64,000 nucleotides of DNA from an uncultured Verrucomicrobiota bacterium. GTDB lineage: Bacteria; Verrucomicrobiota; Verrucomicrobiia; Limisphaerales; UBA9464. A program made the translations under genes and the position numbers. Below, one piece after another: positions 1 through 64,000 of the stretch; position 1 is the stretch's first letter, and each line of letters starts with the position of its first letter. Location: NCBI GenBank assembly GCA_903907995.1, contig CAIVQH010000060.1, positions 372,001-436,000 on the forward strand, read 5' to 3'. The notes under the pieces were generated by a model, which searched no databases, was not told the DNA's origin, and worked only from the letters and a program-made list of their open reading frames with translations.

Positions 1-1345
1 AGCCGCCCCGCTCCCGAAGCTGAGGGTCAGCGACAACCATCACTTCCTCGTGACCGAGACGGGCCAGCCGTTCTTCTGGCTGGGCGACACCGCGTGGGAA
101 ATCTTCCACCGGCTCAACCGCGAGGACGCCGAGACCTACCTGAAAAACCGCGCCGCGTTGCGCTTCACCATGATCCAGGCGGTGGCGCTGGCGGAGTTCG
201 ACGGGCTCACCGAACCCAATGCCTACGGGGAAAAACCGCTGATCGACAATGATCCCACGAAACCCAACGAGGCCTACTTCAAACATATGGACTGGATCGT
301 CGCGAAGGCGAACGACCTCGGCCTTTACATCGGTTTCCTCCCGACGTGGGGCGACAAGTGGAACAAGAAATGGGGCGTCGGCCCGGAGATCTTCACGCCG
401 CAAACCGCCGAAACTTACGGCGAATGGATTGGGCGACGCTACCGGGATGCCGGCCTGGTCTGGATCCTCGGTGGCGATCGGCCGGTGGAGAATGACGCCC
501 AGAAGGAAATCCTGCGGGCGATGGCGCGCGGACTCCGCCGGGGTGACGGCGGCGCGCATCTGATCACACTGCATCCCACCGGCGGGTCTGGTTCGGCCCA
601 GAGCTTTCACAATGAGGAATGGCTCGACTTCAACATGCGCCAAAACGGTCATCAGGCGGAATTCACGGGCCGCTACGACCAGACACGCGTGGATTACGAC
701 CGCACCCCGGCCAAGCCGGTGATCGATGCCGAGCCGATCTATGAGGGGCATCCGATCTCGTTTGATGCGAAACGCTTCGGGCACTCGGTCGCCGCCGATG
801 TGAGACGTCCGCTCTATTGGGACCTCTTCGGCGGCGCCTGCGGCCACACCTATGGTCACCATTCCGTATGGCAGATGTGGACGCCCGAGCGGAAACCCGT
901 GAACAACCCGCTGATGGTCTGGACCGATGCCCTCAACGAGCCCGGCGCACGCCAAATGCAACACGGCCGCGCGTTGATCGAATCGCGCCCCTTCCTCACG
1001 CGTGTGCCCGATGATTCGGTGATCGTGACGGACCGTGTTGCGACCAGCGTGCCGGGTGCTGGCCGCTACCGCTTCGCCGCCACCCGCAACGAAGACGGCG
1101 CTTATGCTTTCGTCTATGTGCCCACGGGTCGGGCCTTCAGCGTGGATTTTACCAGGCTCAGCGGCAGCGAAGTGCGCGCCTGGTGGTTCAACCCGCGGGA
1201 CGGCAGCGCCAGCGAGATCGGAACGTTCCGCAAGGAGGGGACGCGACAATTCATGCCGCCCAGTCCTGACAGTGGCCACGACTGGGTGCTGGTGCTGGAC
1301 GATGCCGCGCGCAACTTCCCGGCTCCAGGGACGCCGCTCCACTGA
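1..1345 (+). CDS. GH140-type (DUF4038) glycosidase, 5' end outside window
   Basis: The reading frame is open to the first base, so the N-terminus and signal peptide lie outside the window; the GTG near position 50 is an internal valine. The visible part starts with [20 protein letters not shown] and continues with [12 protein letters not shown], the hallmark opening of DUF4038 proteins. The TIM barrel carries GGDRP and later DAEPIYEGH, acidic residues in the places expected for the catalytic pair of the family. The last ~90 residues look like the beta-sandwich 'putative collagen-binding' C-terminal domain that accompanies DUF4038. Characterised GH140 enzymes release apiose side chains from rhamnogalacturonan II; substrate here is inferred only. 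The next gene starts 2 bases after the stop, suggesting co-transcription, though the functions look unrelated. Confidence 0.85.
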
Positions 1346-1347
1346 CC

Positions 1348-2466
1348 ATGCCCGCGTCCTTAGAACCGCCCGAGCTTCGCCAGATCAGCCCATCGGAAGT
1401 GGAGTTCCCTGGTCGTCGGCTCGTTTACTTTGGGGGCAGCGATTACTTCCGGCTCTCGTGGCATGGGCGCGTGCGCGCTGCCGTGACGAAAGCCTCCGCC
1501 GAAGAAGGCCACAACGTGGCCGCCTCGCGCATGACCACGGGCAATCATCCGATCTTCGCCGAACTCGAACGCGCGCTCGCGAAGTTCTTCGGCTTCCCGG
1601 CGGCCCTGGTCACGGCCACCGGCTACACCGCACCGCTCACCGCCACGCAGGCGCTGACCGGCTTGGTCACCCACGTGGTCGTGGATGAACGCGCGCACAG
1701 TTGCCTCAAGGATGCCGCGCGACTGCTTGGCGTCGAAACGGTCTCCTTTGCCCACCGCGACCCTGCGGCCCTGAAAACGGCATTGAACGCGTGCGGACGG
1801 AAATCCAGACCGCTGGTGCTTACCGACGGCCTCTCTCCGCTCGAAGGCACCGTGCCCCCGCTCGCGGAATACCTCACGGTATTGCCATCCGCCGGTCTGC
1901 TGCTCGTCGATGACGCCCATGGAGTCGGCACGTTGGGCCGGCGAGGTCGCGGTGTGCTCGATGGACTGATGCGGCGTGATCCACGGGTGCTCCTCACACT
2001 GACCATGAGCAAGGCTCTTGGCGCTTACGGCGGCGCAGTATTGGGACCGAAGTGGATGCGCGAACGCGCCCTCACGCAGAGCGGCATTCATTCCGGCAGC
2101 ACACCGTTGCCACCGCCGCTCGCAGCGGGCACATTGGCCGCGCTGGATGTGCTGCGGACCGACGGCACGTCGCTGCGAGCGCGGCTTCAGGCAAACGTGC
2201 TGGCGGTTAAGAAAGTGTTTCGCCCGAGCCGCCCCGACTGGCTCAGCCGGCCCGGTCCAACCTTTTCTGTAGCCCTGCGCGATGGCCGGCGGCAGAAGCA
2301 GTTCCAGAGCGCCCTGCTGACTGCGGGCATTTATCCGACGCTCATCCGCTACCGCAATGGCCCGGCGGATGCGTTCTTTCGCTTCGCCATTTCCAGCGAG
2401 CATTCCGATTCGCAGCTCACGGCCTTGCGAAAGGTGCTGGCCCAGTTCATCGGCGATTTTCTCTAA
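1348..2466 (+). CDS. PLP-dependent alpha-oxoamine synthase (8-amino-7-oxononanoate synthase-like)
   Basis: 372 residues, fold type I aminotransferase of the alpha-oxoamine synthase family, which condenses an acyl thioester with an amino acid and releases CO2. Visible signatures: HNVAASRMTTGNHPIF near residue 65 (substrate/glycine-rich region), DDAHGVGTLG with Asp188 and His191 for PLP binding, and TMSKALGAYGG with Lys222 as the Schiff-base lysine. A second, more typical bioF sits at 23341 beside bioA, so this copy may make a different aminoketone or be a spare bioF. It starts 2 bases after the GH140-like gene and has no other biotin gene beside it. Family assignment is firm; the substrate is not. 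Confidence 0.85.
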   Translation: MPASLEPPELRQISPSEVEFPGRRLVYFGGSDYFRLSWHGRVRAAVTKASAEEGHNVAASRMTTGNHPIFAELERALAKFFGFPAALVTATGYTAPLTATQALTGLVTHVVVDERAHSCLKDAARLLGVETVSFAHRDPAALKTALNACGRKSRPLVLTDGLSPLEGTVPPLAEYLTVLPSAGLLLVDDAHGVGTLGRRGRGVLDGLMRRDPRVLLTLTMSKALGAYGGAVLGPKWMRERALTQSGIHSGSTPLPPPLAAGTLAALDVLRTDGTSLRARLQANVLAVKKVFRPSRPDWLSRPGPTFSVALRDGRRQKQFQSALLTAGIYPTLIRYRNGPADAFFRFAISSEHSDSQLTALRKVLAQFIGDFL

Positions 2467-2472
2467 GCGGGC

Positions 2473-3372
2473 TTACTTCGCTGCGGACACCACGGTCAGC
2501 ACGACCGCCGCGATGATAAGCACCGTACCGGCCAACCGACGCCCGAACACGCCCTTCGCCGCCTCCGCCCGCTCCGTATTACCGAGGCCGCTGCCGATCA
2601 GCCACACCAGCGTCAGGGCCCAGAGACCGCGCGATGTGTAAACCACGTTCACTCCGGTGGCGTCGTGCGACCAGCCGATCGTCCCGGAAATCAGCATGGA
2701 TTGCCCGGCCGTCATCGCCGCCCCCGCCATCAACCAGCGCCAGGCGTCGAAGGGTGCGCTGAAACCCGCGCGTCCCACCCAGGGCAACAGGAACAGCGAT
2801 TGGAAAGTCACCGCCGCGAACATCAACGGGAGGAATCGCCATAGTCCGAAACTGGTCGCCCAGTGTTGCAGCAGCAGGTCGCAAAGGGCGAATGACAGCC
2901 CGCTCAGCAGCGCCAGCACCACGCCGAGCAGGGGTCGCTGGGCCGAGCCGCGACCGCCCACGCTCATCACCCAGACGCCCGCCGTGGTGAGCAGCGCCGC
3001 GACACCATCCACCGGACGCAACGTCGCCCCAAAGCAGGCCCAGCCCAGCAGCACCACGAAGATGACCTTGGTGCTGAGCATTGGCGTGACCAGCGAGACG
3101 TCGCTGAATCGCAGCGCGAGAAAATTGGCAAGCTGCCCCAGAAAATAGGCGCCGCCGGCCAGAAATGGCTGGTACCAGCGGTTCCACCGGATCTCGCCGG
3201 GAGCAAAGAAAAGCAGCGGCAGGAAGGCGAGGCCGACCGTGCAGTTGGTCGCGAACAGTGTCAGGGGCAGGATGGCGCCCTCGCGAAACGAGCGTTTCAG
3301 GCAGAGGGATCCCAGCGCAAAGATGCCGCCCGCAAGAAACGGGAGGGCGAGATAGAAAGGGGCGGCGTGCAA
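2473..3372 (-). CDS. EamA/DMT-family membrane transporter
   Basis: 299 residues almost entirely made of hydrophobic helices, about ten predicted transmembrane segments in two halves, the layout of EamA (drug/metabolite transporter) proteins. N-terminal helix FYLALPFLAGGIFALGSLC lacks a cleavable signal. The first half contains ALRFSDVSLVTPMLSTKVIF, which resembles the paired helix motif of EamA repeats. It converges on the AONS-like gene (6 bases between stops) and is divergent from the GMC oxidoreductase with about 120 bases between, so both promoters should lie in 3373-3491. Substrate cannot be inferred. Confidence 0.85.
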   Translation of the reverse strand: MHAAPFYLALPFLAGGIFALGSLCLKRSFREGAILPLTLFATNCTVGLAFLPLLFFAPGEIRWNRWYQPFLAGGAYFLGQLANFLALRFSDVSLVTPMLSTKVIFVVLLGWACFGATLRPVDGVAALLTTAGVWVMSVGGRGSAQRPLLGVVLALLSGLSFALCDLLLQHWATSFGLWRFLPLMFAAVTFQSLFLLPWVGRAGFSAPFDAWRWLMAGAAMTAGQSMLISGTIGWSHDATGVNVVYTSRGLWALTLVWLIGSGLGNTERAEAAKGVFGRRLAGTVLIIAAVVLTVVSAAK

Positions 3373-3491
3373 AGGAGGCGGCGCGGTTCAACCGGGCCGC
3401 AAAGCAGACGGGAGCGGGCGGCGCAAAGTCAACGCTGCCATCCTGCCTACTGTCGCTTGATGCGGGGCCGCCGTCTGTTCAAACTCCACCC

Positions 3492-5345
3492 ATGCCGTTT
3501 GTCACGAGTTCAAAAACGAAGCCTCAGTATGATGTCATCATCGTCGGTTCCGGTGCCGGCGGCGGCATGAGCGCCTATGTGCTGGCCCTTTCCGGTGTGA
3601 AGGTGCTGATGCTTGAGGCCGGTCGGAACTACGACCCGGTCAAGGAACCGGCGATGTTCCAGACACCAGCCCAGGCTCCACTGCGTGCCGCAGCAACACC
3701 GGACAAACACTTCGGCTTCCACGATGCCACCGTGGATGGCGGCTGGACCAACCCGGGCGAACCCTACATGACCCGCCGCAGCGACAAGCCGGCGGACACG
3801 TTTCACGAGGCCAAGGACTGGGTTGCCTTCGGTTCCAAGCAGGAGTGGATCTGGTGGCGGCCGCGCATGTTGGGCGGGCGCACGAACCACTGGGGCCGCA
3901 TCGCGCTGCGCATGGGACCTTATGACTTCAAGCCGAAGTCCCGCGACGGGCTTGGCCTGGATTGGCCCCTCAACTATGAGGATCTCGCCCCCTATTACGA
4001 CAAGGTCGAGTCGCTCATTGGCGTGTGGGGCACGAACGAGGGCTTGGAGAACACGCCTGATTCGCCGAACAATTCGCTGCTGCCTGCGCCCCGCCCGCGC
4101 GTGCCCGAGATGCTGATCAAGAAGCAGGCCGCCAAGCTCGGCATCCCGGTGATCCCGTCGCACATGGCAATCACTTCGCGGAAGATCAACGGCCAGCGCG
4201 TGGCCAAGCTGCTCCATCCCGATGATCCCGCAGCCCAAAAGCTCAGCGCCGACGCGACCAACGCCCGGCAGCCCTGCTTTTGGGCCACGCCGTGCGGACG
4301 CGGCTGCAGCATCAAGGCAAATTACCAGTCCACGACCGTCCACCTGCCCCCTGCCCTCGCCAGCGGCAATCTCGATATCGTGACCGATGCGATGGTGCGT
4401 GAGGTGAGTGTGGATGAGAATGGCAAGGCCACCGGAGTCTACTACGTGGACAAGCAGACGAAGCAGGATGTCCACGTGCAGGGCCGTATCGTGATCCTCG
4501 CCGCCAGCGGCTGTGAATCCGCCCGCATCCTGCTCAACTCCAAGTCGGCGCGCTTCCCCAACGGCCTGGCCAACTCCAGCGGCAAAGTTGGCCGCTACCT
4601 TATGGACACCGTGGGGGCCGGTCTCACCGGCCAGATTCCCGCGTTGGAAAGCCTGCCGGTCTTCAACGATGAGGGCGCCGGCGGCTCGATGCACAGCTAC
4701 GTGCCGTGGTGGCTCTACAAGGAACAGCTCGCCGGCAAGCTCGGTTTCGCCCGCGGCTACCACATCGAGATCGGCACCGGACGCCAGATGCCAGGAGCCG
4801 GTTCGCTGAATTTCGTCGATGGACTTAGCCAGGGTGCCTACGGCAAACGCTACAAGGACGAGGCCCGCCGCTATTACGGGTCGGTCATCGGCCTGGCCGG
4901 TCGCGGGGAGATGATCCCGAACGACAACAGTTACTGCGAAGTTGATCCTGATAAAAAAGACGCCTGGGGCATTCCCGTGCTGCGCTTCAAGTTCAAGTGG
5001 AGCGAACACGAGACCAAACAGGCGGCCCACATGCACGCGACCTTCAAGGAGCTGATCGAGACGATGGGCGGCAAGGTGCTGGGCACGCCCCAGACCGATG
5101 GCAACAAGGCCATCTACCCCGGTGGCGGCATCATCCACGAGGTGGGCACGACCTGCATGGGGGCGGACCCCAAGGCGACGGCGCTGAACTCGCATTGCCA
5201 GGCGTGGGATGTGAAGAACCTCTTCGTCACCGACGGCGGCCCGTTCGTGAGCAATGCCGACAAAAATCCCACGCTCTCCATCATGGCCCTGGCGTGGCGC
5301 ACCTGTGATTACGTGATGGCGGAAATGAAGAAGGGCAACATTTGA
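3492..5345 (+). CDS. GMC-family FAD oxidoreductase (gluconate/fructose dehydrogenase large-subunit type)
   Basis: 617 residues from ATG 3492; the open frame extends further upstream but only without homology. Residues ~14-45 form the FAD Rossmann fold (YDVIIVGSGAGGGMSAYVLA, LMLEAG). GRTNHWGRIALRM near residue 140 and the C-terminal GTTCMG with FVTDGG and NADKNPTLSIMALA are signatures of the GMC group that includes the flavoprotein subunit of gluconate 2-dehydrogenase. No signal peptide is visible; export is probably with its Tat-carrying partner encoded next door, with which it overlaps. Likely oxidises a sugar, sugar acid or polyol and feeds electrons to the respiratory chain. Exact substrate unknown. 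Confidence 0.9.
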   Translation: MPFVTSSKTKPQYDVIIVGSGAGGGMSAYVLALSGVKVLMLEAGRNYDPVKEPAMFQTPAQAPLRAAATPDKHFGFHDATVDGGWTNPGEPYMTRRSDKPADTFHEAKDWVAFGSKQEWIWWRPRMLGGRTNHWGRIALRMGPYDFKPKSRDGLGLDWPLNYEDLAPYYDKVESLIGVWGTNEGLENTPDSPNNSLLPAPRPRVPEMLIKKQAAKLGIPVIPSHMAITSRKINGQRVAKLLHPDDPAAQKLSADATNARQPCFWATPCGRGCSIKANYQSTTVHLPPALASGNLDIVTDAMVREVSVDENGKATGVYYVDKQTKQDVHVQGRIVILAASGCESARILLNSKSARFPNGLANSSGKVGRYLMDTVGAGLTGQIPALESLPVFNDEGAGGSMHSYVPWWLYKEQLAGKLGFARGYHIEIGTGRQMPGAGSLNFVDGLSQGAYGKRYKDEARRYYGSVIGLAGRGEMIPNDNSYCEVDPDKKDAWGIPVLRFKFKWSEHETKQAAHMHATFKELIETMGGKVLGTPQTDGNKAIYPGGGIIHEVGTTCMGADPKATALNSHCQAWDVKNLFVTDGGPFVSNADKNPTLSIMALAWRTCDYVMAEMKKGNI

Positions 5346-6010
5346 ACCACGATTCCTCCCCGCGCATGAACGCCCCCGAATCTCCCCGCCTCAGCCGCCG
5401 CGAAGCCATCCAATGGGTGCTCGCCGCCAGCGCCTCAGTCGCGCTGCTGCACCAGCAGACCTTTGCTGAGGACGCCGCCGCCGTGACGGCCAAGCCCTAC
5501 GGCACCGATCCTCTGCTCAATCACGTGTACAAGCCGGGCGAGCTGTGGCCGCTCACGCTCAGCGCCGAGCAACGCCGCACCGTCACCGCCCTGTGCGATC
5601 TCATCATCCCGGCGGACGACCGTTCGCCCGCCGCCAGCGCCGTGGGCGTGCCCGACTTCATAGACGAATGGATCAGCGCGCCGTACCCGATCCAGCAGTC
5701 TGACCGCGTCGTGGTGCTCGATGGCCTCAAGTGGCTGGAATCCGAATGCCAGAAGCGCTTCACCAAGGGCTTTGCGGACCTTTCGCTCGATCAGCAGACG
5801 CAGGTCGCCGACGACATCGCCTGGCCGCCCAGGGCAAAACCTGAGCACAAGGCCGGCGCGCAGTTTTTCTCCGTGGTCCGTAACCTGACCTCCAGCGGCT
5901 TCTACACCACGCCCGCTGGAATGAAGGACATCGGCTTCATCGGCAATATGGCGCTCACCAAGTTCCCGGAGGCGCCGAAGGAAGTCCTGGAGAAACTGGG
6001 ACTGGTGTGA
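5342..6010 (+). CDS. Gluconate 2-dehydrogenase subunit 3-like protein with Tat signal
   Basis: Small partner subunit of the preceding GMC flavoprotein. LSRREAIQWVLAASASVALL is a Tat-type signal (twin Arg followed by a hydrophobic stretch). The body has EQRRTVTALCDLIIPADDRSP, typical of the subunit-3 family. Two starts are possible: TTG 5342, which overlaps the upstream stop and has the purine-rich GAAGAAGGG about 7 bases upstream, or ATG 5366 with no visible ribosome site; I favour 5342 by translational coupling. In characterised systems this subunit escorts the flavoprotein through the Tat pathway. Its last ~15 codons plus stop are duplicated downstream at 7155-7208, a scar of a tandem duplication. 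Confidence 0.85.
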   Translation: MNHDSSPRMNAPESPRLSRREAIQWVLAASASVALLHQQTFAEDAAAVTAKPYGTDPLLNHVYKPGELWPLTLSAEQRRTVTALCDLIIPADDRSPAASAVGVPDFIDEWISAPYPIQQSDRVVVLDGLKWLESECQKRFTKGFADLSLDQQTQVADDIAWPPRAKPEHKAGAQFFSVVRNLTSSGFYTTPAGMKDIGFIGNMALTKFPEAPKEVLEKLGLV

Positions 6011-6022
6011 TACCCATTCCCT

Positions 6023-7075
6023 ATGAAGCAGGGATGGTTCAAATGGTTACTCTTGCTGGGCGTTTTGCTCAGTGCCACTTGCAATTCCAATGCAGACGCC
6101 AGGGTCTACTTTGTAAACATCGTCGGTGGAGTGCGTCAGTATCTGTACCAGCAAGATGGGACTAAGGTAACCACACCTTTTGTGGCCCAACTTTGCATCA
6201 ATACGAATGAAAGGATAGCGGACGTTGGATGGGTGGCCATTTCACAGCCCGTTCCTATAAAGAATGGTTTTTTTGTGGGCGGAATTGTGACCATTCCGGG
6301 AATCCAGAGAGGGCAATCGATTTTACTCAAGGTGCGCGCATGGAACGGCGGTCTATTTTCGACCTACGAAGAGGCGTACAATACAGGTGGTGTAACTGGA
6401 GAATCACAGCCAGGATACGTAACACTGGATTTGTTTCCATCTAACCCAGATGCCCCAATTGAATTGGTCGGGTTCTTCCCGTTCCCTTTTACGTGTGATC
6501 CATACCGTGTGGCAAAAGTCGTCTCCGCAATTACCACCCAGGAAGGTCAGACCACTCCGGTGAGTTTTCCCTTCACGAGCCGAGACGAAGAGATTTGTCC
6601 GTACGCGATTGATGCCACCTATATCAATGATTCTAGCCAGCACTACGCCACGAACATTCCCGGCAATCTTCCCGGCCTCACTTTGGGAACGATCCGGGGT
6701 GTTTGGGATTCGGATCACAAACTGGAGGGACGCCCTTTTACCTATATTCCGAGCCAAAACTTCTATGGAACAGATTTGGTTTATTTCGAAAAATGCTGGT
6801 ATTGTGCTGATTTTAGCAGTCTTGATGCCATCAGTGTCACGATTGAACCTTCTGCCGCACGGAACAAACCAACACTAATCCTCTCCCCTTCACAGAAGCC
6901 GGCCCTTCTGGGTCTGAATGCCCGTAAATACCGCATCGACCGCTCCACCGATCTGAAAACTTGGGAACCCGCCGGCACCGTGACCGGCAACTACTCGACC
7001 GTGGACCTGTCGTCGTTCGTCACTGCGGGGGTAAGCGCCCAGTTTCTCCGGGCTACGGACGTCACTCTTCCCTGA
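6023..7075 (+). CDS. Secreted multi-module protein, copy 1 of duplicated pair
   Basis: 350 residues. MKQGWFKWLLLLGVLLSA is a signal peptide ending near residue 25. Modules in order: an N-terminal beta module (PFVAQLCINT, GGIVTIPGIQRGQ, LLKVRAWNGG, TYEEAY) of a kind common in secreted verrucomicrobial proteins; an Ig/cadherin-like repeat at ~165-280 (TTQEGQTTPVSF, FTYIPSQNFYGTDLVYF); and a C-terminal module with YRIDRSTDLKTWEPAG and FLRATDV. Four cysteines in the middle repeat could form disulfides. Function unknown; probably cell-surface or extracellular. The gene body is clearly more AT-rich than its neighbours up to about 6928, while 6929-7020 is GC-rich and nearly identical to the paralogue at 8140-8231. 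The module names are my reading of pattern, not a database result. Confidence 0.75.
   Translation: MKQGWFKWLLLLGVLLSATCNSNADARVYFVNIVGGVRQYLYQQDGTKVTTPFVAQLCINTNERIADVGWVAISQPVPIKNGFFVGGIVTIPGIQRGQSILLKVRAWNGGLFSTYEEAYNTGGVTGESQPGYVTLDLFPSNPDAPIELVGFFPFPFTCDPYRVAKVVSAITTQEGQTTPVSFPFTSRDEEICPYAIDATYINDSSQHYATNIPGNLPGLTLGTIRGVWDSDHKLEGRPFTYIPSQNFYGTDLVYFEKCWYCADFSSLDAISVTIEPSAARNKPTLILSPSQKPALLGLNARKYRIDRSTDLKTWEPAGTVTGNYSTVDLSSFVTAGVSAQFLRATDVTLP
6929..7020 (+). repeat. 92-bp block nearly identical to 8140-8231
   Basis: By eye only 4 of 92 positions differ between 6929-7020 and 8140-8231, including at third codon positions, whereas the upstream two-thirds of the two paralogues differ widely in both protein and base composition. 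The block encodes the start of the C-terminal module (YRIDRSTDLKTW onward). The contrast suggests recent gene conversion of the 3' end of copy 1 by copy 2, or an independent exchange with another genomic copy of this common module. Confidence 0.8.
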
Positions 7076-7102
7076 GCGGCAAATTCCGGCTCATTTTCGG
7101 CC

Positions 7103-7152
7103 AGACTCTGGTAGTCACCGCTCGCTACGCGGATGTTGGCCGCACCCGGCAT
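7103..7152 (+). pseudogene. Remnant of purD 5' region left at duplication junction
   Basis: Bases 7111-7151 align gap-free with purD codons ~21-33 at 8451-8491 (about 78% identical by eye); matching becomes weak upstream of 7103. The matching part covers the purD stretch coding SPLVTRMFVAPGNA. There is no start codon or downstream purD sequence, so it is not functional. It is followed within 3 bases by the remnant of the subunit-3 gene. Confidence 0.72.
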
Positions 7153-7154
7153 CG

Positions 7155-7221
7155 ACCAAGTTCCCCGACGCACCCAAGGAAGTGCTGGAGAAGCTGCGAC
7201 TGGTGTGGTATCCAACCATCT
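7155..7221 (+). pseudogene. Remnant of gluconate-dehydrogenase-subunit-3 gene tail
   Basis: ACCAAGTTCC starts the match to 5957 and it continues through the equivalent of the original stop, here TGG instead of TGA (7206-7208 region), into the short spacer before the downstream gene. The encoded peptide would read TKFPDAPKEVLEKLRLVW, compared with TKFPEAPKEVLEKLGLV in the intact gene. The rest of the gene is absent, so this is a duplication scar. It now supplies the leader of the second secreted-protein gene. Confidence 0.78.
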
Positions 7222-8286
7222 GTGAATCAGGGATGGTTGAAATGGGTTGCCTGCATCGGCTGCCTGCTCGCGTTCATCCGGCAGTCCAATGCCGACGGCT
7301 GGATTCTGTTCCAAAATCTTATCGATGGAACGGTCCGTCCCGTTCTCCAACAGAATGGGAGCACCGTTGCAGCACCTTTTGTGGCCCAGCTTTACATGCA
7401 GCAAGGGGACTGGGTTCCGGTTTCTCAGCCGGCAAAGTTTCGCTCGAGCCCTTTTCCTCAGGCAGGCATTTTTGCGGGCGGGACCGTGGTCATACCCGGA
7501 GATTACGGTGGAACGACGGTTACGCTTAAGGTCCGTGTCTGGGACGGACAGCATTACTCAAGCTACGAGGAAGCGTTAGAAAGGTGGTCGGCGGTGGGTG
7601 AATCCGAGCCTTTCACCGAGACATTGGCAAGATCCCCGGCGGAGCCGGCCAAACCCATGCGGAATTTCAAACCTTTCATGCTTTTCTGGGATGACAGCGC
7701 GTACTGCACCGTCATGCCGACGGTCGTTCTCTCGCATGTCATCATTCATGAGGGTCAGAATACAGCGGTGGATTTCCCCCCACGGAGTTGCAACGACCGT
7801 TATCCAGACGTGACTTCCGTCACCGCCTACAGCCGGAACCCGACCAATCCCATCGACGGTGCCCTGCCCGGCCTCAGCCTGGGCACGCTCCACGGGGTCT
7901 GGAGCCAGAGCCCATTGGGCAATTACCCGATCCAAGGCCCTCCCTTCACTTACGCGCCAAACACAAACACCTACGGCACGGATTACATTTATTCGGAAAC
8001 ATGCTGCCAGCTCGGCGCCCCCAATTTTGGCAGCAGGGCCATTGCCATCACGATCCTGCCTTCCCCCGCCCGGAGTCGGCCAACGCTTTTTCTGTCCGTC
8101 TCGCGAAAGCCGTTCCTTCTGGGGTTGAACGCCCGCGAATACCGCATCGACCGCTCCACCGACCTGAAGACTTGGGACCCCGCTGGCACCGTGACCGGCA
8201 ACTACTCGACCGTGGACCTGTCGTCGTTCGTAAATGCGGGAGCGAGCGCCCATTTCCTCCGGGCCACGGACATCACGCCCCCTTGA
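7222..8286 (+). CDS. Secreted multi-module protein, copy 2 of duplicated pair
   Basis: 354 residues from GTG 7222, which lies exactly where copy 1 has its ATG (MKQGWFKW versus VNQGWLKW); the frame is open further upstream but only through duplication scar. Signal peptide WVACIGCLLAFIRQSNADG, then the same modules as copy 1: PFVAQLYMQQ, FAGGTVVIPGDYGG, LKVRVWDGQHYSSYEEA; an Ig/cadherin-like repeat (IIHEGQNTAVDF, FTYAPNTNTYGTDYIYSE) and the C-terminal YRIDRSTDLKTW module ending FLRATDITPP. Unlike copy 1 its GC content matches the rest of the window. Role unknown; export to the envelope or medium is the safest inference. Confidence 0.72.
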   Translation: MNQGWLKWVACIGCLLAFIRQSNADGWILFQNLIDGTVRPVLQQNGSTVAAPFVAQLYMQQGDWVPVSQPAKFRSSPFPQAGIFAGGTVVIPGDYGGTTVTLKVRVWDGQHYSSYEEALERWSAVGESEPFTETLARSPAEPAKPMRNFKPFMLFWDDSAYCTVMPTVVLSHVIIHEGQNTAVDFPPRSCNDRYPDVTSVTAYSRNPTNPIDGALPGLSLGTLHGVWSQSPLGNYPIQGPPFTYAPNTNTYGTDYIYSETCCQLGAPNFGSRAIAITILPSPARSRPTLFLSVSRKPFLLGLNAREYRIDRSTDLKTWDPAGTVTGNYSTVDLSSFVNAGASAHFLRATDITPP

Positions 8287-8391
8287 GATGTCGAATATGG
8301 CGCATTTCCAGCCCTGACCGCCCCCGGTATCGATCGCATCGCATTTTTGGCTTTGAGCTTTGAGCTTTGAGCTTTTCCCTTTCGTCCTCGC

Positions 8392-9684
8392 ATGAAGCTC
8401 TTGGTCCTCGGCTCTGGCGGCCGTGAACACGCCCTCGTCTGGAAACTCGCGCAATCACCGCTGGTCACGCGGATGTTTGTGGCCCCCGGCAATGCAGGTA
8501 CGGCGGGCGAACGCCTGGCGGCCAATGGCGCACCGGTCGAAAACGTAGCCATCGGCGCGGAGGACATTCCGGCACTCGTCGCCTGGGCGCATGAACACAT
8601 GCCCGACTTCACCGTGGTCGGGCCCGATGGTGCCCTGGGAGCGGGCGTGGTGGATGCGTTTCAGGCAGAAGGTTTCAAAATCTGGGGGCCCAACCGCCGG
8701 GCCGCCCAGTTCGAGGCGTCCAAGGTTTTCTCGCAGGATTTCATGCTGCGCCACGGCATTCCCACCGCGAAATCCGGCACATTCCGGGACCCGGTCGCCG
8801 CCAAACGCTTCTGCGCGAAGCTGGAGGGCCGCTGTGCCGTCAAGGCCGACGGATTGGCGCTGGGCAAAGGCGTTCTGCTGGCCACCAGCCTCGCCGAAGC
8901 GGAGCGGGCGGTGGACGAAATCCTGGTCAGCAAGGCCTTCGGCACGGCGGGCGCCAGCATCGTCGTGCAGGAGCTGCTCGAAGGGATGGAGATTTCCCTG
9001 CACGCCCTCTGCGACGGCAAGACGGCCAAGCTCTTCCCTACCTCGCAGGACCACAAGCGCGCCCTCGATGGCGATCAGGGACTCAACACCGGCGGGATGG
9101 GCACCTATTCGCCCGCACCGTTCCTGAGCGACACCGAACTGGCCGAGGTCGGCCGGCAGATTCTATACCCGTGGCTGGCCGGCTGTGCGGCGGACGGAAT
9201 CGAGTTTCGCGGCCTGCTCTACCCCGGCGTGATGCTCACGAAGTCCGGCCCCAAAGTGATCGAGTTCAACGCCCGTTTCGGTGACCCGGAGACCCAAGTG
9301 TATCTACCGCGACTCGAAAACGACCTCGTGGAACTGCTGCTGGCCAGCACCGAGGGCACGCTCGACCGGGTCGAGCTGAAGTGGTCGGCGAACGCCTGCG
9401 TGTGCGTGGTCGCGGCGAGCGGGGGTTACCCTGGCAATTACGGAAAGGGTCAGGTCATTCACGGTCTCGAGGCCGCTGCCGCACTCACCAGCGTAAAGGT
9501 CTTCCATGCCGGCACGGCCCGGAAGGATGGACAGATTGTCACCAACGGCGGCCGCGTCCTCGGAGTGACCGCCTGGGCACCGACGCTTCAAAGAGCCCGG
9601 GACCAGGCCTACGCGGCCATGGGCCAGGTTTGCTTCGAAGGCATGCACTTCCGCCACGACATCGCGGCGAAGGCACTGCGGTAG
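8392..9684 (+). CDS. purD: Phosphoribosylamine-glycine ligase
   Basis: 430 residues, the usual GARS length. It joins glycine to 5-phosphoribosylamine with ATP, the second step of de novo purine synthesis. Visible: N-terminal MKLLVLGSGGREHALVWKL (family signature), ATP-grasp domain with KADGLALGKGV and SQDHKRALDGDQGLNTGGMG, and metal-binding EFNARFGDPETQ; the C-terminal domain includes VVAASGGYPGNYGKG. The usual GLAAGKGV reads GLALGKGV, a mild substitution. It is a single gene between the duplicated secreted-protein genes and a convergent regulator gene; purN lies far away at 55262. Its first ~33 codons took part in the upstream tandem duplication. Confidence 0.97.
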   Translation: MKLLVLGSGGREHALVWKLAQSPLVTRMFVAPGNAGTAGERLAANGAPVENVAIGAEDIPALVAWAHEHMPDFTVVGPDGALGAGVVDAFQAEGFKIWGPNRRAAQFEASKVFSQDFMLRHGIPTAKSGTFRDPVAAKRFCAKLEGRCAVKADGLALGKGVLLATSLAEAERAVDEILVSKAFGTAGASIVVQELLEGMEISLHALCDGKTAKLFPTSQDHKRALDGDQGLNTGGMGTYSPAPFLSDTELAEVGRQILYPWLAGCAADGIEFRGLLYPGVMLTKSGPKVIEFNARFGDPETQVYLPRLENDLVELLLASTEGTLDRVELKWSANACVCVVAASGGYPGNYGKGQVIHGLEAAAALTSVKVFHAGTARKDGQIVTNGGRVLGVTAWAPTLQRARDQAYAAMGQVCFEGMHFRHDIAAKALR

Positions 9685-9710
9685 GCTGCAGGCCATCCGT
9701 TCGCACAGCT

Positions 9711-10106
9711 TCAGCCCGCAGCCGAAGAAGCACCAGGCTTCCGCGAAAGCAGTTCGTCGATGCAGGCCAAAAGTTGGACGTTGGCAAATGGCTTGGCAAA
9801 GACCCGGGCGGCCCCCAACGCCTGGGCCGTGCTCAGGTAAGTATTGGGGGAGTAGCGGCTGCCGCCGGACATGGCGATGATCAGCACGGCAGGCTGGCGA
9901 CGTCGCAGCCCCGCGATGGTTTCCAGGCCTTCCTTTTCGGGCATGATCAGGTCGGTGATGACCAGCTCGTGAGCTTCGGGCCGGTAGCACGCCAGCCCCT
10001 CCCGGCCGTTGCCCGCCTCCGTCACCGTGTGGCCGGCCTGTTCCAGGGTGAGACGCAGCATCTGGCGGAACGCAGCGTCATCGTCAATAAGCAGGAGATG
10101 AGGCAT
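9711..10106 (-). CDS. Single-domain response regulator (CheY-like)
   Basis: 131 residues, one receiver domain and no output domain. LLLIDDDAAFRQML gives the acidic pocket (Asp8-Asp10), TDLIMPEKEG gives phospho-acceptor Asp52, AMSGGS the conserved Ser80 and AKPF the Lys105. It lies 3 bases downstream of the big hybrid kinase gene on the same strand, so the two are almost certainly co-transcribed and it is the likely phosphorylation target of that kinase. With no DNA-binding part it should act by protein contact, for example on the flagellum or as a phosphorelay intermediate; the flagellar operon begins just beyond the kinase, in the opposite direction. Confidence 0.92.
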   Translation of the reverse strand: MPHLLLIDDDAAFRQMLRLTLEQAGHTVTEAGNGREGLACYRPEAHELVITDLIMPEKEGLETIAGLRRRQPAVLIIAMSGGSRYSPNTYLSTAQALGAARVFAKPFANVQLLACIDELLSRKPGASSAAG

Positions 10107-10109
10107 GGC

Positions 10110-13100
10110 TTAAATGGAGATTTCTTCCTGCAACGCCCGGTGTACCGCCAATCCCAGTGATGGCAGGGTGAACGGTTTCAGCAGCAGTTCCCGAAGCCCC
10201 AGGGCCCTGACCCGTTCTGCCGTCAGGCTCGCGGAGTATCCGGTCATCAGGATGATGGGCAGGCCCGGCTTGGCCTTCAGCAACTGCCGGGCGAAATCAA
10301 GACCGGTCATTCCCGGCATGGTGAGATCGGTGATGACCAGATCGAATGCGGACGGATTGTCGCGCACGAGCGCCAGCGCTTCGGCCACGTTGAAACAGAC
10401 GGTCACCACATAGCCCAGATCCTTCAGGACGGACTGCCCCAGCACCGTGAGAGGTTTCTCATCATCCACAAAAAGGATGCGCTCGCCGTGGCCTTTCGGC
10501 ACCTCGTGAGCCGCCTGAAGCAATGGCATGGCTTCAACTCCATGGACCGGAAAATAGAGGTGGAAGGTCGCACCCTCACCCGGCTGGCTCTCGACCGTGA
10601 CCGCTCCGTCATGGCTTTGCATGACGCCGTGAACCACCGCCAAGCCCAGACCCGTGCCCTCGCCGGGTGGCATCGTCGTGTAGAAGGGATCGAAAATCCG
10701 TTCCATGGTGGCCGCATCCATGCCGCAGCCCGTGTCGGAGACACTGAGGCGGACGTACGGACCCGCCCGCAGGCCGGGATGGGCGGCCGCCAACTTGGCA
10801 TCGGCGATGAAATTCTCGAGACGTATCGTCAGCCGGGCCGGGCCGTCCTTCATCGCATACCAGGCGTTGGCACCGAGATTCATCAGCATCTGGTGGACCT
10901 GCATCGGGTCGGCCAGCACCGGCGACAGGTCATGTGCCAAGGCGAGGTCGAACTCAATGCTCGCCGGGATGGTCGCCCGCAGCAGCTTGATCGGGCCAGT
11001 AACCACATGGCGGAGCTGCACCAGCATGCGCTTGTGGTTCTCCTGCCGGCTGAAGGCAAGGATCTGCCGTACCAGGTCCACGGCCCGACGGGTTCCATCC
11101 AGCACCGCATCCAGAAACTCGTTGGCGGCAGCATCCTCCCCCACCTGGATTTTGGTCAGTTCCGTGTAGCCGATGATCGCCCCCAGGATGTTGTTGAAGT
11201 CATGTGCGATGCCACCTGCCAGCGTGCCAAGCGCTTCCAGCTTCTGCATCTGCTGGAACTGCTCCGCCAGTTGCCGTTGCTCGATGAAAACGCCGATCTG
11301 GGAGCCGAGCGCCCCCAGCGTATCGAGCAGTTCCCGGTCGGGCGGCTGCAACTGGGCGCTGAAGAACTCCACCACACCGAGCGTCTCGTGCCGCATCCGG
11401 ATGGGAAACCCGAGCCAGCCATTCAGGCGCAGGCGGGGTGCCCCGGCCTGCCGCTGAAAGCGGACATCGTGGGCGACGTCAAAGCTCCATTCCGGCTGGC
11501 CAGACTCCCAGACACAGCCGGGCAATCCGCTTCCCGTGGCAAAGGTCAACGTGCGGTTGGATTCGGCGAATTCCTGAAATTCCGTTGAGGGCGGATGCCA
11601 GACTTCGGCACATCTCAACACCCTGGCAGATCGGTCCACCATCCACAGCGCCGCCATGTCCCACTGCAATCCCCGGCACAATGTCTCGAGGATTTTCAGG
11701 TTCAGCTCGGCGGGGGCACCCGCCTCCGCCAGCACCGCCGCCACCGCATACTGCAGCTGGAGCCGCAATTCCGCCCGCTTGCGTTCCGTGATGTCCTCGG
11801 CGACGCCCACCACGCGATAGATCACCCCCTCCGCATTGCGCACCGGAAAGGCACGGGCACGGATCCACCGCTGGGTGCCGTCCGGACGCACAATGCGGAA
11901 GGTCTCGTCATAGGTCCCGGCCAGCTGCTTCTCCAAGGCCGTGCGCACCACCCCTTCTCGGTCCGCCTCATGGATGCTCTCCGCCCAATGCGCCGGAGAC
12001 TCATAGAGCCTGGCCGGAGAATAGCCCCAGACTTTCTCGTAGCCAGGACTGACATAAATAATCCGATCCTGAGCGACATCACGCAGCCAGAAGACTTCCC
12101 GGATGGTTTCGACCACCTGTCGGAAGCGCTCCTCGCTGGAGCGCAGCTCCTCCTCCTGCAGCTTTCGCCGCGTGATGTTTTCATGCGCCACCACGACCCT
12201 TCGCGGCCCCTCGCCCGGAAAAAGGGTGACCCGCACCAGAAACCAGCGCCGTTCCGTGGGACTGTGGCAGGGATATTCCGCCTCATAGCCGGTGCGCCGG
12301 CCCTGCAGCAGGTCGCGAATGGCGGCAGCCACCGCTTGGGCATCCGCTGCCCCCGCGCCCCGGACCCGGTCGCATACCTCCAGGTAGTTGACGCCCTCGC
12401 CACCGCGCTCCCAGGCCAGGTCATTGGCCCGGGCGAATGCCCGCCACGCTTCATTCACCGCCAGGATCACTCCCTGTCCGTCCAAGATGGCGATGTGTGC
12501 GGTCAAACCATCCAAAGCCGCCCGGACAAACCGCTCACTCTCCCGGAGCGCCTCCACGGCCGCCCGGCTTTCGGTGATGTCATGGACGGTGCCCACAATC
12601 TTGACCGCCCGCCCGGTGACCTCGTCAAAGAATACCTGCCCGGCCTCCCGGACCTGACGCTCCTGGCCATTCCGCAGTACGACGCGGTGATCGATCAGGT
12701 AACGCTGCCGGGTCTCGATCGCCGCCGACACCGCCGACCAGACCGCCTGGCGATCGTCGGGATGGACCAGGGAGAAAAACAGGTCGTTGGTCACCTCCAC
12801 TTCTCCCGGCGCAAAGCCGAAGATGCGGAAGCACTGCTCCGACCAGCGCAGCGGATTCCGGTTTGGATCCGCGGTCTGGAAAAGGTCAATTTCCCAGCTG
12901 CCAAAGTTTCCGACCTCCTGCGCCAGCGCCAGGCCGGTGACGGTTTCGCGCAACCACGCCTCGGTCTGATTTCGTAGGCGCCGTGGCTGGGCGCGCACCA
13001 GCGCCTCGCCAACCATTGCCCCCAGGCGGGCCCGCTGTTCCTTAAGCAGATAGTCCGTCGCGCCCAGCTTCATGGCGGCGACCGCCAAATCTTCCCCCGG

Positions 13101-13358
13101 CACTTCGGACAGCAGGATGAAGGGCGCCTCCTGCCCGCCCTGCTTCAGCAGCTCCAGCGCCCGCAACCCGCTGAATTGCGGCAGGTGGTAGGCAGACAGC
13201 ACCAGATCGGGGCCGAAGGAAAGCTGACGCAGATAGTCTGCCTCGGTTTCCACCCGCTCCCATTCCGGCGCATAGCCGGCGCGGCGAAGCTCCTGCACCC
13301 AAAGCTCGGCCTCAGCACAAACGTGCCCGACGATCAAAGTCCTGAGCGGTTCTGGCAT
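10110..13358 (-). CDS. Hybrid sensor histidine kinase (pseudo-REC, three PAS, GAF, HisKA/HATPase, REC)
   Basis: 1082 residues, no membrane helices, so a cytoplasmic sensor. Order: receiver-like domain (1-120), PAS about 150-270 (GSWEIDLF, FRIFGFAPGE), PAS about 275-395, PAS/PAC about 405-530 (VFWLRDVAQDRIIYVSPGYE), GAF about 545-690 (MAALWMVDRSARVL), kinase core with phospho-acceptor His719 in GGIAHDFNNILG, N box NLGANAWYAM, G1 DTGCGM, G2 GEGTGLGLAV, and a C-terminal receiver with VDDE and phospho-acceptor Asp1011 in ITDLTMPGMTG. The first receiver has Ala56 where the acceptor Asp belongs (LVLSAYHLP) and Gly-His in place of the acidic pair, so it cannot be phosphorylated in the usual way. Probably partners with the adjacent CheY-like protein. 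Confidence 0.93.
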   Translation of the reverse strand: MPEPLRTLIVGHVCAEAELWVQELRRAGYAPEWERVETEADYLRQLSFGPDLVLSAYHLPQFSGLRALELLKQGGQEAPFILLSEVPGEDLAVAAMKLGATDYLLKEQRARLGAMVGEALVRAQPRRLRNQTEAWLRETVTGLALAQEVGNFGSWEIDLFQTADPNRNPLRWSEQCFRIFGFAPGEVEVTNDLFFSLVHPDDRQAVWSAVSAAIETRQRYLIDHRVVLRNGQERQVREAGQVFFDEVTGRAVKIVGTVHDITESRAAVEALRESERFVRAALDGLTAHIAILDGQGVILAVNEAWRAFARANDLAWERGGEGVNYLEVCDRVRGAGAADAQAVAAAIRDLLQGRRTGYEAEYPCHSPTERRWFLVRVTLFPGEGPRRVVVAHENITRRKLQEEELRSSEERFRQVVETIREVFWLRDVAQDRIIYVSPGYEKVWGYSPARLYESPAHWAESIHEADREGVVRTALEKQLAGTYDETFRIVRPDGTQRWIRARAFPVRNAEGVIYRVVGVAEDITERKRAELRLQLQYAVAAVLAEAGAPAELNLKILETLCRGLQWDMAALWMVDRSARVLRCAEVWHPPSTEFQEFAESNRTLTFATGSGLPGCVWESGQPEWSFDVAHDVRFQRQAGAPRLRLNGWLGFPIRMRHETLGVVEFFSAQLQPPDRELLDTLGALGSQIGVFIEQRQLAEQFQQMQKLEALGTLAGGIAHDFNNILGAIIGYTELTKIQVGEDAAANEFLDAVLDGTRRAVDLVRQILAFSRQENHKRMLVQLRHVVTGPIKLLRATIPASIEFDLALAHDLSPVLADPMQVHQMLMNLGANAWYAMKDGPARLTIRLENFIADAKLAAAHPGLRAGPYVRLSVSDTGCGMDAATMERIFDPFYTTMPPGEGTGLGLAVVHGVMQSHDGAVTVESQPGEGATFHLYFPVHGVEAMPLLQAAHEVPKGHGERILFVDDEKPLTVLGQSVLKDLGYVVTVCFNVAEALALVRDNPSAFDLVITDLTMPGMTGLDFARQLLKAKPGLPIILMTGYSASLTAERVRALGLRELLLKPFTLPSLGLAVHRALQEEISI

Positions 13359-13614
13359 CTCGTCTCCCTGGATGAACTGCGAGCCACCGCGAAAAATCGC
13401 GCACGCTTCGCATCGGCCCGGGCCACAGGCTCGGGTACCAACATCGCCTGATTCATAGAGCCATTCCGCCGATTGGGCAAGATTTGATCAGGCGGTCAAC
13501 GCCCTAGGGAAACCATCGCATGCTGACGAAATACGGATCGTCTGATACTGCCCCCGACCGCTGACCAAGCCGTCGCCATATCGAAAGACTGCCCAGAATG
13601 CCCCAAACGGCTTT

Positions 13615-13639
13615 GGCAGGGCTGAATTCAAGCCCTGCC
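13615..13639. other. Perfect 9-bp hairpin
   Basis: GGCAGGGCT (13615-13623) pairs with AGCCCTGCC (13631-13639) around a 7-base loop GAATTCA. No run of T follows on either strand within 10 bases, so an intrinsic terminator is unlikely; an operator or RNA structure is possible. Confidence 0.6.
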
Positions 13640-13797
13640 GAGGCTGCAGACTTTCCCAAGCGCTACCGAAGCAACCTCAGCGCAATGGGGTGCAATTCCG
13701 AATCGGGCTCACCCAGCCGCGCGAGCTCCGAAAAGTGACACTCACCGGCAGGGTCCAAAGTGTGTAGCGAAACCTCAGCTGCCAAAAGCATAGCCGG

Positions 13798-13820
13798 CGT
13801 CGTACAGCAGCAGTACGACG
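13798..13820. other. Perfect 8-bp hairpin
   Basis: CGTCGTAC (13798-13805) pairs with GTACGACG (13813-13820) around a loop AGCAGCA. Lies midway in the long non-coding stretch upstream of the flagellar genes; function unknown. Confidence 0.55.
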
Positions 13821-14070
13821 TCTGGGATGGCGGAGCATTAGGTTGGCGGACGGCGTCTGCACAGCGACAGGGCTTGCAGGAGTTGCCTAAGAAGGCGTTT
13901 TTGGCAACCGGGTGCCATTCCATCGCCAAGAAATCCTACCCGGCAAATCCTGCGCATCAGCCTGGGCAGGAGCGGCAGCAAATGCCAGTCCGCCTTCAAT
14001 GCCAGCGACGTAAACCGCGTTTTTGCAGGTGTTTTAGTCTGTGGCACATCCACTGCTACCTGGCCTCGCC

Positions 14071-14811
14071 GTGAATGTAAGCATTGCCCAATCTGCAGCC
14101 GCCATGAACGCGAATGCGCGCTGGCAGGAAATGATTTCCGAGAATCTGGCCTCCAGCTCGATTCCGGGATTCAAAAAGCAGGACATGACCTTTTCCGCCG
14201 CCGAGGCGGGAGTCATGACCACCTCGCCCAATGTGCAGCACTGGTCCATGCCGCGTAGCAGCCCCTTCACGAATTTCGAGCCCGGCGACTACAAGTTCAC
14301 CCAGCAGCCGACCGACGTCGCGATCGAGGGCTCCGGTTTCTTCGAAGTGCAGCTTCCCGACGGGTCCAAGGCATATACCCGGGATGGCGAATTTCAGATC
14401 AGCAGCCAGGGGCAGCTGGTGACCAAGGCGGGTTATCCTGTCATCGGCGACAGCGGCACCATCCAGCTCGACCGCAACAATCCCGGCGTGCTCGGCATTG
14501 CTCCGACCGGCGAGATCAGCCAGGGCGCGGAACGGCGCGGCAAGCTGAAGGTCGTGGATTTCCCCCAGCCGGATCAGCTGACCTCAATCAGCGGCGGCCT
14601 CTTTGTGCCCGGCACTTCCGGGGCCCAGCCCGAGGATGTGGTCCAGCCCTCCTTGCGGCAGGGCTACATCGAAAACGCCAACACTTCCACCGCCACCGAG
14701 ATGGTGAACCTGATCAGCTCCATGCGCGCCTTTGAGGCCAACCAGAAGGTCGTCCAGATGCACGATGACCGCATGGGCAAGGCGATCAGCGAACTCGGCA
14801 GCCCGACCTGA
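14071..14811 (+). CDS. flgF: Flagellar hook-basal body protein, FlgF-type (proximal rod)
   Basis: 246 residues from GTG 14071; a GTG at 14041 would add 10 residues without homology. Flagellar rod/hook family: N-terminal D0 helix with QSAAAMNANARWQ and ENLASSSIPGFKKQ, central domain with IEGSGFFEVQLPDGSKAYTR, and C-terminal helix with TATEMVNLISSMRAFEANQK. It stands immediately before flgG (8 bases apart), the usual place for flgF. Such proteins form the cell-proximal rod in the periplasm and are exported by the flagellar type III system, so there is no Sec signal. First gene of the operon that runs to flgK. Assignment as flgF rather than another rod protein rests mainly on order. Confidence 0.88.
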   Translation: MNVSIAQSAAAMNANARWQEMISENLASSSIPGFKKQDMTFSAAEAGVMTTSPNVQHWSMPRSSPFTNFEPGDYKFTQQPTDVAIEGSGFFEVQLPDGSKAYTRDGEFQISSQGQLVTKAGYPVIGDSGTIQLDRNNPGVLGIAPTGEISQGAERRGKLKVVDFPQPDQLTSISGGLFVPGTSGAQPEDVVQPSLRQGYIENANTSTATEMVNLISSMRAFEANQKVVQMHDDRMGKAISELGSPT

Positions 14812-14819
14812 TCCTCCTT

Positions 14820-15605
14820 ATGCTCCGCGCCCTCTACTCCTCCGCTGCCGGCATGCAGGCCCAGCAGACGAATCTCGACGTCATCTCCAACAACCTGGCG
14901 AACGTCAGCACCACGGGGTTCAAGAAGAGCAAGGCGGAGTTTCAGGACCTCCTCTATCAGACCGTCCGCGCGCCCGGTGCGGATCAGGGCAGCGGCAACC
15001 AGCTCCCCACCGGCCTGCAGATCGGCCATGGCTCCCGGCTGGCCGCGACCGCCAAGATATTCACTGACGGGGAAATGACCCAGACGGGGTCCCAGTACGA
15101 TCTCGCCATTCAGGGGGATGGTTTCTTCGAGATCCAGATGCCCGATGGCACCAAGGCCTATACCCGGGACGGCGCGTTCAAGACCGCCTCGGATGGGCGG
15201 ATCACGACCAGCGACGGCCTGGTAGTGCAGGGCGGCTTCCAGCCGGTTCCGCAAGGCACCACCACCTTCAGCGTTTCGCCCACCGGGGATGTCACCACCG
15301 AAGGCGCGGGCGGCAAGCAGACGTTCAAGGTGCAGCTCACGCGTTTCGCCAACCCGGCCGGCCTCCTGAGCATCGGCCGCAACCTGTATCGCGAAACCAG
15401 CGCCTCCGGCACGGCCGAGACCGGCACCCCAGGTGAGAACGGCTATGGCGAGCTGCAACAGAACTATCTCGAAATGTCCAACGTCAAGGTCGTCGAGGAA
15501 ATGGTGAACCTGATCGTGGCCCAGCGCGCCTACGAGGTGAACTCCAAGGCCGTGCAGGCGTCGGATGAGATGATGCAGATCAGCAACAACCTGCGCCGCG
15601 GATAA
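14820..15605 (+). CDS. flgG: Flagellar distal rod protein FlgG
   Basis: 261 residues, the standard FlgG length. MLRALYSSAAGMQAQQTNLD and VISNNLANVSTTGFKKSK form the conserved N-terminal helix; IQGDGFFEIQMPDGTKAYTR is the central motif; SNVKVVEEMVNLIVAQRAYE is the C-terminal helix. FlgG polymerises into the distal rod that crosses the peptidoglycan and P ring. The stop TAA shares a base with the ATG of flgA (TAATG), so translation is coupled. Confidence 0.97.
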   Translation: MLRALYSSAAGMQAQQTNLDVISNNLANVSTTGFKKSKAEFQDLLYQTVRAPGADQGSGNQLPTGLQIGHGSRLAATAKIFTDGEMTQTGSQYDLAIQGDGFFEIQMPDGTKAYTRDGAFKTASDGRITTSDGLVVQGGFQPVPQGTTTFSVSPTGDVTTEGAGGKQTFKVQLTRFANPAGLLSIGRNLYRETSASGTAETGTPGENGYGELQQNYLEMSNVKVVEEMVNLIVAQRAYEVNSKAVQASDEMMQISNNLRRG

Positions 15606-16552
15606 TGATCCCCCTGCCCTCCAGTCTTCGTCGGTTGGCCCTCGTCGCCACCCTGGCCCTGCGCCTGGCGGCGGACGAGTCGCCGCTGACGCTGCAGGCC
15701 GAGGTTCAGGTGGAAGGTTCCGGCGTCACGCTCGCCAACCTCGTCGGCGGCACCGTCGTCCTGCCGGCCATCCGGCTTACGAATTCTCCCGCAGTGGGCC
15801 AGCGTCTGGTGCTTACCCGTGAACAGGTTGCGACCGCCCTGCAGGCGGTCGCCCCCCAGTACGCCACGACCAACTGGGCCGGGGCCGAATCGGTACGCGT
15901 GACCCGTCGGATGCGCGCGCTGGAAGAAGCGGAAGCCATCTCCCTCCTCACGAGCCAGCTGCAGCAGGACATGGTGCGGGACCGTGGTGAACTGGAACTT
16001 CGCCTCGCTCGCCCCTGGGTCCCGGTAAGCATCCCGGACGAGCCCCTTTCCGTACGGGTCAGCGATCTGCCGGCCAGCGGCATCGGTTCCTCGATGATGG
16101 TGCGCCTGGAGCTGCGGACCGCGCGGGAAACCGTCGGCAGCTGGCAGCTGATGGTGCAGGCCAGGATTTGGGCGGAGGTTTGGGTGGCACACTCGCCTCT
16201 CGCGCGCGGTCAGTCCTTGCGTGACGCCGATATCGCGAAGGAGCGGCGTGATCTGCTGCTGCTTCGGCAGCCTCTGGCTGCGGTTTCGACCGGCGATGAT
16301 TCCGTGGAGATCGGGGAAAGCGTGACCGCCGGCCAACCGCTGCTTGCGCGCGCCATCCGTTTGCGGCCGGTGGTTTACCCGGGGCGCACGGCCGATGCCA
16401 CGATCCAGGATGGGGCCATGAGCATTACCATCAAAGTTGAAGTTCTTGAAGCAGGTGCCCCGGGCCAGATGGTCCGGGTGCGCAATCTGAAATCCAAACG
16501 CGAGTTCCGCGGAAAGGTGCAAAATGAACAAACGATTCTCGTCTCCCTGTAA
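15605..16552 (+). CDS. flgA: Flagellar P-ring assembly chaperone FlgA
   Basis: 315 residues. N-terminal signal peptide LRRLALVATLALRLAADE directs it to the periplasm. The C-terminal ~120 residues form a SAF-type domain (VAHSPLARGQSLRDADI, GESVTAGQPLLARAI, IRLRPVVYPGRT, MSITIKVEVLEAGAPGQM, VRVRNLKSKREFRGKV), diagnostic for FlgA, which helps FlgI assemble into the P ring. It overlaps flgG by one base and flgH by 29 bases, fitting a tightly packed operon. Longer than the ~220 residues of enterobacterial FlgA because of an extra N-terminal region. Confidence 0.9.
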   Translation: MIPLPSSLRRLALVATLALRLAADESPLTLQAEVQVEGSGVTLANLVGGTVVLPAIRLTNSPAVGQRLVLTREQVATALQAVAPQYATTNWAGAESVRVTRRMRALEEAEAISLLTSQLQQDMVRDRGELELRLARPWVPVSIPDEPLSVRVSDLPASGIGSSMMVRLELRTARETVGSWQLMVQARIWAEVWVAHSPLARGQSLRDADIAKERRDLLLLRQPLAAVSTGDDSVEIGESVTAGQPLLARAIRLRPVVYPGRTADATIQDGAMSITIKVEVLEAGAPGQMVRVRNLKSKREFRGKVQNEQTILVSL

Positions 16553-17159
16553 CGCCGTGGGGCTGGCCGTCGCGCTGGTGTCCGCCGGAACCCTGTCCCT
16601 CACCGCCGATTCGCTCTGGAAGGAAACGTCCTCGAAATCGATGACGGCCGACCGTCGCGCCCGACGCGCCGGTGACATCATCACCATCCTGGTTCAGGAA
16701 AATAATTCCGCCCAGAAGGACAACAGCACCTCGACTTCCAAGAAGTCCGGGCTCGATGCCAGCGTCAGCAGCTTTCTCTATCCCCCCAGCGCCAGCGGTG
16801 CGCTGACGAAGAAAGGTTCGCTGCCCGCCATGAAAATGGATTCCAGCAGCACCTTTGACGGCAGTGGCAAGGTCAACAATACCGAAGCCATCACCGGGCG
16901 CATCGCCGTGCGCGTGATCGACGTGCTGCCGAACGGCAACCTCGTCATCGAGGGTACCCGGCGGACCACCTTCAGCGGTGAGACCACCGATGCGATCCTT
17001 CACGGAGTTGTCCGCAGCGATGACGTCACCGCCGGCAATACGGTCTTCAGCTACAACGTCGCGGACGCCACGGTGCGCTACCAGTCCAAGGGTGTCGCCA
17101 GTGACGCGCAGAACAAGGGCTGGTTCAGCCGCGCCTGGGACAAGGTCAGTCCCTTCTGA
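16524..17159 (+). CDS. flgH: Flagellar L-ring protein FlgH
   Basis: 211 residues. After the hydrophobic leader it shows SLWKETSSKSMTADRRARRAGDIITILVQE and, near the middle, ITGRIAVRVIDVLPNGNLVIEGTR, both typical of FlgH, which forms the outer-membrane L ring. Canonical FlgH is a lipoprotein, but the lipobox position here reads LVSAG followed by Thr23 instead of Cys; the only Cys nearby is residue 9 before the hydrophobic core. It may be cut by ordinary signal peptidase, or anchored otherwise. The start ATG lies inside flgA and the frame overlaps by 29 bases. Confidence 0.93.
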   Translation: MNKRFSSPCNAVGLAVALVSAGTLSLTADSLWKETSSKSMTADRRARRAGDIITILVQENNSAQKDNSTSTSKKSGLDASVSSFLYPPSASGALTKKGSLPAMKMDSSSTFDGSGKVNNTEAITGRIAVRVIDVLPNGNLVIEGTRRTTFSGETTDAILHGVVRSDDVTAGNTVFSYNVADATVRYQSKGVASDAQNKGWFSRAWDKVSPF

Positions 17160-17166
17160 TCGGAGC

Positions 17167-18270
17167 ATGTTGCGCCTTCTTTCCATCCTTGGTCTTACGC
17201 TCATGGCCGGCCTGTCCCCGGTTTGGGCCGGGGCGCGCATCAAGGATCTCGTGACGCTGTCCGGCGCACGGGACAACCAGCTGGTCGGCTACGGCCTGGT
17301 GGTGGGCTTGGCGGGCGATGGCGACAAGAACCCGGTCTATTCCGTCCAGAGCATCGCGAACATGCTCCAACGGTTCGGCATCAATGTCCCGGCGGCGACG
17401 CTTTCCTCCAAGAACGTCGCCGTGGTCATGGTCACGGCCGACATTCCGGCGTTCGTGAAAAACGGCAGCCGTCTGGATGTGAACGTCGCCTCCATGGGTG
17501 ATGCCAAAAGCCTCCAGGGCGGCGTACTGCTGCAAACTCCGCTCCTCGGCGGTGACGATCAGGTGTACGCCGTGGCACAAGGCGCACTGGCGGTGGGCGG
17601 TTTCATCGGCGGCACCGGCGGCGGCGGCGGCGCGACGGTGCAGAAGAATCATCCCACCGTGGCCCAGATCTCGGGCGGCGCGCTGGTGGAAAAGGAAATC
17701 CCCTCCGAGATCGTCCATAACAACGTGATCGAGCTGCTGCTGCGCGATCCCGACTTCACTTCCGCCGCGCGCATGGCCGAGGCGATCAACGAGAAGTTCA
17801 CCAACAGCGCCATGGCGATTGACGCGATGTCAGTGCGGGTAAAGGTGCCGGAAGGGCTGGAAGATTCGCCGGTGGCCTTTCTGGCCCGCCTCGAACCCAT
17901 CGAAGTGATCCCGGACACTCCGGCCCGGATCATCATCAACGAGCGCACCGGCACCATCGTGGCCACTTCACGCATCCGCATCTCGGCCTGCGCGGTCTCG
18001 CACGGCGAGCTGACGATCAGCATTTCCTCGTCCATGGACGTCTCCCAGCCCAACGCCCTCAGTCAGAAGGGCGACACGGTGGTGACCCCACGCACCGACA
18101 CCAAGGTCAACGAGGCCAAAGGCACACTTATCGCCCTGGGCGAGATGCCCACCATTGAGAAGGTCGCCGCCGGGCTCAATGCGATCGGCGTTTCCCCGCG
18201 CGACATGATGGCCATCTTCCAGGCGATGAAGCAGGCGGGCGCGCTCCAGGCGGAACTCATTTTGCGCTGA
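17167..18270 (+). CDS. flgI: Flagellar P-ring protein FlgI
   Basis: 367 residues from ATG 17167, preceded by CGGAG. Signal peptide LLSILGLTLMAGLSPVWAGA, then ARIKDLVTLSGARDNQLVGY and GLVVGLAGDGDK, the FlgI signature, followed by family blocks IDAMSVRVKVP and TIVATSRIRISACAVSHGEL. The C-terminus ends in MMAIFQAMKQAGALQAELI, typical for the family. FlgI subunits form the periplasmic ring around the rod at the peptidoglycan. A Gly-rich segment (GGFIGGTGGGGGAT) near residue 145 is longer than usual. Seven bases after flgH. Confidence 0.96.
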   Translation: MLRLLSILGLTLMAGLSPVWAGARIKDLVTLSGARDNQLVGYGLVVGLAGDGDKNPVYSVQSIANMLQRFGINVPAATLSSKNVAVVMVTADIPAFVKNGSRLDVNVASMGDAKSLQGGVLLQTPLLGGDDQVYAVAQGALAVGGFIGGTGGGGGATVQKNHPTVAQISGGALVEKEIPSEIVHNNVIELLLRDPDFTSAARMAEAINEKFTNSAMAIDAMSVRVKVPEGLEDSPVAFLARLEPIEVIPDTPARIIINERTGTIVATSRIRISACAVSHGELTISISSSMDVSQPNALSQKGDTVVTPRTDTKVNEAKGTLIALGEMPTIEKVAAGLNAIGVSPRDMMAIFQAMKQAGALQAELILR

Positions 18271-18274
18271 GATC

Positions 18275-18682
18275 ATGGAAATATCCTCACAGGCTTCACG
18301 GGTTGACCCGGCACACGTGCCACTTGAACAGCTGGCGGGCAGTCAGGTCGTGTCCCAGAAGGACAAAGTGGCGGAGCTGAGCCGGCAGTTCGAGGCCGTG
18401 CTGGTCCGCCAGATCCTCAACGACGCCCAGAAGCCGCTCATCAAGTCCAAGTACAACCAGGAGTCCTCCACCTCCTCGATCCACCGCGACCTGACGGTCA
18501 ATGAGATGGCGGAGCAGATCACCCGGTCCGGCGGCCTGGGATTTGCGCGCCAATTGCAGCAGGATCTGGCCCGGCAGACCAAAACCGAACCGGCCGATTC
18601 CTCTCCACCGCAACCCGCGACCTCCACACCGGCCGCCCCGGCCTCAACCCGCTTTCCCCGATGGAAACACTCAAACGCCTGA
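18275..18682 (+). CDS. flgJ: FlgJ-type rod-binding protein, no muramidase domain
   Basis: 135 residues. Contains only the rod-binding domain: ELSRQFEAVLVRQILNDAQKP, then SIHRDLTVNEMAEQITRSGG and LGFARQLQQDL. The peptidoglycan hydrolase half found in Escherichia coli FlgJ is missing, which is normal outside beta- and gammaproteobacteria; another enzyme must open the wall for the rod. The last 30 residues are a Pro/Ala/Ser-rich tail. Its end overlaps the next gene by 22 bases. Confidence 0.88.
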   Translation: MEISSQASRVDPAHVPLEQLAGSQVVSQKDKVAELSRQFEAVLVRQILNDAQKPLIKSKYNQESSTSSIHRDLTVNEMAEQITRSGGLGFARQLQQDLARQTKTEPADSSPPQPATSTPAAPASTRFPRWKHSNA

Positions 18683-19152
18683 TCCACCTGCTCCGCGAAG
18701 AGCTGCAGCAATATGGCGAGATGCTGGCCCGCCTGGACCAGCAGCAGGAATTCGTGCTGGCCCGCGCCGCCGACGACCTGTTCCAGAGCATCACCGCCGT
18801 GCAGACGCAGGCCCTGGCGATCCAGAACGCGCGCAACCGCCGGGAGAACATGCAGCACGAGCTGGCCCGCGATCTGGGACTCGCCGATTCGACATTTGCC
18901 GAACTGATCCCCGCCCTGCCCGCCGACTACCGCCCGCTCGTGCAGGCGCTCATGCAGGAGAACAACGAGCTGCTGGTGCGCGTCCAGCAGCGGGCCCGGC
19001 AGAACCACCTGTTGCTCATGCGCTCCATGGAATCCATGCAGCGGCTGATCAACTCGCTGGTGCCCGCCACCAGCACCCCGGTTTACAATGACAGCGGCCA
19101 CATGACACCGCGACCGGTATCCCGCCCGACACTTCTGGAAGTCGTCGGCTGA
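18661..19152 (+). CDS. FlgN-like flagellar export chaperone
   Basis: 163 residues, mostly helical. A coiled-coil body with LIHLLREELQQYGEMLARLD, NRRENMQHELARDLGL and LVQALMQENNELLVRVQQRA, then MRSMESMQRLINSLV, fits FlgN, the cytosolic chaperone that holds FlgK and FlgL before secretion. Position directly before flgK agrees. It has a short disordered C-terminal tail. Sequence similarity within FlgN is always low, so the call rests on fold pattern and place in the operon. Confidence 0.75.
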   Translation: METLKRLIHLLREELQQYGEMLARLDQQQEFVLARAADDLFQSITAVQTQALAIQNARNRRENMQHELARDLGLADSTFAELIPALPADYRPLVQALMQENNELLVRVQQRARQNHLLLMRSMESMQRLINSLVPATSTPVYNDSGHMTPRPVSRPTLLEVVG

Positions 19153-19171
19153 ACCCCATACCACTGAGATC

Positions 19172-20806
19172 ATGCTAGGCTTGTTCGGCACCTTGGACCT
19201 CGGCTCCCGCTCGATGCAGACGCAGCAGCAGGGGGTCGAGGTGGCCGGCCATAACCTGGCGAACGTCAACAACCCGGCGTACTCCCGGCAGCGGCTGGTC
19301 ATCGGCACCGCGCCCTCGATCAGCACGCCCACGGGGATGCAGGGCACCGGCGTCACCGCCATCAGCATCGAGCAGATGCGCAACACCATCCTCGACTCGC
19401 AGATCCAGGATGAGACGAGCGTCCAGGGCTCGCTGCAGGCGCAACAGGATGCCCTTCAATACGCCAATGCCAACCTGGGCCAGCAGATTGACCGCAGCGC
19501 CTCCGCCGATCCCGCCACGGCCGCCCAGGGCGGGCAGGTTGGCCTGGCCGGCGATCTCACCGCGCTGTTCAACCAGTTTCAGAGCCTCTCCAGCGATCCC
19601 TCGTCCCTGACCGAGCGGAAGGCCGTGCTTTCCCAGGCCTCGTCGCTGGCCACCGAATTCAACCAGGTGGACCAGCGGCTGGGTTCGTTGCAGGGCCAGC
19701 TCAACCAAACCCTCGGTTCGGACACCGACAAGGCCAACACCCTGCTCCAGCAGATCGCGAGTCTGAACACCCAGATCACCCGCGCCGAGGACCAGTCCGG
19801 CGGCGAGGCCAACGATCTGCGCGACACCCGCCAGGACACGCTCGAACAGCTCGCGCAACTGGTGAAGGTGGACGCGGTCAACGGGGCCGATGGTTCGCTG
19901 AACATCTCGATTGCGGGCACCTCCTTCGTCAACGGCGGCAAGACGGTGGACTCCCTCCAGGTTTATGACGCCGGGGGCGGGCAGATGATGGTACAGGCCG
20001 CCACCTCTGGGACGCCGCTCGATCTTACCGGCGGTTCGCTGCACGGCACCATTGACGCGCGCGACGGGGCCATTGCCGACCTGCGGACGGGCATCAACAC
20101 GATGGCCACCCAGCTGATCACGGAAGTCAACGCCGCGCATCAGGGCGGCTACAGCCTCACGGGTTCGACCGGGGCGGACTTTTTCACGGGGACCAACGCC
20201 GGCGACATCAAGGTCAACTCCGCCCTGAGCGAAAACCCCGCCCTGCTCCAGGCCGCCGGCGTCAGTGACGCCTCGGGTGACGGCGCGGTGGCCCGGACCC
20301 TGGGGCAGCTGGCGGACAAGAAACTCTCCTCCCTGGGCGGGACGACCTTGAGCCAGAACTACGCCCAGACCGTCGCCGGCTTTGGGCAGTCCCAGTCGGC
20401 GGTGAACCAGCAACTTTCCGATCAGGGCACGGTCACGGGCATGCTGCAAAATCAGCGCGCATCAGTCAGTGGCGTATCCATGGACGAAGAAATGACCAAC
20501 CTGGTAAAATTCCAGAAGGCCTATGCGGCCTCGGCCAAGCTGATCTCCACGATTGATGGCATGCTGAACGATGTCATCGGACCAGCTCTCCATCAGCAAG
20601 GAGAACCTCATGTCCGCCAGCTCCCAGATCAAGGACGTGGACGTCGCCCAGGAATCCACGCAGTTCGCCAAGGAGAACATCCTCGTGCAGGCCAGCACCG
20701 CGATGCTGGCGCAGGCCAACTCCCAGCCCCAGAGCGTGCTCAAGCTGCTGCAGCAGTAAGCCGCCGCGACGCCGTCGCGTCAGACACAGCGAAAGCGCCG
20801 GGATGA
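19172..20806 (+). CDS. flgK: Hook-associated protein FlgK, with aberrant read-through C-terminus
   Basis: 544 residues as read. The N-terminal helix ([38 protein letters not shown]), the long coiled-coil middle and the C-terminal helix [35 protein letters not shown] are all intact, so the normal protein should end near residue 468-470. Instead of a stop the frame continues for about 75 Arg/Gln/Pro-rich residues that are the out-of-frame reading of a flagellin gene end. The frame closes at TGA 20804. flgL, which normally follows, is missing. FlgK forms the hook-filament junction; an extended tail could disturb packing at the D0 core. Confidence 0.9.
20577..20759 (+). pseudogene. 3' end of a flagellin gene fused out of frame behind flgK
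   Basis: In the frame +1 to flgK the sequence encodes [40 protein letters not shown] and [20 protein letters not shown] then TAA, the complete C-terminal D0 helix of a filament flagellin (FliC type rather than FlgL). No flagellin N-terminus or middle exists upstream; a stop lies at 20565 in this frame. A short open frame could start at ATG 20571 or 20610, but a lone D0 helix would not make filament. Most likely the product of a deletion joining flgK to fliC, or an assembly collapse between two repeats. Confidence 0.82.
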
Positions 20807-20813
20807 CCGGCGC
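20795..20813 (+). terminator. Stem-loop after flgK/flagellin remnant
   Basis: GCGCCGG (20795-20801) pairs with CCGGCGC (20807-20813), loop GATGA. Only a weak GCGTTTCG follows, so termination efficiency is doubtful, but it is the only strong stem between the flagellar operon and the hibernation factor gene. Confidence 0.45.
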
Positions 20814-20862
20814 GCGTTTCGACCATTGAAAGTGAAGTGCTTCAGGCGCAGATTCGCCGGGC

Positions 20863-21222
20863 ATGAAATTCATTCTGACGACGCACAACGTCACCTTGAC
20901 CGACGCCATCGAGCAGCACGTCCTGGCCAAGATCGACAAGCTGGAGCACATCGACCGGTGGCTCCTCGACGCGCGGATCTGCCTGGAAAAAGATCATACC
21001 CCCCGTTCACCGGACAAGACGTTCAAGTGCTCCATCCGGCTCGGCATCCGGGGCAACGACCTGTTCGCCGAGGACAAGGAGGCTGATCTCTATTCCGCCA
21101 TCGATCTCGTGACCAAGAAACTGGAGCAGCAGCTCCGGCAGAAGCACAGCAAGGCCAAGGCGAAGAAGCACAAGGTTGCCGCCCGGCTTAAGGAAAAGCG
21201 GCGCTCCACTGCCCAGGCGTGA
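20863..21222 (+). CDS. hpf: Ribosome hibernation-promoting factor (HPF/RaiA family), short form
   Basis: 119 residues. MKFILTTHNVTLTDAIEQHV and DLYSAIDLVTKKLEQQLRQK are the conserved first and last helices of the S30AE domain, followed by a Lys/Arg-rich tail (KHSKAKAKKHKVAARLKEKR). No C-terminal dimerisation domain, so it is the short type. Such proteins bind the 30S decoding centre and idle ribosomes in stationary phase. Its stop overlaps the GTG start of the amidohydrolase gene (GTGA). Confidence 0.9.
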   Translation: MKFILTTHNVTLTDAIEQHVLAKIDKLEHIDRWLLDARICLEKDHTPRSPDKTFKCSIRLGIRGNDLFAEDKEADLYSAIDLVTKKLEQQLRQKHSKAKAKKHKVAARLKEKRRSTAQA

Positions 21223-22472
21223 TCCTCCGATCCCGCATCCTGCTTCCCATTTCCGCGCCGCCTGTCGCAGACGGCGCGGTTCTGATTTTGGGAGACCGCA
21301 TCCGCTTCGCGGGCGCCTGGGCCGACTTGCGCCCCCATGTCTCGGAGTCGCCGACCGACCTGGGCGAGGGGGTGCTCCTGCCCGGGCTCATCAACGCCCA
21401 CTGCCATCTGGATTACACCCACCTGGCCGGACAGCTGGCCCCGCCCGCGAGCTTTCCCGACTGGATCAAGGCCATCCTGGCCGCCAAGGCGACCTGGGGT
21501 TTCAGCGAATACGCCCGCTCCTGGCTTGACGGTGCGCGGCAGCTGCTCGCCTCCGGCACCACCACGGTCGTCAACATCGAGTCCGTGCCCGAACTGCTTG
21601 ATGTCTGCCCTCCCCTGACCCCGTTGCGGGTCTGGTCCCTGCTCGAACTGACCGGGGTGCGCAGCCGGCGTTCGCCAATTGAAATCGCCGAGGAGGCCGA
21701 ACACCGGCTGGCGGAGCTGCCCAAGGGGCGGGGAGGCGTCGGCCTTTCGCCGCACAGCCCCTACTCCACCACTCCCGAACTGCTGAGGGTAGCCGCCAGC
21801 ACGGCCCGCCGATATGGCTGGCCGCTTTCCACGCATGTCGCCGAATCGCAGGCGGAGTTCGACATGTTCATGTACCGCCGCGGCCCGATGTTTGAATGGC
21901 TGGAACACCAGCGCTCCGCGGATGATTGCGGCACCGGCTCGCCCGTGCAGCACCTCGACCGCTGCGGCCTGTTGGGCCCCAGCCAGATCGCCGCGCATGT
22001 GAACTACCTGTGGCATGACGATGCGCGGCTCCTGGCCCGACGCGGCACCAGCGTCGTCCATTGCCCGCAGAGCCACGCGTATTTCCGTCACCATTGCTTT
22101 CCCCGCACGGAACTATCGGAGGCGGGCGTGAACCTTTGCCTGGGCACCGACAGTCTGGCCTCCACCCGCTTGCGCGCGGGCCTGGTGCCGACGCTTTCCC
22201 TGTTCGATGAAATGCGCGCCATGGCCAACGCCGATTCGATGGTGACACCGCGCGAGCTGTTGGAAATGGCCACCATCAACGGCGCCCGGGCGCTCGGCCA
22301 GGACGGTCGCCTGGGACAGTTATGCCCCGGTGCGAAGGCCGACCTGACCACGGTGCCATTTCACGGTGATTTGGAGGACGCCCTGGAGGCTGTCGTGCAT
22401 CACACTGGACCGGTGATGGCCACCATGATCAATGGTACCTGGGCCCGAATGCAGCCCGCGACCGCCGCTTGA
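21219..22472 (+). CDS. Amidohydrolase-superfamily metal-dependent deaminase/hydrolase
   Basis: 417 residues, GTG start coupled to the preceding stop. Beta-sandwich start ILRSRILLPISAPPVADGAV, then metal motif PGLINAHCHLDYTHL (HxH), strand-5/6 His in STHVAESQAEF, IAAHVNYL and HCPQSH, and catalytic Asp in CLGTDSLAS. This set matches the cytosine deaminase/TrzN-like (subtype III) amidohydrolases acting on nucleobases or related heterocycles, such as the aminodeoxyfutalosine deaminase of menaquinone synthesis. Which substrate applies cannot be told from this window; no menaquinone gene is adjacent. Confidence 0.85.
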   Translation: MILRSRILLPISAPPVADGAVLILGDRIRFAGAWADLRPHVSESPTDLGEGVLLPGLINAHCHLDYTHLAGQLAPPASFPDWIKAILAAKATWGFSEYARSWLDGARQLLASGTTTVVNIESVPELLDVCPPLTPLRVWSLLELTGVRSRRSPIEIAEEAEHRLAELPKGRGGVGLSPHSPYSTTPELLRVAASTARRYGWPLSTHVAESQAEFDMFMYRRGPMFEWLEHQRSADDCGTGSPVQHLDRCGLLGPSQIAAHVNYLWHDDARLLARRGTSVVHCPQSHAYFRHHCFPRTELSEAGVNLCLGTDSLASTRLRAGLVPTLSLFDEMRAMANADSMVTPRELLEMATINGARALGQDGRLGQLCPGAKADLTTVPFHGDLEDALEAVVHHTGPVMATMINGTWARMQPATAA

Positions 22473-22551
22473 AGGACACTGACCGTCTTCGAGACCGCCA
22501 GCCCGCTTTTACGCGTGCCCGTCTTCACGCCCGGCTCCATGCTGGAATCGC

Positions 22552-23283
22552 TTGAGCACTGAAGCATCGTCATCCACGAGGCATGTTGTCCTGGTTACCG
22601 GGGCCGCCGGCGGACTCGGTCGCGCCACGGTGGACGAGTTTGCGGTCCAAGGCTGGCAGGTGATCGCCGCCAGCCATGGAGCCCCGCCCGACTGGGCCGC
22701 TGGCAACATCTGGGGTGTGCAGATGGACGTGACGGATCGCGCCCGCGTCGCAACCGTGTTTGACGAGGCGCTACAACGCTTTGGCCGGCTTGACGTGCTG
22801 ATCAACAACGCCGGCATCGCCCGCGACGGCCTGGTGCCCCAACTTTCCCTCGACGACTGGCAGCAAGTGATCGACGTCAATCTCAAGGGCGCCTTTCTGT
22901 GCGCCCAGGCCGCCGTGCGCCCAATGATGCGCCAGCGCGACGGCCACATCATCAACATCGCCAGCTTTGGCGGGCGTGTGGGTCGCGCGGGCCAGTCCAA
23001 CTACGCCGCGTCCAAGGCCGCCCTGCTTGGGCTGACCCAGTCGCTGGCCAAGGAAGTCGGTTCGCGCGATGTGCGGGTGAATGCCGTATTGCCCGGTTTC
23101 CTCCGTACCAAACTGGTTGGTGAACTTACCGAGGAACAGCTCACTCAACATTGCGCCGCGAACGCCCTGGGCCGGCTGAACGAATTTGGCGAAGTCGTCC
23201 GCTTCCTTGTCTTCCTCGCCGGCATGAAAAACGTTTCGGGCCAGCTCTTCCAATTGGATAGCCGCATCGCCCCATGGACCTGA
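22552..23283 (+). CDS. Short-chain dehydrogenase/reductase (FabG-like)
   Basis: 243 residues from TTG 22552; no better in-frame start lies between the stop upstream and the Rossmann fold. VVLVTGAAGGLGRATVDEFA is the NAD(P) site, VLINNAGIARDGLV the NNAG motif, and YAASKAALLGLTQSLAKEV supplies the catalytic Tyr and Lys with a Ser in NIASFGG. C-terminal RVNAVLPGFLRTKL and GRLNEFGEVVRFLVFLAG resemble 3-oxoacyl-ACP reductases. It precedes bioF and bioA with a short gap, so a role in building the pimeloyl chain for biotin is plausible but unproven. Confidence 0.85.
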   Translation: MSTEASSSTRHVVLVTGAAGGLGRATVDEFAVQGWQVIAASHGAPPDWAAGNIWGVQMDVTDRARVATVFDEALQRFGRLDVLINNAGIARDGLVPQLSLDDWQQVIDVNLKGAFLCAQAAVRPMMRQRDGHIINIASFGGRVGRAGQSNYAASKAALLGLTQSLAKEVGSRDVRVNAVLPGFLRTKLVGELTEEQLTQHCAANALGRLNEFGEVVRFLVFLAGMKNVSGQLFQLDSRIAPWT

Positions 23284-23340
23284 AGCCGGACCTCAGGCTT
23301 GTACGCCCCCGCCCAACGGCGCTCTGATGCCCCCTCTCGC

Positions 23341-24543
23341 GTGAATGCATTTGACCAGGATCTCACGGCCCGGCTGGACCAGCTCCGGCAGGACGGATTG
23401 TGGCGCGAACTCCGCCGGGTGGATTCCCCCCAGGGCTCACGGATCCAGTTTGAGGGCCGGGAATATCTGAACTTCTCCTCAAACGATTACCTCGGTCTGG
23501 CCAACCACCCTGCCCTGCGTGAGGCCGCCGCCCGGGCAGTTCACGATTTTGGTGCGGGTGCTGGCGCGTCGCGGCTGATTTGCGGCTCACTCGCGCCATT
23601 CCATGAACTGGAAGAGTCGTTGGCCGCCTTCAAAGGAACCTCCGCCGCCCTGACCTTCAGCACCGGATACGCCACCGCCATGGGCACGATCACCGCGCTG
23701 CTGGGAACGGATGACATTGTCATCGTGGACAAGCTGGTCCACGCCTGCTGTATCGATGCCGCGCGCCTCTGTGGGGCCAAGCTGCGCGTTTTCCGGCACA
23801 ACGACTTGGAAGATCTGGAATCCATCCTGATTTGGGCGACGAGCAAGGCGACCAGTTCCCAACGCCCGCGTGTGCTCATCATCACCGAGAGTGTTTTCAG
23901 CATGGATGGCGATTTTGCTCCTCTGCACGCGCTCGTGGAACTCAAGGACCGCTACGGAGCCTGGCTCATGCTCGACGAGGCACACGCCACCGGCCTGCTC
24001 GGTAAACACCGTCGTGGCCTCGCCGAACTGGAAGGCGTGGCTGACCGCGTGGAGGTCCAGATGGGCACGCTCGGCAAGGCGTTCGGTGCCTCCGGCGGCT
24101 ACATCGCCGGCTCGCGAGCGCTCGTGGACCTGCTGATCAACCGGGCCCGCAGTTTCATTTTCTCCACCGCGCCGGTTCCCGCCGCCGCCGCCGCCGCCCA
24201 CGCAGCCATCGAACTCGTCCAGGGAAAAGAAGGAGCCGAGCGCGCCAGGCAGCTGCACAGCATCGTGCGACAACTGTGGCAGACGTTGGGAATCGGCGCG
24301 GACGCGAACACAGCTTCCCTCAGCGCCATTGTGCCCAAGATCATCGGTGACGAAGGCGATGCAGTCGCCCGCGCGACCGCGTTGCGCGAACGGGGCGTCT
24401 TCGTCCCCGCCATTCGTTATCCCACCGTGGCCCGGGGATCCGCGCGGCTGCGCTTCACAGCCACCGCCGGCCATACGGCGGCGGACCTCGCGCAGCTCGG
24501 CGCGGCGCTCGGCAACCTGGCCCCCACAACCACCACCGCGTGA
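23341..24543 (+). CDS. bioF: 8-amino-7-oxononanoate synthase
   Basis: 400 residues from GTG 23341; a TTG at 23299 would add a Pro/Arg-rich stretch without homology. Condenses pimeloyl-thioester with alanine in biotin synthesis. LNFSSNDYLGLANHP is the family opening, GSRL-type motif reads GASRLICGSLAPFHELE, Asp212 and His215 in LDEAHATGLLG contact PLP, and Lys246 in GTLGKAFGASGGYIAG forms the Schiff base. It is followed by bioA, whose ATG overlaps its stop by one base, so the two are co-translated. Confidence 0.93.
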   Translation: MNAFDQDLTARLDQLRQDGLWRELRRVDSPQGSRIQFEGREYLNFSSNDYLGLANHPALREAAARAVHDFGAGAGASRLICGSLAPFHELEESLAAFKGTSAALTFSTGYATAMGTITALLGTDDIVIVDKLVHACCIDAARLCGAKLRVFRHNDLEDLESILIWATSKATSSQRPRVLIITESVFSMDGDFAPLHALVELKDRYGAWLMLDEAHATGLLGKHRRGLAELEGVADRVEVQMGTLGKAFGASGGYIAGSRALVDLLINRARSFIFSTAPVPAAAAAAHAAIELVQGKEGAERARQLHSIVRQLWQTLGIGADANTASLSAIVPKIIGDEGDAVARATALRERGVFVPAIRYPTVARGSARLRFTATAGHTAADLAQLGAALGNLAPTTTTA

Positions 24544-25997
24544 TGCACCCGCTTGCGAAACTCGATCAGGCTCACGTCTGGCATCCCTTCACGCAGATGC
24601 GCGACTGGCTGCGGCAGGAACCCATTGTGCTGACCGCCGGCAAAGGCGCGGTCCTTCGGGATGCTCAGGGCCGCGAGTATCTCGACGCCAACTCGTCCAT
24701 CTGGACGAACCTGCACGGCCATAACCACCCCGGCATCAACGCCGCCCTGCGTCGCCAGCTCGGAAAAGTCGCACACACCTCAGCCCTCGGCTTCGCCAAC
24801 GAACCCGCCAGCCTGCTCGCCAGCAAACTGGTCAGCGCCGCCAATCCTCCGGGCTCTCTCGCGCCGTCTCCCTCTCCCCGCTTGGAAAAGGTTTTCTTCT
24901 CCGACGACGGCTCCACGGCGATGGAGGTTGCTCTAAAGCTGGCCTACGAGTTCGCGCGCCGGACGAAAGGCCAGAAATCACCGCGCTTCCTCGGTCTGCA
25001 AGGCGCGTATCATGGCGACACCGTCGGGGCCGTTTCGCTCGGTCACATTGACCTCTTCCACAAGGCTTACGCGGGGTTGCTGTTCAAGTCCGACGCGGTG
25101 ATGGCCCCATACTGCTACCGCTGCCCGTTCAACCGCGCCAAACCCGAACGGGCCGACGCCCGCGACTACCGGAAATGCCGCTGGGAATGCGTTGGCAAGG
25201 TCGAGGCCAAGTTCGCGACCGCGACCAAGCGCCAAAAACCCTACGCCGGGTTCGTCTTTGAACCCCGGATGCAGGGAGCCGCCGGGATGATCCCGCAGCC
25301 GGCCGGCTGGCTCAGCAAGGTCACCGAAATCGCCCGTGGCCACGGCGCATCACTGATCGCCGACGAAGTGATGACGGGCTTCGGCCGGACAGGTGCAGGC
25401 TCCGCCTCAGGCCCCAAACCCAAAGCTCAAAGCCTCTTCGCCTGTCACGCCGAGGGCGTCCAACCGGATTTTCTGGCGTTGGCCAAGGGGTTGACCGGCG
25501 GTTACCTGCCGATGGCGGCCACGCTGACCACGCAGGTCGTGTTCGACGCGTTTCTTGGCGAGTATACCGACTTCAAGACGTTCTTCCATGGCCACAGCTT
25601 TACCGGGAACCAGCTCGGTGCCGCCGCCGCCCTGGCCAGCATGGACCTGCTTGGTTCGCCCCAATCCGTCAATGCCCGTCAGAGCCTGGCGACCGCGCTG
25701 GGTGAGGAGCTGAAGTCGCTCTGGGCGGTGCCGCAGGTGGGCGATGTCCGGCAGGTTGGGCTCGTGGCGGGCGTGGAACTGGTCCGTGATTGGCGAACGC
25801 GTACCCCCTTCGGACTGCACGAGCAGGCGGGTATCCGCGTCTGTCAGGCAATGGCCCGCCGGGGTGTGCTCACCCGCCCCATCGGCAGCGTGATCGTGCT
25901 CATGCCCCCCTACTGCACGACCAGCAAACAGCTTGGTAAGATGGTCGCCGCCCTGACCGAGTCCATCGCCGAGGTGTTCGGAGCCAAGGCCGGATAA
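24543..25997 (+). CDS. bioA: Adenosylmethionine-8-amino-7-oxononanoate aminotransferase
   Basis: 484 residues from ATG 24543 (a GTG at 24540 is directly upstream and in frame). Converts the bioF product to 7,8-diaminononanoate. HVWHPFTQM at residue 11 is the BioA signature; LIADEVMTGFGRTG has Asp274 for PLP, LALAKGLTGGYLP has the Schiff-base Lys315, and FFHGHSFTGNQLG follows. Four cysteines (191, 194, 212, 216) in CYRCP and KCRWEC could bind metal or form a structural loop. bioB and bioD are not in the window. Confidence 0.94.
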   Translation: MHPLAKLDQAHVWHPFTQMRDWLRQEPIVLTAGKGAVLRDAQGREYLDANSSIWTNLHGHNHPGINAALRRQLGKVAHTSALGFANEPASLLASKLVSAANPPGSLAPSPSPRLEKVFFSDDGSTAMEVALKLAYEFARRTKGQKSPRFLGLQGAYHGDTVGAVSLGHIDLFHKAYAGLLFKSDAVMAPYCYRCPFNRAKPERADARDYRKCRWECVGKVEAKFATATKRQKPYAGFVFEPRMQGAAGMIPQPAGWLSKVTEIARGHGASLIADEVMTGFGRTGAGSASGPKPKAQSLFACHAEGVQPDFLALAKGLTGGYLPMAATLTTQVVFDAFLGEYTDFKTFFHGHSFTGNQLGAAAALASMDLLGSPQSVNARQSLATALGEELKSLWAVPQVGDVRQVGLVAGVELVRDWRTRTPFGLHEQAGIRVCQAMARRGVLTRPIGSVIVLMPPYCTTSKQLGKMVAALTESIAEVFGAKAG

Positions 25998-26040
25998 ATT
26001 TCTCCTCCCCACTTGGCATCCGCGGGTCTTTGCTTCTGTC

Positions 26041-27318
26041 ATGCAAACGCTCTATCTCGACATCTTCAGCGGCATCAGCGGTGACATGTTCATCGCCGCG
26101 CTGCTGGATCTCGGCGTGGAGGCCAAGACGCTGGAGCGCGAGCTCAAGCGGCTTAGGCTCGATGGCTACCATTTGCACATCGCCCGGAAGCAGAAATCAG
26201 GCATCGAAGGTGTGAAGTTCGACGTACACCTCGAGGCCGACTGCGAGGGAGATCATGAGCATGACCAAGAGCATGAGCATGAACACACCCATTCTCATGG
26301 CGATCATGGCCATGGTCACACGCACGCCCATGCGGAGCACCGTAACTTCACGCAGATCCAGCAGCTCATCGCGGCGAGCACTCTGTCCGACTGGGTGAAG
26401 GAGAAGTCGGTCGCCGTGTTCCGACGCGTGGCCATCGCGGAAGGCAAGATCCACGGGCTGCCACCGGAGAAGGTCCATTTCCACGAGGTCGGCGCGGTTG
26501 ATTCCATCGTGGATATCGTCGGCGCGTGCATCGGCCTGGAGCTGCTCGGCAAGCCGCGGGTACTCGCCGGCCCGGTGATCGAAGGCACCGGCTTCGTTCG
26601 CTGCGCCCATGGCCGGATGCCCCTGCCCGCCCCGGCCACTCTGGAAATCTTCGCCGCCCGCAGCATCCCGGTGGCGCAGTGCGAGGAACCCAACGAGCTG
26701 GTCACCCCCACCGGCGCCGCCCTGCTGGCGGAGTTTGCCGAGTCGTTCGCGCCCATGCGGGACCTGATCGCTCGCAAGGTCGGCTACGGGCTCGGCACCC
26801 GCGACAATAAGACCCGACCAAACGTCGTTCGCGCCGTGCTGGCCGACACCGCCGGGGACGCGGCCGGGGAACACGATTGGGAGACCGACACCATCGCCGT
26901 GCTGGAGACGAACCTCGACGACGTGAGCGGCGAGGTGCTCGGGCACTTCGTGGAGACCACGCTCGCGGCCGGCGCGCTCGATGTCTTCCACACGCCCATC
27001 CAGATGAAGAAGAACCGTCCGGGCGTGCTGCTCACCGTGCTCTGCGCGGCGGCGGATGCGGACAAATTCACCGTGCGGCTGCTGCGGCACACGAGTGCGT
27101 TTGGCGTACGCCGTTCGTTCACCGAACGGCGTAAGCTCCAGCGCGAATTCGTGAACGTGAAGACTGAGTTTGGCGAGATCCCTGTGAAGGTCGGTAAGCT
27201 TGACGGGGAGATCGTGCAGGCCGCGCCAGAGTTTGAAGTCTGCCGCGCGAAGGCCGTGCAGGCGGGTGTGCCGTTGCGGGAAGTTTACGAGGCGGCCCTG
27301 CGTGGATTGCCGCGCTAA
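26041..27318 (+). CDS. larC: Nickel-pincer-cofactor biosynthesis protein LarC
   Basis: 425 residues, one continuous frame, unlike the frameshift-split larC of Lactobacillus. MQTLYLDIFSGISGDMFIAA is the family opening; KVHFHEVGAVDSIVDIVG and LVTPTGAALLAE follow. A His-rich linker (residues ~67-95, with 15 or more His alternating with Asp/Glu/Gly/Thr) should load nickel. LarC inserts Ni into pyridinium-dithiocarboxylate mononucleotide in a CTP-dependent step. larA, larB and larE are not nearby. The gene is last before the convergent hopanoid operon; 43 bases separate it from bioA. Confidence 0.93.
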   Translation: MQTLYLDIFSGISGDMFIAALLDLGVEAKTLERELKRLRLDGYHLHIARKQKSGIEGVKFDVHLEADCEGDHEHDQEHEHEHTHSHGDHGHGHTHAHAEHRNFTQIQQLIAASTLSDWVKEKSVAVFRRVAIAEGKIHGLPPEKVHFHEVGAVDSIVDIVGACIGLELLGKPRVLAGPVIEGTGFVRCAHGRMPLPAPATLEIFAARSIPVAQCEEPNELVTPTGAALLAEFAESFAPMRDLIARKVGYGLGTRDNKTRPNVVRAVLADTAGDAAGEHDWETDTIAVLETNLDDVSGEVLGHFVETTLAAGALDVFHTPIQMKKNRPGVLLTVLCAAADADKFTVRLLRHTSAFGVRRSFTERRKLQREFVNVKTEFGEIPVKVGKLDGEIVQAAPEFEVCRAKAVQAGVPLREVYEAALRGLPR

Positions 27319-27325
27319 AGAAAAA

Positions 27326-27347
27326 AGCCGGCCCTTGCGGGCCGGCT
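27326..27347 (-). terminator. Strong intrinsic terminator of the hpnH-hpnJ operon
   Basis: Nine-base perfect stem AGCCGGCCC (27326-27334) and GGGCCGGCT (27339-27347) with loop TTGC. On the minus strand it is followed by TTTTTTC, a textbook T tract, and lies 22 bases past the hpnJ stop. On the plus strand it could also end larC, but lacks a T run there. Confidence 0.9.
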
Positions 27348-27368
27348 GAAATTTCAAACACCGCTGAA

Positions 27369-28820
27369 TCAGGCAGCAGCCAGAGCCTTCGAGGCGGCGA
27401 GGTCGTCCTTGCGCTGGCTGAGGCTGCGGAAGAACTCGTAGCCCTCGCGCACGCGGCGGACCATCACGCTCTTGTCTTCTAGCATCGTCTTGATGATCCG
27501 CAGGATGGGGCCGGGACGGAGATAGTAAGTGCGGTAGAAGCGGTCCACGGCCTCGAAAATCTCGTCCTTGTTCAGGCCGGGATATTCAAGCGTGGACTGC
27601 TGCAGACCGTCGCCGTGGAGAATGTCAGTCTTGTCCTTCTTCACGAACCAGCCGTTCTGCCGGGCCATTTCGTACAGCTCGGTGCCGGGATACGGCGCGG
27701 CGAGCGAGACCTGGAGCGAGAACACGTCCAGCTCCTTCGCGAAGTTGATTGTCTGCTCGATGCTCTCCTTGGTCTCGACCGGCAGGCCGAGGATGAAGGT
27801 GCCGTGGATCACCACGCCCGCCTTGTGGCAGGACTTGGTGAACTTCCGCATCTCGTCCGTGGTGACGCCCTTCTTGATGCGCTTGAGGGTGTCATCGTTG
27901 CCGGACTCGTAGCCCACGAGGAACAGGCGGAGGCCCGAGTCCTTCATGTACTTGATGGTGTCGTACTCCAGGTTGGCGCGGCTGTTGCACGACCAAGTCA
28001 GGCCCATCGGGGCGAGCTTCTTGGCGATCTCACGGGCGCGCGGGAGGTTTGCGGTGAAGGTATCGTCATCGAAGAAGAACTCCTTCACCTGCGGGAAGAT
28101 CTGCTTCATGTGCGCCATCTCGGCGGCGACGTTTTCGGCCGACCGGACGCGGTATTTGTGACCGCCGATGGTCTGGGGCCAGAGGCAGAAGGTGCACTGC
28201 GCCGGGCAGCCGCGTCCCGTGTACATCGACACGTACGGGTGCATCAGATAGCCGATGAAGTACTTCTCGATCTCGAGGTCGCGCTTGTAAACGTCCGCCA
28301 CCCACGGCAGCTCGTCCATGTTGTGGATCAGCTCGCGCTCGGGATTGTGGATGATCTTGCCGTCCTTCTTGAAGCTGAGGCCGGCGATGGTCTCCATCGG
28401 GCGGCCTTCGGCGACTTCCTTGCAGGTGAAGTCGAACTCTTTGCGGCCGACCCAGTCGATCGCGGGCGAGGCCTTCAGCGTCTCGGTCGGCAGCACTGCG
28501 GCGTGCGCGCCCACGAAGCCGATCTTCGTGTTCGGGCGGCGGGCCTTGATGGCCTCGGCCACCTTGCTGTCGTTCTTCAGCGACGGCGTGGAGGTGTTGA
28601 TGATGACGTGGTCAAAGCCGTCCGCGATCTTGAGGCACTCATCGACGCCGATGTTGTGCGGAGCGCAGTCGAGCAGCTTCGAGCCGGGCACGAGGGCCGC
28701 CGGCTGGGCCAGCCAGGTGGGATACCAGTAGCTGGTGACCTCACGCTTGGCCTGGTAGCGCGCGCCGGCGCCGCCGTCAAAGCCGTCAAAGGAGGGGGGA
28801 GATAAAAAAAGTGCGCTCAT
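27369..28820 (-). CDS. hpnJ: Hopanoid radical SAM protein HpnJ
   Basis: 483 residues. N-terminal B12-binding-like half opens with FLSPPSFDGFDGGAGARYQA and SYWYPTWLAQPAALVPGS, a signature shared by HpnJ proteins. The radical SAM centre is GRGCPAQCTFCLWPQ (CxxxCxxC), with EFFFDDDTF and FLVGYESGND further on. In Burkholderia, HpnJ is needed for the cyclitol-ether head group of extended hopanoids, by contracting or rearranging the sugar added by HpnI. Here it follows hpnH by 46 bases on the same strand; hpnI is at 56109. Confidence 0.92.
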   Translation of the reverse strand: MSALFLSPPSFDGFDGGAGARYQAKREVTSYWYPTWLAQPAALVPGSKLLDCAPHNIGVDECLKIADGFDHVIINTSTPSLKNDSKVAEAIKARRPNTKIGFVGAHAAVLPTETLKASPAIDWVGRKEFDFTCKEVAEGRPMETIAGLSFKKDGKIIHNPERELIHNMDELPWVADVYKRDLEIEKYFIGYLMHPYVSMYTGRGCPAQCTFCLWPQTIGGHKYRVRSAENVAAEMAHMKQIFPQVKEFFFDDDTFTANLPRAREIAKKLAPMGLTWSCNSRANLEYDTIKYMKDSGLRLFLVGYESGNDDTLKRIKKGVTTDEMRKFTKSCHKAGVVIHGTFILGLPVETKESIEQTINFAKELDVFSLQVSLAAPYPGTELYEMARQNGWFVKKDKTDILHGDGLQQSTLEYPGLNKDEIFEAVDRFYRTYYLRPGPILRIIKTMLEDKSVMVRRVREGYEFFRSLSQRKDDLAASKALAAA

Positions 28821-28866
28821 TAATGGGTGACTGTCAGAATAAAAAATGAATGGTCAGTGAGGCGGA

Positions 28867-30291
28867 TCATTCCGCCTTCACTTCGGTTTTCTTGGCCGCA
28901 TCCAGTTTGGCCAGCACCTCATCGCGCTGCGTGGTGTCCAGGCCAGCCTCATCATGGTCGTGGTGGCCCTTGCGCTGGAAGACGGACTGCGCGCCATTCA
29001 TGGCGGCGCGCGGCGAATTGATGGCCGCCTTCGCCTCGGCGAGGTGGCCCTTGCCGATGGTCGTGCCGTTGTAGGCGCGCTTCTCCAGCTCGACACTGGC
29101 CGCGACGGGCTTGGGCTTCGACCCAAAGTTGTAGGCGAAGTTCTTCCAGTTGTCGCCGGCCTGGTAGTTGGTGCCGAGCGCGCCGCTGGGATCATAGCCG
29201 CAGTGGACCATGCAGTTCTCGCAGCGCGGGTCGCGGGCCTTTCCGTCGACGACGCCGTAGTTCTCCCACTTCACGTTCCCCAGCATCTCCTGATAGCCGC
29301 CGTAGTGGCCGTCGGTCATCAGGTAGCACGGGGCCTTCCAGCCACGCACGTTGTACGTCGGGATGGCCCAGGCGGTGCAGGTCAGCTCGCGCTTGCCGGC
29401 GAGAAATTCCTGGTAAACCGGCGTGCCGAAGATGGTGAACATCTTCCCCCACTCCTGAATCTTCGCAAATTTCTGCCGCGTCATCTCGCGGGTCAGGAAG
29501 AACTCCTTCGGATCGCGACCGAGACGCTTCGCCATGTCCTTCTTGGCCGCGTCGTAATCGTAACCGGGGGAAATGGTGTGGCCATCGACTTCCAGCGAGC
29601 TGAGGTACTTGAACATGTCCTCCAGCTCCTGCACGTCGGTCTCCTTGTAAACCGTCGTGTTGGTCGCCGTCTGGTAGCCAAGGATCTTGGCCATCTTGAT
29701 GGCGGCGATGCACTCCTTGAACACGCCTTCGCGCTCGACAATGAGATCGTGCGTATATTCCAGGCCGTCCACGTGGACGTTCCAGTACATCCACTTGCTC
29801 GGGCGGATGACCACCTTGGTTTTGGCGGCACCCTCGGCCTTGCGGATGGCCTCGGCTTCCTTCTCGGTGATGAGCTGTTCCTTCAGCAGGCGCTGGAGCT
29901 TCGGCTCCATCGCGGGGGTGTACACCGCCGAAAGATAGTCGCGCATCTTCTTCCGCATGAAGACGCCGTTCGTGCAGACGTAGATGACCCGCCCCTGCTC
30001 GTGCAGGCCGGCGATCAGTTCCTCGATCTTCGGATAGATGAGCGGTTCGCCGCCACAGATCGACACCATCGGGGCGTCGCACTCCGTCGCCGCTCCGAGG
30101 CACTGCTCCAACGGCACCATGTCCTTGAGGTTCGTGGAGTACTCACGGATGCGGCCGCAGCCGGTGCAGGTGAGGTTGCACGTATGCAACGGCTCGAGCT
30201 GCAGCACCATGGCGAACTTGGGCGTCCGCGCGATTTTGTGCTTCACGATGTGTGAAGCGATCTTGACCGTCAGGGCCAGGGGGAAACGCAT
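28867..30291 (-). CDS. hpnH: Adenosyl-hopene transferase HpnH (radical SAM)
   Basis: 474 residues. MRFPLALTVKIASHIVKHKI and LQLEPLHTCNLTCTGCGRIR match HpnH; the [4Fe-4S] motif is CNLTCTGC. SICGGEPLIYPKI and YVCTNGVFM follow. C-terminal CTAWAIPTYNVRGWKAPCYL and CENCMVHCGYDPSG complete the family pattern. HpnH joins adenosine to diploptene (hopene), the first step to side-chain-bearing bacteriohopanepolyols. Compared with proteobacterial HpnH (~380 residues) this one has an insert of about 45 charged residues near 125-170 and a ~90-residue low-complexity tail, His-rich near KGHHDHDEAG. It lies 15 bases after a small lipoprotein gene. Confidence 0.94.
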   Translation of the reverse strand: MRFPLALTVKIASHIVKHKIARTPKFAMVLQLEPLHTCNLTCTGCGRIREYSTNLKDMVPLEQCLGAATECDAPMVSICGGEPLIYPKIEELIAGLHEQGRVIYVCTNGVFMRKKMRDYLSAVYTPAMEPKLQRLLKEQLITEKEAEAIRKAEGAAKTKVVIRPSKWMYWNVHVDGLEYTHDLIVEREGVFKECIAAIKMAKILGYQTATNTTVYKETDVQELEDMFKYLSSLEVDGHTISPGYDYDAAKKDMAKRLGRDPKEFFLTREMTRQKFAKIQEWGKMFTIFGTPVYQEFLAGKRELTCTAWAIPTYNVRGWKAPCYLMTDGHYGGYQEMLGNVKWENYGVVDGKARDPRCENCMVHCGYDPSGALGTNYQAGDNWKNFAYNFGSKPKPVAASVELEKRAYNGTTIGKGHLAEAKAAINSPRAAMNGAQSVFQRKGHHDHDEAGLDTTQRDEVLAKLDAAKKTEVKAE

Positions 30292-30306
30292 ACAGATGGA
30301 TCAGGA

Positions 30307-30513
30307 TCAGTCAACCGTCAGCAGAGAGGCCGGCCCCGAAGTGGCAGAAGTGGCTTCGGCACCCGGCACTGTGACCGGCTTGGCGTCATTCTTGAGGAGC
30401 ATAAGCGAGGCGGGCGAGGCCGAATAGCTGCCACCAAAGCTGCCGCAGCCGGCCGAGAGCAAGGCCACTGCCGCCAGCAGCGGCCAGACCAGTCTTCCTG
30501 ACTTGTTCTTCAT
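30307..30513 (-). CDS. Small lipoprotein ahead of hpnH
   Basis: 68 residues from the ATG at 30513. MKNKSGRLVWPLLAAVALLS followed by AGC gives a positively charged start, a hydrophobic core and lipobox LSAGC with Cys23, so the mature part is a 46-residue Ser/Ala/Gly-rich lipoprotein. It sits 15 bases upstream of hpnH and is likely the first gene of the hopanoid operon. I know no homologue; a role in hopanoid placement or simply envelope structure is open. The frame continues upstream of the ATG without coding features. Confidence 0.7.
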   Translation of the reverse strand: MKNKSGRLVWPLLAAVALLSAGCGSFGGSYSASPASLMLLKNDAKPVTVPGAEATSATSGPASLLTVD

Positions 30514-30664
30514 CGCGGGGAGGATACGGGCGCCATCCGTGACAGCAACAGCATATTTCCAAGAGGTGGCAGCCCCTTGCCCGGCCGGTTTTAGGTCCAA
30601 ATAAAGACCTTCCGGATACTCGTCGTTCGACAAGACTCTCCGTCGCCCGTTAGTCTGGGCGTCC

Positions 30665-31912
30665 GTGACGCTCAAACTCACCAGTGCGCTCGGGATATTC
30701 CTCCTTATCGCCTTTGCCTGGCTGTTCTCGGAACATCGCAGCCGCTTTCCCTGGCGCGCGGTGATCTGGGGGGTGGTGCTCCAGTTCGCCTTTGGTCTGT
30801 TCATCCTGCACACGGAGGCAGGGGCAAAACTGTTTGGCGGCTGCCAGGCGGCGGTCAACAAGTTCATCGGCTTCGCCAATGAGGGCAACCGGCTGGTCTT
30901 TGGCCCGCTCGCCAACTCCGATCTGATGGGCAAGGCCTTCGGCCCTAGCGACGCGTTTCTCTTTGTGATCGTGGTTACCGGCACGGTCATTCTCATCAGT
31001 GCCGTGTCCTCGCTGCTCTACCACTACAACATCCTGCAGGCCATCGTGCGCGCCATGGCCTGGGTCATGCGCCGGCTCATGGGCACCAGCGGCAGTGAGA
31101 CCCTGAGCGCCGCCGCCAACATTTTCATGGGCCAGACCGAGGCCCCTCTGGTCATCAAGCCTTACCTGGCCCGTATGACCCGCAGTGAGCTGAACTGCAT
31201 GATGGTCGGCGGTTTTGCCACCATCGCCGGCGGCGTCATGGCGGTCTATTCCGGGGTCCTGCACATTCCGGCCGGCCACCTGTTGACCGCCAGCGTCATG
31301 AGCGCACCTGCCGCACTCCTCATGGCCAAGCTGCTTGTGCCCGAAACGGAAGTCAGCGAGACCGCGGCCGGGGCAAACGCCAAAATCGAGCGGGAAACCA
31401 TCAATGGCATCGATGCCATCTGCACCGGGGCGGGCGATGGCATGAAGCTCGCCATCAACGTCACGGCGATGCTGATCGGCTTCACTTCCGTGGTCGCGGT
31501 GGCCAACTGGCTGTTGGGCTGGCTGCTGGGCCACGTTGGCTGGCACAATGACCAGCCTCTCCAGACCATTCTGGGCTATCTCAATGCCCCCTTCGCCTGG
31601 GCGATGGGCGTCCCGACGAAAGACTGCCTCGCGGTCGGGCAGATTCTGGGCGAACGCATCGTGCTCAACGAGTTCATCGGCTATCTCAGCCTCGCCAAAC
31701 AGCAGCCCACGCTGGATCCACGCAGTTATACCCTGGCCACTTACGCGCTCTGCGGTTTCGCCAACCTCGCGAGCGTCGCCATCCAGATCGGGGGCATCGG
31801 AGCTCTGGTGCCCAGCCGTCGCAGCGACCTGGTCACCCTCGGCATGAAGGCGATGGTGGGCGGTTTGCTGGCCAGCTACATGACCGCCTGCGTCTGTGGC
31901 GTTCTCACTTAA
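30665..31912 (+). CDS. Concentrative nucleoside transporter (CNT/NupC family)
   Basis: 415 residues, about 9-11 membrane helices. IFMGQTEAPLVIKPYLARMT is the nucleoside-binding signature of CNT proteins and GFATIAGGVMAVY follows; the C-terminal NEFIGYLSLAK and YALCGFANLASVAIQIGGIG are also conserved. It should import nucleosides with H+ or Na+. Start is GTG 30665; no upstream ATG keeps the frame. Divergent from the lipoprotein-hpnH operon, with 151 bases between. Confidence 0.92.
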   Translation: MTLKLTSALGIFLLIAFAWLFSEHRSRFPWRAVIWGVVLQFAFGLFILHTEAGAKLFGGCQAAVNKFIGFANEGNRLVFGPLANSDLMGKAFGPSDAFLFVIVVTGTVILISAVSSLLYHYNILQAIVRAMAWVMRRLMGTSGSETLSAAANIFMGQTEAPLVIKPYLARMTRSELNCMMVGGFATIAGGVMAVYSGVLHIPAGHLLTASVMSAPAALLMAKLLVPETEVSETAAGANAKIERETINGIDAICTGAGDGMKLAINVTAMLIGFTSVVAVANWLLGWLLGHVGWHNDQPLQTILGYLNAPFAWAMGVPTKDCLAVGQILGERIVLNEFIGYLSLAKQQPTLDPRSYTLATYALCGFANLASVAIQIGGIGALVPSRRSDLVTLGMKAMVGGLLASYMTACVCGVLT

Positions 31913-31979
31913 CCCTTCAAATCACACTCGCGTCTGGCAGAGTGCCGTCTGTCCGACGTTCCATTCCGATTTAGTACGG

Positions 31980-34187
31980 ATGCCGATGCCAAGCCTGCAA
32001 CCCCATCCCTTCAAGCACCCAGTCCTTTGCCTTTGGCTGGCAGGGGTCCTGTTGGGGGCGCTGGCCGCCCCGGCCTTTGCCGCTGAGCTCGGCCCCCGAA
32101 ACGACCTGGAGCGGGTCACACTGCAACTGAAGTGGAAGCACCAGTTCCAGTTCGCCGGCTACTACGCGGCAGTCGCCCAAGGGTATTACCGGGAAGCCGG
32201 TCTCGAAGTTGTCCTTCGGGAAGCCGAACCAACCCGCGATCCCGTGGAGGAGATGCTCCAGGGAAAGGCTGAATTCGGCGTGGGCACCTCGGAACTGATG
32301 CTGCTCCGGGCCAAGGGCAAACCGGTGGTGGTGCTGGCGGTCATTTATCAGCATTCCCCTCTTGTGCTGCTGGCACGGCGAACCAACGGGGTGGAAGACC
32401 TGCAATCACTGGCCCACCGGCCCATCATGATCGAGCCGCAATCGGCCGAGCTGTTCGCCTATTTCAAAATCGAGGGGATCGATCCGGCCAAGCTCGACAT
32501 CCAGCATCACAGCTTCGACGTGCAGGACCTGGTCAAAGGACATGTCGCCGCAATGTCGGCCTACTCGACGGACGAACCGTTTCTCCTACGGCAGGCCGGA
32601 ATCGAGTTGCTCACCTTCACGCCCCGCGCCGGCGGCATTGATTTCTACGGTGACAACCTGTTCACGACCGAACAGCAGCTGCGCGAGCACCCGGAGCGCA
32701 CGCGCGCCTTCCGGCAGGCAAGCCTCCGGGGCTGGGAATACGCCCTGGCCCATCCGGCCGAGATGGTGGACCTGATCCTGCGCGAACACGGCCAGCGGAA
32801 AAGCCGTGAGCATCTTCTTTTTGAGGCCAGCCAGACGATCCAGCTCGTACACCCCGAGCTCATCGAGGTCGGCCACATGAACCACGGCCGCTGGCGGCAT
32901 ATTGCCGACACCTATGCGGAGTTCGGTATGGTACCCGCCGGCTTCCCGCTCGACAAATTCCTGTACGACCCGGACCCACAGCCAAACTACGCCTGGGTAT
33001 ACTGGACGTTGGGCGGAATGGCGGTGGTGGCGCTGGCGGCGCTGGGTTGGGCACTGCCCCTATACCGCCTCAACTGCCGGCTGAAACAGAGTGAACGCCA
33101 GTACCGGGAGCTGGCCGAAAACGCCCCCTTCCCCGTCGCCATCAACGAGCTCGACACCGGCAGAGTGCTCTTCGCCAACCGGCGGGCCGACGGATTGTTT
33201 GCCGCTCCGGCCGCCAGTCTGGTCGGCCGGCCGGTTGATGATCTTTTCCACGATCCGGCGGACCGTGAACGGCTACTGACCGAGCTACGCGCCGGCCGTT
33301 CGGTGTCCGACCTGGAAGTCTGCCTCCGGGTGGGCGACCGCAAGTTTTGGGCGCTGCTGTCGGCGGGTCCGGTCGAATTCGCCGGTCATCGGGGACTGTT
33401 TGTAGCCTTTCAAGACATCACGGCCCGCCACGCCATCGAGGAGGAACTGCGCCGGGCCAAGGACGCCGCCGAAGCGGCCAACGTCTCCAAGAGCAACTAC
33501 CTCGCGGTAATGACCCATGAGGTGCGGACGCCCCTCAGCGGCATCATCGGTCTGGCCAGCATCATCCAGGACCATCCCCTGGAGTCCGAGGTGCGCGAGC
33601 AGGTGCGGCTGATCGAATCCACGGGCGAAACCCTGAACCAGCTCATCAGCAACATTCTCGACTATTCCAAGCTCGAAGCCGGGCGGCTCGACGTCGAGCA
33701 CATCCCGATGGAGGCGGCGCAGCTGCTTCACGATCTCTCCCGCCTGTTCTCCACCTCAGTCCAGACGAAAAACCTCGGCCTGCACGTGAAACTGGATCCC
33801 TGCGTTCCGTCGGTCGTCCTCACCGATCCGGCGCGGCTCCGGCAGATACTGAGCAACCTGCTCTCCAACGCGATCAAGTTCACCGCGCAGGGAGGCGTGG
33901 AACTTCACGTCACCGCCCCGCCCCAGACCGATGGCAGCATCCGACTGCGCTTTTCGGTGAAAGACACTGGCGTCGGCATCGCGCCTGAGCGGATCGAGCT
34001 GCTCTTCCAACCGTATGCCCAGGCGGATAATTCCGTCGCCCGTCGCTATGGCGGCACGGGGCTTGGGCTCGTCATTTCGAGGGATTTGGCTCGCCTGTTG
34101 GGCGGTGACCTGACTTTGACGAGTGTTCCTGGGCAGGGCTCCACCTTCACCTTGGAGATTCGCGTCAAACTTCCGGAACAAGGCTGA
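31980..34187 (+). CDS. Sensor histidine kinase with SsuA/THI5-like periplasmic domain
   Basis: 735 residues from ATG 31980 (or ATG 31986). Signal HPVLCLWLAGVLLGALAAPA, then an SsuA/THI5 (NMT1)-type solute-binding domain to ~335 (VTLQLKWKHQFQFAGYYAAV, FGVGTSELMLLRAKG, GDNLFTTEQQL), one membrane helix ~337-362, a PAS domain ~375-485, and a kinase core with His513 in MTHEVRTPLSGIIG, N box NLLSNAIKFT, G1 DTGVGIA and G2 GGTGLGLVIS. The sensor domain resembles binders of thiamine precursors, taurine or nitrate. There is no receiver domain and no response regulator beside it. A nucleoside transporter precedes it and pyrimidine-like ligands would fit, as inference only. Confidence 0.9.
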   Translation: MPMPSLQPHPFKHPVLCLWLAGVLLGALAAPAFAAELGPRNDLERVTLQLKWKHQFQFAGYYAAVAQGYYREAGLEVVLREAEPTRDPVEEMLQGKAEFGVGTSELMLLRAKGKPVVVLAVIYQHSPLVLLARRTNGVEDLQSLAHRPIMIEPQSAELFAYFKIEGIDPAKLDIQHHSFDVQDLVKGHVAAMSAYSTDEPFLLRQAGIELLTFTPRAGGIDFYGDNLFTTEQQLREHPERTRAFRQASLRGWEYALAHPAEMVDLILREHGQRKSREHLLFEASQTIQLVHPELIEVGHMNHGRWRHIADTYAEFGMVPAGFPLDKFLYDPDPQPNYAWVYWTLGGMAVVALAALGWALPLYRLNCRLKQSERQYRELAENAPFPVAINELDTGRVLFANRRADGLFAAPAASLVGRPVDDLFHDPADRERLLTELRAGRSVSDLEVCLRVGDRKFWALLSAGPVEFAGHRGLFVAFQDITARHAIEEELRRAKDAAEAANVSKSNYLAVMTHEVRTPLSGIIGLASIIQDHPLESEVREQVRLIESTGETLNQLISNILDYSKLEAGRLDVEHIPMEAAQLLHDLSRLFSTSVQTKNLGLHVKLDPCVPSVVLTDPARLRQILSNLLSNAIKFTAQGGVELHVTAPPQTDGSIRLRFSVKDTGVGIAPERIELLFQPYAQADNSVARRYGGTGLGLVISRDLARLLGGDLTLTSVPGQGSTFTLEIRVKLPEQG

Positions 34188-34567
34188 CCCAGAGCCGGTG
34201 GGAAGTCGGGTGCATCTTTTCATCGTGGTCGGCCACTCGCGTCGGAGGGAAAGTCGCCGGCTGTGAATGCGGGCCGTTCTCCCTCACCTTAATCCTCTCC
34301 CGCTGGGAGAGGAAACCGCAGAGCATGCCATAGGCTGATTGGAAGTCTCTCCGGCCAATCCCGCGCTCACCTCCGCCGAAAGACGGGCTATGATTCTCCT
34401 TCTCCCAGTGGGAGAGGGCCGGGTGAGGGTGAACGGCCACCCGACTTTGTCCGCGCTCCCATTGCCCGAGGAACGAGGCCAACTACGATGTAAGTTACGC
34501 CCCCGAGTGACTTGCACATGCTTTGGTGCTTGGCGTTTGGCCGCAGGTTTCTTTCTCTGTAGGTCTC
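34188..34567. other. 380-bp intergenic region dominated by a nested inverted repeat
   Basis: No credible gene. About half is taken up by the palindromic element at 34276-34434; the remainder (34435-34567) should hold the glycerate kinase promoter, where TTGCACATGCTTTGG near 34512 is the only mildly promoter-like piece. Confidence 0.6.
34276..34434. repeat. MITE-like nested palindromic element
   Basis: The left arm 34276-34312 and right arm 34399-34434 are imperfect inverted copies: both read (in opposite directions) GTTC[TA]CCCTCACC, a 4-5 base variable part, then CCTCTCCC[GA]CTGGGAGAG. Each arm is itself a hairpin (CTCTCCC-n-GGGAGAG). The centre, about 86 bases, has no coding sign. This design is typical of small palindromic elements found in many copies in environmental genomes; no second copy is in this window. 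Confidence 0.75.
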
Positions 34568-35698
34568 ATGTCACTCCGCGTGCTCGTCGCGCCCGACAAG
34601 TTCAAGGGCACCCTCACCGCACAGCAGGCCGCTGGCGCCATCGTCAACGGCTGGTGGGCCGCGCGTCCGCAGGACGAGATGGAAATGCTGCCCATGAGCG
34701 ATGGCGGCGACGGCTTCGGCGAGATCATCGCCAATCTGCTCGAAGCCACCGAGCAGACCACGGCCACGGTGGATGCCGCCAACCGGCCCGTCGGGGGCAA
34801 GTGGTGGTGGCACGCAGACACCAAGACCGCGATCATTGAGGCGGCGCAGATCGTCGGGCTGGCGATGCTCCCTCCGGGGCGCTTTCATCCTTTCGAGCTG
34901 GATACGCGCGGCCTTGCTGCGGTCATCCGTTCGGCGGTGGCAGCGGGCGCGCAGACGGTGCTCATCGGCATTGGCGGAAGTGCGACCAACGACGGCGGCT
35001 TCGGTGTCGCGAGCGCCCTGGGCTGGCGCTTCTTCGACGACCGCGACCAGCCGATCGACAAGTGGGTCAAGCTCAGCAAGCTCACCCGCTGGCTGCCGCC
35101 GCTGGAGCCGATTCTCGGCGTGGAATTCATCGTGGCGGTGGACGTGGAAAATCCCCTGCTCGGACTGAACGGCTGCACCCGCGTGTATGGCCCGCAGAAG
35201 GGCCTCATCATGCAGCAGGCCCCCATCGCTGAGGCCGCCTTGGAAAAACTGGCGGCCAAGGCCCAGGAGCAGTTCGGCTACGACATCTCGACGGATGCGG
35301 GTTGCGGCGCAGCGGGCGGCCTCGGCTTTGGCCTGCGTGTCTTCCTGGGAGCGCGGCTGGGGTCCGGTTTCGACATCTTCGCCAACCACGCCAAATTGGA
35401 CACCAAACTTGCTCAGGCGGATCTTGTGCTGACCGGCGAAGGCGCCATCGACCGCCAGAGCCTCATGGGCAAAGGCACCGGTCGCCTGGCCCAGCGGTGC
35501 CGGCTCCACCAGAAACGCTGCGTCGGCTTCGCCGGCAGCGTCGAGGGTGCAGCCCAGACCCAGACATCCGACCGCCTTTTCTACGCCGCCTACGGCATCA
35601 CCCCGACGATGACGAGCCTGGTGGAAGCCAAGAAGAACGCCATGGTCTGGCTCGAGAAACTCGCGAACAAGATCGCGACGGACTACGACTGGTCGTAA
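34568..35698 (+). CDS. glxK: Glycerate kinase (GlxK/GarK family)
   Basis: 376 residues from ATG 34568. LRVLVAPDKFKGTLTAQQAA is the family opening (usually APDSFKxSL). PMSDGGDGFGE, IGIGGSATNDGGFGVASALG, STDAGCGAAGGLGFGLRVFL and LTGEGAIDRQSLMGKGTGRL are conserved blocks of type-1 glycerate kinases that phosphorylate D-glycerate to 2-phosphoglycerate. It stands alone, with the palindromic element upstream. The C-terminus is standard. Confidence 0.93.
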   Translation: MSLRVLVAPDKFKGTLTAQQAAGAIVNGWWAARPQDEMEMLPMSDGGDGFGEIIANLLEATEQTTATVDAANRPVGGKWWWHADTKTAIIEAAQIVGLAMLPPGRFHPFELDTRGLAAVIRSAVAAGAQTVLIGIGGSATNDGGFGVASALGWRFFDDRDQPIDKWVKLSKLTRWLPPLEPILGVEFIVAVDVENPLLGLNGCTRVYGPQKGLIMQQAPIAEAALEKLAAKAQEQFGYDISTDAGCGAAGGLGFGLRVFLGARLGSGFDIFANHAKLDTKLAQADLVLTGEGAIDRQSLMGKGTGRLAQRCRLHQKRCVGFAGSVEGAAQTQTSDRLFYAAYGITPTMTSLVEAKKNAMVWLEKLANKIATDYDWS

Positions 35699-35913
35699 GC
35701 GGAAACCTCCGTACCCGGCAACTACGACTCAATCTTCATCCTAATCCAATTTTTCCGGGATCATGGTTAAGGTGCGCAATAACCTGGTAGAAGATACCAG
35801 CCCACCTCCACGTCCCACGGCAAGATGAACTGGCTCTTCGTAAGTGAAGCTGGCACCGGTCGGCGCGGAGCTGTGATCGAAAGTTGCAGGCGACGCAAAC
35901 TCGATCCCTGCAC

Positions 35914-36159
35914 CTACCTCCGCGACATCCTGACGCGCTCGTCAAGAGCAACTTGCAGGGGGCGTTCTCCGAATTCGCCTGGGGCGTTTGAATCTGCATT
36001 CGCCTCTAAGAGAGTCCTCACCTCCTCCGGCTGCTCCCGGTAGATAGCGATATGCAATGGTGTGCTTTTGAAGCCGCCCTGCTGGTTCACAGACTTCAAG
36101 GGAACACCCTGAAATTCAGGTAACTCTTGATATTCCTGCAATAGCCATTGGATGTTCAT
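35914..36159 (-). CDS. Small ankyrin-repeat protein, possibly frameshifted
   Basis: 81 residues from ATG 36159 (ATG 36183 would add MRIAPYNK). MNIQWLLQEYQELPEFQGVP then a recognisable ankyrin repeat: STPLHIAIYREQPEEVRTLL and EANADSNAPGEFGERPLQVA. The frame stops soon after ALDERVRMSRR, where ankyrin proteins usually continue with a second helix. A one-base shift near 35925 would read QDVAEVGAGIEFASPA and stay open for about 60 codons, so the gene may be broken or mis-sequenced. Base composition is more AT-rich than neighbours. Protein-binding role likely; partner unknown. Confidence 0.55.
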   Translation of the reverse strand: MNIQWLLQEYQELPEFQGVPLKSVNQQGGFKSTPLHIAIYREQPEEVRTLLEANADSNAPGEFGERPLQVALDERVRMSRR

Positions 36160-36392
36160 TTTGTTATAGGGTGCGATTCGCATTCACGATTTATCCTTCG
36201 CTTCAGGTCGTCAACCGCCTTCTGACGTTGGTGAATTGGATACGACTTGATCGGATTAGTTCCAACTTTGCGCCAACGGCTCGGAAGATTTGAACGCCCG
36301 TCATCCTTTGGCGAAAAGCAGGGCCTCGCTTTCGATCCGAACCTCCCGGCCGTGAGCTTGTAACCAGACCCATCCCGGCGCACGCTGCGCCC

Positions 36393-37958
36393 ATGAGCAC
36401 ATCCCTCACCCGTCGCGAATTTACCTCGCAGTTGCTGCGGGCCAGTGCCGCCGCCCTGGCCGCCCCGGCTCTGGTCCGGGCGCAGAGCTCTGCCCCCGGC
36501 GTGATTATCGGCGGACGGCCCTCGGTCACCCACGGCGTCATGAGCGGCGATGTGACGGCGGAATCCGCTGTGATCTGGAGCCGGACCGACCGTCCCTCCC
36601 GTATGCTCGTGGAGTGGAGCACCACCGAATCCTTCACTGATCTGAAGCGCATCACCGGACCGATGACCGGACCGGAGGCGGACTTCACCGCGAAGCTGCT
36701 GCTGAGCGACCTGCCGGCCGGCGAACGCATCTTCTATCGCGTCCGCTTCGAGGACGTGGCCGGCAAGGGCGCGGGCAACTCCGCCACCGGCCAGCTCGTG
36801 ACCGCGCCTCGTGATGGGCGCGACGTGTTCTTCGCCTGGAGCGGCGACACCTGCGGCCAGGGGTTTGGCACCAATCCCGACCACAACGGCATGAAGACCT
36901 ACGCGGCGATCCGCGAGGTGCGGCCGGACTTTTTCATCCACAGCGGCGACACCATCTACGCGGACAACCCCATCGGGCCAGGCTTCCGGTTTGCCGACGG
37001 GACGGTGTGGAAAAACCTCGTCAGCGACGAGAAGGCCAAGGTGGCGGAAACCCTCGCCGAGTTCCGGCAGGCGCACCGCTACAACCTTAGCGACCTTCAC
37101 GTCCGCGCCTTCAACGCCACCGTGCCCGTGTTCGCCCAATGGGACGATCATGAGGTCCGCAACAACTGGTATCCCGGCCAGAAGCTCCTCGAGGATCCGC
37201 GCTACCGGGAAAAGGACGTCAACGTGCTTGCGTCGCGGGCCCGGCAGGCGTTCTTCGACTACCAGCCCGTGCGGCCGAGCACGGAGAGCATCATCTACCG
37301 CACCGTCCCGCGCGGGCCGCTTTGTGAGGTGTTCTTCCTCGATCTCCGCAGCTATCGCGGAGCGAACAATCCCAACCTCCAGCCCACGCTCACGCCGGAC
37401 GCCGCCTTCATGGGCAACACCCAGCTAGCCTGGCTCAAGGAGGCGCTGCTCGCGAGCAAAGCCACTTGGAAGATCATCTGCACCGACATGCCACTCGCGC
37501 TGCTCGTTCCCGACGGTGCAAAAACTTGGGAGGCCTTTGCCAACGGTGACGACGGGGTGCCGCTCGGACGCGAGCTGGAGGTGGCCGACCTGCTCCGCTT
37601 CATGAAGGCCAAAGGCATCCGCAACACGATCTGGCTCACTGCCGACGTGCATTATGCCGCCTCGCACTATTATGACCCGACGAAGGCCAAGTTCACCGAG
37701 TTCGACCCGTTCTGGGAATTCGTCAGCGGCCCCCTGCACGCCGGCACATTCGGTCCGAACCCGCTCGATAAGACCTTCGGCCCCGAGGCGCGGTGGAACT
37801 CCCGTCCGCCCGGTTCGCCCGCCGCCGGCCCGCACACGGTCGAGCAGTTCTTTGGTACGGTCCGCATCGATGGCAAAACCAAGGCCTCCACGGTCACGCA
37901 CTTCAACCGGGACGGGGCGAAGCTTTGGAGCATCGAGCTGCCACCTCAGCCCGCCTGA
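36393..37958 (+). CDS. phoD: PhoD-type alkaline phosphatase/phosphodiesterase, Tat-exported
   Basis: 521 residues. LTRREFTSQLLRASAAALAA is a Tat signal. The N-terminal beta domain (VTHGVMSGDVTAESAVIWSR) is followed by a metallophosphoesterase core: WSGDTCGQG, FIHSGDTIYADNP, QWDDHEVRNNWYP and LTADVHYAASHY, which supply the metal and phosphate ligands of the PhoD family. Such enzymes release phosphate from phosphodiesters or monoesters in the periplasm or outside. Cysteine in SGDTCGQ is the usual family ligand. Gene stands alone; no pho box is recognised upstream. Confidence 0.93.
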   Translation: MSTSLTRREFTSQLLRASAAALAAPALVRAQSSAPGVIIGGRPSVTHGVMSGDVTAESAVIWSRTDRPSRMLVEWSTTESFTDLKRITGPMTGPEADFTAKLLLSDLPAGERIFYRVRFEDVAGKGAGNSATGQLVTAPRDGRDVFFAWSGDTCGQGFGTNPDHNGMKTYAAIREVRPDFFIHSGDTIYADNPIGPGFRFADGTVWKNLVSDEKAKVAETLAEFRQAHRYNLSDLHVRAFNATVPVFAQWDDHEVRNNWYPGQKLLEDPRYREKDVNVLASRARQAFFDYQPVRPSTESIIYRTVPRGPLCEVFFLDLRSYRGANNPNLQPTLTPDAAFMGNTQLAWLKEALLASKATWKIICTDMPLALLVPDGAKTWEAFANGDDGVPLGRELEVADLLRFMKAKGIRNTIWLTADVHYAASHYYDPTKAKFTEFDPFWEFVSGPLHAGTFGPNPLDKTFGPEARWNSRPPGSPAAGPHTVEQFFGTVRIDGKTKASTVTHFNRDGAKLWSIELPPQPA

Positions 37959-38243
37959 AGCCAGGGAGGCTTTCGCGAATGTCCTGCCGGCCTAACCATC
38001 GGACGGATTTGGGAATCCGAGCCCGCGTCAGGGATGGCGCCTGAGGTTGAATGCAAAACCACCACAGGACGTCTCTGGTTTCGGGTAAAGGAACCGTGAA
38101 GTGGAAGGGTTGGGGGCCTGCCGGCAGCACCGACCTGCGGGTATCACCCCATTTCCCACGCCCGGTGTTGCCCACATCTTTGGGTCGAATCAATTGAACG
38201 CCGCTCCCAATGAGGAGGCGGCCAGACGAAGGAACAACCAGTC

Positions 38244-38597
38244 ATGAACTCTCATCAAGGATTACAGCGCGGGATCTCGACCGCCCTCCTCGGCGTTGCC
38301 CTGCTCATCGGAGGCTGCGTGACCCGCGAACGCGTCGTGTACCGGACCGCTCCGGCGCCCGTCGAAAGCGAAGTGGTGGTCACCGCCCCGCCACCTCCAC
38401 CGATCGAGGAATCTGTCGTGGTCTCACCCGACCCCACCTTTGTCTGGATCGGTGGCACTTGGGTGTGGGGCGGCCGGGACTGGCGCTGGGAGCGCGGCCA
38501 TTGGGACAGACCCCCGCATCCGGGCGCGAGATGGGTTCCGCACCGTTATGTTTATCGGGGCGGACGCCATGTCTGGGTGCGTGGTGGCTGGCGGTAA
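38244..38597 (+). CDS. Small YXWGXW-type lipoprotein
   Basis: 117 residues. STALLGVALLIGGC is a lipobox (Cys28), preceded by a short charged start. After a Pro-rich spacer (TAPPPPPIEE) the C-terminal half is Trp/Arg/Gly-rich: TWVWGGRDWRWERGHWDRPP and VYRGGRHVWVRGGWR, as in YXWGXW-repeat lipoproteins. Ribosome site AAGGA lies about 10 bases upstream. Probably outer-membrane attached; function not known. Confidence 0.78.
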   Translation: MNSHQGLQRGISTALLGVALLIGGCVTRERVVYRTAPAPVESEVVVTAPPPPPIEESVVVSPDPTFVWIGGTWVWGGRDWRWERGHWDRPPHPGARWVPHRYVYRGGRHVWVRGGWR

Positions 38598-38693
38598 CCG
38601 GCCTTTGAACGGGCAAGCCCGCTCCCGTGAACTCGCCAGGCTCGCGTAGAACTCCCTGAGTTGGCGATTGGGCCGGCGCGCTCGCCGGTGTGG

Positions 38694-39224
38694 TTATCGC
38701 GCAAGAATTCGCTTCCACCACGGTAGGCGGGCCAAAACCTCAAAGGCTACCTGCTCATTCGCCGGAGCATCATATCGGTATCCCGTCAGCCGTGCTGCCA
38801 GTTGGCAGGGAATCTCGAAATGCGGCAACTCATCGCTCTTGGAGCGGACTGCGTCCCGGATGGGAACGAAATCCGGCGGCAAATCTCCCTCCGCTTCCAG
38901 ATGATGCTCTCCCTCCTCGCTGTCGTGAACTACCGACCACAGACGCCTGCCATCTTTCCAGCCCGACAAACGACTGACCATGACGTGCTCCTCGACAAAC
39001 AGCGAGACAACCTCGCAACCAGCAGATAACCGGCTGAGAACAGTGTCATCCCGGCACTCATAATTGCGCCGCTGCACCAGATACCAGCCATTCGGCAAAG
39101 CTGCGCCAGCAATGCGCGGACAAGGAAATGCGAGGCCCTGTCCGGTATCATGCACGCCAAGCTCGGCGCGCACCGTCTCGGGCTTCTGGCCCCTGACTGC
39201 AAACCATGTCATGCACCAGCCCAT
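38694..39224 (-). CDS. Conserved-looking hypothetical protein
   Basis: 176 residues from ATG 39224; ATG 39212 (MTWFAVRGQ) is equally possible. No signal peptide or membrane helix. Visible pattern: TWFAVRGQKPETVRAELGV, LPNGWYLV, LSRLSAGCEVVSLFVEEHVM, GRRLWSVVHDSEEGEHHLEA and a C-terminal HFEIPCQLAARLTGYRYD. The mix of hydrophobic beta strands and a conserved-style WSVxHD reads like a real cytosolic protein; I believe related uncharacterised proteins exist, but cannot name a family. Codon use matches neighbours. It converges with the lipoprotein gene and is divergent from the CotH-like gene. Confidence 0.65.
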   Translation of the reverse strand: MGWCMTWFAVRGQKPETVRAELGVHDTGQGLAFPCPRIAGAALPNGWYLVQRRNYECRDDTVLSRLSAGCEVVSLFVEEHVMVSRLSGWKDGRRLWSVVHDSEEGEHHLEAEGDLPPDFVPIRDAVRSKSDELPHFEIPCQLAARLTGYRYDAPANEQVAFEVLARLPWWKRILAR

Positions 39225-39444
39225 AATCGGATACCCGCCAGCGCCCCCACGTTCAACGACGGCCCCTCGATGTTCGCTACAGCGCACGGCTGGTCCGTCT
39301 CACCAGGCTTCTGTGAGCAGACTATGGAGAAGGGCTTGTCCCTCTGTCAAACAAGGCTAGAATCGCCTTGTGACAGAATGCTTTGGGTTCGGATCGGTAA
39401 AGTTTCCTCCTCCACTACCAGCGCGCTGTCTGATACGGTTCCGC

Positions 39445-41106
39445 TTGAAGAACCCGACCCTCGCCTACATGCTGCTCCTTGGGCTGCTGGGCTGGAGTCG
39501 AAGCGCGTCCGCCAAAGAACTGCCGCCGCCGCACTTCGATCACGAGCGTGGACTCTACTTTGAGCCCTTCACCCTCGCTCTGTCGTGCAAAGCCCGTGAT
39601 GCCCGCCTCTGCTACACCACCGATGGCAGCCAGCCCGGCATCAGCAACGGCACGTTTTACACCGCACCGTTGCGGCTGACCAACACAGCCACCGTGCGCG
39701 TGGTGGCGCTGGCGGAGGGCAAGGAAGCATCGGAGGTTGAAACCCGGTCGTACATCTTTCCCCGCGAAGTCGCCCGACAGACCGGCAGCGGTTTTCCGAT
39801 GAGCTGGGGCACGAACCTCGCCCAGGCCGTGCCTGCCAGTTATGCGATCAGCCCGGCGGTCAGTTCCTCACCGAGTCGGCAAGCCGAACTGGCCGAGGCG
39901 TTGCGTGCCCTGCCAACCCTCTCGGTGGTGTTGTCCCCGAGCGATCTCTTCGGCTCCGAACGCGGTCTGTTTTCGCACTCGCAGGAGAGCGGCGAGGAAT
40001 GGGAACGCGCAGCCTCCCTGGAATTCCTGCCGGCGGACGGCACTGCGGGATTCCACCTCGGCTGTGGCGTGCGGATGCAGGGTGGTTGGAGCCGCCGCCC
40101 CGAAGAATCACCCAAGCATTCCCTGCGGCTGGTCTTTCGCAAACGCTATGGTCCCGGGCAATTGAAGCAGCCCATCTTCGGCGACGGACCGGCCAAGTTC
40201 GACACGCTCATCCTGCGGGGAGGAAACAACAATACCTGGTTGCACCCGAGCAGTGTGGAACGACGGCGCGCCGATTACCTGCGCGATCCATGGATGCGCG
40301 CCACCTACACGGCCATGGGGCATCCGGCGGCCCGCGACCGTTTCGTCCACCTCTACCTGGACGGGCTCTATTGGGGCGTCTACGACCTCTGCGAGCGGCC
40401 GGACGAGCATTTCGCCGCCGCGCACCTCGGCGGCACCGAACACGATTACGATGCCCGCAACGCGGACAAAATCCTGAGCGGCGACGACCTGGCATGGAAG
40501 CGCCTGTTTGCACTGGCCAATGCCGGCCTTGAATCCGACGCCAGCTATGCCGCCCTCGGCGAGCTGTTGGATGTACCGGCCTTCATCGACTACATGGTCC
40601 TGAACCTCTACGGAGCTAACGGCGACTGGGACCGGGGCTCCAACTGGTATGCGGTCCGTCGTCGGAATCCGTCTGGGCGCTACCTCTTTCTGGTATGGGA
40701 TGGGGAACGCACCCTCGAAGGCATCGACGACAACCACCTCAACGACGATGACGACGAGAGCCCCACCCGGCTCTTCCAGAAACTGCGGGGGAACGCGGAG
40801 TTCCGCCGGACCTTCTCCGAACGTGCCCGGCAGCACCTCACCGGTTCCGGCGTGCTGGCCCCCGCTGAAGCCGCCGCGCGGTACCGCAGCCTGGCCGAGA
40901 TTCTCGATCCCGCCATCCCCGCCGAAGCCGCCCGCTGGGGCCATTACCGGCGTGATGTGCATCCCTTCAAACTCGGTCCCTACGAGATTTACACCCGTGA
41001 AGAGCACTGGCGGCCGGAAGTGAAGCGCCTGCTCGAAGAATATTTCCCGCACCGTGCCAGGGTGGTTCAGAAGCAGTTCAGCGCTGCCGGGCTGCTGCCT
41101 CCTTAG
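39445..41106 (+). CDS. Secreted CotH-kinase-like protein with chitobiase-type N-terminal domain
   Basis: 553 residues from TTG 39445, chosen because it yields MKNPTLAYMLLLGLLGWSRS, a clean signal peptide cut after SASA; ATG 39469 and GTG 39370 are alternatives. Residues ~30-105 form a chitobiase/HYR-like beta domain (LCYTTDGSQPGISN, VRVVALAEGKEAS). The rest is a CotH-type kinase fold: GCGVRMQGGWSRR, LILRGGNNNTWLH, VHLYLDGLYWGVYDL, EHFAAAHLGG and LFLVWDGERTLEG. CotH proteins phosphorylate extracellular proteins in spore coats; in Verrucomicrobia and Planctomycetes the targets are unknown. Confidence 0.85.
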   Translation: MKNPTLAYMLLLGLLGWSRSASAKELPPPHFDHERGLYFEPFTLALSCKARDARLCYTTDGSQPGISNGTFYTAPLRLTNTATVRVVALAEGKEASEVETRSYIFPREVARQTGSGFPMSWGTNLAQAVPASYAISPAVSSSPSRQAELAEALRALPTLSVVLSPSDLFGSERGLFSHSQESGEEWERAASLEFLPADGTAGFHLGCGVRMQGGWSRRPEESPKHSLRLVFRKRYGPGQLKQPIFGDGPAKFDTLILRGGNNNTWLHPSSVERRRADYLRDPWMRATYTAMGHPAARDRFVHLYLDGLYWGVYDLCERPDEHFAAAHLGGTEHDYDARNADKILSGDDLAWKRLFALANAGLESDASYAALGELLDVPAFIDYMVLNLYGANGDWDRGSNWYAVRRRNPSGRYLFLVWDGERTLEGIDDNHLNDDDDESPTRLFQKLRGNAEFRRTFSERARQHLTGSGVLAPAEAAARYRSLAEILDPAIPAEAARWGHYRRDVHPFKLGPYEIYTREEHWRPEVKRLLEEYFPHRARVVQKQFSAAGLLPP

Positions 41107-41281
41107 CTCCGAGGAGCCGAGGGCACCTTGTCTCCGTAGTTAACCGGTAAGCGGCCCATACGGATAGCATGGCCTGCGATCTGCTGGGAGATATTGACCT
41201 TGGTAGTCTCCGGTTTGATGACCATGGTCACATGGCTTACTGGCCGAAATCCGTGACCAGACGGCCACCCGACGCACGCAT

Positions 41282-42958
41282 ATGAAATTCTCCTCCACCC
41301 ATCTTCACCGCTATCAGGAAATTGCCCGGCTGCTTTGGAAATACGGCCGGTCCGATCTCGTCAAGCAGATGGGCATCGATGAAGGCATTGATCCCAAACA
41401 TCTGGAGACGGCGGACCCGGCGGCGGCGACGCCGGAACATCTGGCGGATGATCTCGAAGCGATGGGCCCAACCTACGTCAAACTGGCCCAGATCCTTTCG
41501 AGCCGGCCCGATCTTTTGCCCGAACCCTACCTGCGGGCGTTGGCGCGGTTGCAAGACAACGTCAAACCGTTCCCCTTCCACGAGGTCGAAGAGATCGTCG
41601 CCAATGAACTGGGGGTGAGAATCTCCAAGGCATTTTCCCGGTTCGATGAGAAACCGGTGGCGGCGGCTTCGCTCGGGCAGGTTCATCTGGCGGCCTTGCG
41701 GAATGGCCGGCCGGTGGTGGTCAAGGTGCAGCGGCCCAACATCACGAAGCAGATCACCGAAGATTTCGAGGTGCTGACCGAGATCGCCGAGTTTTTGGAT
41801 AACCACACGGAGGTGGGCCGACGCCACCACTTTCTCGATATTCTCGAAGAATTCCGTATCTCCATCCAGCAGGAGCTGAACTACGAGCGCGAGGCGCAGA
41901 ACCTGATCATGCTGGGCAAGAGCCTTCAGGAATTCGAACTCATCGACGTACCGCAACCCATTCCCGATTACTGTTCCCGGCGGGTTCTGACAATGGAACA
42001 GGTGCAGGGTCGAAAGATCACCTCACTCGGCCCGCTGGAACGCCTGGAACTGAAGGGTGCGCCACTCGCGGAGGAACTGTTCAAGGCCTACCTCAAGCAG
42101 GTGCTGGTGGATGGGCTGTTTCACGCCGATCCTCACCCCGGGAATGTCTTCATCACACAGGCTGGCCACGTCGCGTTGCTCGATCTCGGCATGGTGGGCC
42201 ACACCACGCCGGCCATGCAGAATCATCTCCTTAAGCTGTTGCTCGCCATCAGCGAAGGCAACGGGGATCAGGCGGCGGAAATTGTCATCGGCATCAGCAA
42301 GACGGGCGAAGAGTTTAATGGCCCGGAATTCCGACGACGCCTGAGCCAGTTCATCGCCCTGCGCCGGGATCAGGGCCTGGAGAACCTGAACATCGGCAAG
42401 TCCCTTCTGGAGGTGACGCAGAATGCGGCCGACACCGGCCTGTACGTTCCAAGTGAGCTCACCCTGTTGGGCAAAACTTTGCTCCAGTTGGATGAGGTCG
42501 GAAGGATCCTCGATCCGAAATTCGATCCCAATGCCTCCATCCGACGTCACGTCAGCGAACTGCTGGGACGACGCATGCGCAAGCAGGCCACACCCGGCAG
42601 CATTCTCGGCTCCATGCTGGAGATGAAGGATTTCGTGGGCGGTCTGCCTTCCCGCATCAATCGCGTCATGGACCGGGTCGGGAACGACGAGCTGGAAATC
42701 AAGGTGCGGGCGCTGGATGCCCAGGACGTCATGGAAAGCCTGCAGAAGATCGCCAACCGCATCACGTCCGGCATCGTGCTGGCCGCCCTGATCATCGGGG
42801 CTTCGACGCTGACCCAGACAAAGACCGATTTTCAGATGTTCGGATATCCGGGGCTGGCCATGCTCTGCTTTCTCGGTGCCGCGGCCGGTGGGTTCTGGCT
42901 GCTGGTGTCCATTTTTATCCAAGACCGCGAACGCCGGAAAACTCCGCCAAAAAAATGA
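41282..42958 (+). CDS. ABC1/AarF/UbiB-family atypical kinase
   Basis: 558 residues. Core motifs: MGPTYVKLAQILSSRPDLLP (the KxGQ signature, here K67-L-A-Q70), AAASLGQVHLA (Ala-rich loop), VVKVQRPN, ELNYEREAQN, LFHADPHPGNVF (catalytic loop) and LLDLGMVGHT (metal). Two hydrophobic helices near the C-terminus (TSGIVLAALIIGASTL, LAMLCFLGAAAGGFWLLVS) anchor it to the inner membrane. UbiB-type proteins support quinone biosynthesis by ATPase activity on membrane lipids. The Gly of KxGQ replaced by Ala is a change known in mutants to shift nucleotide use, so activity may differ. Confidence 0.92.
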   Translation: MKFSSTHLHRYQEIARLLWKYGRSDLVKQMGIDEGIDPKHLETADPAAATPEHLADDLEAMGPTYVKLAQILSSRPDLLPEPYLRALARLQDNVKPFPFHEVEEIVANELGVRISKAFSRFDEKPVAAASLGQVHLAALRNGRPVVVKVQRPNITKQITEDFEVLTEIAEFLDNHTEVGRRHHFLDILEEFRISIQQELNYEREAQNLIMLGKSLQEFELIDVPQPIPDYCSRRVLTMEQVQGRKITSLGPLERLELKGAPLAEELFKAYLKQVLVDGLFHADPHPGNVFITQAGHVALLDLGMVGHTTPAMQNHLLKLLLAISEGNGDQAAEIVIGISKTGEEFNGPEFRRRLSQFIALRRDQGLENLNIGKSLLEVTQNAADTGLYVPSELTLLGKTLLQLDEVGRILDPKFDPNASIRRHVSELLGRRMRKQATPGSILGSMLEMKDFVGGLPSRINRVMDRVGNDELEIKVRALDAQDVMESLQKIANRITSGIVLAALIIGASTLTQTKTDFQMFGYPGLAMLCFLGAAAGGFWLLVSIFIQDRERRKTPPKK

Positions 42959-43205
42959 CGGGCTCGCCGGTGATCTTCACAGCCATACCACAGGCATGGA
43001 GTGGAGCGGATTCGAGTTGACGTTTGCCTCATGGCCTCGTTGGCGCGGTTTGATTTTTTGCACCTTCACGTCGCCACGGGAGGGCATTGAAAATCAATTG
43101 CCAACCTGAGGGTTAGGCAGAGAGTCACAAGCAATCACCATACAGCCCACGCTATTCGTGGGCCAGACTCCCCTTGCCTCCAGTTGCAGTGAGCGACCGC
43201 GCCGG

Positions 43206-43862
43206 ATGAATCGACCTGCCACCAGCGAAGGACAAACACCTTCAAAACCTGACCCTGGTCTCACCAAGATGGCGCGGCTGGTGCGGAGCGTCCACCTGTT
43301 CACCGGTTTGTTCCTGGCACCCTGGATGGTCATGTACGCCCTCAGCACCTTGGTCATGGCGCACCGCGAGTTCGTCGTCTCCTTGTACCCGACACCGGAT
43401 CCAGCCATGGTAACGGAGAAGGAACTGGATTATTCCCGGACCTTCCCGGAGGGAACCACGCCACAGGAGATTGGACGCCAAATCCTGCAGGACGTCGGCC
43501 TCGACGGCACCCATCGCGTCAGCGGCGGGAAGAATGGGAAACCGCTGGTGATCTCGCGCCAGCATCCGCTCGGCATCCATCGCATCACGTTCGATCCGGC
43601 CAAGCACCAGGTTGCGATCCAACGGGAAGAGTTCCGTGCGTTGACATTCCTGGAGCGGATGCATCGACGGCGAGGTTACGATCAACCATATGCCCTGGAG
43701 GACACGTGGGGGCTTTCGGTGGATGTGGCTGTCGCAGCCATGGTTTTCTGGAGCCTTTCGGGGGTCTGGCTCTGGTGGGAACTCAAATCGACCCACGGCT
43801 GGGGCACGCTGTCGATGGTGGTCGGATGGGCGCTGTTCGCCGTTTTTCTGCTCCTGCTGTGA
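43206..43862 (+). CDS. PepSY-associated membrane protein, first of pair
   Basis: 218 residues from ATG 43206 (a GTG/other start upstream lacks homology). One N-terminal helix (RLVRSVHLFTGLFLAPWMVM), a ~110-residue periplasmic part, then two C-terminal helices (VDVAVAAMVFWSLSGVWLWW, LSMVVGWALFAVFLLLL). The pattern R-x-x-H-x-x-x-G of the first helix and SGVWLWW are typical of PepSY_TM proteins, which accompany haem or siderophore redox systems. It is followed 82 bases on by a paralogue with the same plan. Confidence 0.8.
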   Translation: MNRPATSEGQTPSKPDPGLTKMARLVRSVHLFTGLFLAPWMVMYALSTLVMAHREFVVSLYPTPDPAMVTEKELDYSRTFPEGTTPQEIGRQILQDVGLDGTHRVSGGKNGKPLVISRQHPLGIHRITFDPAKHQVAIQREEFRALTFLERMHRRRGYDQPYALEDTWGLSVDVAVAAMVFWSLSGVWLWWELKSTHGWGTLSMVVGWALFAVFLLLL

Positions 43863-43944
43863 ACGATAAACCCAACACCGGAGACGGTCACACTGGCTGG
43901 GAAAACCTCCGGTTGCCCGGCCGTGACCAGGAAGCGGACCTCGC

Positions 43945-44535
43945 GTGATAACGTTCGATAAGCTTAACCGGCGGACGCACCTGTATCTGGGCCTGTTCCT
44001 GATGCCGTGGCTGCTCATGTATGGCGTCAGCTCCTTCATCATCATCCACGAGAAGGCGATCTATAAGGCAAAGCCTCCGCAGTGGGAGCCTCTGTTCGAG
44101 AAGGATTACCGGCGGCCGATCAGCGAACAGGAGGATTTACGCGTCACCGCCCGGGAAATCCTCAAGGATTGCGACATGGAAGGCGCATTTTGGGCCAACA
44201 AATCCAAGCCCGACACGTTGGAGATTGATCGGTTCAGTTTTTGGGGCTCGACGCGTTTGACCTACTCCATCAAAGCCCAGAAACTGAAAGCGGAACGCCA
44301 GAGCGCCCCCGCACCTGAAGCCGTAGTACGAATGCATTTTCGGGGGGGCTACGGGCAACCGGGTTTCTGGAACAAGTTCTGGGGCTTTCTGGTCGATCTC
44401 GCCTGTCTCGGCATCCTGGTGTGGACCGCTTCCGGTTTGATCATGTGGTGGCGGTTGCCGCGCTTCAGAAACTGGGGGGCGATAGCTGTCGGCGGCGGCG
44501 TGCTGGCGTTTCTGCTCCTGATCTGGAAGCTCTGA
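43945..44535 (+). CDS. PepSY-associated membrane protein, second of pair
   Basis: 196 residues from GTG 43945. Same plan as the preceding gene: RRTHLYLGLFLMPWLLMYGV as first helix, periplasmic part with DLRVTAREILKDC and WGSTRLTYSIKA, then two C-terminal helices (LVDLACLGILVWTASGLIMW, VGGGVLAFLLLIW). The two probably form a heterodimer in the inner membrane; likely electron or metal-linked, but no ferric reductase or TonB receptor is adjacent. Sequence identity between the two is low, so the duplication is old. Confidence 0.8.
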   Translation: MITFDKLNRRTHLYLGLFLMPWLLMYGVSSFIIIHEKAIYKAKPPQWEPLFEKDYRRPISEQEDLRVTAREILKDCDMEGAFWANKSKPDTLEIDRFSFWGSTRLTYSIKAQKLKAERQSAPAPEAVVRMHFRGGYGQPGFWNKFWGFLVDLACLGILVWTASGLIMWWRLPRFRNWGAIAVGGGVLAFLLLIWKL

Positions 44536-44664
44536 TCGAAGGATGACTGGCCTTACCGTCATCCCCCCTGACTGAATTCCAATAAAGCCGGGCCGCTTCC
44601 TGTTTGCGGATCCCCTCCCAAATCCTGTCGGATTTCCCCGGTCAGTGACGTCACCTCTTTGAAC

Positions 44665-46335
44665 ATGAGCGAAACCGACCTCGAGTTGCTCACCTGCTAC
44701 ACCCGGGAGGAATCCCAGGATGCCTTTGCCGAGCTCGTCCGACGGCACGTGGACCTGGTGTATTCCGCGGCGCTCCGCCAGGTCGGCTCCCCCCACCTCG
44801 CCGAGGAGGTCGCCCAATCCGCCTTTCTCAAGCTGGCGCGTCACGCGCACGAATTCACGCCCGGAACCGTCATTCCCGCCTGGCTGTACCAGGTCACCCG
44901 CCGTGAAGCCATTGATGTGGTCCGTCACGAAGCCCGCCGCCGGTTGCGGGAAAAGATCGCCACCGAGATGAATGCCATCGACGCCACCGCTGCGGACTGG
45001 GAGCAGATCGAACCGCTGCTCGACGAGGCCATGCAGGCGCTCGAGGAGACCGACAGGGCTGCCGTCCTGCTCCGGTTTTTCGGCAACAAGTCCCTGCGCG
45101 AGGTTGGCCAGACTCTCGGCACCTCGGATGATGCGGCGCAAAAGCGTGTCAGCCGGGCCTTGGAACGCCTGCGCGAATTCCTGGCCGAACGCGGCGTTTC
45201 CGTCGGTGCCGGCGGACTTGGGCTGATCCTCTCGGCCAATGCCGTGCAGGCCGCGCCTGCCAGCCTGGCCGCCACCATTTCCAGCGCCGCGTTTGTCGGT
45301 GCCGCCGTTACCACGCCTGTTCTTCTTGCCACTGCCAAAACCATCGCCATGACCACACTTCAAAAGTCTCTTCTCACCGCCACGCTCGTTGCCGCCATCG
45401 GCGTGGGAATTTATGAGGCAACGCAGAATTCCCTGCTGCGCAGCCGCAATCAGGCACTCGAACAGCAGAAAGCCTCACTGGTGGAGCAGACGCAGCGGTT
45501 GCAACGCGAGCGCGACCAAGCCACCAACCGGCTGGCCCTGCTGGCGGAAGACGTAGCCAAGGCCCGGAAAAATCCCGCCGAGGTGATGCAGCTGCGCGGC
45601 CAGGTCGGCTCCCTGATCCGGGAAAACAAGGCCGCCGGTGAAAAGAGCGCGCTGAACAAGATCACCTCCGATCCCACCGCCCGGAAAGCCATGCGTGAGA
45701 CGCAAAAAATGGGCATGGCTGCGATCTATGGCGACTACGCCAAGCGGCTCGACCTGAAGCCAGAGTTGGCCGGCAAATTCAACGACCTGCTGGCGGACAC
45801 CGTCATGGACAACATCGACCTGATCACCCAGGCCTTGCACGACGGCCGCTCGCAGACGGAGGTGGAACGGATCTTCGCGGACGCCGACGCGGCCCTGGCG
45901 AGCAAAGTCCAGGCGCTTCTGGGCGACGATGCCGCCGCCCAATACAAAGATTACACGCAGAATCTTGCCAGCACCCTGAGTTCGGCCCAGTTCGCGGCCT
46001 CCCTGACCGGTGACGAGCCGTCCAAGCAGGAAAAGCTCCGGCAATTCCGCCAGGCCATGCAGGAAGAAATCGCGACGGGCCTGAAAAACGCCGGCCTCCC
46101 GGCAGATTTCCAGGTCCTGCCCATATTGAATTTCGCCAATATCGCCTCCGAGGCCGAGGGCGAGCAAAATCTCAAGCTGCTGGAAGGCATCTACGCCAAC
46201 GTGGCCACCCGTGGCGCGGCGTTTCTCACTCCGGAAGAGTTGGCGAGCTTCCAGGCCTTCCGCACCACCGCGATCAACAACAGCCGCATGGCGCTCACCA
46301 TGAACCGCAACCTGATGGCGCCGTTGTCCAAATAG
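44665..46335 (+). CDS. ECF sigma factor with membrane-anchored C-terminal domain
   Basis: 556 residues from ATG 44665 (TTG 44659 adds two). Residues 1-95 are sigma region 2 (DAFAELVRRHVDLVYSAALR, AWLYQVTRREAIDVVRHEAR) and 120-175 are region 4 (DRAAVLLRFFGNKSLREVGQ, TSDDAAQKRVSRALERLREF). After an Ala-rich linker comes a membrane helix ~231-251 (TLQKSLLTATLVAAIGVGIY), a coiled coil ~255-300 and a helical C-terminal domain of ~250 residues that would lie outside the membrane. No separate anti-sigma gene is adjacent, so sensing and control are probably in one chain. Planctomycetes and Verrucomicrobia are known for such fused ECF factors. Confidence 0.88.
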   Translation: MSETDLELLTCYTREESQDAFAELVRRHVDLVYSAALRQVGSPHLAEEVAQSAFLKLARHAHEFTPGTVIPAWLYQVTRREAIDVVRHEARRRLREKIATEMNAIDATAADWEQIEPLLDEAMQALEETDRAAVLLRFFGNKSLREVGQTLGTSDDAAQKRVSRALERLREFLAERGVSVGAGGLGLILSANAVQAAPASLAATISSAAFVGAAVTTPVLLATAKTIAMTTLQKSLLTATLVAAIGVGIYEATQNSLLRSRNQALEQQKASLVEQTQRLQRERDQATNRLALLAEDVAKARKNPAEVMQLRGQVGSLIRENKAAGEKSALNKITSDPTARKAMRETQKMGMAAIYGDYAKRLDLKPELAGKFNDLLADTVMDNIDLITQALHDGRSQTEVERIFADADAALASKVQALLGDDAAAQYKDYTQNLASTLSSAQFAASLTGDEPSKQEKLRQFRQAMQEEIATGLKNAGLPADFQVLPILNFANIASEAEGEQNLKLLEGIYANVATRGAAFLTPEELASFQAFRTTAINNSRMALTMNRNLMAPLSK

Positions 46336-46413
46336 GCAGCCGCTCCAAGGGCTGCCGGTACAGCTCAACGGCGGGTTGAATCGGCTGCGGCTTTGGAGGA
46401 ACGCAGGCCCGCC

Positions 46414-47763
46414 ATGCAACGAACCCTGCTTCGCCTCGCTCTCGCCTCCCTCATCGGGTTCACAACGGCGGCTGCGGCCCAAGCCGCCCCAAACTGGCCC
46501 CAATACCGTGGTCCCTCGGCTAGCGGCCTGGATGATTCGGTCGCCCTCCCCACGAAGTGGAACATTACGACGGGTGAAAACATCCGTTGGGAGACGCCGA
46601 TTCCCGGCCTGGCACATTCCTCACCCATTGTCTGGGGTGACCGCGTGTTCGTGGCCACCGCCGTCAAGCCGGGCAAATCCGACCTCAAGGTCGGCCTTTA
46701 CGGTGACATCGACTCGGTCAACGAGGATGAGGCCCACCAGTGGCGCCTGCTGGCCCTGGACAAGGCCACGGGCAAGATCATCTGGAACACCCTCGCTTAC
46801 GAGGGTGTCCCCAAGGTGAAGCGCCATACCAAGTCGAGCCACTGCAACTCCACGCCTGCGACCGATGGGCAGCACATCGTCGCCATCTTCGGCTCAGAAG
46901 GGCTCTTCTGCTTCGACATGGCAGGCAAGCTGGTCTGGAAGAAAGACCTCGGCCCGATGGATGCCGGCTATTTCGACGTACCCAGTGCGCAATGGGGATT
47001 CGCCAGTTCCCCGGTCATCCACGACGGCAAGGTGGTGGTGCTCTGCGATGTGCAAAAGGGATCATTCCTCGCGACCTTCGACCTGACGGATGGGCATGAA
47101 CTTTGGCGCACGCGCCGGAAGGATGTGCCGACGTGGGGCACGCCCGCCGTCGTCACCGCTGCCGGGCGCACCCAGATCGTGGTCAATGGCTGGCATCATT
47201 CCGGCGGGTACGACTTCGCGACCGGCAAGGAATTGTGGCGGCTCGATGGTGGCGGTGACATCCCGGTGCCCACCCCCATTTTCGCCGATGGCCTGATCTT
47301 CCTTACCAGCGCCCACGGCAAGGTCCGTCCCATGCGGGCCATCCGCCCCGAGGCCAGCGGCGACATCACCCCCGCCGACGCCGGTTCGACGAACGCCGCC
47401 ATCGCCTGGGCCTATGCGCGGCAGGGCGATTACATGCAGACCCCACTGGCGGTGGGCGGTTCGCTTTATGGCTGCCTGGACCTCGGCATTCTGACCTGCT
47501 TTGACACCAAGACCGGAGAAATTCGCTACAGCGAGCGGCTTTCGAAAAGCGGCGAAGGCTTCACATCCTCGCCCGTGTCGGATGGCCGGCATCTCTACTT
47601 CGCCAGCGAACTGGGCAATGTTTACGTCGTCCCCACGACCGGAGAATTTTCCATCATCGCCAAGAACAAGATGGAGGAGACCGTCATGTCCACACCCGCT
47701 ATCAGCGACGGGATGCTGCTCTACCGTACGCGGGAAAAACTCGTGGCCATTGGCAAGAAATGA
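46414..47763 (+). CDS. Secreted PQQ-type beta-propeller (BamB-like) protein
   Basis: 449 residues from ATG 46414, with GGAGGA about 15 bases upstream. Signal peptide LRLALASLIGFTTAAAAQAA. The rest is a beta-propeller: NWPQYRGPSASGLDD, SSPIVWGDRVFVATAV, LLALDKATGKIIWNTL, CFDMAGKLVWKKDL, TFDLTDGHELWRTRRK and FDTKTGEIRYSERL are repeats of the PQQ-like blade. Proteins of this kind in Verrucomicrobia and Planctomycetes often act outside the cytoplasm without PQQ. It overlaps the following dioxygenase gene by 4 bases (ATGA), so the two are co-expressed. Confidence 0.88.
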   Translation: MQRTLLRLALASLIGFTTAAAAQAAPNWPQYRGPSASGLDDSVALPTKWNITTGENIRWETPIPGLAHSSPIVWGDRVFVATAVKPGKSDLKVGLYGDIDSVNEDEAHQWRLLALDKATGKIIWNTLAYEGVPKVKRHTKSSHCNSTPATDGQHIVAIFGSEGLFCFDMAGKLVWKKDLGPMDAGYFDVPSAQWGFASSPVIHDGKVVVLCDVQKGSFLATFDLTDGHELWRTRRKDVPTWGTPAVVTAAGRTQIVVNGWHHSGGYDFATGKELWRLDGGGDIPVPTPIFADGLIFLTSAHGKVRPMRAIRPEASGDITPADAGSTNAAIAWAYARQGDYMQTPLAVGGSLYGCLDLGILTCFDTKTGEIRYSERLSKSGEGFTSSPVSDGRHLYFASELGNVYVVPTTGEFSIIAKNKMEETVMSTPAISDGMLLYRTREKLVAIGKK

Positions 47764-48458
47764 TCGACCGGACCGCCTTTGAGCAAAGCGGTTTCGCCGT
47801 CGTGATGGATGTCCTCACGGCAACGGAGTTGGATGCCCTGCTCCTCGCCCATGCGGCGCTGGAAGCTTCCCAATCCTCCGGACGCCACGCCGGCATCCGG
47901 AATCTGTTGCGTGAATCGCCTGTGGTCGCCGCGATCGCCAGCAGCCCGGCCGTGATCGGACTGGCCACCCCGTTGTTGGGTGAGGGCACGTTCCCGGTCC
48001 GCGCGCTGTTCCTGGACAAGACACCCGGCGCGAATTGGAAGGTTCCTTGGCATCAGGATCTGGCCATCGCCGTTCGAGAGCGGGTGGACCTGGATGGTTT
48101 CACTGGCTGGTCCGTCAAGGACGGCGTGCCCCACGTGCATCCACCGGCCGCAATTCTGGCGTGCATGGTAACCGTCCGCCTGCATCTCGACGACTGCCAC
48201 GCGGAGAATGGCCCGTTGCGCGTGCTCCCCGGTTCCCATCGGCACGGCCGTCTCGACCAGAAGGCCATCACCCGCTGCCGTTCCGGAGCCGCCGAGGTTG
48301 TCTGCACAATCTCAAGGGGTGGCGCCTTGGTCATGCGTCCATTGCTGCTGCACGCCTCATCCGCCGCCATCCATCCCGCCCACCGCCGGGTGCTCCACTT
48401 GGAATACGCTGCCGGGCCTCTCCCGGGTGCCCTGCGCTGGGCGAATGCTCCTGGCTGA
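47760..48458 (+). CDS. Phytanoyl-CoA dioxygenase (PhyH)-family protein
   Basis: 232 residues. Fe(II)/2-oxoglutarate dioxygenase fold: metal ligands His and Asp in VPWHQDLAI, distal His in PLLLHASSAA, and the 2-oxoglutarate Arg in HRRVLHLEY. The segment AENGPLRVLPGSHRHGRL is typical of PhyH proteins. Substrate is not predictable; family members hydroxylate lipids, small acids or natural products. Translationally coupled to the beta-propeller gene and ended by the hairpin at 48464. Confidence 0.87.
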   Translation: MIDRTAFEQSGFAVVMDVLTATELDALLLAHAALEASQSSGRHAGIRNLLRESPVVAAIASSPAVIGLATPLLGEGTFPVRALFLDKTPGANWKVPWHQDLAIAVRERVDLDGFTGWSVKDGVPHVHPPAAILACMVTVRLHLDDCHAENGPLRVLPGSHRHGRLDQKAITRCRSGAAEVVCTISRGGALVMRPLLLHASSAAIHPAHRRVLHLEYAAGPLPGALRWANAPG

Positions 48459-48463
48459 AAATA

Positions 48464-48497
48464 GAAACGCCGCCAATCTTGCGACCGGCGGCGTTTC
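48464..48497. terminator. Bidirectional terminator between convergent genes
   Basis: GAAACGCCGCC (48464-48474) pairs perfectly over 11 bases with GGCGGCGTTTC (48487-48497), loop of 12. It lies 5 bases past the PhyH-family stop; 146 bases separate it from the stop of the minus-strand gene. The run GTTTC on both sides gives weak T tracts in both directions. Confidence 0.75.
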
Positions 48498-48643
48498 ACC
48501 CAAACGACCCTAACCTAAACCCAGCCATCCAGCCGGGTACCCATGGCGCTTATAGCCAATGCAATGCCAAGTCCGGCGGGGGCAATAAAAAATTCGCACA
48601 TGTAATTGATAGAATCGGGCAACGAAAGCGTCGGAATGGGGTT

Positions 48644-50992
48644 CTACTGCGGACGCGGGATGCCAAAGTGGTGCAACACATTGCGCATCAGGGCCTGAAA
48701 TCGAGCGTCCGCGTGCAGCGCCCAGCCCGAACCAATGCTGCCGGCATTGAATATCCGTCCGCCTTCCGGGCGCTCCCACCAGATCATTTCTCCGCCCTGA
48801 TCGGTCTTGGGCCGGATGGGCCGGAAGAAGTAGTCGAACGCCGCCCCACCCTCTTTCCAGGGCACGACGCCATTGGCCAGGCTGGTTATCCCAGACGGAT
48901 CGGCGGGCACGGAACCGCCCTGCGGGTTGGGCTCCTCCTGCATGGCCGCCAAGGTGGAGAGACGGATGTCGAACTCGTGGCCGTTCGCCAGGGTGGTTCC
49001 ATCCGGGGCCACACCGAACGGGTCACCGGCTTTCAGCCCCGTCTCTTCGGGTTGGTGAAAGAGGAAATGATCCGTGCCTGTCGCGAGGTAGGGGCCAAAG
49101 TTTTTCGGATTTCCCTGGTTGTTCCAGCCAAGCGTTTCCAGCCCGGTATAGTGCCATCCCGGATGCCCGCAATCCCGCAACAGGCCACCGCGCTGGCCGT
49201 CGTGACTGTGCCAGCATTCGCCGCGGTGATCGGATTCGAGCTGGTGGCCGGGTGCGTCCACCTTGCGGCATTCCATCACACCGCAATCCGCATCGAAACT
49301 GACCCGCCAGAAGATCGAGTTGCCGGAGAGCACCACCAGGTTGCCGCCGCCCCTGAGAAAATCCCCAAGCCCCCGCAGCATGGGCAGCGACCAGTACTCG
49401 CTGTGCCCGTTCAGTACCACGACAAGATAGTCGCGCAGCAACGCCGGCTCCCGGTGCAGATCGTCGTCCGCGGCCACGTCAAAGCGGTAGCCCTCGCGGG
49501 TCAGCCAGTTCTGGGCGAACCGTTCCCCCCGCATCAGATGGCTGTAGCGGGTCGGTCCGCCATACAGCACATACGGCCCCGCCACCGGCCAGGGCATCCG
49601 CAGCCCGACCTGATACGTCCCCTGACCAGCCGCATGTCCCCGGTAGAGGCAGTAGGCGGGCGGATCGCCGGCGGCATTGGGCAGGCCACCGGTGCCGATC
49701 ACGGCGTGCTGTGACTCCGGCCATACTCCAAACGGTGCCCCATTGTAAGCCCGCCAGGTGTTCGTCGAGCACAGCACGAGCATCGGAGCCGGCTTTCGAC
49801 GCGCGGCGCGGCGGACAAGGAAGGTGAGGTCGTAAATCTGCGGCTTGCCCTGTCGCTCGTAACGGACGCGCGCGACGTAGATCCCGGGCTTCGCGTCCAC
49901 CGGCACTTTCCAGCGCAAGGTCTGTTCCCAGCGGCAGTCGAAAAGATCATCGGACGCGAACCGCAGCCCGTGGCCATGGTGGGCATCCCGCTCCGGATCG
50001 TAATCGCCAAAGCGTGGCACCGCCGGATTCATGGCCGGGCCGCCGATCATCCACGTTGCGTGATTGATGATGCGGCCATGTCGGGCGTGTCCGGATTCGT
50101 CGGCCACCCGTTCGCCGCGTTCCTCGGCAAAGGCCCAGCAGCCCAGCACTCCTCCTCCCGTTGCGGGCCGAAGCCCCTGTTCGGCGTGTCGCTGCCGGAT
50201 GGTCGCCGGCTCCAGCGCTTGGTCGTAGATCACGGCCATGGCCAAATCTCCGTCGAGAAAACGCAGCGTCTCACTGCGCTGTCCCATTGCACCGAGCCGG
50301 AGCGGATGCTTCCCCACCCGGAACGGCCCGGCAAACGACCAACTGCCCGCCTCCACGCCGTTCACCCAGATGCGTTTCGTCTGTCCATCCCAAGTGGCCA
50401 CGAGGTGATGCCATTCACCCCGCTTCAGCGTACCGGGCGCGGTGCGGTGGATCTCCACCTCGTCCGGTCCGACGCCATTCCCGAGGAAAAAGCCGACATA
50501 CCCGTCCTTGCCAATACCCAGCGCGAAGCCCTCGTCGCTTTCCTTGTCTTCCTGGGTGATGAGCCCGGCCAAGGCGGCGACCGACCAGGGCCGCACCCAG
50601 CATTCCAGGCTCAACGCGCGCGGGGAGCCGGTGAGTCGCTTCGGAATGTGGACGTACGATCCGGGGTGAATCGGCTGCACCCGGGCCGGAAATTCGCCGG
50701 CGTCCTGGAGCAAATCGTCACCCGCCGGATCATCAATGGTTTGCCCCAGCCGGTAGAAGCCCACGCGGTAGGGCTGATCACTCGACAGGTGAAACGCGAG
50801 GGTTTGGCCCGCCGCCACGCTGTGCCGGGCGGGATAGCCATGCACGCCAGCCACCACCAACGGTTTGTGCGCCGGAATCCCCGGATAAACGCTCCCCTCC
50901 GTAGCCGCTGCAACCCCGGACGGGGAGGCCACGAGGCCCACTGTCCCCGCCGCCGTCAGCCTGAGAAAGTCGCGTCGGCTCGTCGTGTTCAT
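48644..50992 (-). CDS. Tat-exported protein: LamG domain plus N,N-dimethylformamidase-like domain
   Basis: 782 residues. Tat signal SRRDFLRLTAAGTVGLVA. Domains: N-terminal beta region (VVAGVHGYPARHSVAAGQTL), a LamG/concanavalin-like lectin domain ~110-270 (LSLECWVRPWSVAALAGLIT, GEWHHLVATWDGQTKRIWVN), and a C-terminal part (LVLCSTNTWRAYN, HSEYWSLPMLRGLGDFLRGG, NLVVLSGNSIFWRV, FNAGSIGSGWAL) that matches the large subunit of N,N-dimethylformamidase. In that enzyme it binds iron and cleaves amide bonds. Whether this protein is an amidase or a surface carbohydrate-active protein is open; the signal indicates export. The Cys-rich piece CGVMECRKVD is unusual. Confidence 0.82.
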   Translation of the reverse strand: MNTTSRRDFLRLTAAGTVGLVASPSGVAAATEGSVYPGIPAHKPLVVAGVHGYPARHSVAAGQTLAFHLSSDQPYRVGFYRLGQTIDDPAGDDLLQDAGEFPARVQPIHPGSYVHIPKRLTGSPRALSLECWVRPWSVAALAGLITQEDKESDEGFALGIGKDGYVGFFLGNGVGPDEVEIHRTAPGTLKRGEWHHLVATWDGQTKRIWVNGVEAGSWSFAGPFRVGKHPLRLGAMGQRSETLRFLDGDLAMAVIYDQALEPATIRQRHAEQGLRPATGGGVLGCWAFAEERGERVADESGHARHGRIINHATWMIGGPAMNPAVPRFGDYDPERDAHHGHGLRFASDDLFDCRWEQTLRWKVPVDAKPGIYVARVRYERQGKPQIYDLTFLVRRAARRKPAPMLVLCSTNTWRAYNGAPFGVWPESQHAVIGTGGLPNAAGDPPAYCLYRGHAAGQGTYQVGLRMPWPVAGPYVLYGGPTRYSHLMRGERFAQNWLTREGYRFDVAADDDLHREPALLRDYLVVVLNGHSEYWSLPMLRGLGDFLRGGGNLVVLSGNSIFWRVSFDADCGVMECRKVDAPGHQLESDHRGECWHSHDGQRGGLLRDCGHPGWHYTGLETLGWNNQGNPKNFGPYLATGTDHFLFHQPEETGLKAGDPFGVAPDGTTLANGHEFDIRLSTLAAMQEEPNPQGGSVPADPSGITSLANGVVPWKEGGAAFDYFFRPIRPKTDQGGEMIWWERPEGGRIFNAGSIGSGWALHADARFQALMRNVLHHFGIPRPQ

Positions 50993-51115
50993 GCGTGTGC
51001 GGGAAGGCTGACAAAGCCGTTCCCTCCTCGCGAGCGGTTTTCAGACGGTGCCGCCACGAAGTGCGGTCACCGCCTTGCGCCGTTTTTACCGTCCGACGCA
51101 CGGAGCTGGCCGCGC

Positions 51116-51811
51116 TCAGATTCCGACCGTATCGATCTGCTCGTAGGCGGCATTGAGCCACATCTTGACGCGCTGACGCTCCAGCAGGCCGAGGCCCTTG
51201 CTGTCGGAATCGCTCTTGTGCTTGGCGGCCCAGAAGTTGGTGCTGCCCGCATCGATCTTGGCAATCACCGGCTCGTGCAGCTTTTTCAGGGTGACGATCT
51301 TCGCGTTCAAGGCCAGGGCACGGTCCTTTTCGCCGGACTCGGTGAAGAGCGGGAAGCTCTCCCCGCGCAGCTGGTTCAGCACGATCACGTAGTTGAGCCG
51401 GGCGCCGAAGCGATCGAAAAGCTTCTTCAGCAGGTCCACGGAATCCTTGCCGGAATCCATTACATGCCAGTAGCAGAGCGTGATGCCGAGTTCGGCGGCC
51501 GCCTCGAGCACGCCCGATTCATCCATCCATTTCACGAGCGCCTCATGCGTCTGCGCGGCCAGATCGACCAGCACCCGCTTCTCTGGGTTCGCCGCCGCCG
51601 TCTCCACGATGGAGTCGAGGCTTTCGTAGCTGTCCACCACGATCGGCGAGGCGAACTGCCCGTAGAAGCGCATCAGCGCGCCATGCGAGCGGTCCGTGTC
51701 AAAGCCGAGGAGCGGGATGTTGTGGTCGATCAGGTACTGGGCAACGACCCGGGCGACGACAGATTTGCCGACGCCGCCTTTTTCGCCGCCGATGAGATGA
51801 ATGTTGGCCAT
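51116..51811 (-). CDS. ParA/MinD-like P-loop ATPase
   Basis: 231 residues. N-terminal deviant Walker A GGEKGGVGKSVVARVVAQYL (Lys11, Lys16) and Walker-like LLGFDTDRSHG; RVLVDLAAQTHEAL fits switch II. Similar orphan ATPases occur as mobilisation or partition proteins and in conjugation modules, but here no ParB, relaxase or parS-like repeats are seen within several kb. The C-terminal region with KHKSDSDSKGLGLLERQRVK is charged. No signal or membrane segment. Function unassigned; perhaps positions a large cytosolic complex. Confidence 0.85.
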   Translation of the reverse strand: MANIHLIGGEKGGVGKSVVARVVAQYLIDHNIPLLGFDTDRSHGALMRFYGQFASPIVVDSYESLDSIVETAAANPEKRVLVDLAAQTHEALVKWMDESGVLEAAAELGITLCYWHVMDSGKDSVDLLKKLFDRFGARLNYVIVLNQLRGESFPLFTESGEKDRALALNAKIVTLKKLHEPVIAKIDAGSTNFWAAKHKSDSDSKGLGLLERQRVKMWLNAAYEQIDTVGI

Positions 51812-52005
51812 AAATCAGTTCAAGAATTCGAGTTCAGTTCAAAAAGAGGAAATGACCCGGCTGCCTTTGGGTTACGGCAACCGCGCCTTGGGAAAGGGTA
51901 GTCAGGGCGTCCGAAAATGCGCCAAACAAATAGCGTTCGAGCCGATGATCAGGTCAAAAGCCTGACTTCCGCGGGGCGATTTTCCTCGGAAAACCTCACC
52001 CGTCG

Positions 52006-53292
52006 CTACCACCGCTGACGCGGCGGGCCGGAGCGCTGCTGCGACTGGCCGCCACCACCGCCTCCGCCGCCACCGCGTTGCGGCGGGCGTCCCTGCCCCT
52101 GCCCCCGCCCCTGCTGCGGCGGCCGACGATCACCGTCACCTCCGGCTGGGGCCGACGCAGAGTAGTCGAAGCCTTCCGCCCGCTTGCGGACGATCCCGCG
52201 CCCGATGAAGCGCTCCAACGAGCGCAATTCACCCTGGTCCTCCGGCGTGACAAAGCTGATGGCGTCGCCCACGGCGTGCGCCCGACCGGTACGACCGATC
52301 CGGTGAACATAATCCTCCGCGTGCATCGGGAAATCGTAGTTCACCACATGCGAAATGCCGTCCACGTCGATGCCACGCGCAGCGATATCCGTCGCGACCA
52401 GCACGCGCACCGCACCCGATTTAAAATCCTTCAGCGCCTTCAGCCGCTGATTCTGCGAGCGGTTGGAATGCAGCGTCGCCGTGCGGATGCCCTTTTGCTC
52501 CAGCTGCCGCGCGATGCGGTCTGCTCCGTGCTTCATGCGTGAGAAGACGAGCACCATGTCCATCTGCGGATCGCGCAGCAGGTGATGCAACAACGCCGGC
52601 TTCAGGTGCTTGGGCACCTCATAGACGAGCTGGGTGACGGTCTCGGCGGGGTTCGAGCGGCGGCCGATCTGGATCGTCTTCGGATTGCGCTGAAACTCAT
52701 GCGTCAACGATTCGATCTCCGACGAAAGGGTCGCGGAAAAGAGCAGGGTCTGCCGTTGCTTCGGCAGTCGGCGGACAACCTGCCGGATCGAAGGCAGGAA
52801 GCCCATGTCCAGCATCCGGTCCGCCTCATCCAGCACCAGGAACTGCAAACCGGAAAAATCCGCGTAATTCCGGTCCATGAGGTCCAGCAGCCGTCCCGGG
52901 CACGCGATGACCACATCGGTCGAGGCCCGCAACGCGCGGATTTGCGGCTGCTCGCCCACGCCGCCGAAGACGGTGGCCATCGTGAGCGGCAAATGCTTGG
53001 CATAGGCGCGCACGTTTTCCTCGATCTGGACGACCAGTTCCCGCGTGGGCGCGATGACCAGCACCCGGGTGCCCCGGCGGCCACCGGCAGCCAGGTTGGC
53101 GGCGAGTTTCGTCAGGATGGGCAGCGTAAATGCCGCCGTCTTGCCGGTGCCCGTCTGGGCGATGCCGATGAGGTCCTGCCCGGCAATGATGGGCGGGATG
53201 GCGGCGGTCTGAATGGGGGTGGGCTCGGTGTAGCCGGCTTCCTGCACGGCCTGCAAAATTTTGGCGTCGAGACCCAGATTACGAAATGACAT
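52006..53292 (-). CDS. rhlE: DEAD-box RNA helicase RhlE
   Basis: 428 residues. MSFRNLGLDAKILQAVQEAG with Q motif (PTPIQTAAIP), Walker A AQTGTGKT, APTRELVVQI, CPGRLLDL, DEAD in LVLDEADRMLDMGF, SATLSSEIESL, ARGIDVDGISHVVNYD and HRIGRTGRA. The tail (~380-428) is Gly/Gln/Arg/Pro-rich with a nine-glycine run, an RNA-binding RGG-like region. It unwinds short duplexes in RNA decay and ribosome assembly. Gene is monocistronic, in the same direction as the ParA-like gene downstream, 194 bases away. Confidence 0.95.
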   Translation of the reverse strand: MSFRNLGLDAKILQAVQEAGYTEPTPIQTAAIPPIIAGQDLIGIAQTGTGKTAAFTLPILTKLAANLAAGGRRGTRVLVIAPTRELVVQIEENVRAYAKHLPLTMATVFGGVGEQPQIRALRASTDVVIACPGRLLDLMDRNYADFSGLQFLVLDEADRMLDMGFLPSIRQVVRRLPKQRQTLLFSATLSSEIESLTHEFQRNPKTIQIGRRSNPAETVTQLVYEVPKHLKPALLHHLLRDPQMDMVLVFSRMKHGADRIARQLEQKGIRTATLHSNRSQNQRLKALKDFKSGAVRVLVATDIAARGIDVDGISHVVNYDFPMHAEDYVHRIGRTGRAHAVGDAISFVTPEDQGELRSLERFIGRGIVRKRAEGFDYSASAPAGGDGDRRPPQQGRGQGQGRPPQRGGGGGGGGGQSQQRSGPPRQRW

Positions 53293-53583
53293 TGAGGGGC
53301 AAGGGTAGCCAGAAGCGGCGCGATAGCACGCCCCAAACGCATTTTTGCCGGGGTCAGCTCCCTGCCCCGCACCTTCCGTCAGAGCCGGATTTGACCAACC
53401 TCACCGTTGGCCTAGGAGAGGCAGAAATTAGCGTTTTAAAAGGCATTTTCGCGTATTTTAGTAGCGCCAGCCGAGCCTTGCTCCCTACCCCGGTCCTACT
53501 CCGTTTCCGGCACTTCTCAGGCCGGCCCCTAGCTCTGGCTGGATTGCGCTTTCAGGCATGATTCTGGGCATTTTATCACCGCA

Positions 53584-53790
53584 ATGAACGACACGCTCAA
53601 CACGAAGACGGAACTACCGGTGATGGAACTGCGCGAGACGCTGCGCCGCTTCACCTGGCTGGTGGGCATGCTCGCCGTGATCGCCACGGTGGCCGTGCTC
53701 GCCCACGAACCCTTTGGCCGCATGATCGAGCAGCGCCAGGAAGCCGGCCGCCCGGTCTCCGTCACCGGCACGATGCTGGCCCAGCGCTGA
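53584..53790 (+). CDS. Small single-pass membrane protein
   Basis: 68 residues. Charged start MNDTLNTKTELPVMELRETL, one helix FTWLVGMLAVIATVAVLAHE (~28-47) and a short C-terminal tail FGRMIEQRQEAGRPVSVTG. Good evidence for a real gene: a purine-poor AT-rich region before it that could hold a promoter and a very strong terminator after it. No family recognised. About 290 bases of divergent spacer separate it from rhlE. Confidence 0.7.
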   Translation: MNDTLNTKTELPVMELRETLRRFTWLVGMLAVIATVAVLAHEPFGRMIEQRQEAGRPVSVTGTMLAQR

Positions 53791-53815
53791 TCCGCCAACG
53801 ACTTTCAAACGAAGC

Positions 53816-53841
53816 AAGGCCGGAGGATGTCCTCCGGCCTT
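53816..53841 (+). terminator. Strong intrinsic terminator
   Basis: AAGGCCGGAGGA (53816-53827) pairs with TCCTCCGGCCTT (53830-53841), a 12-bp stem with a tiny loop, followed by TTTCTTTG. Lies 26 bases after the stop of the 68-residue membrane protein and just before the 3' end of the YodC-like gene on the other strand, so it may serve both. Confidence 0.88.
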
Positions 53842-53876
53842 TTTCTTTGTGTTCAAACCAAACTCCTGCAGGCCGC

Positions 53877-54146
53877 TCAGGCCAGCGGGATAGCTACCGG
53901 TTCGAGCAGTTCGGCGCTAAAGGGCTCCACTTTGAGTTCCAGCCCTTCGTACCAGATGCAGACGAGATCACCGTCGGAAAATCCCCGCAGCCGAAGCGAT
54001 TGATCCACCGTCACAAGGATCGGAGGCTCCTGCACCTGACCGATCGTGTGATGCACCGTCATCACCGGTCCACCCGACTTCAGCCGTACGAGCTCGTCAG
54101 GTTTGAACCGGCAAGGCACCGGTACTTTTTGGGCCTCGGCGGTCAT
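53877..54146 (-). CDS. YodC/DUF2158-like small protein
   Basis: 89 residues from ATG 54146, chosen because this ATG overlaps the stop of the upstream gene (ATGA). FKPDELVRLKSGGPVMTVHH is the DUF2158 signature, and LVCIWYEGLELKVEPF follows. Proteins of this type are small beta proteins of unknown role. No signal or cysteine motif except one Cys near VPVPCRF. Co-translated with the zinc-ribbon membrane protein upstream. Confidence 0.8.
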   Translation of the reverse strand: MTAEAQKVPVPCRFKPDELVRLKSGGPVMTVHHTIGQVQEPPILVTVDQSLRLRGFSDGDLVCIWYEGLELKVEPFSAELLEPVAIPLA

Positions 54147-54346
54147 CGCAAGTGGTGAAAAGCCCACGCTAAGAGGCTCAGCAGCAAGCCCAGAGCGATG
54201 AGGGTGCCCCGAAGTTTGCCCAACTCCTGTCGCAGCGTACTCCAACGCCCGGTATCATCCAACCAGCGCTCACAGGCCGGGCAAATCGACGAATCGCGAG
54301 CCACCAAGGAACGGCAATGGACGCAGCTTTTTTTAGTCCAGAACAT
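54143..54346 (-). CDS. Small zinc-ribbon membrane protein
   Basis: 67 residues. MFWTKKSCVHCRSLVARDSS and ICPACERWLDD form a CxxC...CxxC zinc ribbon; LRGTLIALGLLLSLLAWAFH is a C-terminal membrane helix. Start at 54346 preceded by an AT-rich region likely to be a promoter. Its stop overlaps the start of the YodC-like gene by 4 bases, arguing that both are real and act together. Similar zinc-ribbon plus helix proteins are common but uncharacterised. Confidence 0.72.
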   Translation of the reverse strand: MFWTKKSCVHCRSLVARDSSICPACERWLDDTGRWSTLRQELGKLRGTLIALGLLLSLLAWAFHHLR

Positions 54347-54617
54347 TGTTGGTGAGAGATCGATTCCTAGTAATATTTCCTATTACCTGTTAGCCAAATT
54401 ATTAGCTTATCAATCTCAAGCGTCAACCTGTTTCCCCCTCAGGTTCAGCAAGATAACGATTCTCGATAAAAGGCGGATGCAAGCCGGGGAGCGCATGCTT
54501 GAAGCCTGAGACTGTAATCGTCCATGCAACCCGCTCCCTGCTTGAGAACTGTGGAAGATGGGCAGCAGTGGAGCTTTATTCTGCTTTTCGCCCGTGAAAG
54601 CATGCTGACCATTGAAC
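54347..54617. promoter_or_regulatory. AT-rich divergent promoter region
   Basis: About 270 bases between the zinc-ribbon gene (minus) and the phosphoribosyltransferase gene (plus). The stretch 54365-54425 is markedly AT-rich in a GC-rich window and holds several TATAAT-like words on both strands, for example TAATATTT and TTATTAGC. No defined -35/-10 pair could be fixed with confidence. Confidence 0.35.
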
Positions 54618-55202
54618 ATGGTGTCGGACGACATTCTCAGCCTTTTGGCGGCGCGCCGGGGGCATTTTCGGCTGGAATCCGGCCATCACGGCGAGCTGTG
54701 GCTGGAACTGGAACGACTCTGCCTGCGTCCGGAACGGGTACGTCCCTTCGCCACGGAACTGGCCCGGCAACTGGTGGCCAATCGTGTAGAGGCCGTCTGC
54801 GGCCCGATGAACGAGGGCTCGTTCATCGCCCTGCTGGTGGCGGAGGCGATGGGCGTGGAATTCACCTACGCCGAACGGGTTCCCGCCACTGGGCGCACCG
54901 GGCTCTTCACGGTGGATTACCGCGTACCGGCTCCATTGCGCCCAATCCTGCGCGGACGCCGCGTGGCCATCGTCAACGACGTGATTAACGCCGGCTCCGC
55001 TGTGCGCGGCACCTATGCCGACCTGCTGGCGATCGGGGCAGTGCCGGTCACTCTTGCGTCGCTGGTCGTTCTGGGTGATTCCGCCGCCCGGCTCGCGGAC
55101 GGCTGGGGCATCCCGTTGGTAGCCCTGGCTCAGCAGGCCAACCCGTTGTGGGAACCAGCCGCCTGTCCGCTGTGTGCGGCTGGGGAGCCAGTGAGCCAGT
55201 GA
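54618..55202 (+). CDS. Orotate-phosphoribosyltransferase-like enzyme
   Basis: 194 residues from ATG 54618 (TTG 54612 would add two). Type I PRTase fold: GPMNEGSFIALLVAEAMG supplies the pyrophosphate loop and VAIVNDVINAGSAVRG the PRPP loop (Asn120-Asp121 rather than the usual two acids). The Lys-rich flexible loop of classic OPRTases, RKE-type, is not evident; the position holds YAERVPATGRTG. It may be a divergent PyrE or a PRTase acting on another base. It converges with purN with about 60 bases between. Confidence 0.7.
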   Translation: MVSDDILSLLAARRGHFRLESGHHGELWLELERLCLRPERVRPFATELARQLVANRVEAVCGPMNEGSFIALLVAEAMGVEFTYAERVPATGRTGLFTVDYRVPAPLRPILRGRRVAIVNDVINAGSAVRGTYADLLAIGAVPVTLASLVVLGDSAARLADGWGIPLVALAQQANPLWEPAACPLCAAGEPVSQ

Positions 55203-55261
55203 GAGAGCGGGATGCTTAGCCACCGGACGCGCGATCCTTTCTCACTTTCTGACTCACTCGC

Positions 55262-55897
55262 TCACGATCCGCCCGCAAACCCGGCCGTCAGCCGTCCCCT
55301 TACCTTCACTTCACCTCGGGCAATCGCGGCGATGGCGGCGGGGTACAGCTCACGTTCGGCCTGCTGGATGCGTTCATGCAGCGTCACCGCCGTATCGCCA
55401 TCGAGGACCGGCACCGCCCGCTGCCCGATGATTGCGCCGGTGTCGATGCCCTGATCCACGTAATGCACGGTGCAGCCCGTCACCTTCACCCCATAGTCGA
55501 GCGCCTGTTTCCAGGCGGCCAGACCGGGAAAGGAAGGCAGGAGCGACGGATGGATGTTCACCACGCGTCCCTCAAACGCCCGCAGAAACTCACCCTTGAG
55601 AATGCGCATGAAGCCGGCCAGCACGACGAGATCCACCTGCGCCTCCCGCAACGCGCCGATATAGGCGGCCTCGGCCGATTCATCGAGCTTGGTGCGGAAC
55701 GGCCCCGGGACGATATGGCGGAAGGGCAGCCCACGCTGGGCGGCGTGCTGAAGGATGCCTGCCTCAGCCACATCGCTGGCGACGAGGACTACCTCCGCCG
55801 ACACCTGCCCGGCAGCGATGGCATCGGCGATGGCGACAAAATTCGAGCCCTTGCCCGAACCGAGGACGCCGATACGCAGCGGTAAAGTTTGCGACAT
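55262..55897 (-). CDS. purN: Phosphoribosylglycinamide formyltransferase
   Basis: 211 residues from ATG 55897; upstream the frame is open but without homology. Transfers a formyl group from 10-formyl-THF to GAR in purine synthesis. [12 protein letters not shown] binds substrate; catalytic Asn114 and His116 in [14 protein letters not shown] and Asp152 in [10 protein letters not shown] correspond to N106, H108 and D144 of the Escherichia coli enzyme. Length is normal. The gene is divergent from hpnI across a spacer with short repeats and does not lie with purD (8392). Confidence 0.94.
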
Positions 55898-55961
55898 GCG
55901 CGCAGAGTGACCCGATTCGCCCGACGGATGGAAGATGGCAGTTGGGCGCGGGGCGAGGCTG

Positions 55962-56074
55962 AGGAGACAGGAGACAAAATTCAGGAGACAGGAGTTGGCT
56001 GTTGAAGGCTGATTCCGCTCCATAACAGCCTGCGAGAGAGAGCCTGGTTTGCAGCTCCTGAATCCTGTCTCCTT
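55962..56074. repeat. Direct and inverted AGGAGACAGGA repeats in the purN-hpnI spacer
   Basis: AGGAGACAGGAG occurs at 55962-55973 and again at 55983-55994 (21-base period) and its inverse, TCCTGTCTCCT, at 56063-56073. The two orientations could pair as a hairpin or form an operator array between the divergent purN and hpnI genes. Whether the copies bind a regulator is unknown. Confidence 0.6.
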
Positions 56075-56108
56075 GCTTCCGGCACCGCCGGGCTGCGACA
56101 ACTCGCGC

Positions 56109-57269
56109 GTGTTGCTTTGTTGGATTTTCGGAATCCTCGCCCTGATCAGCGTCGTTACTGGCGTGTGGCAGTTTGTCGCGGCGATGCGTTTCCCGCTGCA
56201 CCGGCGCGTGACGGACAAGTCGTTCGCGCCGGGCGTGACGCTGCTCAAATCGCTCAAGGGCTGCGACGACCACACCCGCGACTGCCTGCGGAGCTGGTTC
56301 ACCCAGGATTATGCGGGCCCGGTGCAGATTCTCTTCGCCGTGCAGAACGCCGCTGACCCCGTTTGTGAGGTCGTGCGCTCGTTGCAGCAGGAATTTCCGC
56401 AGGCCGACGTGCGGCTCGAAATCGTCTCCACGCTCCTCGGGGCCAACGCCAAGGTCTCGAAGCTCGCCCACCTCGAATCGCTCGTGGTGCACGAAATCGT
56501 CATCATCAGCGATGCCGACGTGAAGATACCGGCGGACCTGCTCACCAACATCGTCGCTCCGCTGCGTGATCCAAAAGTGGGATTAGTGAACTGCTTTTAC
56601 CGGCTGGCCAACCCCACCACGGCGGCCATGCGGTGGGAAGCCGTGGCGATCAATGCCGATTTCTGGAGCCAGGTGCTCCAATCCCGCACGCTCCAGCCGC
56701 AGGATTTCGCGCTCGGCGCGGCGATGGCACTCCCGACGGCCCGACTCGTGGAAATCGGCGGCTTTCGCGCGCTGGTGGATTATCTGGCGGATGACTATCA
56801 GCTAGGCAACCGCATCGCGAAGAGGGGCTACCGCATCGAACTGTGCCCGGTAGTCGTCGAATGCTGGGACCCGCCGATGGGCTGGAAACAAGTATGGGCC
56901 CACCAGCTGCGCTGGGCCCGGACCATCCGGGTCTGCCAGCCGGCGCCGTTCGCGGCGAGCATCCTGAGCAATCAGGGACTCTGGCTGGTCCTCTTCGGCC
57001 TCGTCAGTATCGGGCGGTTGGATGGCGAGGTCTCGGTTGGCACCGATGCATTGTTGATCGCCGCGCTGGTTTGGCGCGTGCTGCAAGTGCGCCAGCTGGT
57101 GATCCAGCTGGGCTTCAGCCAAAGGTTTCCGTCGCTCGCCGATGTGGTTCTGCTGAAGGATCTCCTCAACGCCGCCATCTGGGCGGCAGCCTTGTTTGGC
57201 AACACCGTTGTCTGGCGTGGCGTCACCTACCGCGTCGGTCGCGATGGCAAGCTCACACGCCTCATCTAG
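56109..57269 (+). CDS. hpnI: Hopanoid glycosyltransferase HpnI
   Basis: 386 residues from GTG 56109; TTG 56049 would add 20 residues in repeat DNA. Opens with a membrane helix ([20 protein letters not shown]), then a GT-A (ceramide glucosyltransferase-like) domain: [46 protein letters not shown] with [36 protein letters not shown] and [16 protein letters not shown]. The [15 protein letters not shown] block is characteristic of HpnI, which adds GlcNAc to bacteriohopanetetrol before HpnK and HpnJ act. Two C-terminal helices keep it in the membrane. Confidence 0.85.
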
Positions 57270-57340
57270 GTGCCAGCGGTCATTTTTTCAGTTCAGGCTC
57301 GCATTGGCGACCCACCCCTCTATGGGCTATGCTTCACCCG

Positions 57341-57868
57341 ATGAATGACGATGCGTGGCGCCAGCAATTCCGGGAAGTTTACGATCGCGGCACGGCCGCC
57401 TGGAAGGCTGGTCGCCGCACGCCCAAGACGATGTTCGACGAGACTGACACGGCGTTTCTCGCCGGCATCGGCTGCACCGCGCAGGAGCTCTTCGACTTCG
57501 TGGACGACTACCCGCGCTACGGTGAGCCCAACTTCGACACCGTGGTCGAGATCACCGCCATCCGGCGCGACTACTTCCTGAACGTGCTCGGTGGAAAACC
57601 CACCGGCCACGTCGCCTCCATGGCGGATCTGCCGGCCAAGACCGACAAGGCGGACGGCATCGCCTGGCTGCCCCGTCTTATCGCCAAGGCGCGGCTGAAG
57701 TTGCGTGGCGAGATGCCCGCCGACCTCATGTACGGCTGCGGTGGTGACCGCCCCTTTGTGCGTGAAATGCGGACAACCCTGCCCAAGTTTCTCGCCTTGG
57801 TGCGCGATTCCGGCGACGACGACCGCCTGATCATTGAGGCCGTGAAGCGCAAGGCCCGGCTGAAGTAA
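57341..57868 (+). CDS. DUF5069 protein
   Basis: 175 residues from ATG 57341; an in-frame ATG at 57329 would add four. No signal or membrane helix. DDAWRQQFREVYDRGTAAWK and TPKTMFDETDTAFLAGIGCT, with FDFVDDYPRYGEPNFDTVVE in the middle, match the DUF5069 family, which is mostly verrucomicrobial and planctomycetal. A C-terminal acid pair (RDSGDDDRLI) ends the fold. Function unknown; perhaps stress-linked as it is short and soluble. Hairpin at 57893 likely ends transcription. Confidence 0.8.
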   Translation: MNDDAWRQQFREVYDRGTAAWKAGRRTPKTMFDETDTAFLAGIGCTAQELFDFVDDYPRYGEPNFDTVVEITAIRRDYFLNVLGGKPTGHVASMADLPAKTDKADGIAWLPRLIAKARLKLRGEMPADLMYGCGGDRPFVREMRTTLPKFLALVRDSGDDDRLIIEAVKRKARLK

Positions 57869-57892
57869 CCGGGCCATTTCCACGCGGCGACC

Positions 57893-57920
57893 GGGAGCCC
57901 GTTGCTGAATCGGGGTTCCC
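57893..57920 (+). terminator. Probable terminator after the DUF5069 gene
   Basis: GGGAGCCCG (57893-57901) pairs with CGGGGTTCCC (57911-57920) apart from one bulge and one G-T pair, followed by CGTCTTTCTCC. Twenty-four bases after the stop. Moderate strength. Confidence 0.5.
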
Positions 57921-57993
57921 CGTCTTTCTCCATTTCATCGGCTCGGGCACCGCAGGCTTGGCAACTGCGGGCCGTCGCGAGCATGGTTAACGC

Positions 57994-58437
57994 ATGGCAA
58001 GCGACCGGTTTCTCAAGGCGGCGGTGGCCGAAGCCCAGCTCGGTCTCGACGAAGGCGGCATCCCCATCGGCTCCGTGATCGTCCACCAGGGCAAAATCAT
58101 CGGGCGCGGTCACAACCGCCGAGTGCAGCGCGGCAGCACGGTCCTCCACGGCGAGATGGACGCGCTGGAAAACGCGGGCCGGCAATCCGCCTCGGTCTAT
58201 CGCGAATGCACCCTCTACACGACGCTCTCGCCCTGCCCCATGTGTACGGGAGCGATCCTGCTCTACAAGATTCCCCGCGTGATCATTGGTGAGAACCGCA
58301 CGTTTCAGGGCTCGGAATGGCTGCTGCGCCTCAACGGCGTGGAGGTGACGGTGGTGGATGACGCGACCTGCGTGAAACTGATGGTCGATTTCATCCGCAA
58401 CAAACCCCAGCTCTGGAACGAGGACATCGGCGTCTGA
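57994..58437 (+). CDS. Cytosine deaminase of the yeast Fcy1 type
   Basis: 147 residues. Zinc ligands His52 and Cys81, Cys84 with catalytic Glu54 in TVLHGEMDALENAGR and LSPCPMCTGAIL. The closing motif RNKPQLWNEDIGV has the Trp and Asp that close the pocket over cytosine in Fcy1 (QDWFEDIGE in yeast). IPIGSVIVHQGKIIGRGHNR is also closer to Fcy1 than to TadA. Bacterial cytosine deaminases are usually the unrelated CodA, so this is a less common solution. Probably salvages cytosine to uracil; it could also act on other small bases. Confidence 0.85.
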   Translation: MASDRFLKAAVAEAQLGLDEGGIPIGSVIVHQGKIIGRGHNRRVQRGSTVLHGEMDALENAGRQSASVYRECTLYTTLSPCPMCTGAILLYKIPRVIIGENRTFQGSEWLLRLNGVEVTVVDDATCVKLMVDFIRNKPQLWNEDIGV

Positions 58438-58494
58438 CGTGTCTGCGGGCGGTTTGCATTGCCGGCCCTGCCATTCGCGGAAAGGCTCACCGCA

Positions 58495-59196
58495 GTGAGC
58501 AAACCGGTTCGTCGTCTCGATCAGATTCTCGCCAACCTCGGCTACTGCAGCCGCAGTGAGGCCCGTGGCTGGGTGCGCGGCGGGCGCGTCCTCGTGAATG
58601 ACGAGAAAGCCACGGACCCTGCCGACAAGGCTCCGCTGGCTTCGGTATTGGTGGACCACCTGCCATTGGAATGCCCCGATGGCCTGCTCGTCGTGCTGAA
58701 CAAGCCCGCCGGTTACATCTGCACCCATGACGCGCGCGAGGGCCCGATCGTGTTCGACATCCTGCCGCACCGCTGGGTCCGGCGGAATCCACCGGCCACC
58801 ACCGTCGGACGGCTCGACAAGGACACGACCGGCGTCCTGCTCATCACTGACCAGGGCACGCTGGTGCAGCGTTGGACGTCACCGCATCACAAGGTGCCCA
58901 AGATTTACGAGGTCACGCTGGATGGCGAACTGCGGCCGGAACTCATCGAAATCTTTGCCGCCGGCACCCTGCTGCTGGAGGACGACGTGAAACCCTGCCT
59001 GCCGGCAAAACTGGAGATCGTGGGCCCGCACGAAGCCCAGCTGGAACTCGTGGAAGGCCGCTATCATCAGGTGAAGCGCATGTTCGGCAGCCAGGGCCTG
59101 AACGTGACGCGGCTGCACCGGAGCCATTTCGGCGAGTACACCATCGGCGATCTCAAGCCGGGCCAGTGGCGGCTGCTGCCGCTGCCTGCGGGTTGA
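58495..59196 (+). CDS. RsuA/RluB-family rRNA pseudouridine synthase
   Basis: 233 residues from GTG 58495 (TTG 58459 possible but less likely). S4-like RNA-binding start RLDQILANLGYCSRSEARGW, then the catalytic domain with Asp108 in VGRLDKDTTGVLL and the closing RYHQVKRMFGSQGLNVTRLH. RsuA acts on 16S U516 and RluB/E/F on 23S; the exact site cannot be told from sequence. Its 3' end overlaps the macro-domain gene on the other strand by 44 bases. Confidence 0.9.
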   Translation: MSKPVRRLDQILANLGYCSRSEARGWVRGGRVLVNDEKATDPADKAPLASVLVDHLPLECPDGLLVVLNKPAGYICTHDAREGPIVFDILPHRWVRRNPPATTVGRLDKDTTGVLLITDQGTLVQRWTSPHHKVPKIYEVTLDGELRPELIEIFAAGTLLLEDDVKPCLPAKLEIVGPHEAQLELVEGRYHQVKRMFGSQGLNVTRLHRSHFGEYTIGDLKPGQWRLLPLPAG

Positions 59197-59665
59197 ATTC
59201 GACCAGCCGGATCGAGCCAGGAAACTGGCTTTTCGCAAACTCCTCCAGCATCAGGGCCTTGGCCTTTTCGGGGGAGAATCCGCCCGAACCGGTTCCCAAC
59301 AGCGGAAATGCCACCGATCTGAAGCCGGCCGTTCCCGCCACCCGGAGAGCGTTTTTTACCGATTCACGAATCGAATAGGCCGAGGCCCGCCACAGCATGT
59401 TGATGCCGGCCACGTGGATGATTCCACGAAACGGAAGCCGCCCGGCCCCCGTCAGGATCGCTTTTCCCAGTGGCACTGGCCCATGCCGGGCCACTTCGCG
59501 GAACGGTTCCGTGCCGGCCGCGCGCTTGATGGCCCCCGAAACGCCCTGAGGCAGCAACAGCCACCACGGGATGATATTCCGGTTCCAAGCGTTGACGATG
59601 GCCTCGACCGGCTGCTGAAGGAGATCGCCTTCCACGACACACCAGTTAGGCATCAATGGCTGCAT
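59153..59665 (-). CDS. Macro-domain protein
   Basis: 170 residues (ATG 59653 is an alternative start). Single macro domain: VVEGDLLQQPVEAIVNAWNR, LLPQGVSGAIKRAAG (loop binding the distal ribose), PVPLGKAILTGAGRLPFRGI, IIHVAGINMLW and VAFPLLGTGSGGF (phosphate loop). Such domains bind or hydrolyse ADP-ribose and related nucleotides, for example removing ADP-ribose from proteins. The usual NAAN motif reads NAWN. The C-terminus is Ala-rich. Its end overlaps the convergent pseudouridine synthase. Confidence 0.88.
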   Translation of the reverse strand: MQPLMPNWCVVEGDLLQQPVEAIVNAWNRNIIPWWLLLPQGVSGAIKRAAGTEPFREVARHGPVPLGKAILTGAGRLPFRGIIHVAGINMLWRASAYSIRESVKNALRVAGTAGFRSVAFPLLGTGSGGFSPEKAKALMLEEFAKSQFPGSIRLVEFNPQAAAAAATGPA

Positions 59666-59763
59666 GGGAGTTTAACTCTGTTCCGGCAATAAGGTTTCGC
59701 CTGCATCCGATCCGGCAAACGCGGCCATTGCCTACCCCTTTGTCCGTCCGCTACAACGCTCCG

Positions 59764-61158
59764 GTGTCGCAGCAACAAACTCTCCGCCAGCCTGTTTCCT
59801 TTGCCGGCATCGGCCTGCATTCGGGAAACAAGGTCAGCATGAATTTCCTGCCCGCGCCGCCCAACACCGGGCTGCGCTTCCGGCGCATTGATCTGGACGG
59901 CAAGCCCGAGCTCGAGGCCCGGGCCGAATTCGTCACCGATACCCAGCGCTCTACCACGCTGAGCAAGGGGCCGGTCAAAATCCATACGGTGGAGCATGTG
60001 CTGGCCGCCTTCGCCGGGGCGGGCGTGACCAATGCCATCATTGAGATCGACTCCAACGAGCCCCCCATCGCCGATGGCAGCTCACGGGAGTTTGCCCAGC
60101 TGGTCCGCGAGGCCGGCATCACGGTCCAGACCGATCCGATCGAGCCCTACAAGATCACCACGCCGATCGAGCTGACCATCGGTGAGACGCAGCTCGCCAT
60201 TTTCCCCTACAACGGCTTCAAGATCACCTGCACCAGCTCCGACAGGGGCGGCCGCTTTACCCAGTTCTATTCCACCGAGGTGACGCCGGAGACGTGGGAG
60301 AAGGAACTGAGCCACGCGCGCACCTTCTGCTTCTACGAGGAAATCGAATTCCTGATCCGCAACGGGCTGATCAAGGGCGGCAGCCTCGAAAACGCGATCG
60401 TGATCCGCGAGGACGCCGTGCTGACCAACGAACCGCTCCGCTACCCGGAGGAGTTTGTCCGGCACAAGATGCTCGATATCGTCGGCGACCTCTCCCTGGT
60501 GGGCCGTCCCATCCACGGCCACGTCGTCGCCGTGAAGCCGAGCCACCACGCGAACACCGAGCTGGCCAAGGCCATTCTCGCCCAGATGCGCCGCCCTCTC
60601 GAGCAGGCGCAGACGTTCGCCCCGCCGCCAGCCGCCAGCCAGCAGGCTGAAGCTCCCAGTTCCAAATCCTCCAAGCCCGCTCCGAAACCTGTGTCCACCG
60701 CCGCCGCCGAACCTGCCGTCAAGGACGGCGCCTCGCTCGACATCAACGAGGTGATGAAGCTCCTGCCGCACCGGCCGCCATTCCTGATGGTGGACCGCGT
60801 GCTCAAGATCGAGGGCAACAAGATCACCGCGCTGAAGCAGGTCACCATCGGCGAACCGTACTTCGCCGGCCATTTCCCCGGCCACCCGATCATGCCCGGC
60901 GTGCTGCAACTGGAGGCCATCGCGCAGGTCGCTGGCATCCTGATGATGCGGCAGGCTGAGAATGCCGGGAAACTCGCCTACTTCATGTCGGCCGAGGATG
61001 TGAAATGGCGCAAGCCCGTCACCCCGGGCGACACGCTCATCATCGAGGTCGAGCTGACCAAATCACGCGGCAAGATCGGCCGCGCCAAGGGGACATGCCT
61101 CGTCAATGACGAGGTCGTGAGCGAGGCGGTCGTGACCTGCATGTTCTTCGAACGCTGA
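59764..61158 (+). CDS. lpxC-fabZ: Fused LpxC-FabZ: UDP-3-O-acyl-GlcNAc deacetylase and hydroxyacyl-ACP dehydratase
   Basis: 464 residues from GTG 59764 (TTG 59740 is possible). Residues 1-280 are LpxC: TLRQPVSFAGIGLHSGNKV, Glu77 and His78 in HTVEHVLAAF, and His234 and Asp238 in RHKMLDIVGDLSLVG bind zinc, with His261/262 as the acid. A ~45-residue Pro/Ala/Lys linker joins FabZ at ~325-464: LPHRPPFLMVDRV, catalytic His370 in FAGHFPGHPIMPG and Glu384 in LQLEAIAQVAG. LpxC makes the committed step of lipid A; FabZ supplies hydroxyacyl chains. The fusion is known from Bacteroidetes, Chlamydiae and Verrucomicrobia. lpxA follows 2 bases later. Confidence 0.96.
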   Translation: MSQQQTLRQPVSFAGIGLHSGNKVSMNFLPAPPNTGLRFRRIDLDGKPELEARAEFVTDTQRSTTLSKGPVKIHTVEHVLAAFAGAGVTNAIIEIDSNEPPIADGSSREFAQLVREAGITVQTDPIEPYKITTPIELTIGETQLAIFPYNGFKITCTSSDRGGRFTQFYSTEVTPETWEKELSHARTFCFYEEIEFLIRNGLIKGGSLENAIVIREDAVLTNEPLRYPEEFVRHKMLDIVGDLSLVGRPIHGHVVAVKPSHHANTELAKAILAQMRRPLEQAQTFAPPPAASQQAEAPSSKSSKPAPKPVSTAAAEPAVKDGASLDINEVMKLLPHRPPFLMVDRVLKIEGNKITALKQVTIGEPYFAGHFPGHPIMPGVLQLEAIAQVAGILMMRQAENAGKLAYFMSAEDVKWRKPVTPGDTLIIEVELTKSRGKIGRAKGTCLVNDEVVSEAVVTCMFFER

Positions 61159-61160
61159 TC

Positions 61161-61937
61161 ATGGCGACGAACATTCATCCGACGGCGGTCATCCACGCGG
61201 GCGCTCAACTGGGTGCCGATTGCGAAGTCGGGCCCTACTGCGTCATCGGCGAACACGTCCGCCTCGGCGATCGCTGCAAATTGCATTCCCACGTGGTCAT
61301 CGACGGGCACACCACCCTAGGTGCCGAGAACGAGGTGTTCCCGTTCGCCTGCCTTGGTCTCAAGACACAGGACCTGAAGTGGAAAGGCGGAGTCACCCGC
61401 GTCGACATCGGCGACCACAACGTCTTCCGCGAGTACCTCACCGTCCACAGCGCCACCAGTGATGGCGGCGCCACACGGGTCGGCTCCCACAACCACTTCC
61501 TCGCCTACGTCCATCTCGCGCACGACGTGCAGTTGGGCAGCCACATCATCATGTCCAACGTGGCGACGCTCGCGGGGCACGTCACGGTCGAGGATCACGC
61601 GATCATCGGCGGGCTCGCTGCCGTGCATCAGTTCTGCCGCATTGGTAAGTACGCGATGATCGGCGGCTGCGCCAAGGTCGTGCAGGACATCCCGCCGTTC
61701 ATGATGGGCGACGGCAACCCGGCCGAGACGCGCTTCATCAACAAGGTCGGCCTGGAACGCAACGGCTTCGCCCCCGAGGTCGTGAAGGCGCTCACGCACG
61801 CCTACAAGATTCTCTTCCGCGAAGGGCTCACCATCTCCAACGCGCTCACCAAGATCGAAGCCGAGCTGCCGAAGTCGCCCGATCTCGATCACCTCGTCGC
61901 CTTCATCCGCGCCAGCGAGCGCGGCATTTCGAAGTAG
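61161..61937 (+). CDS. lpxA: UDP-N-acetylglucosamine acyltransferase LpxA
   Basis: 258 residues, standard length. Left-handed beta-helix with hexapeptide repeats: NIHPTAVIHAGAQLGADCEV, then LAHDVQLGSHIIMSNVATLA with His121 as catalytic base (His125 in Escherichia coli), and AAVHQFCRIGKYAMIGGCAK. C-terminal helices NKVGLERNGFAPEVVKALTH and ILFREGLTISNALTKIEAEL. It is the first acylation of lipid A and is co-transcribed with lpxC-fabZ. Confidence 0.97.
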   Translation: MATNIHPTAVIHAGAQLGADCEVGPYCVIGEHVRLGDRCKLHSHVVIDGHTTLGAENEVFPFACLGLKTQDLKWKGGVTRVDIGDHNVFREYLTVHSATSDGGATRVGSHNHFLAYVHLAHDVQLGSHIIMSNVATLAGHVTVEDHAIIGGLAAVHQFCRIGKYAMIGGCAKVVQDIPPFMMGDGNPAETRFINKVGLERNGFAPEVVKALTHAYKILFREGLTISNALTKIEAELPKSPDLDHLVAFIRASERGISK

Positions 61938-61944
61938 GCGGAGG

Positions 61945-62334
61945 CTACGCCGACACGAGCACGACGTTCGTGTAGATCCGCGCCTCGCCGGTCCGGATGA
62001 TACCGAGCGCGTGCGGCACGCGCGCCTTCAGTTGCAGATGAGGCTCGAATGTCGGTGACACCGTACCGAAGGCGTTTCTGAACTCCTCCTGCACCGCCGC
62101 CGGGTTGTGTGCCTGAAACTCCGCCGCCATCCAGGCGTGGCCGCATTTCCAATTGGCCAGCACCGCCGCGAGGACCTGCGGCACCGTCGGCACGCCATAG
62201 ACCAGCGAAAGATCCACCTCCACCAGGCCCGGCCAGTGCGGGAACATGGAGTCCGCAATGACGAGCGTGTTCGTGTGACGCACGCGCGCGAGCAGGGCGA
62301 GCAGCTGCGGATTGAGAATGCCGGATTGGATCAT
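61945..62334 (-). CDS. RbsD/FucU-family sugar mutarotase-like protein
   Basis: 129 residues. LNPQLLALLARVRHTNTLVI and ADSMFPHWPGLVEVDLSLVY are the conserved N-terminal part (His20 and Asp28 region) of D-ribose pyranase and L-fucose mutarotase; ARIYTNVVLVSA is the conserved end. It converges on lpxA with a 7-base gap. No ribose or fucose transporter is adjacent, but the gene just upstream encodes a carbohydrate-active-looking protein. Acts on a sugar pyranose ring; sugar unknown. Confidence 0.85.
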   Translation of the reverse strand: MIQSGILNPQLLALLARVRHTNTLVIADSMFPHWPGLVEVDLSLVYGVPTVPQVLAAVLANWKCGHAWMAAEFQAHNPAAVQEEFRNAFGTVSPTFEPHLQLKARVPHALGIIRTGEARIYTNVVLVSA

Positions 62335-62468
62335 GCGGTTTTGAAGGAGTGTGAGTTATCTGGCAGATTTTGCAGCACCATACTCGCCCGTTTGTCCGGC
62401 AACCGATCATGACAAGTCGCTCCCACAAGGGAGAGTTTCACTTGCTGTGCAGAAGCCTCTTCCAAGTG

Positions 62469-62537
62469 CGTAGCAGCCGACGTGAGGAGGCTCTGACCAG
62501 GAACAGAAAATGGAGCCTCCTCACGTCGGCTGCTACG
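62469..62537. repeat. Perfect 24-bp inverted repeat (MITE-like)
   Basis: The left arm 62469-62492 starts CGTAGCAGCCGACGTGAGGA and ends GGCT; the right arm 62514-62537 is its exact reverse complement, with a 21-base spacer. It lies between the minus-strand hydrolase-like gene and the RbsD-like gene. No T run follows closely, so it is more likely a small mobile palindrome than a terminator. Only one copy is in the window. Confidence 0.88.
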
Positions 62538-62543
62538 GAAGTA

Positions 62544-64000
62544 TCAAGGGCCGGTTGGGATGATCGCCGCCACCTTTTCCAGGTCGTCGTAGCGGGCCTG
62601 CCAGGTGGTGTACATCGCGCCGATCACACCGGGCACGCCTTTCGCGGAATCCAGCCAGCGCTGCATCTGCGCCGGACTGTCGTCGTAGTAGCCGGCCAGA
62701 ATCTGCCGGTTGCCCCGGTCGGCGAAGAACTTCAGCGAATCGGCCCGGTGGCCGTCGTTCCACTGCATGATGATAATGTCCTTGTCCAACCCGGCCCATG
62801 AATCCGTCAGCGGGCCGTTCACCAGATAGTACGGCCCCTTCACCGCATTATGGAACGGGTCGAACATGTCGTTCCAGGTGTAGATGCGTCCGCCGGGATT
62901 CACCTCGCGCAGGATCTTCGCGCACTCGTGCACATTTTCCGCCAGCAGCTGGCCCGGAGTCAGGCTGCGCTTGCGGAACGCCTCGCTCCAGCCGAGCACG
63001 CGGATCTCGTCGTGGCTCATCATGTAGCCCTTGGCGTGAAAGAGGGCGTGGACACGGCGCGCTTGATCGCGGAGCAACTCCAGCGTCTTCGGCTCGGCAA
63101 TGTCCATCATCACCTGTCCGTCGTAAATGCTGGCGACATGCTGGTACGAGACACGGAGTCGGGCGCCTTCAGGCACTGCATTCTTCAGGTGGATGACCGG
63201 CGATTCGTGGTAGATGTCGTAGCAGCCGGCATACGGTTTCGTACCCATCAGGGGATCACTGACCGGCTCGAAGTCGTTGCCCTCAACGAGTTCCCTGCCC
63301 TGCTCATCTTTCACTATGAACGGAGCCCCCGGCCGGCGAATTAGGTTCACGAGCCCGACCTCCTCCAGCGTGGCGTCGTCCCACCAGAGGGAGCCGGTCG
63401 TCGCGCCCCACGCGCCGAGATAAAGGTTCACCACGGAGTTGCTGAGCGAGTTGAAGACGACGTGATGGGTACGCCAGTCCTGCGTCGGCTCGGTCTTGAG
63501 GTAGTCGTAGTTCAGGGAGTGGCCCTGCAACCCGAGCACCTTGACCTCCGGCGTGCCGGCGAAGTGGTCGGTCTTCACGCGCACCGTGAGATGATACTGG
63601 CGGAACGGGACGAGCCTGAGCTTCTGCGAAATCCGGGCGTTCGCCCCCTTGGGATCGGTGATGCGGGCGGCGCCGTTGTCGGCCACGACGGTGTCGTCCT
63701 TCCAATCCCAGCGCTTCAGGTCGGCCATGTCGCCGCCCTTGAGCACCGGCGGCGCATCAGATTCAAACCGCGCCACGTCGCCATAGACGACAAACGGCGC
63801 ATCCTTCACCGGCGGACCCTCGGCCAGATTGGGATCGCTCCACAGCAGGTCGTTGGAATAGCCCACGGGGAACACCGCCGGAACGATCTCAATCCCGGCA
63901 TCCGCCGCCGCCTGTTTTACGCGCGCGACGTTGCGGAAATAGTGGTCATCCAACGAGGCAAGCCGGCTGAACTTGGAATCCGCCAGCAGCATGTGCGTGT
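62544..64000 (-). CDS. Secreted-type glycoside-hydrolase-like protein, 5' end outside window
   Basis: At least 484 residues; the frame is open to the window edge past ATG 63992, so the start is beyond. N-terminal barrel-like start (VARVKQAAADAGIEIVPAVF), a beta-sandwich/carbohydrate-binding-like middle (YHLTVRVKTDHFAGTPEVKV, VVNLYLGAWGATTGSLWWDD) and a C-terminal alpha/beta part with MMSHDEIRVLGWSEAFRKRS and IIMQWNDGH, DRGNRQILAGYYD. The Asp-Glu pair in SHDEIR recalls family-20 hexosaminidases, but I cannot fix the family. Ends 7 bases from the inverted repeat at 62537. Confidence 0.7.
   Translation of the reverse strand, partial: THMLLADSKFSRLASLDDHYFRNVARVKQAAADAGIEIVPAVFPVGYSNDLLWSDPNLAEGPPVKDAPFVVYGDVARFESDAPPVLKGGDMADLKRWDWKDDTVVADNGAARITDPKGANARISQKLRLVPFRQYHLTVRVKTDHFAGTPEVKVLGLQGHSLNYDYLKTEPTQDWRTHHVVFNSLSNSVVNLYLGAWGATTGSLWWDDATLEEVGLVNLIRRPGAPFIVKDEQGRELVEGNDFEPVSDPLMGTKPYAGCYDIYHESPVIHLKNAVPEGARLRVSYQHVASIYDGQVMMDIAEPKTLELLRDQARRVHALFHAKGYMMSHDEIRVLGWSEAFRKRSLTPGQLLAENVHECAKILREVNPGGRIYTWNDMFDPFHNAVKGPYYLVNGPLTDSWAGLDKDIIIMQWNDGHRADSLKFFADRGNRQILAGYYDDSPAQMQRWLDSAKGVPGVIGAMYTTWQARYDDLEKVAAIIPTGP

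Follow-up and report, generated by a model that had tools for sequence, protein, structure and literature searches.

A small putative outer-membrane lipoprotein paired with the hopanoid elongation gene hpnH across the order Limisphaerales

The window analysed here, a stretch of 64,000 nucleotides from an uncultured Verrucomicrobiota bacterium, carries three tandem genes on the minus strand that encode a 68-residue lipoprotein, HpnH, and HpnJ, with gaps of 15 nt (lipoprotein–hpnH) and 46 nt (hpnH–hpnJ). Hopanoids are lipids of bacteria that resemble sterols. The hopanoid enzymes of this genome are ordinary, and the new part is the lipoprotein, which belongs to a conserved, unnamed envelope family. 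As a single joint reading, which is held tentatively, we propose that the window's lipoprotein-hpnH-hpnJ genes form the elongation section of an extended-hopanoid pathway dispersed over the genome of a Limisphaerales-type verrucomicrobium, and that the lipoprotein is an outer-membrane protein with a general, probably lipid-related, envelope role that is co-expressed with hopanoid elongation, rather than a transport part devoted to hopanoids. At the level of sequence, support is direct for the operon order and the order-wide pairing; for the lipoprotein itself, it extends to coding nature, purifying selection, the lipobox, and persistence where hopanoid genes are gone or decayed. The relevant features of the window are as follows.

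27326..27347, minus strand: terminator-like hairpin 3' of hpnJ, between hpnJ and the convergent larC (9 pairs, then a T run); a pattern match only, as 1 was found against a mean of 3.4 in shuffles
27369..28820, minus strand: hpnJ, B12-binding radical SAM enzyme, 483 aa (TIGR03471, 748.1 bits)
28867..30291, minus strand: hpnH, adenosyl-hopene transferase, 474 aa (TIGR03470, 354.6 bits; PF11946 and PF04055; CNLTCTGC cluster motif and DUF3463)
29806..29934, minus strand: 43-residue insert of HpnH, predicted helical hairpin (alignment with canonical HpnH; AlphaFold2)
30307..30513, minus strand: lipoprotein ORF, 68 aa (signal peptide, lipobox Cys23, core CGSFGGSYSASPASLMLLK, low-complexity Pro/Ala/Ser tail)
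30521..30526, minus strand: candidate -10 box TATCCT, 7 nt ahead of the lipoprotein ATG (position conserved in titled relatives)
30543..30548, minus strand: candidate -35 box TTGCTG, spacer of 16 nt (promoter-motif comparison)
55262-56302, minus strand: purN, beside the hpnI-like gene
56049..57269, plus strand: hpnI-like glycosyltransferase gene, adjoining purN (TIGR03472, 296.8 bits; PF13506)

HpnJ and HpnH exceed the cut-offs of their profiles (577.6 bits, over positions 1-471 of 472, and 225.05 bits, respectively), and the radical SAM domain and DUF3463 are both present in HpnH. The sequence-only reading of this DNA had placed hpnI near purN; the gene does lie there, but its product can be called only HpnI-like, scoring just under the TIGR03472 cut-off of 310 bits (positions 3-371 of 373). 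HpnK, reported as not seen in that reading, is indeed outside the window but is present elsewhere in the genome: the sole match over the TIGR03473 cut-off (265.5 and 266.8 bits in the whole genome versus 232.6) is located at G000:C60:106110-106916, and its gene adjoins that of HpnD (302.8 bits, cut-off 278.6). The squalene-hopene cyclase whose absence had been named as fatal to the earlier prediction was also found (TIGR01507, 682 bits, cut-off 431.1). An HpnG-like protein (TIGR03468, 112.2 versus 187.1 bits) and a full-length HpnN-like protein (TIGR03480, 570.7 versus 751.85 bits; NF052374, 311.0 bits, cut-off 1100) fall below the respective cut-offs. Because the cyclase, HpnD, and HpnK score over their cut-offs and HpnI-, HpnG-, and HpnN-like proteins occur below theirs, extended, cyclitol-ether-type hopanoids, as had been predicted from the window, are plausible in this verrucomicrobium.

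HpnH transfers a 5'-deoxyadenosyl group to diploptene, and bacteriohopanetetrol cyclitol ether is made by HpnI, HpnK, and HpnJ together (PMC12583986). Compared with the hopanoid sets of Alphaproteobacteria, as described in the same source, the enzymes are the same and counterparts of HpnI, HpnK, and HpnJ are all found, but here the genes are scattered over the genome, the lipoprotein heads hpnH-hpnJ, HpnH carries its insert, and the HpnI-like protein lies just under the cut-off. The relative of the hopanoid transporter HpnN is full-length, but it is below the cut-off, is encoded on another contig, and is unrelated to the lipoprotein.

No family in Pfam or NCBIfam was matched by the 68-residue ORF, and 42 members of the family gave weak, scattered matches only. 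The earlier description of a hopanoid operon headed by a lipoprotein that fits no described family is supported. The lipobox and core are retained across the order: the Cys is invariant in 42 aligned members, the preceding Gly is nearly invariant, and almost every member has Ser or Gly, not Asp, in the following position. All 21 gene pairs compared gave dN/dS values of <1 (0.08–0.71 in 20 pairs; dN 0.05 and dS 0.08 between the window and G007). These patterns indicate that the lipoprotein is a real gene under purifying selection and, together with its conservation, led us to reject a chance or spurious ORF. The predicted structure is poor (mean pLDDT 60.5). A division into two clean subtypes (SPATF beside hpnH and SPLDF elsewhere) was considered and rejected, as SPLDF forms also precede hpnH.

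The lipoprotein was detected in 193 of the 245 genomes of the order; absences in draft genomes may be gaps. It was found together with HpnH in 174 genomes, alone in 19, HpnH alone in 5, and neither in 47; after manual reading of the contigs, these numbers became 183, 11, 4, and 47, respectively. Conservation beside hpnH, proposed earlier as a check, was borne out: the lipoprotein gene lies just upstream of hpnH on the same strand in 111 of the 115 genomes in which both positions are known, representing 42 families, and likewise in 59 of 80 titled loci. The distance from the lipoprotein stop to the hpnH start has a median of 6 nt and is ≤30 nt in 50 of 57 loci. Since the pair recurs across the order, it is not due to chance. 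In a phylum-wide sample of 288 genomes, 18 genomes besides that of the window (G000) passed an E-value of 0.01, but their loci scored only 5.0–18.0 bits against the lipoprotein profile (45.2 and 88.9 bits for two positive controls), and none of the 18 shows a signal peptide plus the whole core. In the nearest locus beyond the order (L122), 13 residues within an open frame of 37 residues resemble the core, which was read as chance. The lipoprotein was thus not convincingly found outside the order in this sample.

The lipoprotein and the hopanoid genes also occur apart. In eight genomes of two genera (g226 and g216), the lipoprotein is intact and no HpnH match was obtained at the search threshold; no cyclase scored over the cut-off in these genomes, seven having no match at an E-value of 1e-20 and one (G467) a partial match of 74.7 bits. 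In these genera, dN/dS of the lipoprotein is 0.10–0.56 (13 pairs). A decayed hpnJ remnant lies beside the lipoprotein gene in G392 and G427, and an ABC-F-like gene is found downstream; the same gene follows hpnH in G449, which belongs to the same genus. Since the lipoprotein is retained in relatives that seem to have lost hopanoids, its function in the outer envelope is probably broader. Other neighbourhoods were observed as well. In three genomes of genus g213 (G389, G425, and G448), the lipoprotein gene opens a series that includes MlaE-, ABC-, and MlaD-type genes (Pfam domains checked on G389), probably reflecting one event. It is divergent from an HlyD-ABC-MacB set in G001 and, close to the end of a contig, from an HlyD-like gene in G003. 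The neighbours are different again in G469, G480, G434, and G499, where the copies are solitary or second ones. The lipoprotein heads an operon for an MlaE/MlaF/MlaD-type (MCE) lipid transporter in g213 only, and it is not known as an Mla component. Evidence for the suggested link to lipids comes from a single genus (three genomes) in the case of the MlaE/MlaD operon and, for the exporter, likewise from a single genus (two genomes).

According to the preferred reading of a general envelope role, the lipoprotein would be exported by Sec, lipidated at Cys23, and sorted to the outer membrane, the last step being predicted from the Ser or Gly, rather than Asp, that follows the Cys in almost every member. 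The rule linking this residue to outer-membrane placement was worked out in Proteobacteria. The lipidated core of about 22 residues would be the working part and the Pro-rich tail a flexible spacer. The protein may act in the assembly or traffic of outer-membrane lipids and would be useful to the cell even without hopanoids, and its co-expression with HpnH and HpnJ may couple hopanoid elongation to outer-membrane building.

A substantial competitor, although a rather doubtful one, is that no functional link exists, and that an ordinary outer-membrane lipoprotein (structural or an aid to outer-membrane-protein assembly) merely provides a promoter used by hpnH and hpnJ in an inherited gene order. 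The separability of the lipoprotein and the hopanoid genes in both directions is consistent with this explanation, as is the promoter-like pair immediately ahead of the lipoprotein gene. The -10 position is conserved in titled relatives, the copy in the window itself is degenerate, and no promoter was reported by a generic sigma-70 scan; the motif was derived from the very sequences used for scoring and is descriptive, with shuffles given the same maximum search and preserving base make-up alone. The location of the promoter very near the start codon in most loci suggests that the lipoprotein-hpnH mRNA is probably leaderless in most of them. A further point in favour of the explanation without a functional link is the analogy with lptM, a small outer-membrane lipoprotein gene with conserved neighbours in Proteobacteria (PMC10567701). 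Adjacency over 42 families, however, exceeds what drift usually leaves, and relocation beside MlaE/MlaD-type and MacB-type transporters points to lipids or export.

LptM of Escherichia coli (formerly YifL) is a small lipoprotein of the LPS translocon, and the present lipoprotein resembles it in size, in having Gly (or Ser) next to the lipobox Cys, in a short conserved stretch following the Cys, and in conserved gene neighbours (PMC10567701). Homology to LptM was rejected: PF13627 was matched by 0 of 42 members, NF047847 gave weak matches in 3 of 42 (best E-value 0.018; one alignment covered positions 1-20 of 31 with 12.2 bits versus 27.7), and a closer look at 10 members reached neither cut-off. 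A bolder proposal, which we regard as unlikely, is that the lipoprotein is a new small outer-membrane lipid-handling factor whose core docks on a lipid-traffic machine (hopanoid, MlaD-type, or LPS) much as LptM does on LptDE, with unrelated sequence, and whose operon would link the provision of elongated hopanoids with the building of the outer membrane throughout the order.

Less likely again is a hopanoid-specific part that helps elongated hopanoids to move to, or settle in, the outer membrane, which is close to the transport role suggested by the sequence-only reading. The tight pairing with hpnH over 42 families agrees with it, and so does joint absence: the lipoprotein and HpnH are both missing in f63 (17 genomes), g244 (7 genomes), G342, and the sixth g226 genome, G475 (92% complete), and no cyclase was found in the six tested among them (G342, four from f63, and one from g244). 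The joint absence in f63, g244, and G475 would fit a hopanoid-tied role better than a general one. On the other hand, purifying selection acts on the lipoprotein in those g226 and g216 genomes in which neither HpnH nor a full cyclase was detected; no copy was found in G402 (98% complete) or G393, both of which have cyclase and HpnH; none was seen before hpnH in 15 titled loci with the same HpnH insert and a nearby cyclase gene (in L312, the upstream DNA is 42 nt only); and the genome already encodes a full-length HpnN-like transporter. On these grounds the transport role was not upheld. Finally, a leader ORF controlling hpnH translation, or a chance ORF, is highly improbable: the short ORF ends 2–14 nt ahead of hpnH in 49 of 57 loci and its start is likely leaderless, but the lipobox and core are conserved order-wide, dN/dS is <1, and the ORF is intact where hpnH is gone.

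Delivery of hopanoids to the outer membrane, and the matching of their supply to membrane growth, are only partly known through HpnN and possibly HpnM (PMC12583986). In the literature searched, nothing was found on Limisphaerales and hopanoids or on small outer-membrane lipoproteins of Verrucomicrobia, and the order is known mainly through metagenome assemblies. The operon that joins this lipoprotein to hopanoid elongation order-wide makes it a concrete candidate here, and the relatives that keep it without hopanoid genes amount to a natural deletion experiment that tells a general role apart from one in hopanoids.

HpnH of the window has additional features. The insert, put at about 45 residues in the earlier reading, comprises 43 residues (about 120-162) relative to two canonical verrucomicrobial HpnH proteins, and the same alignment contains another, shorter one (about 10 residues). 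The CxxxCxxC iron-sulphur motif (C38, C42, and C45) is invariant in 13 aligned sequences, and the 43-residue insert sits away from it. The AlphaFold2 model is weak overall (mean pLDDT 54.2), with local values of about 90 in the insert. The long His-containing tail noted previously was confirmed: it carries GHHDHDEA, and a comparable His run is present only in L233 and L230 among the aligned sequences.

The lipoprotein gene is the first of three genes on the minus strand of the window, arranged as follows:

30513-30307, minus strand: lipoprotein gene (68 codons), first in transcription order
30291-28867, minus strand: hpnH, second in transcription order, product over the curated NCBIfam cut-off
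28820-27369, minus strand: hpnJ, third in transcription order, product over the curated NCBIfam cut-off
27347-27326, minus strand: terminator-like hairpin 3' of hpnJ (pattern match only)

A convergent larC gene (LarC) lies downstream of this operon, and a divergent gene for a NupC-type transporter lies upstream. The window also encodes a histidine kinase (31896-34187) with a long N-terminal part, which we take to resemble an NMT1/THI5-type binding protein, and a fused LpxC-FabZ followed by LpxA (59656-61937), so that lipid A is probably made by the organism.

The genome carrying the window (5.1 Mb, 95.67% complete) encodes a squalene-hopene cyclase at another locus (682 bits versus a cut-off of 431.1). 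HpnK, which the sequence-only reading had not seen, is indeed outside the window but is encoded elsewhere in the genome, where it adjoins HpnD, both scoring over their cut-offs. An HpnG-like protein and a full-length HpnN-like transporter, both under their cut-offs, are also encoded elsewhere, and an HpnI-like protein slightly under its cut-off is encoded inside the window. According to PMC12583986, the cyclitol ether is made by HpnI, HpnK, and HpnJ, which are co-present or co-absent in most of the strains studied. A counterpart of each was identified in the window genome, and production of cyclitol-ether hopanoids by this organism is predicted from gene content.

In the window's family, a readable lipoprotein gene is present in 43 of the 49 hpnH regions cut out, the exceptions being those of G001, G003, G016, and G002 (the last at a contig end) and the two copies of G015. 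In genus g5, a degenerate lipoprotein with no readable lipobox Cys lies upstream of hpnH in loci L111 (G015) and L105 (G016), and the other hpnH copy of G015 (L088) is without any lipoprotein. The dN/dS ratios of the lipoprotein are 0.08-0.71 (20 pairs), with a dN of 0.05 and a dS of 0.08 between the window and G007. Most members share a core consisting of the lipobox and C-[GS]-G-x(5-6)-S-[VIA]-S-P-x-x-F-x-L-P-G, after which comes a tail rich in Pro and of varying length; the PG part is missing in the copies examined from the window's genus. The residue after Cys in 58 loci (L282 being read at an earlier Cys) is Ser in 31, Gly in 24, Thr in 2, Ala in 1, and Asp in none. Profile A1, for which sequences of the window's family served as the source, detected the lipoprotein in 193 of the 245 genomes of the order (E <= 1e-4) and in 103 of its 115 genera, nearly always as a single copy. 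Nineteen of 288 genomes sampled from the phylum pass E 0.01, one of them the window genome; the other 18 loci yielded only fragments, mostly lipobox-like, of 5.0-18.0 bits versus 45.2 and 88.9 for the controls. The labels of titled HpnH relatives include Limisphaerales, Pedosphaera, and Verrucomicrobia subdivision 3, some taxon labels of such records looking wrong.

By profile matches, 174 of the 245 genomes contain both the lipoprotein and HpnH, 19 the lipoprotein only, 5 HpnH only, and 47 neither; after reading of the contigs, the numbers were 183, 11, 4, and 47, respectively. Eight lipoprotein-only genomes (G358, G374, G438, G472, G504, G543, G557, and G558) were moved because hpnH is cut by a contig end or the contig is palindromic, and one HpnH-only genome (G363) because the lipoprotein was found with a further profile, A4, which detected none in the 47 genomes with neither. 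Among the four remaining HpnH-only genomes, G419 lies at a contig end. Fisher values on this table take neither the relatedness of the genomes nor their incompleteness into account and should not be read as probabilities. Conservation beside hpnH, proposed earlier as a check, was confirmed: the lipoprotein lies upstream of hpnH on the same strand in 111 of the 115 genomes with both positions listed (from tables listing 147 and 149 genomes), representing 42 families. The median gap from its stop to the hpnH start is 6 nt. Among 80 HpnH loci from titled records, the lipoprotein is directly upstream of hpnH in 59. In another 15 the lipoprotein is absent and a cyclase gene is located near hpnH (upstream DNA is only 42 nt in L312), and the last 6 show neither feature (L271 being at the end of its contig).

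Locus L237 (G472) is a palindromic contig on which the lipoprotein-hpnH start occurs twice in mirror image, probably as an artefact of assembly. In L203 (G431), two small genes, presumably resembling a HEPN/nucleotidyltransferase pair, lie between hpnH and hpnJ (9708-10614). Secreted-looking proteins of about 270-283 aa, from several families, are encoded divergently from the lipoprotein-hpnH operon in L203 (7269-8105) and L330 (1151-2002) and from hpnH in L228 (6261-7073); the L203 protein, the sole one searched, matched no Pfam family.

A TTGCCA-N16-TATACT-like pair precedes the lipoprotein start codon, scoring at least 9 of 12 in 53 of 58 loci, window included, versus about 5.7 for shuffles, with the motif chosen from the very sequences scored. 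The spacer is 16 in 47 loci, and in 50 a distance of 6-9 nt separates the end of the -10 box from the start codon. Because this box is so near, transcription would start at about the start codon, and the mRNA would probably be leaderless. The window's own boxes are weak (TTGCTG at -35 and TATCCT at -10), and a generic promoter scan there reported no promoter.

The earlier suggestion that the lipoprotein serves hopanoid transport is opposed by lineages that keep it under selection. It is retained in genera g226 (G409, G503, G513, G551, and G556) and g216 (G392, G427, and G467), and these eight genomes gave no HpnH match at the search threshold and no cyclase over the cut-off; G467 alone has a partial cyclase match (74.7 bits). 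Six of them are 92-96% complete and the other two 73% and 76%, and dN/dS ranges over 0.10-0.56 in the 10 pairs within the first group and over 0.16-0.33 in the 3 pairs within the second, where dS is saturated in one pair. In G392 and G427, with no hpnH detected, the intact lipoprotein gene is followed by a broken hpnJ:

L342, 7061-7376: decayed C-terminal remnant of hpnJ, adjoining the intact lipoprotein gene
L343, 7216-7434: decayed C-terminal remnant of hpnJ, adjoining the intact lipoprotein gene

The gene downstream, which we take to be ABC-F-like, is also found after hpnH in the congeneric genome G449, where hpnH is present; no hpnJ remnant was seen in G467. The lipoprotein is also kept in G529 (92% complete) and G425 (82%), where HpnH and cyclase were not found. 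Conversely, the lipoprotein was not found in G402 (98%) or G393 (90%), both of which encode cyclase and HpnH. The lipoprotein thus seems to be independent of hopanoids. Family f63 (17 genomes) and genus g244 (7 genomes), 61 to 95% complete, are without both lipoprotein and HpnH, as is G475, the sixth g226 genome; cyclase was not found in the five f63 and g244 genomes tested. Cyclase and HpnK are retained by G037 and G039, with neither HpnH over the cut-off nor the lipoprotein. Given these joint absences, the tie of the lipoprotein to HpnH remains for many lineages.

In G389, G425, and G448, all of one genus, the lipoprotein gene leads a series of genes for STAS-MlaE, an ABC ATPase, and MlaD, together with what is probably an auxiliary lipoprotein, scoring under its Pfam cut-off (identified by Pfam in G389 and recognised by eye in the others). 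In G389 and G448 no lipoprotein precedes hpnH, and HpnH was not found in G425. In G001, the lipoprotein gene and an HlyD-ABC-MacB set are divergently oriented (the HlyD and MacB genes being identified by Pfam), and in G003 an HlyD-like first gene alone is visible before the contig end. Copies in G469, G480, G434, and G499 have other neighbours. At its firmest, the evidence describes a lipoprotein of one order that is under selection, is encoded first in the hopanoid elongation operon, and has a function not dependent on hopanoids; its type, partners, and moves would fit a role in the assembly or traffic of outer-membrane lipids. LptM (PMC10567701) is a useful model for the action of so small a lipoprotein, but it is not a relative, a relationship rejected on family-profile comparison.

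The window HpnH differs from the two canonical verrucomicrobial proteins aligned with it in carrying a 43-residue insert, in agreement with the approximately 45 residues first noticed, along with another insert of about 10 residues. It retains the CxxxCxxC motif as well as the C-terminal-domain Cys residues invariant in the alignment. All ten other insert-type HpnH proteins aligned have the longer insert (eight from the order and two from other families of the class). It also occurs, with a length of 41-45 residues, in each of the 15 titled loci where a cyclase gene lies near hpnH, and several of these loci bear the label Spartobacteria or Chthoniobacterales. This distribution indicates that the longer insert is an old lineage trait, not peculiar to the window. 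It was modelled as a putative helical hairpin, with low overall model quality. G440, a genome of the order with an insert-type HpnH, also encodes a canonical one without the insert (G440:C202:1746-2693; locus L199), which we ascribe to transfer or contamination.
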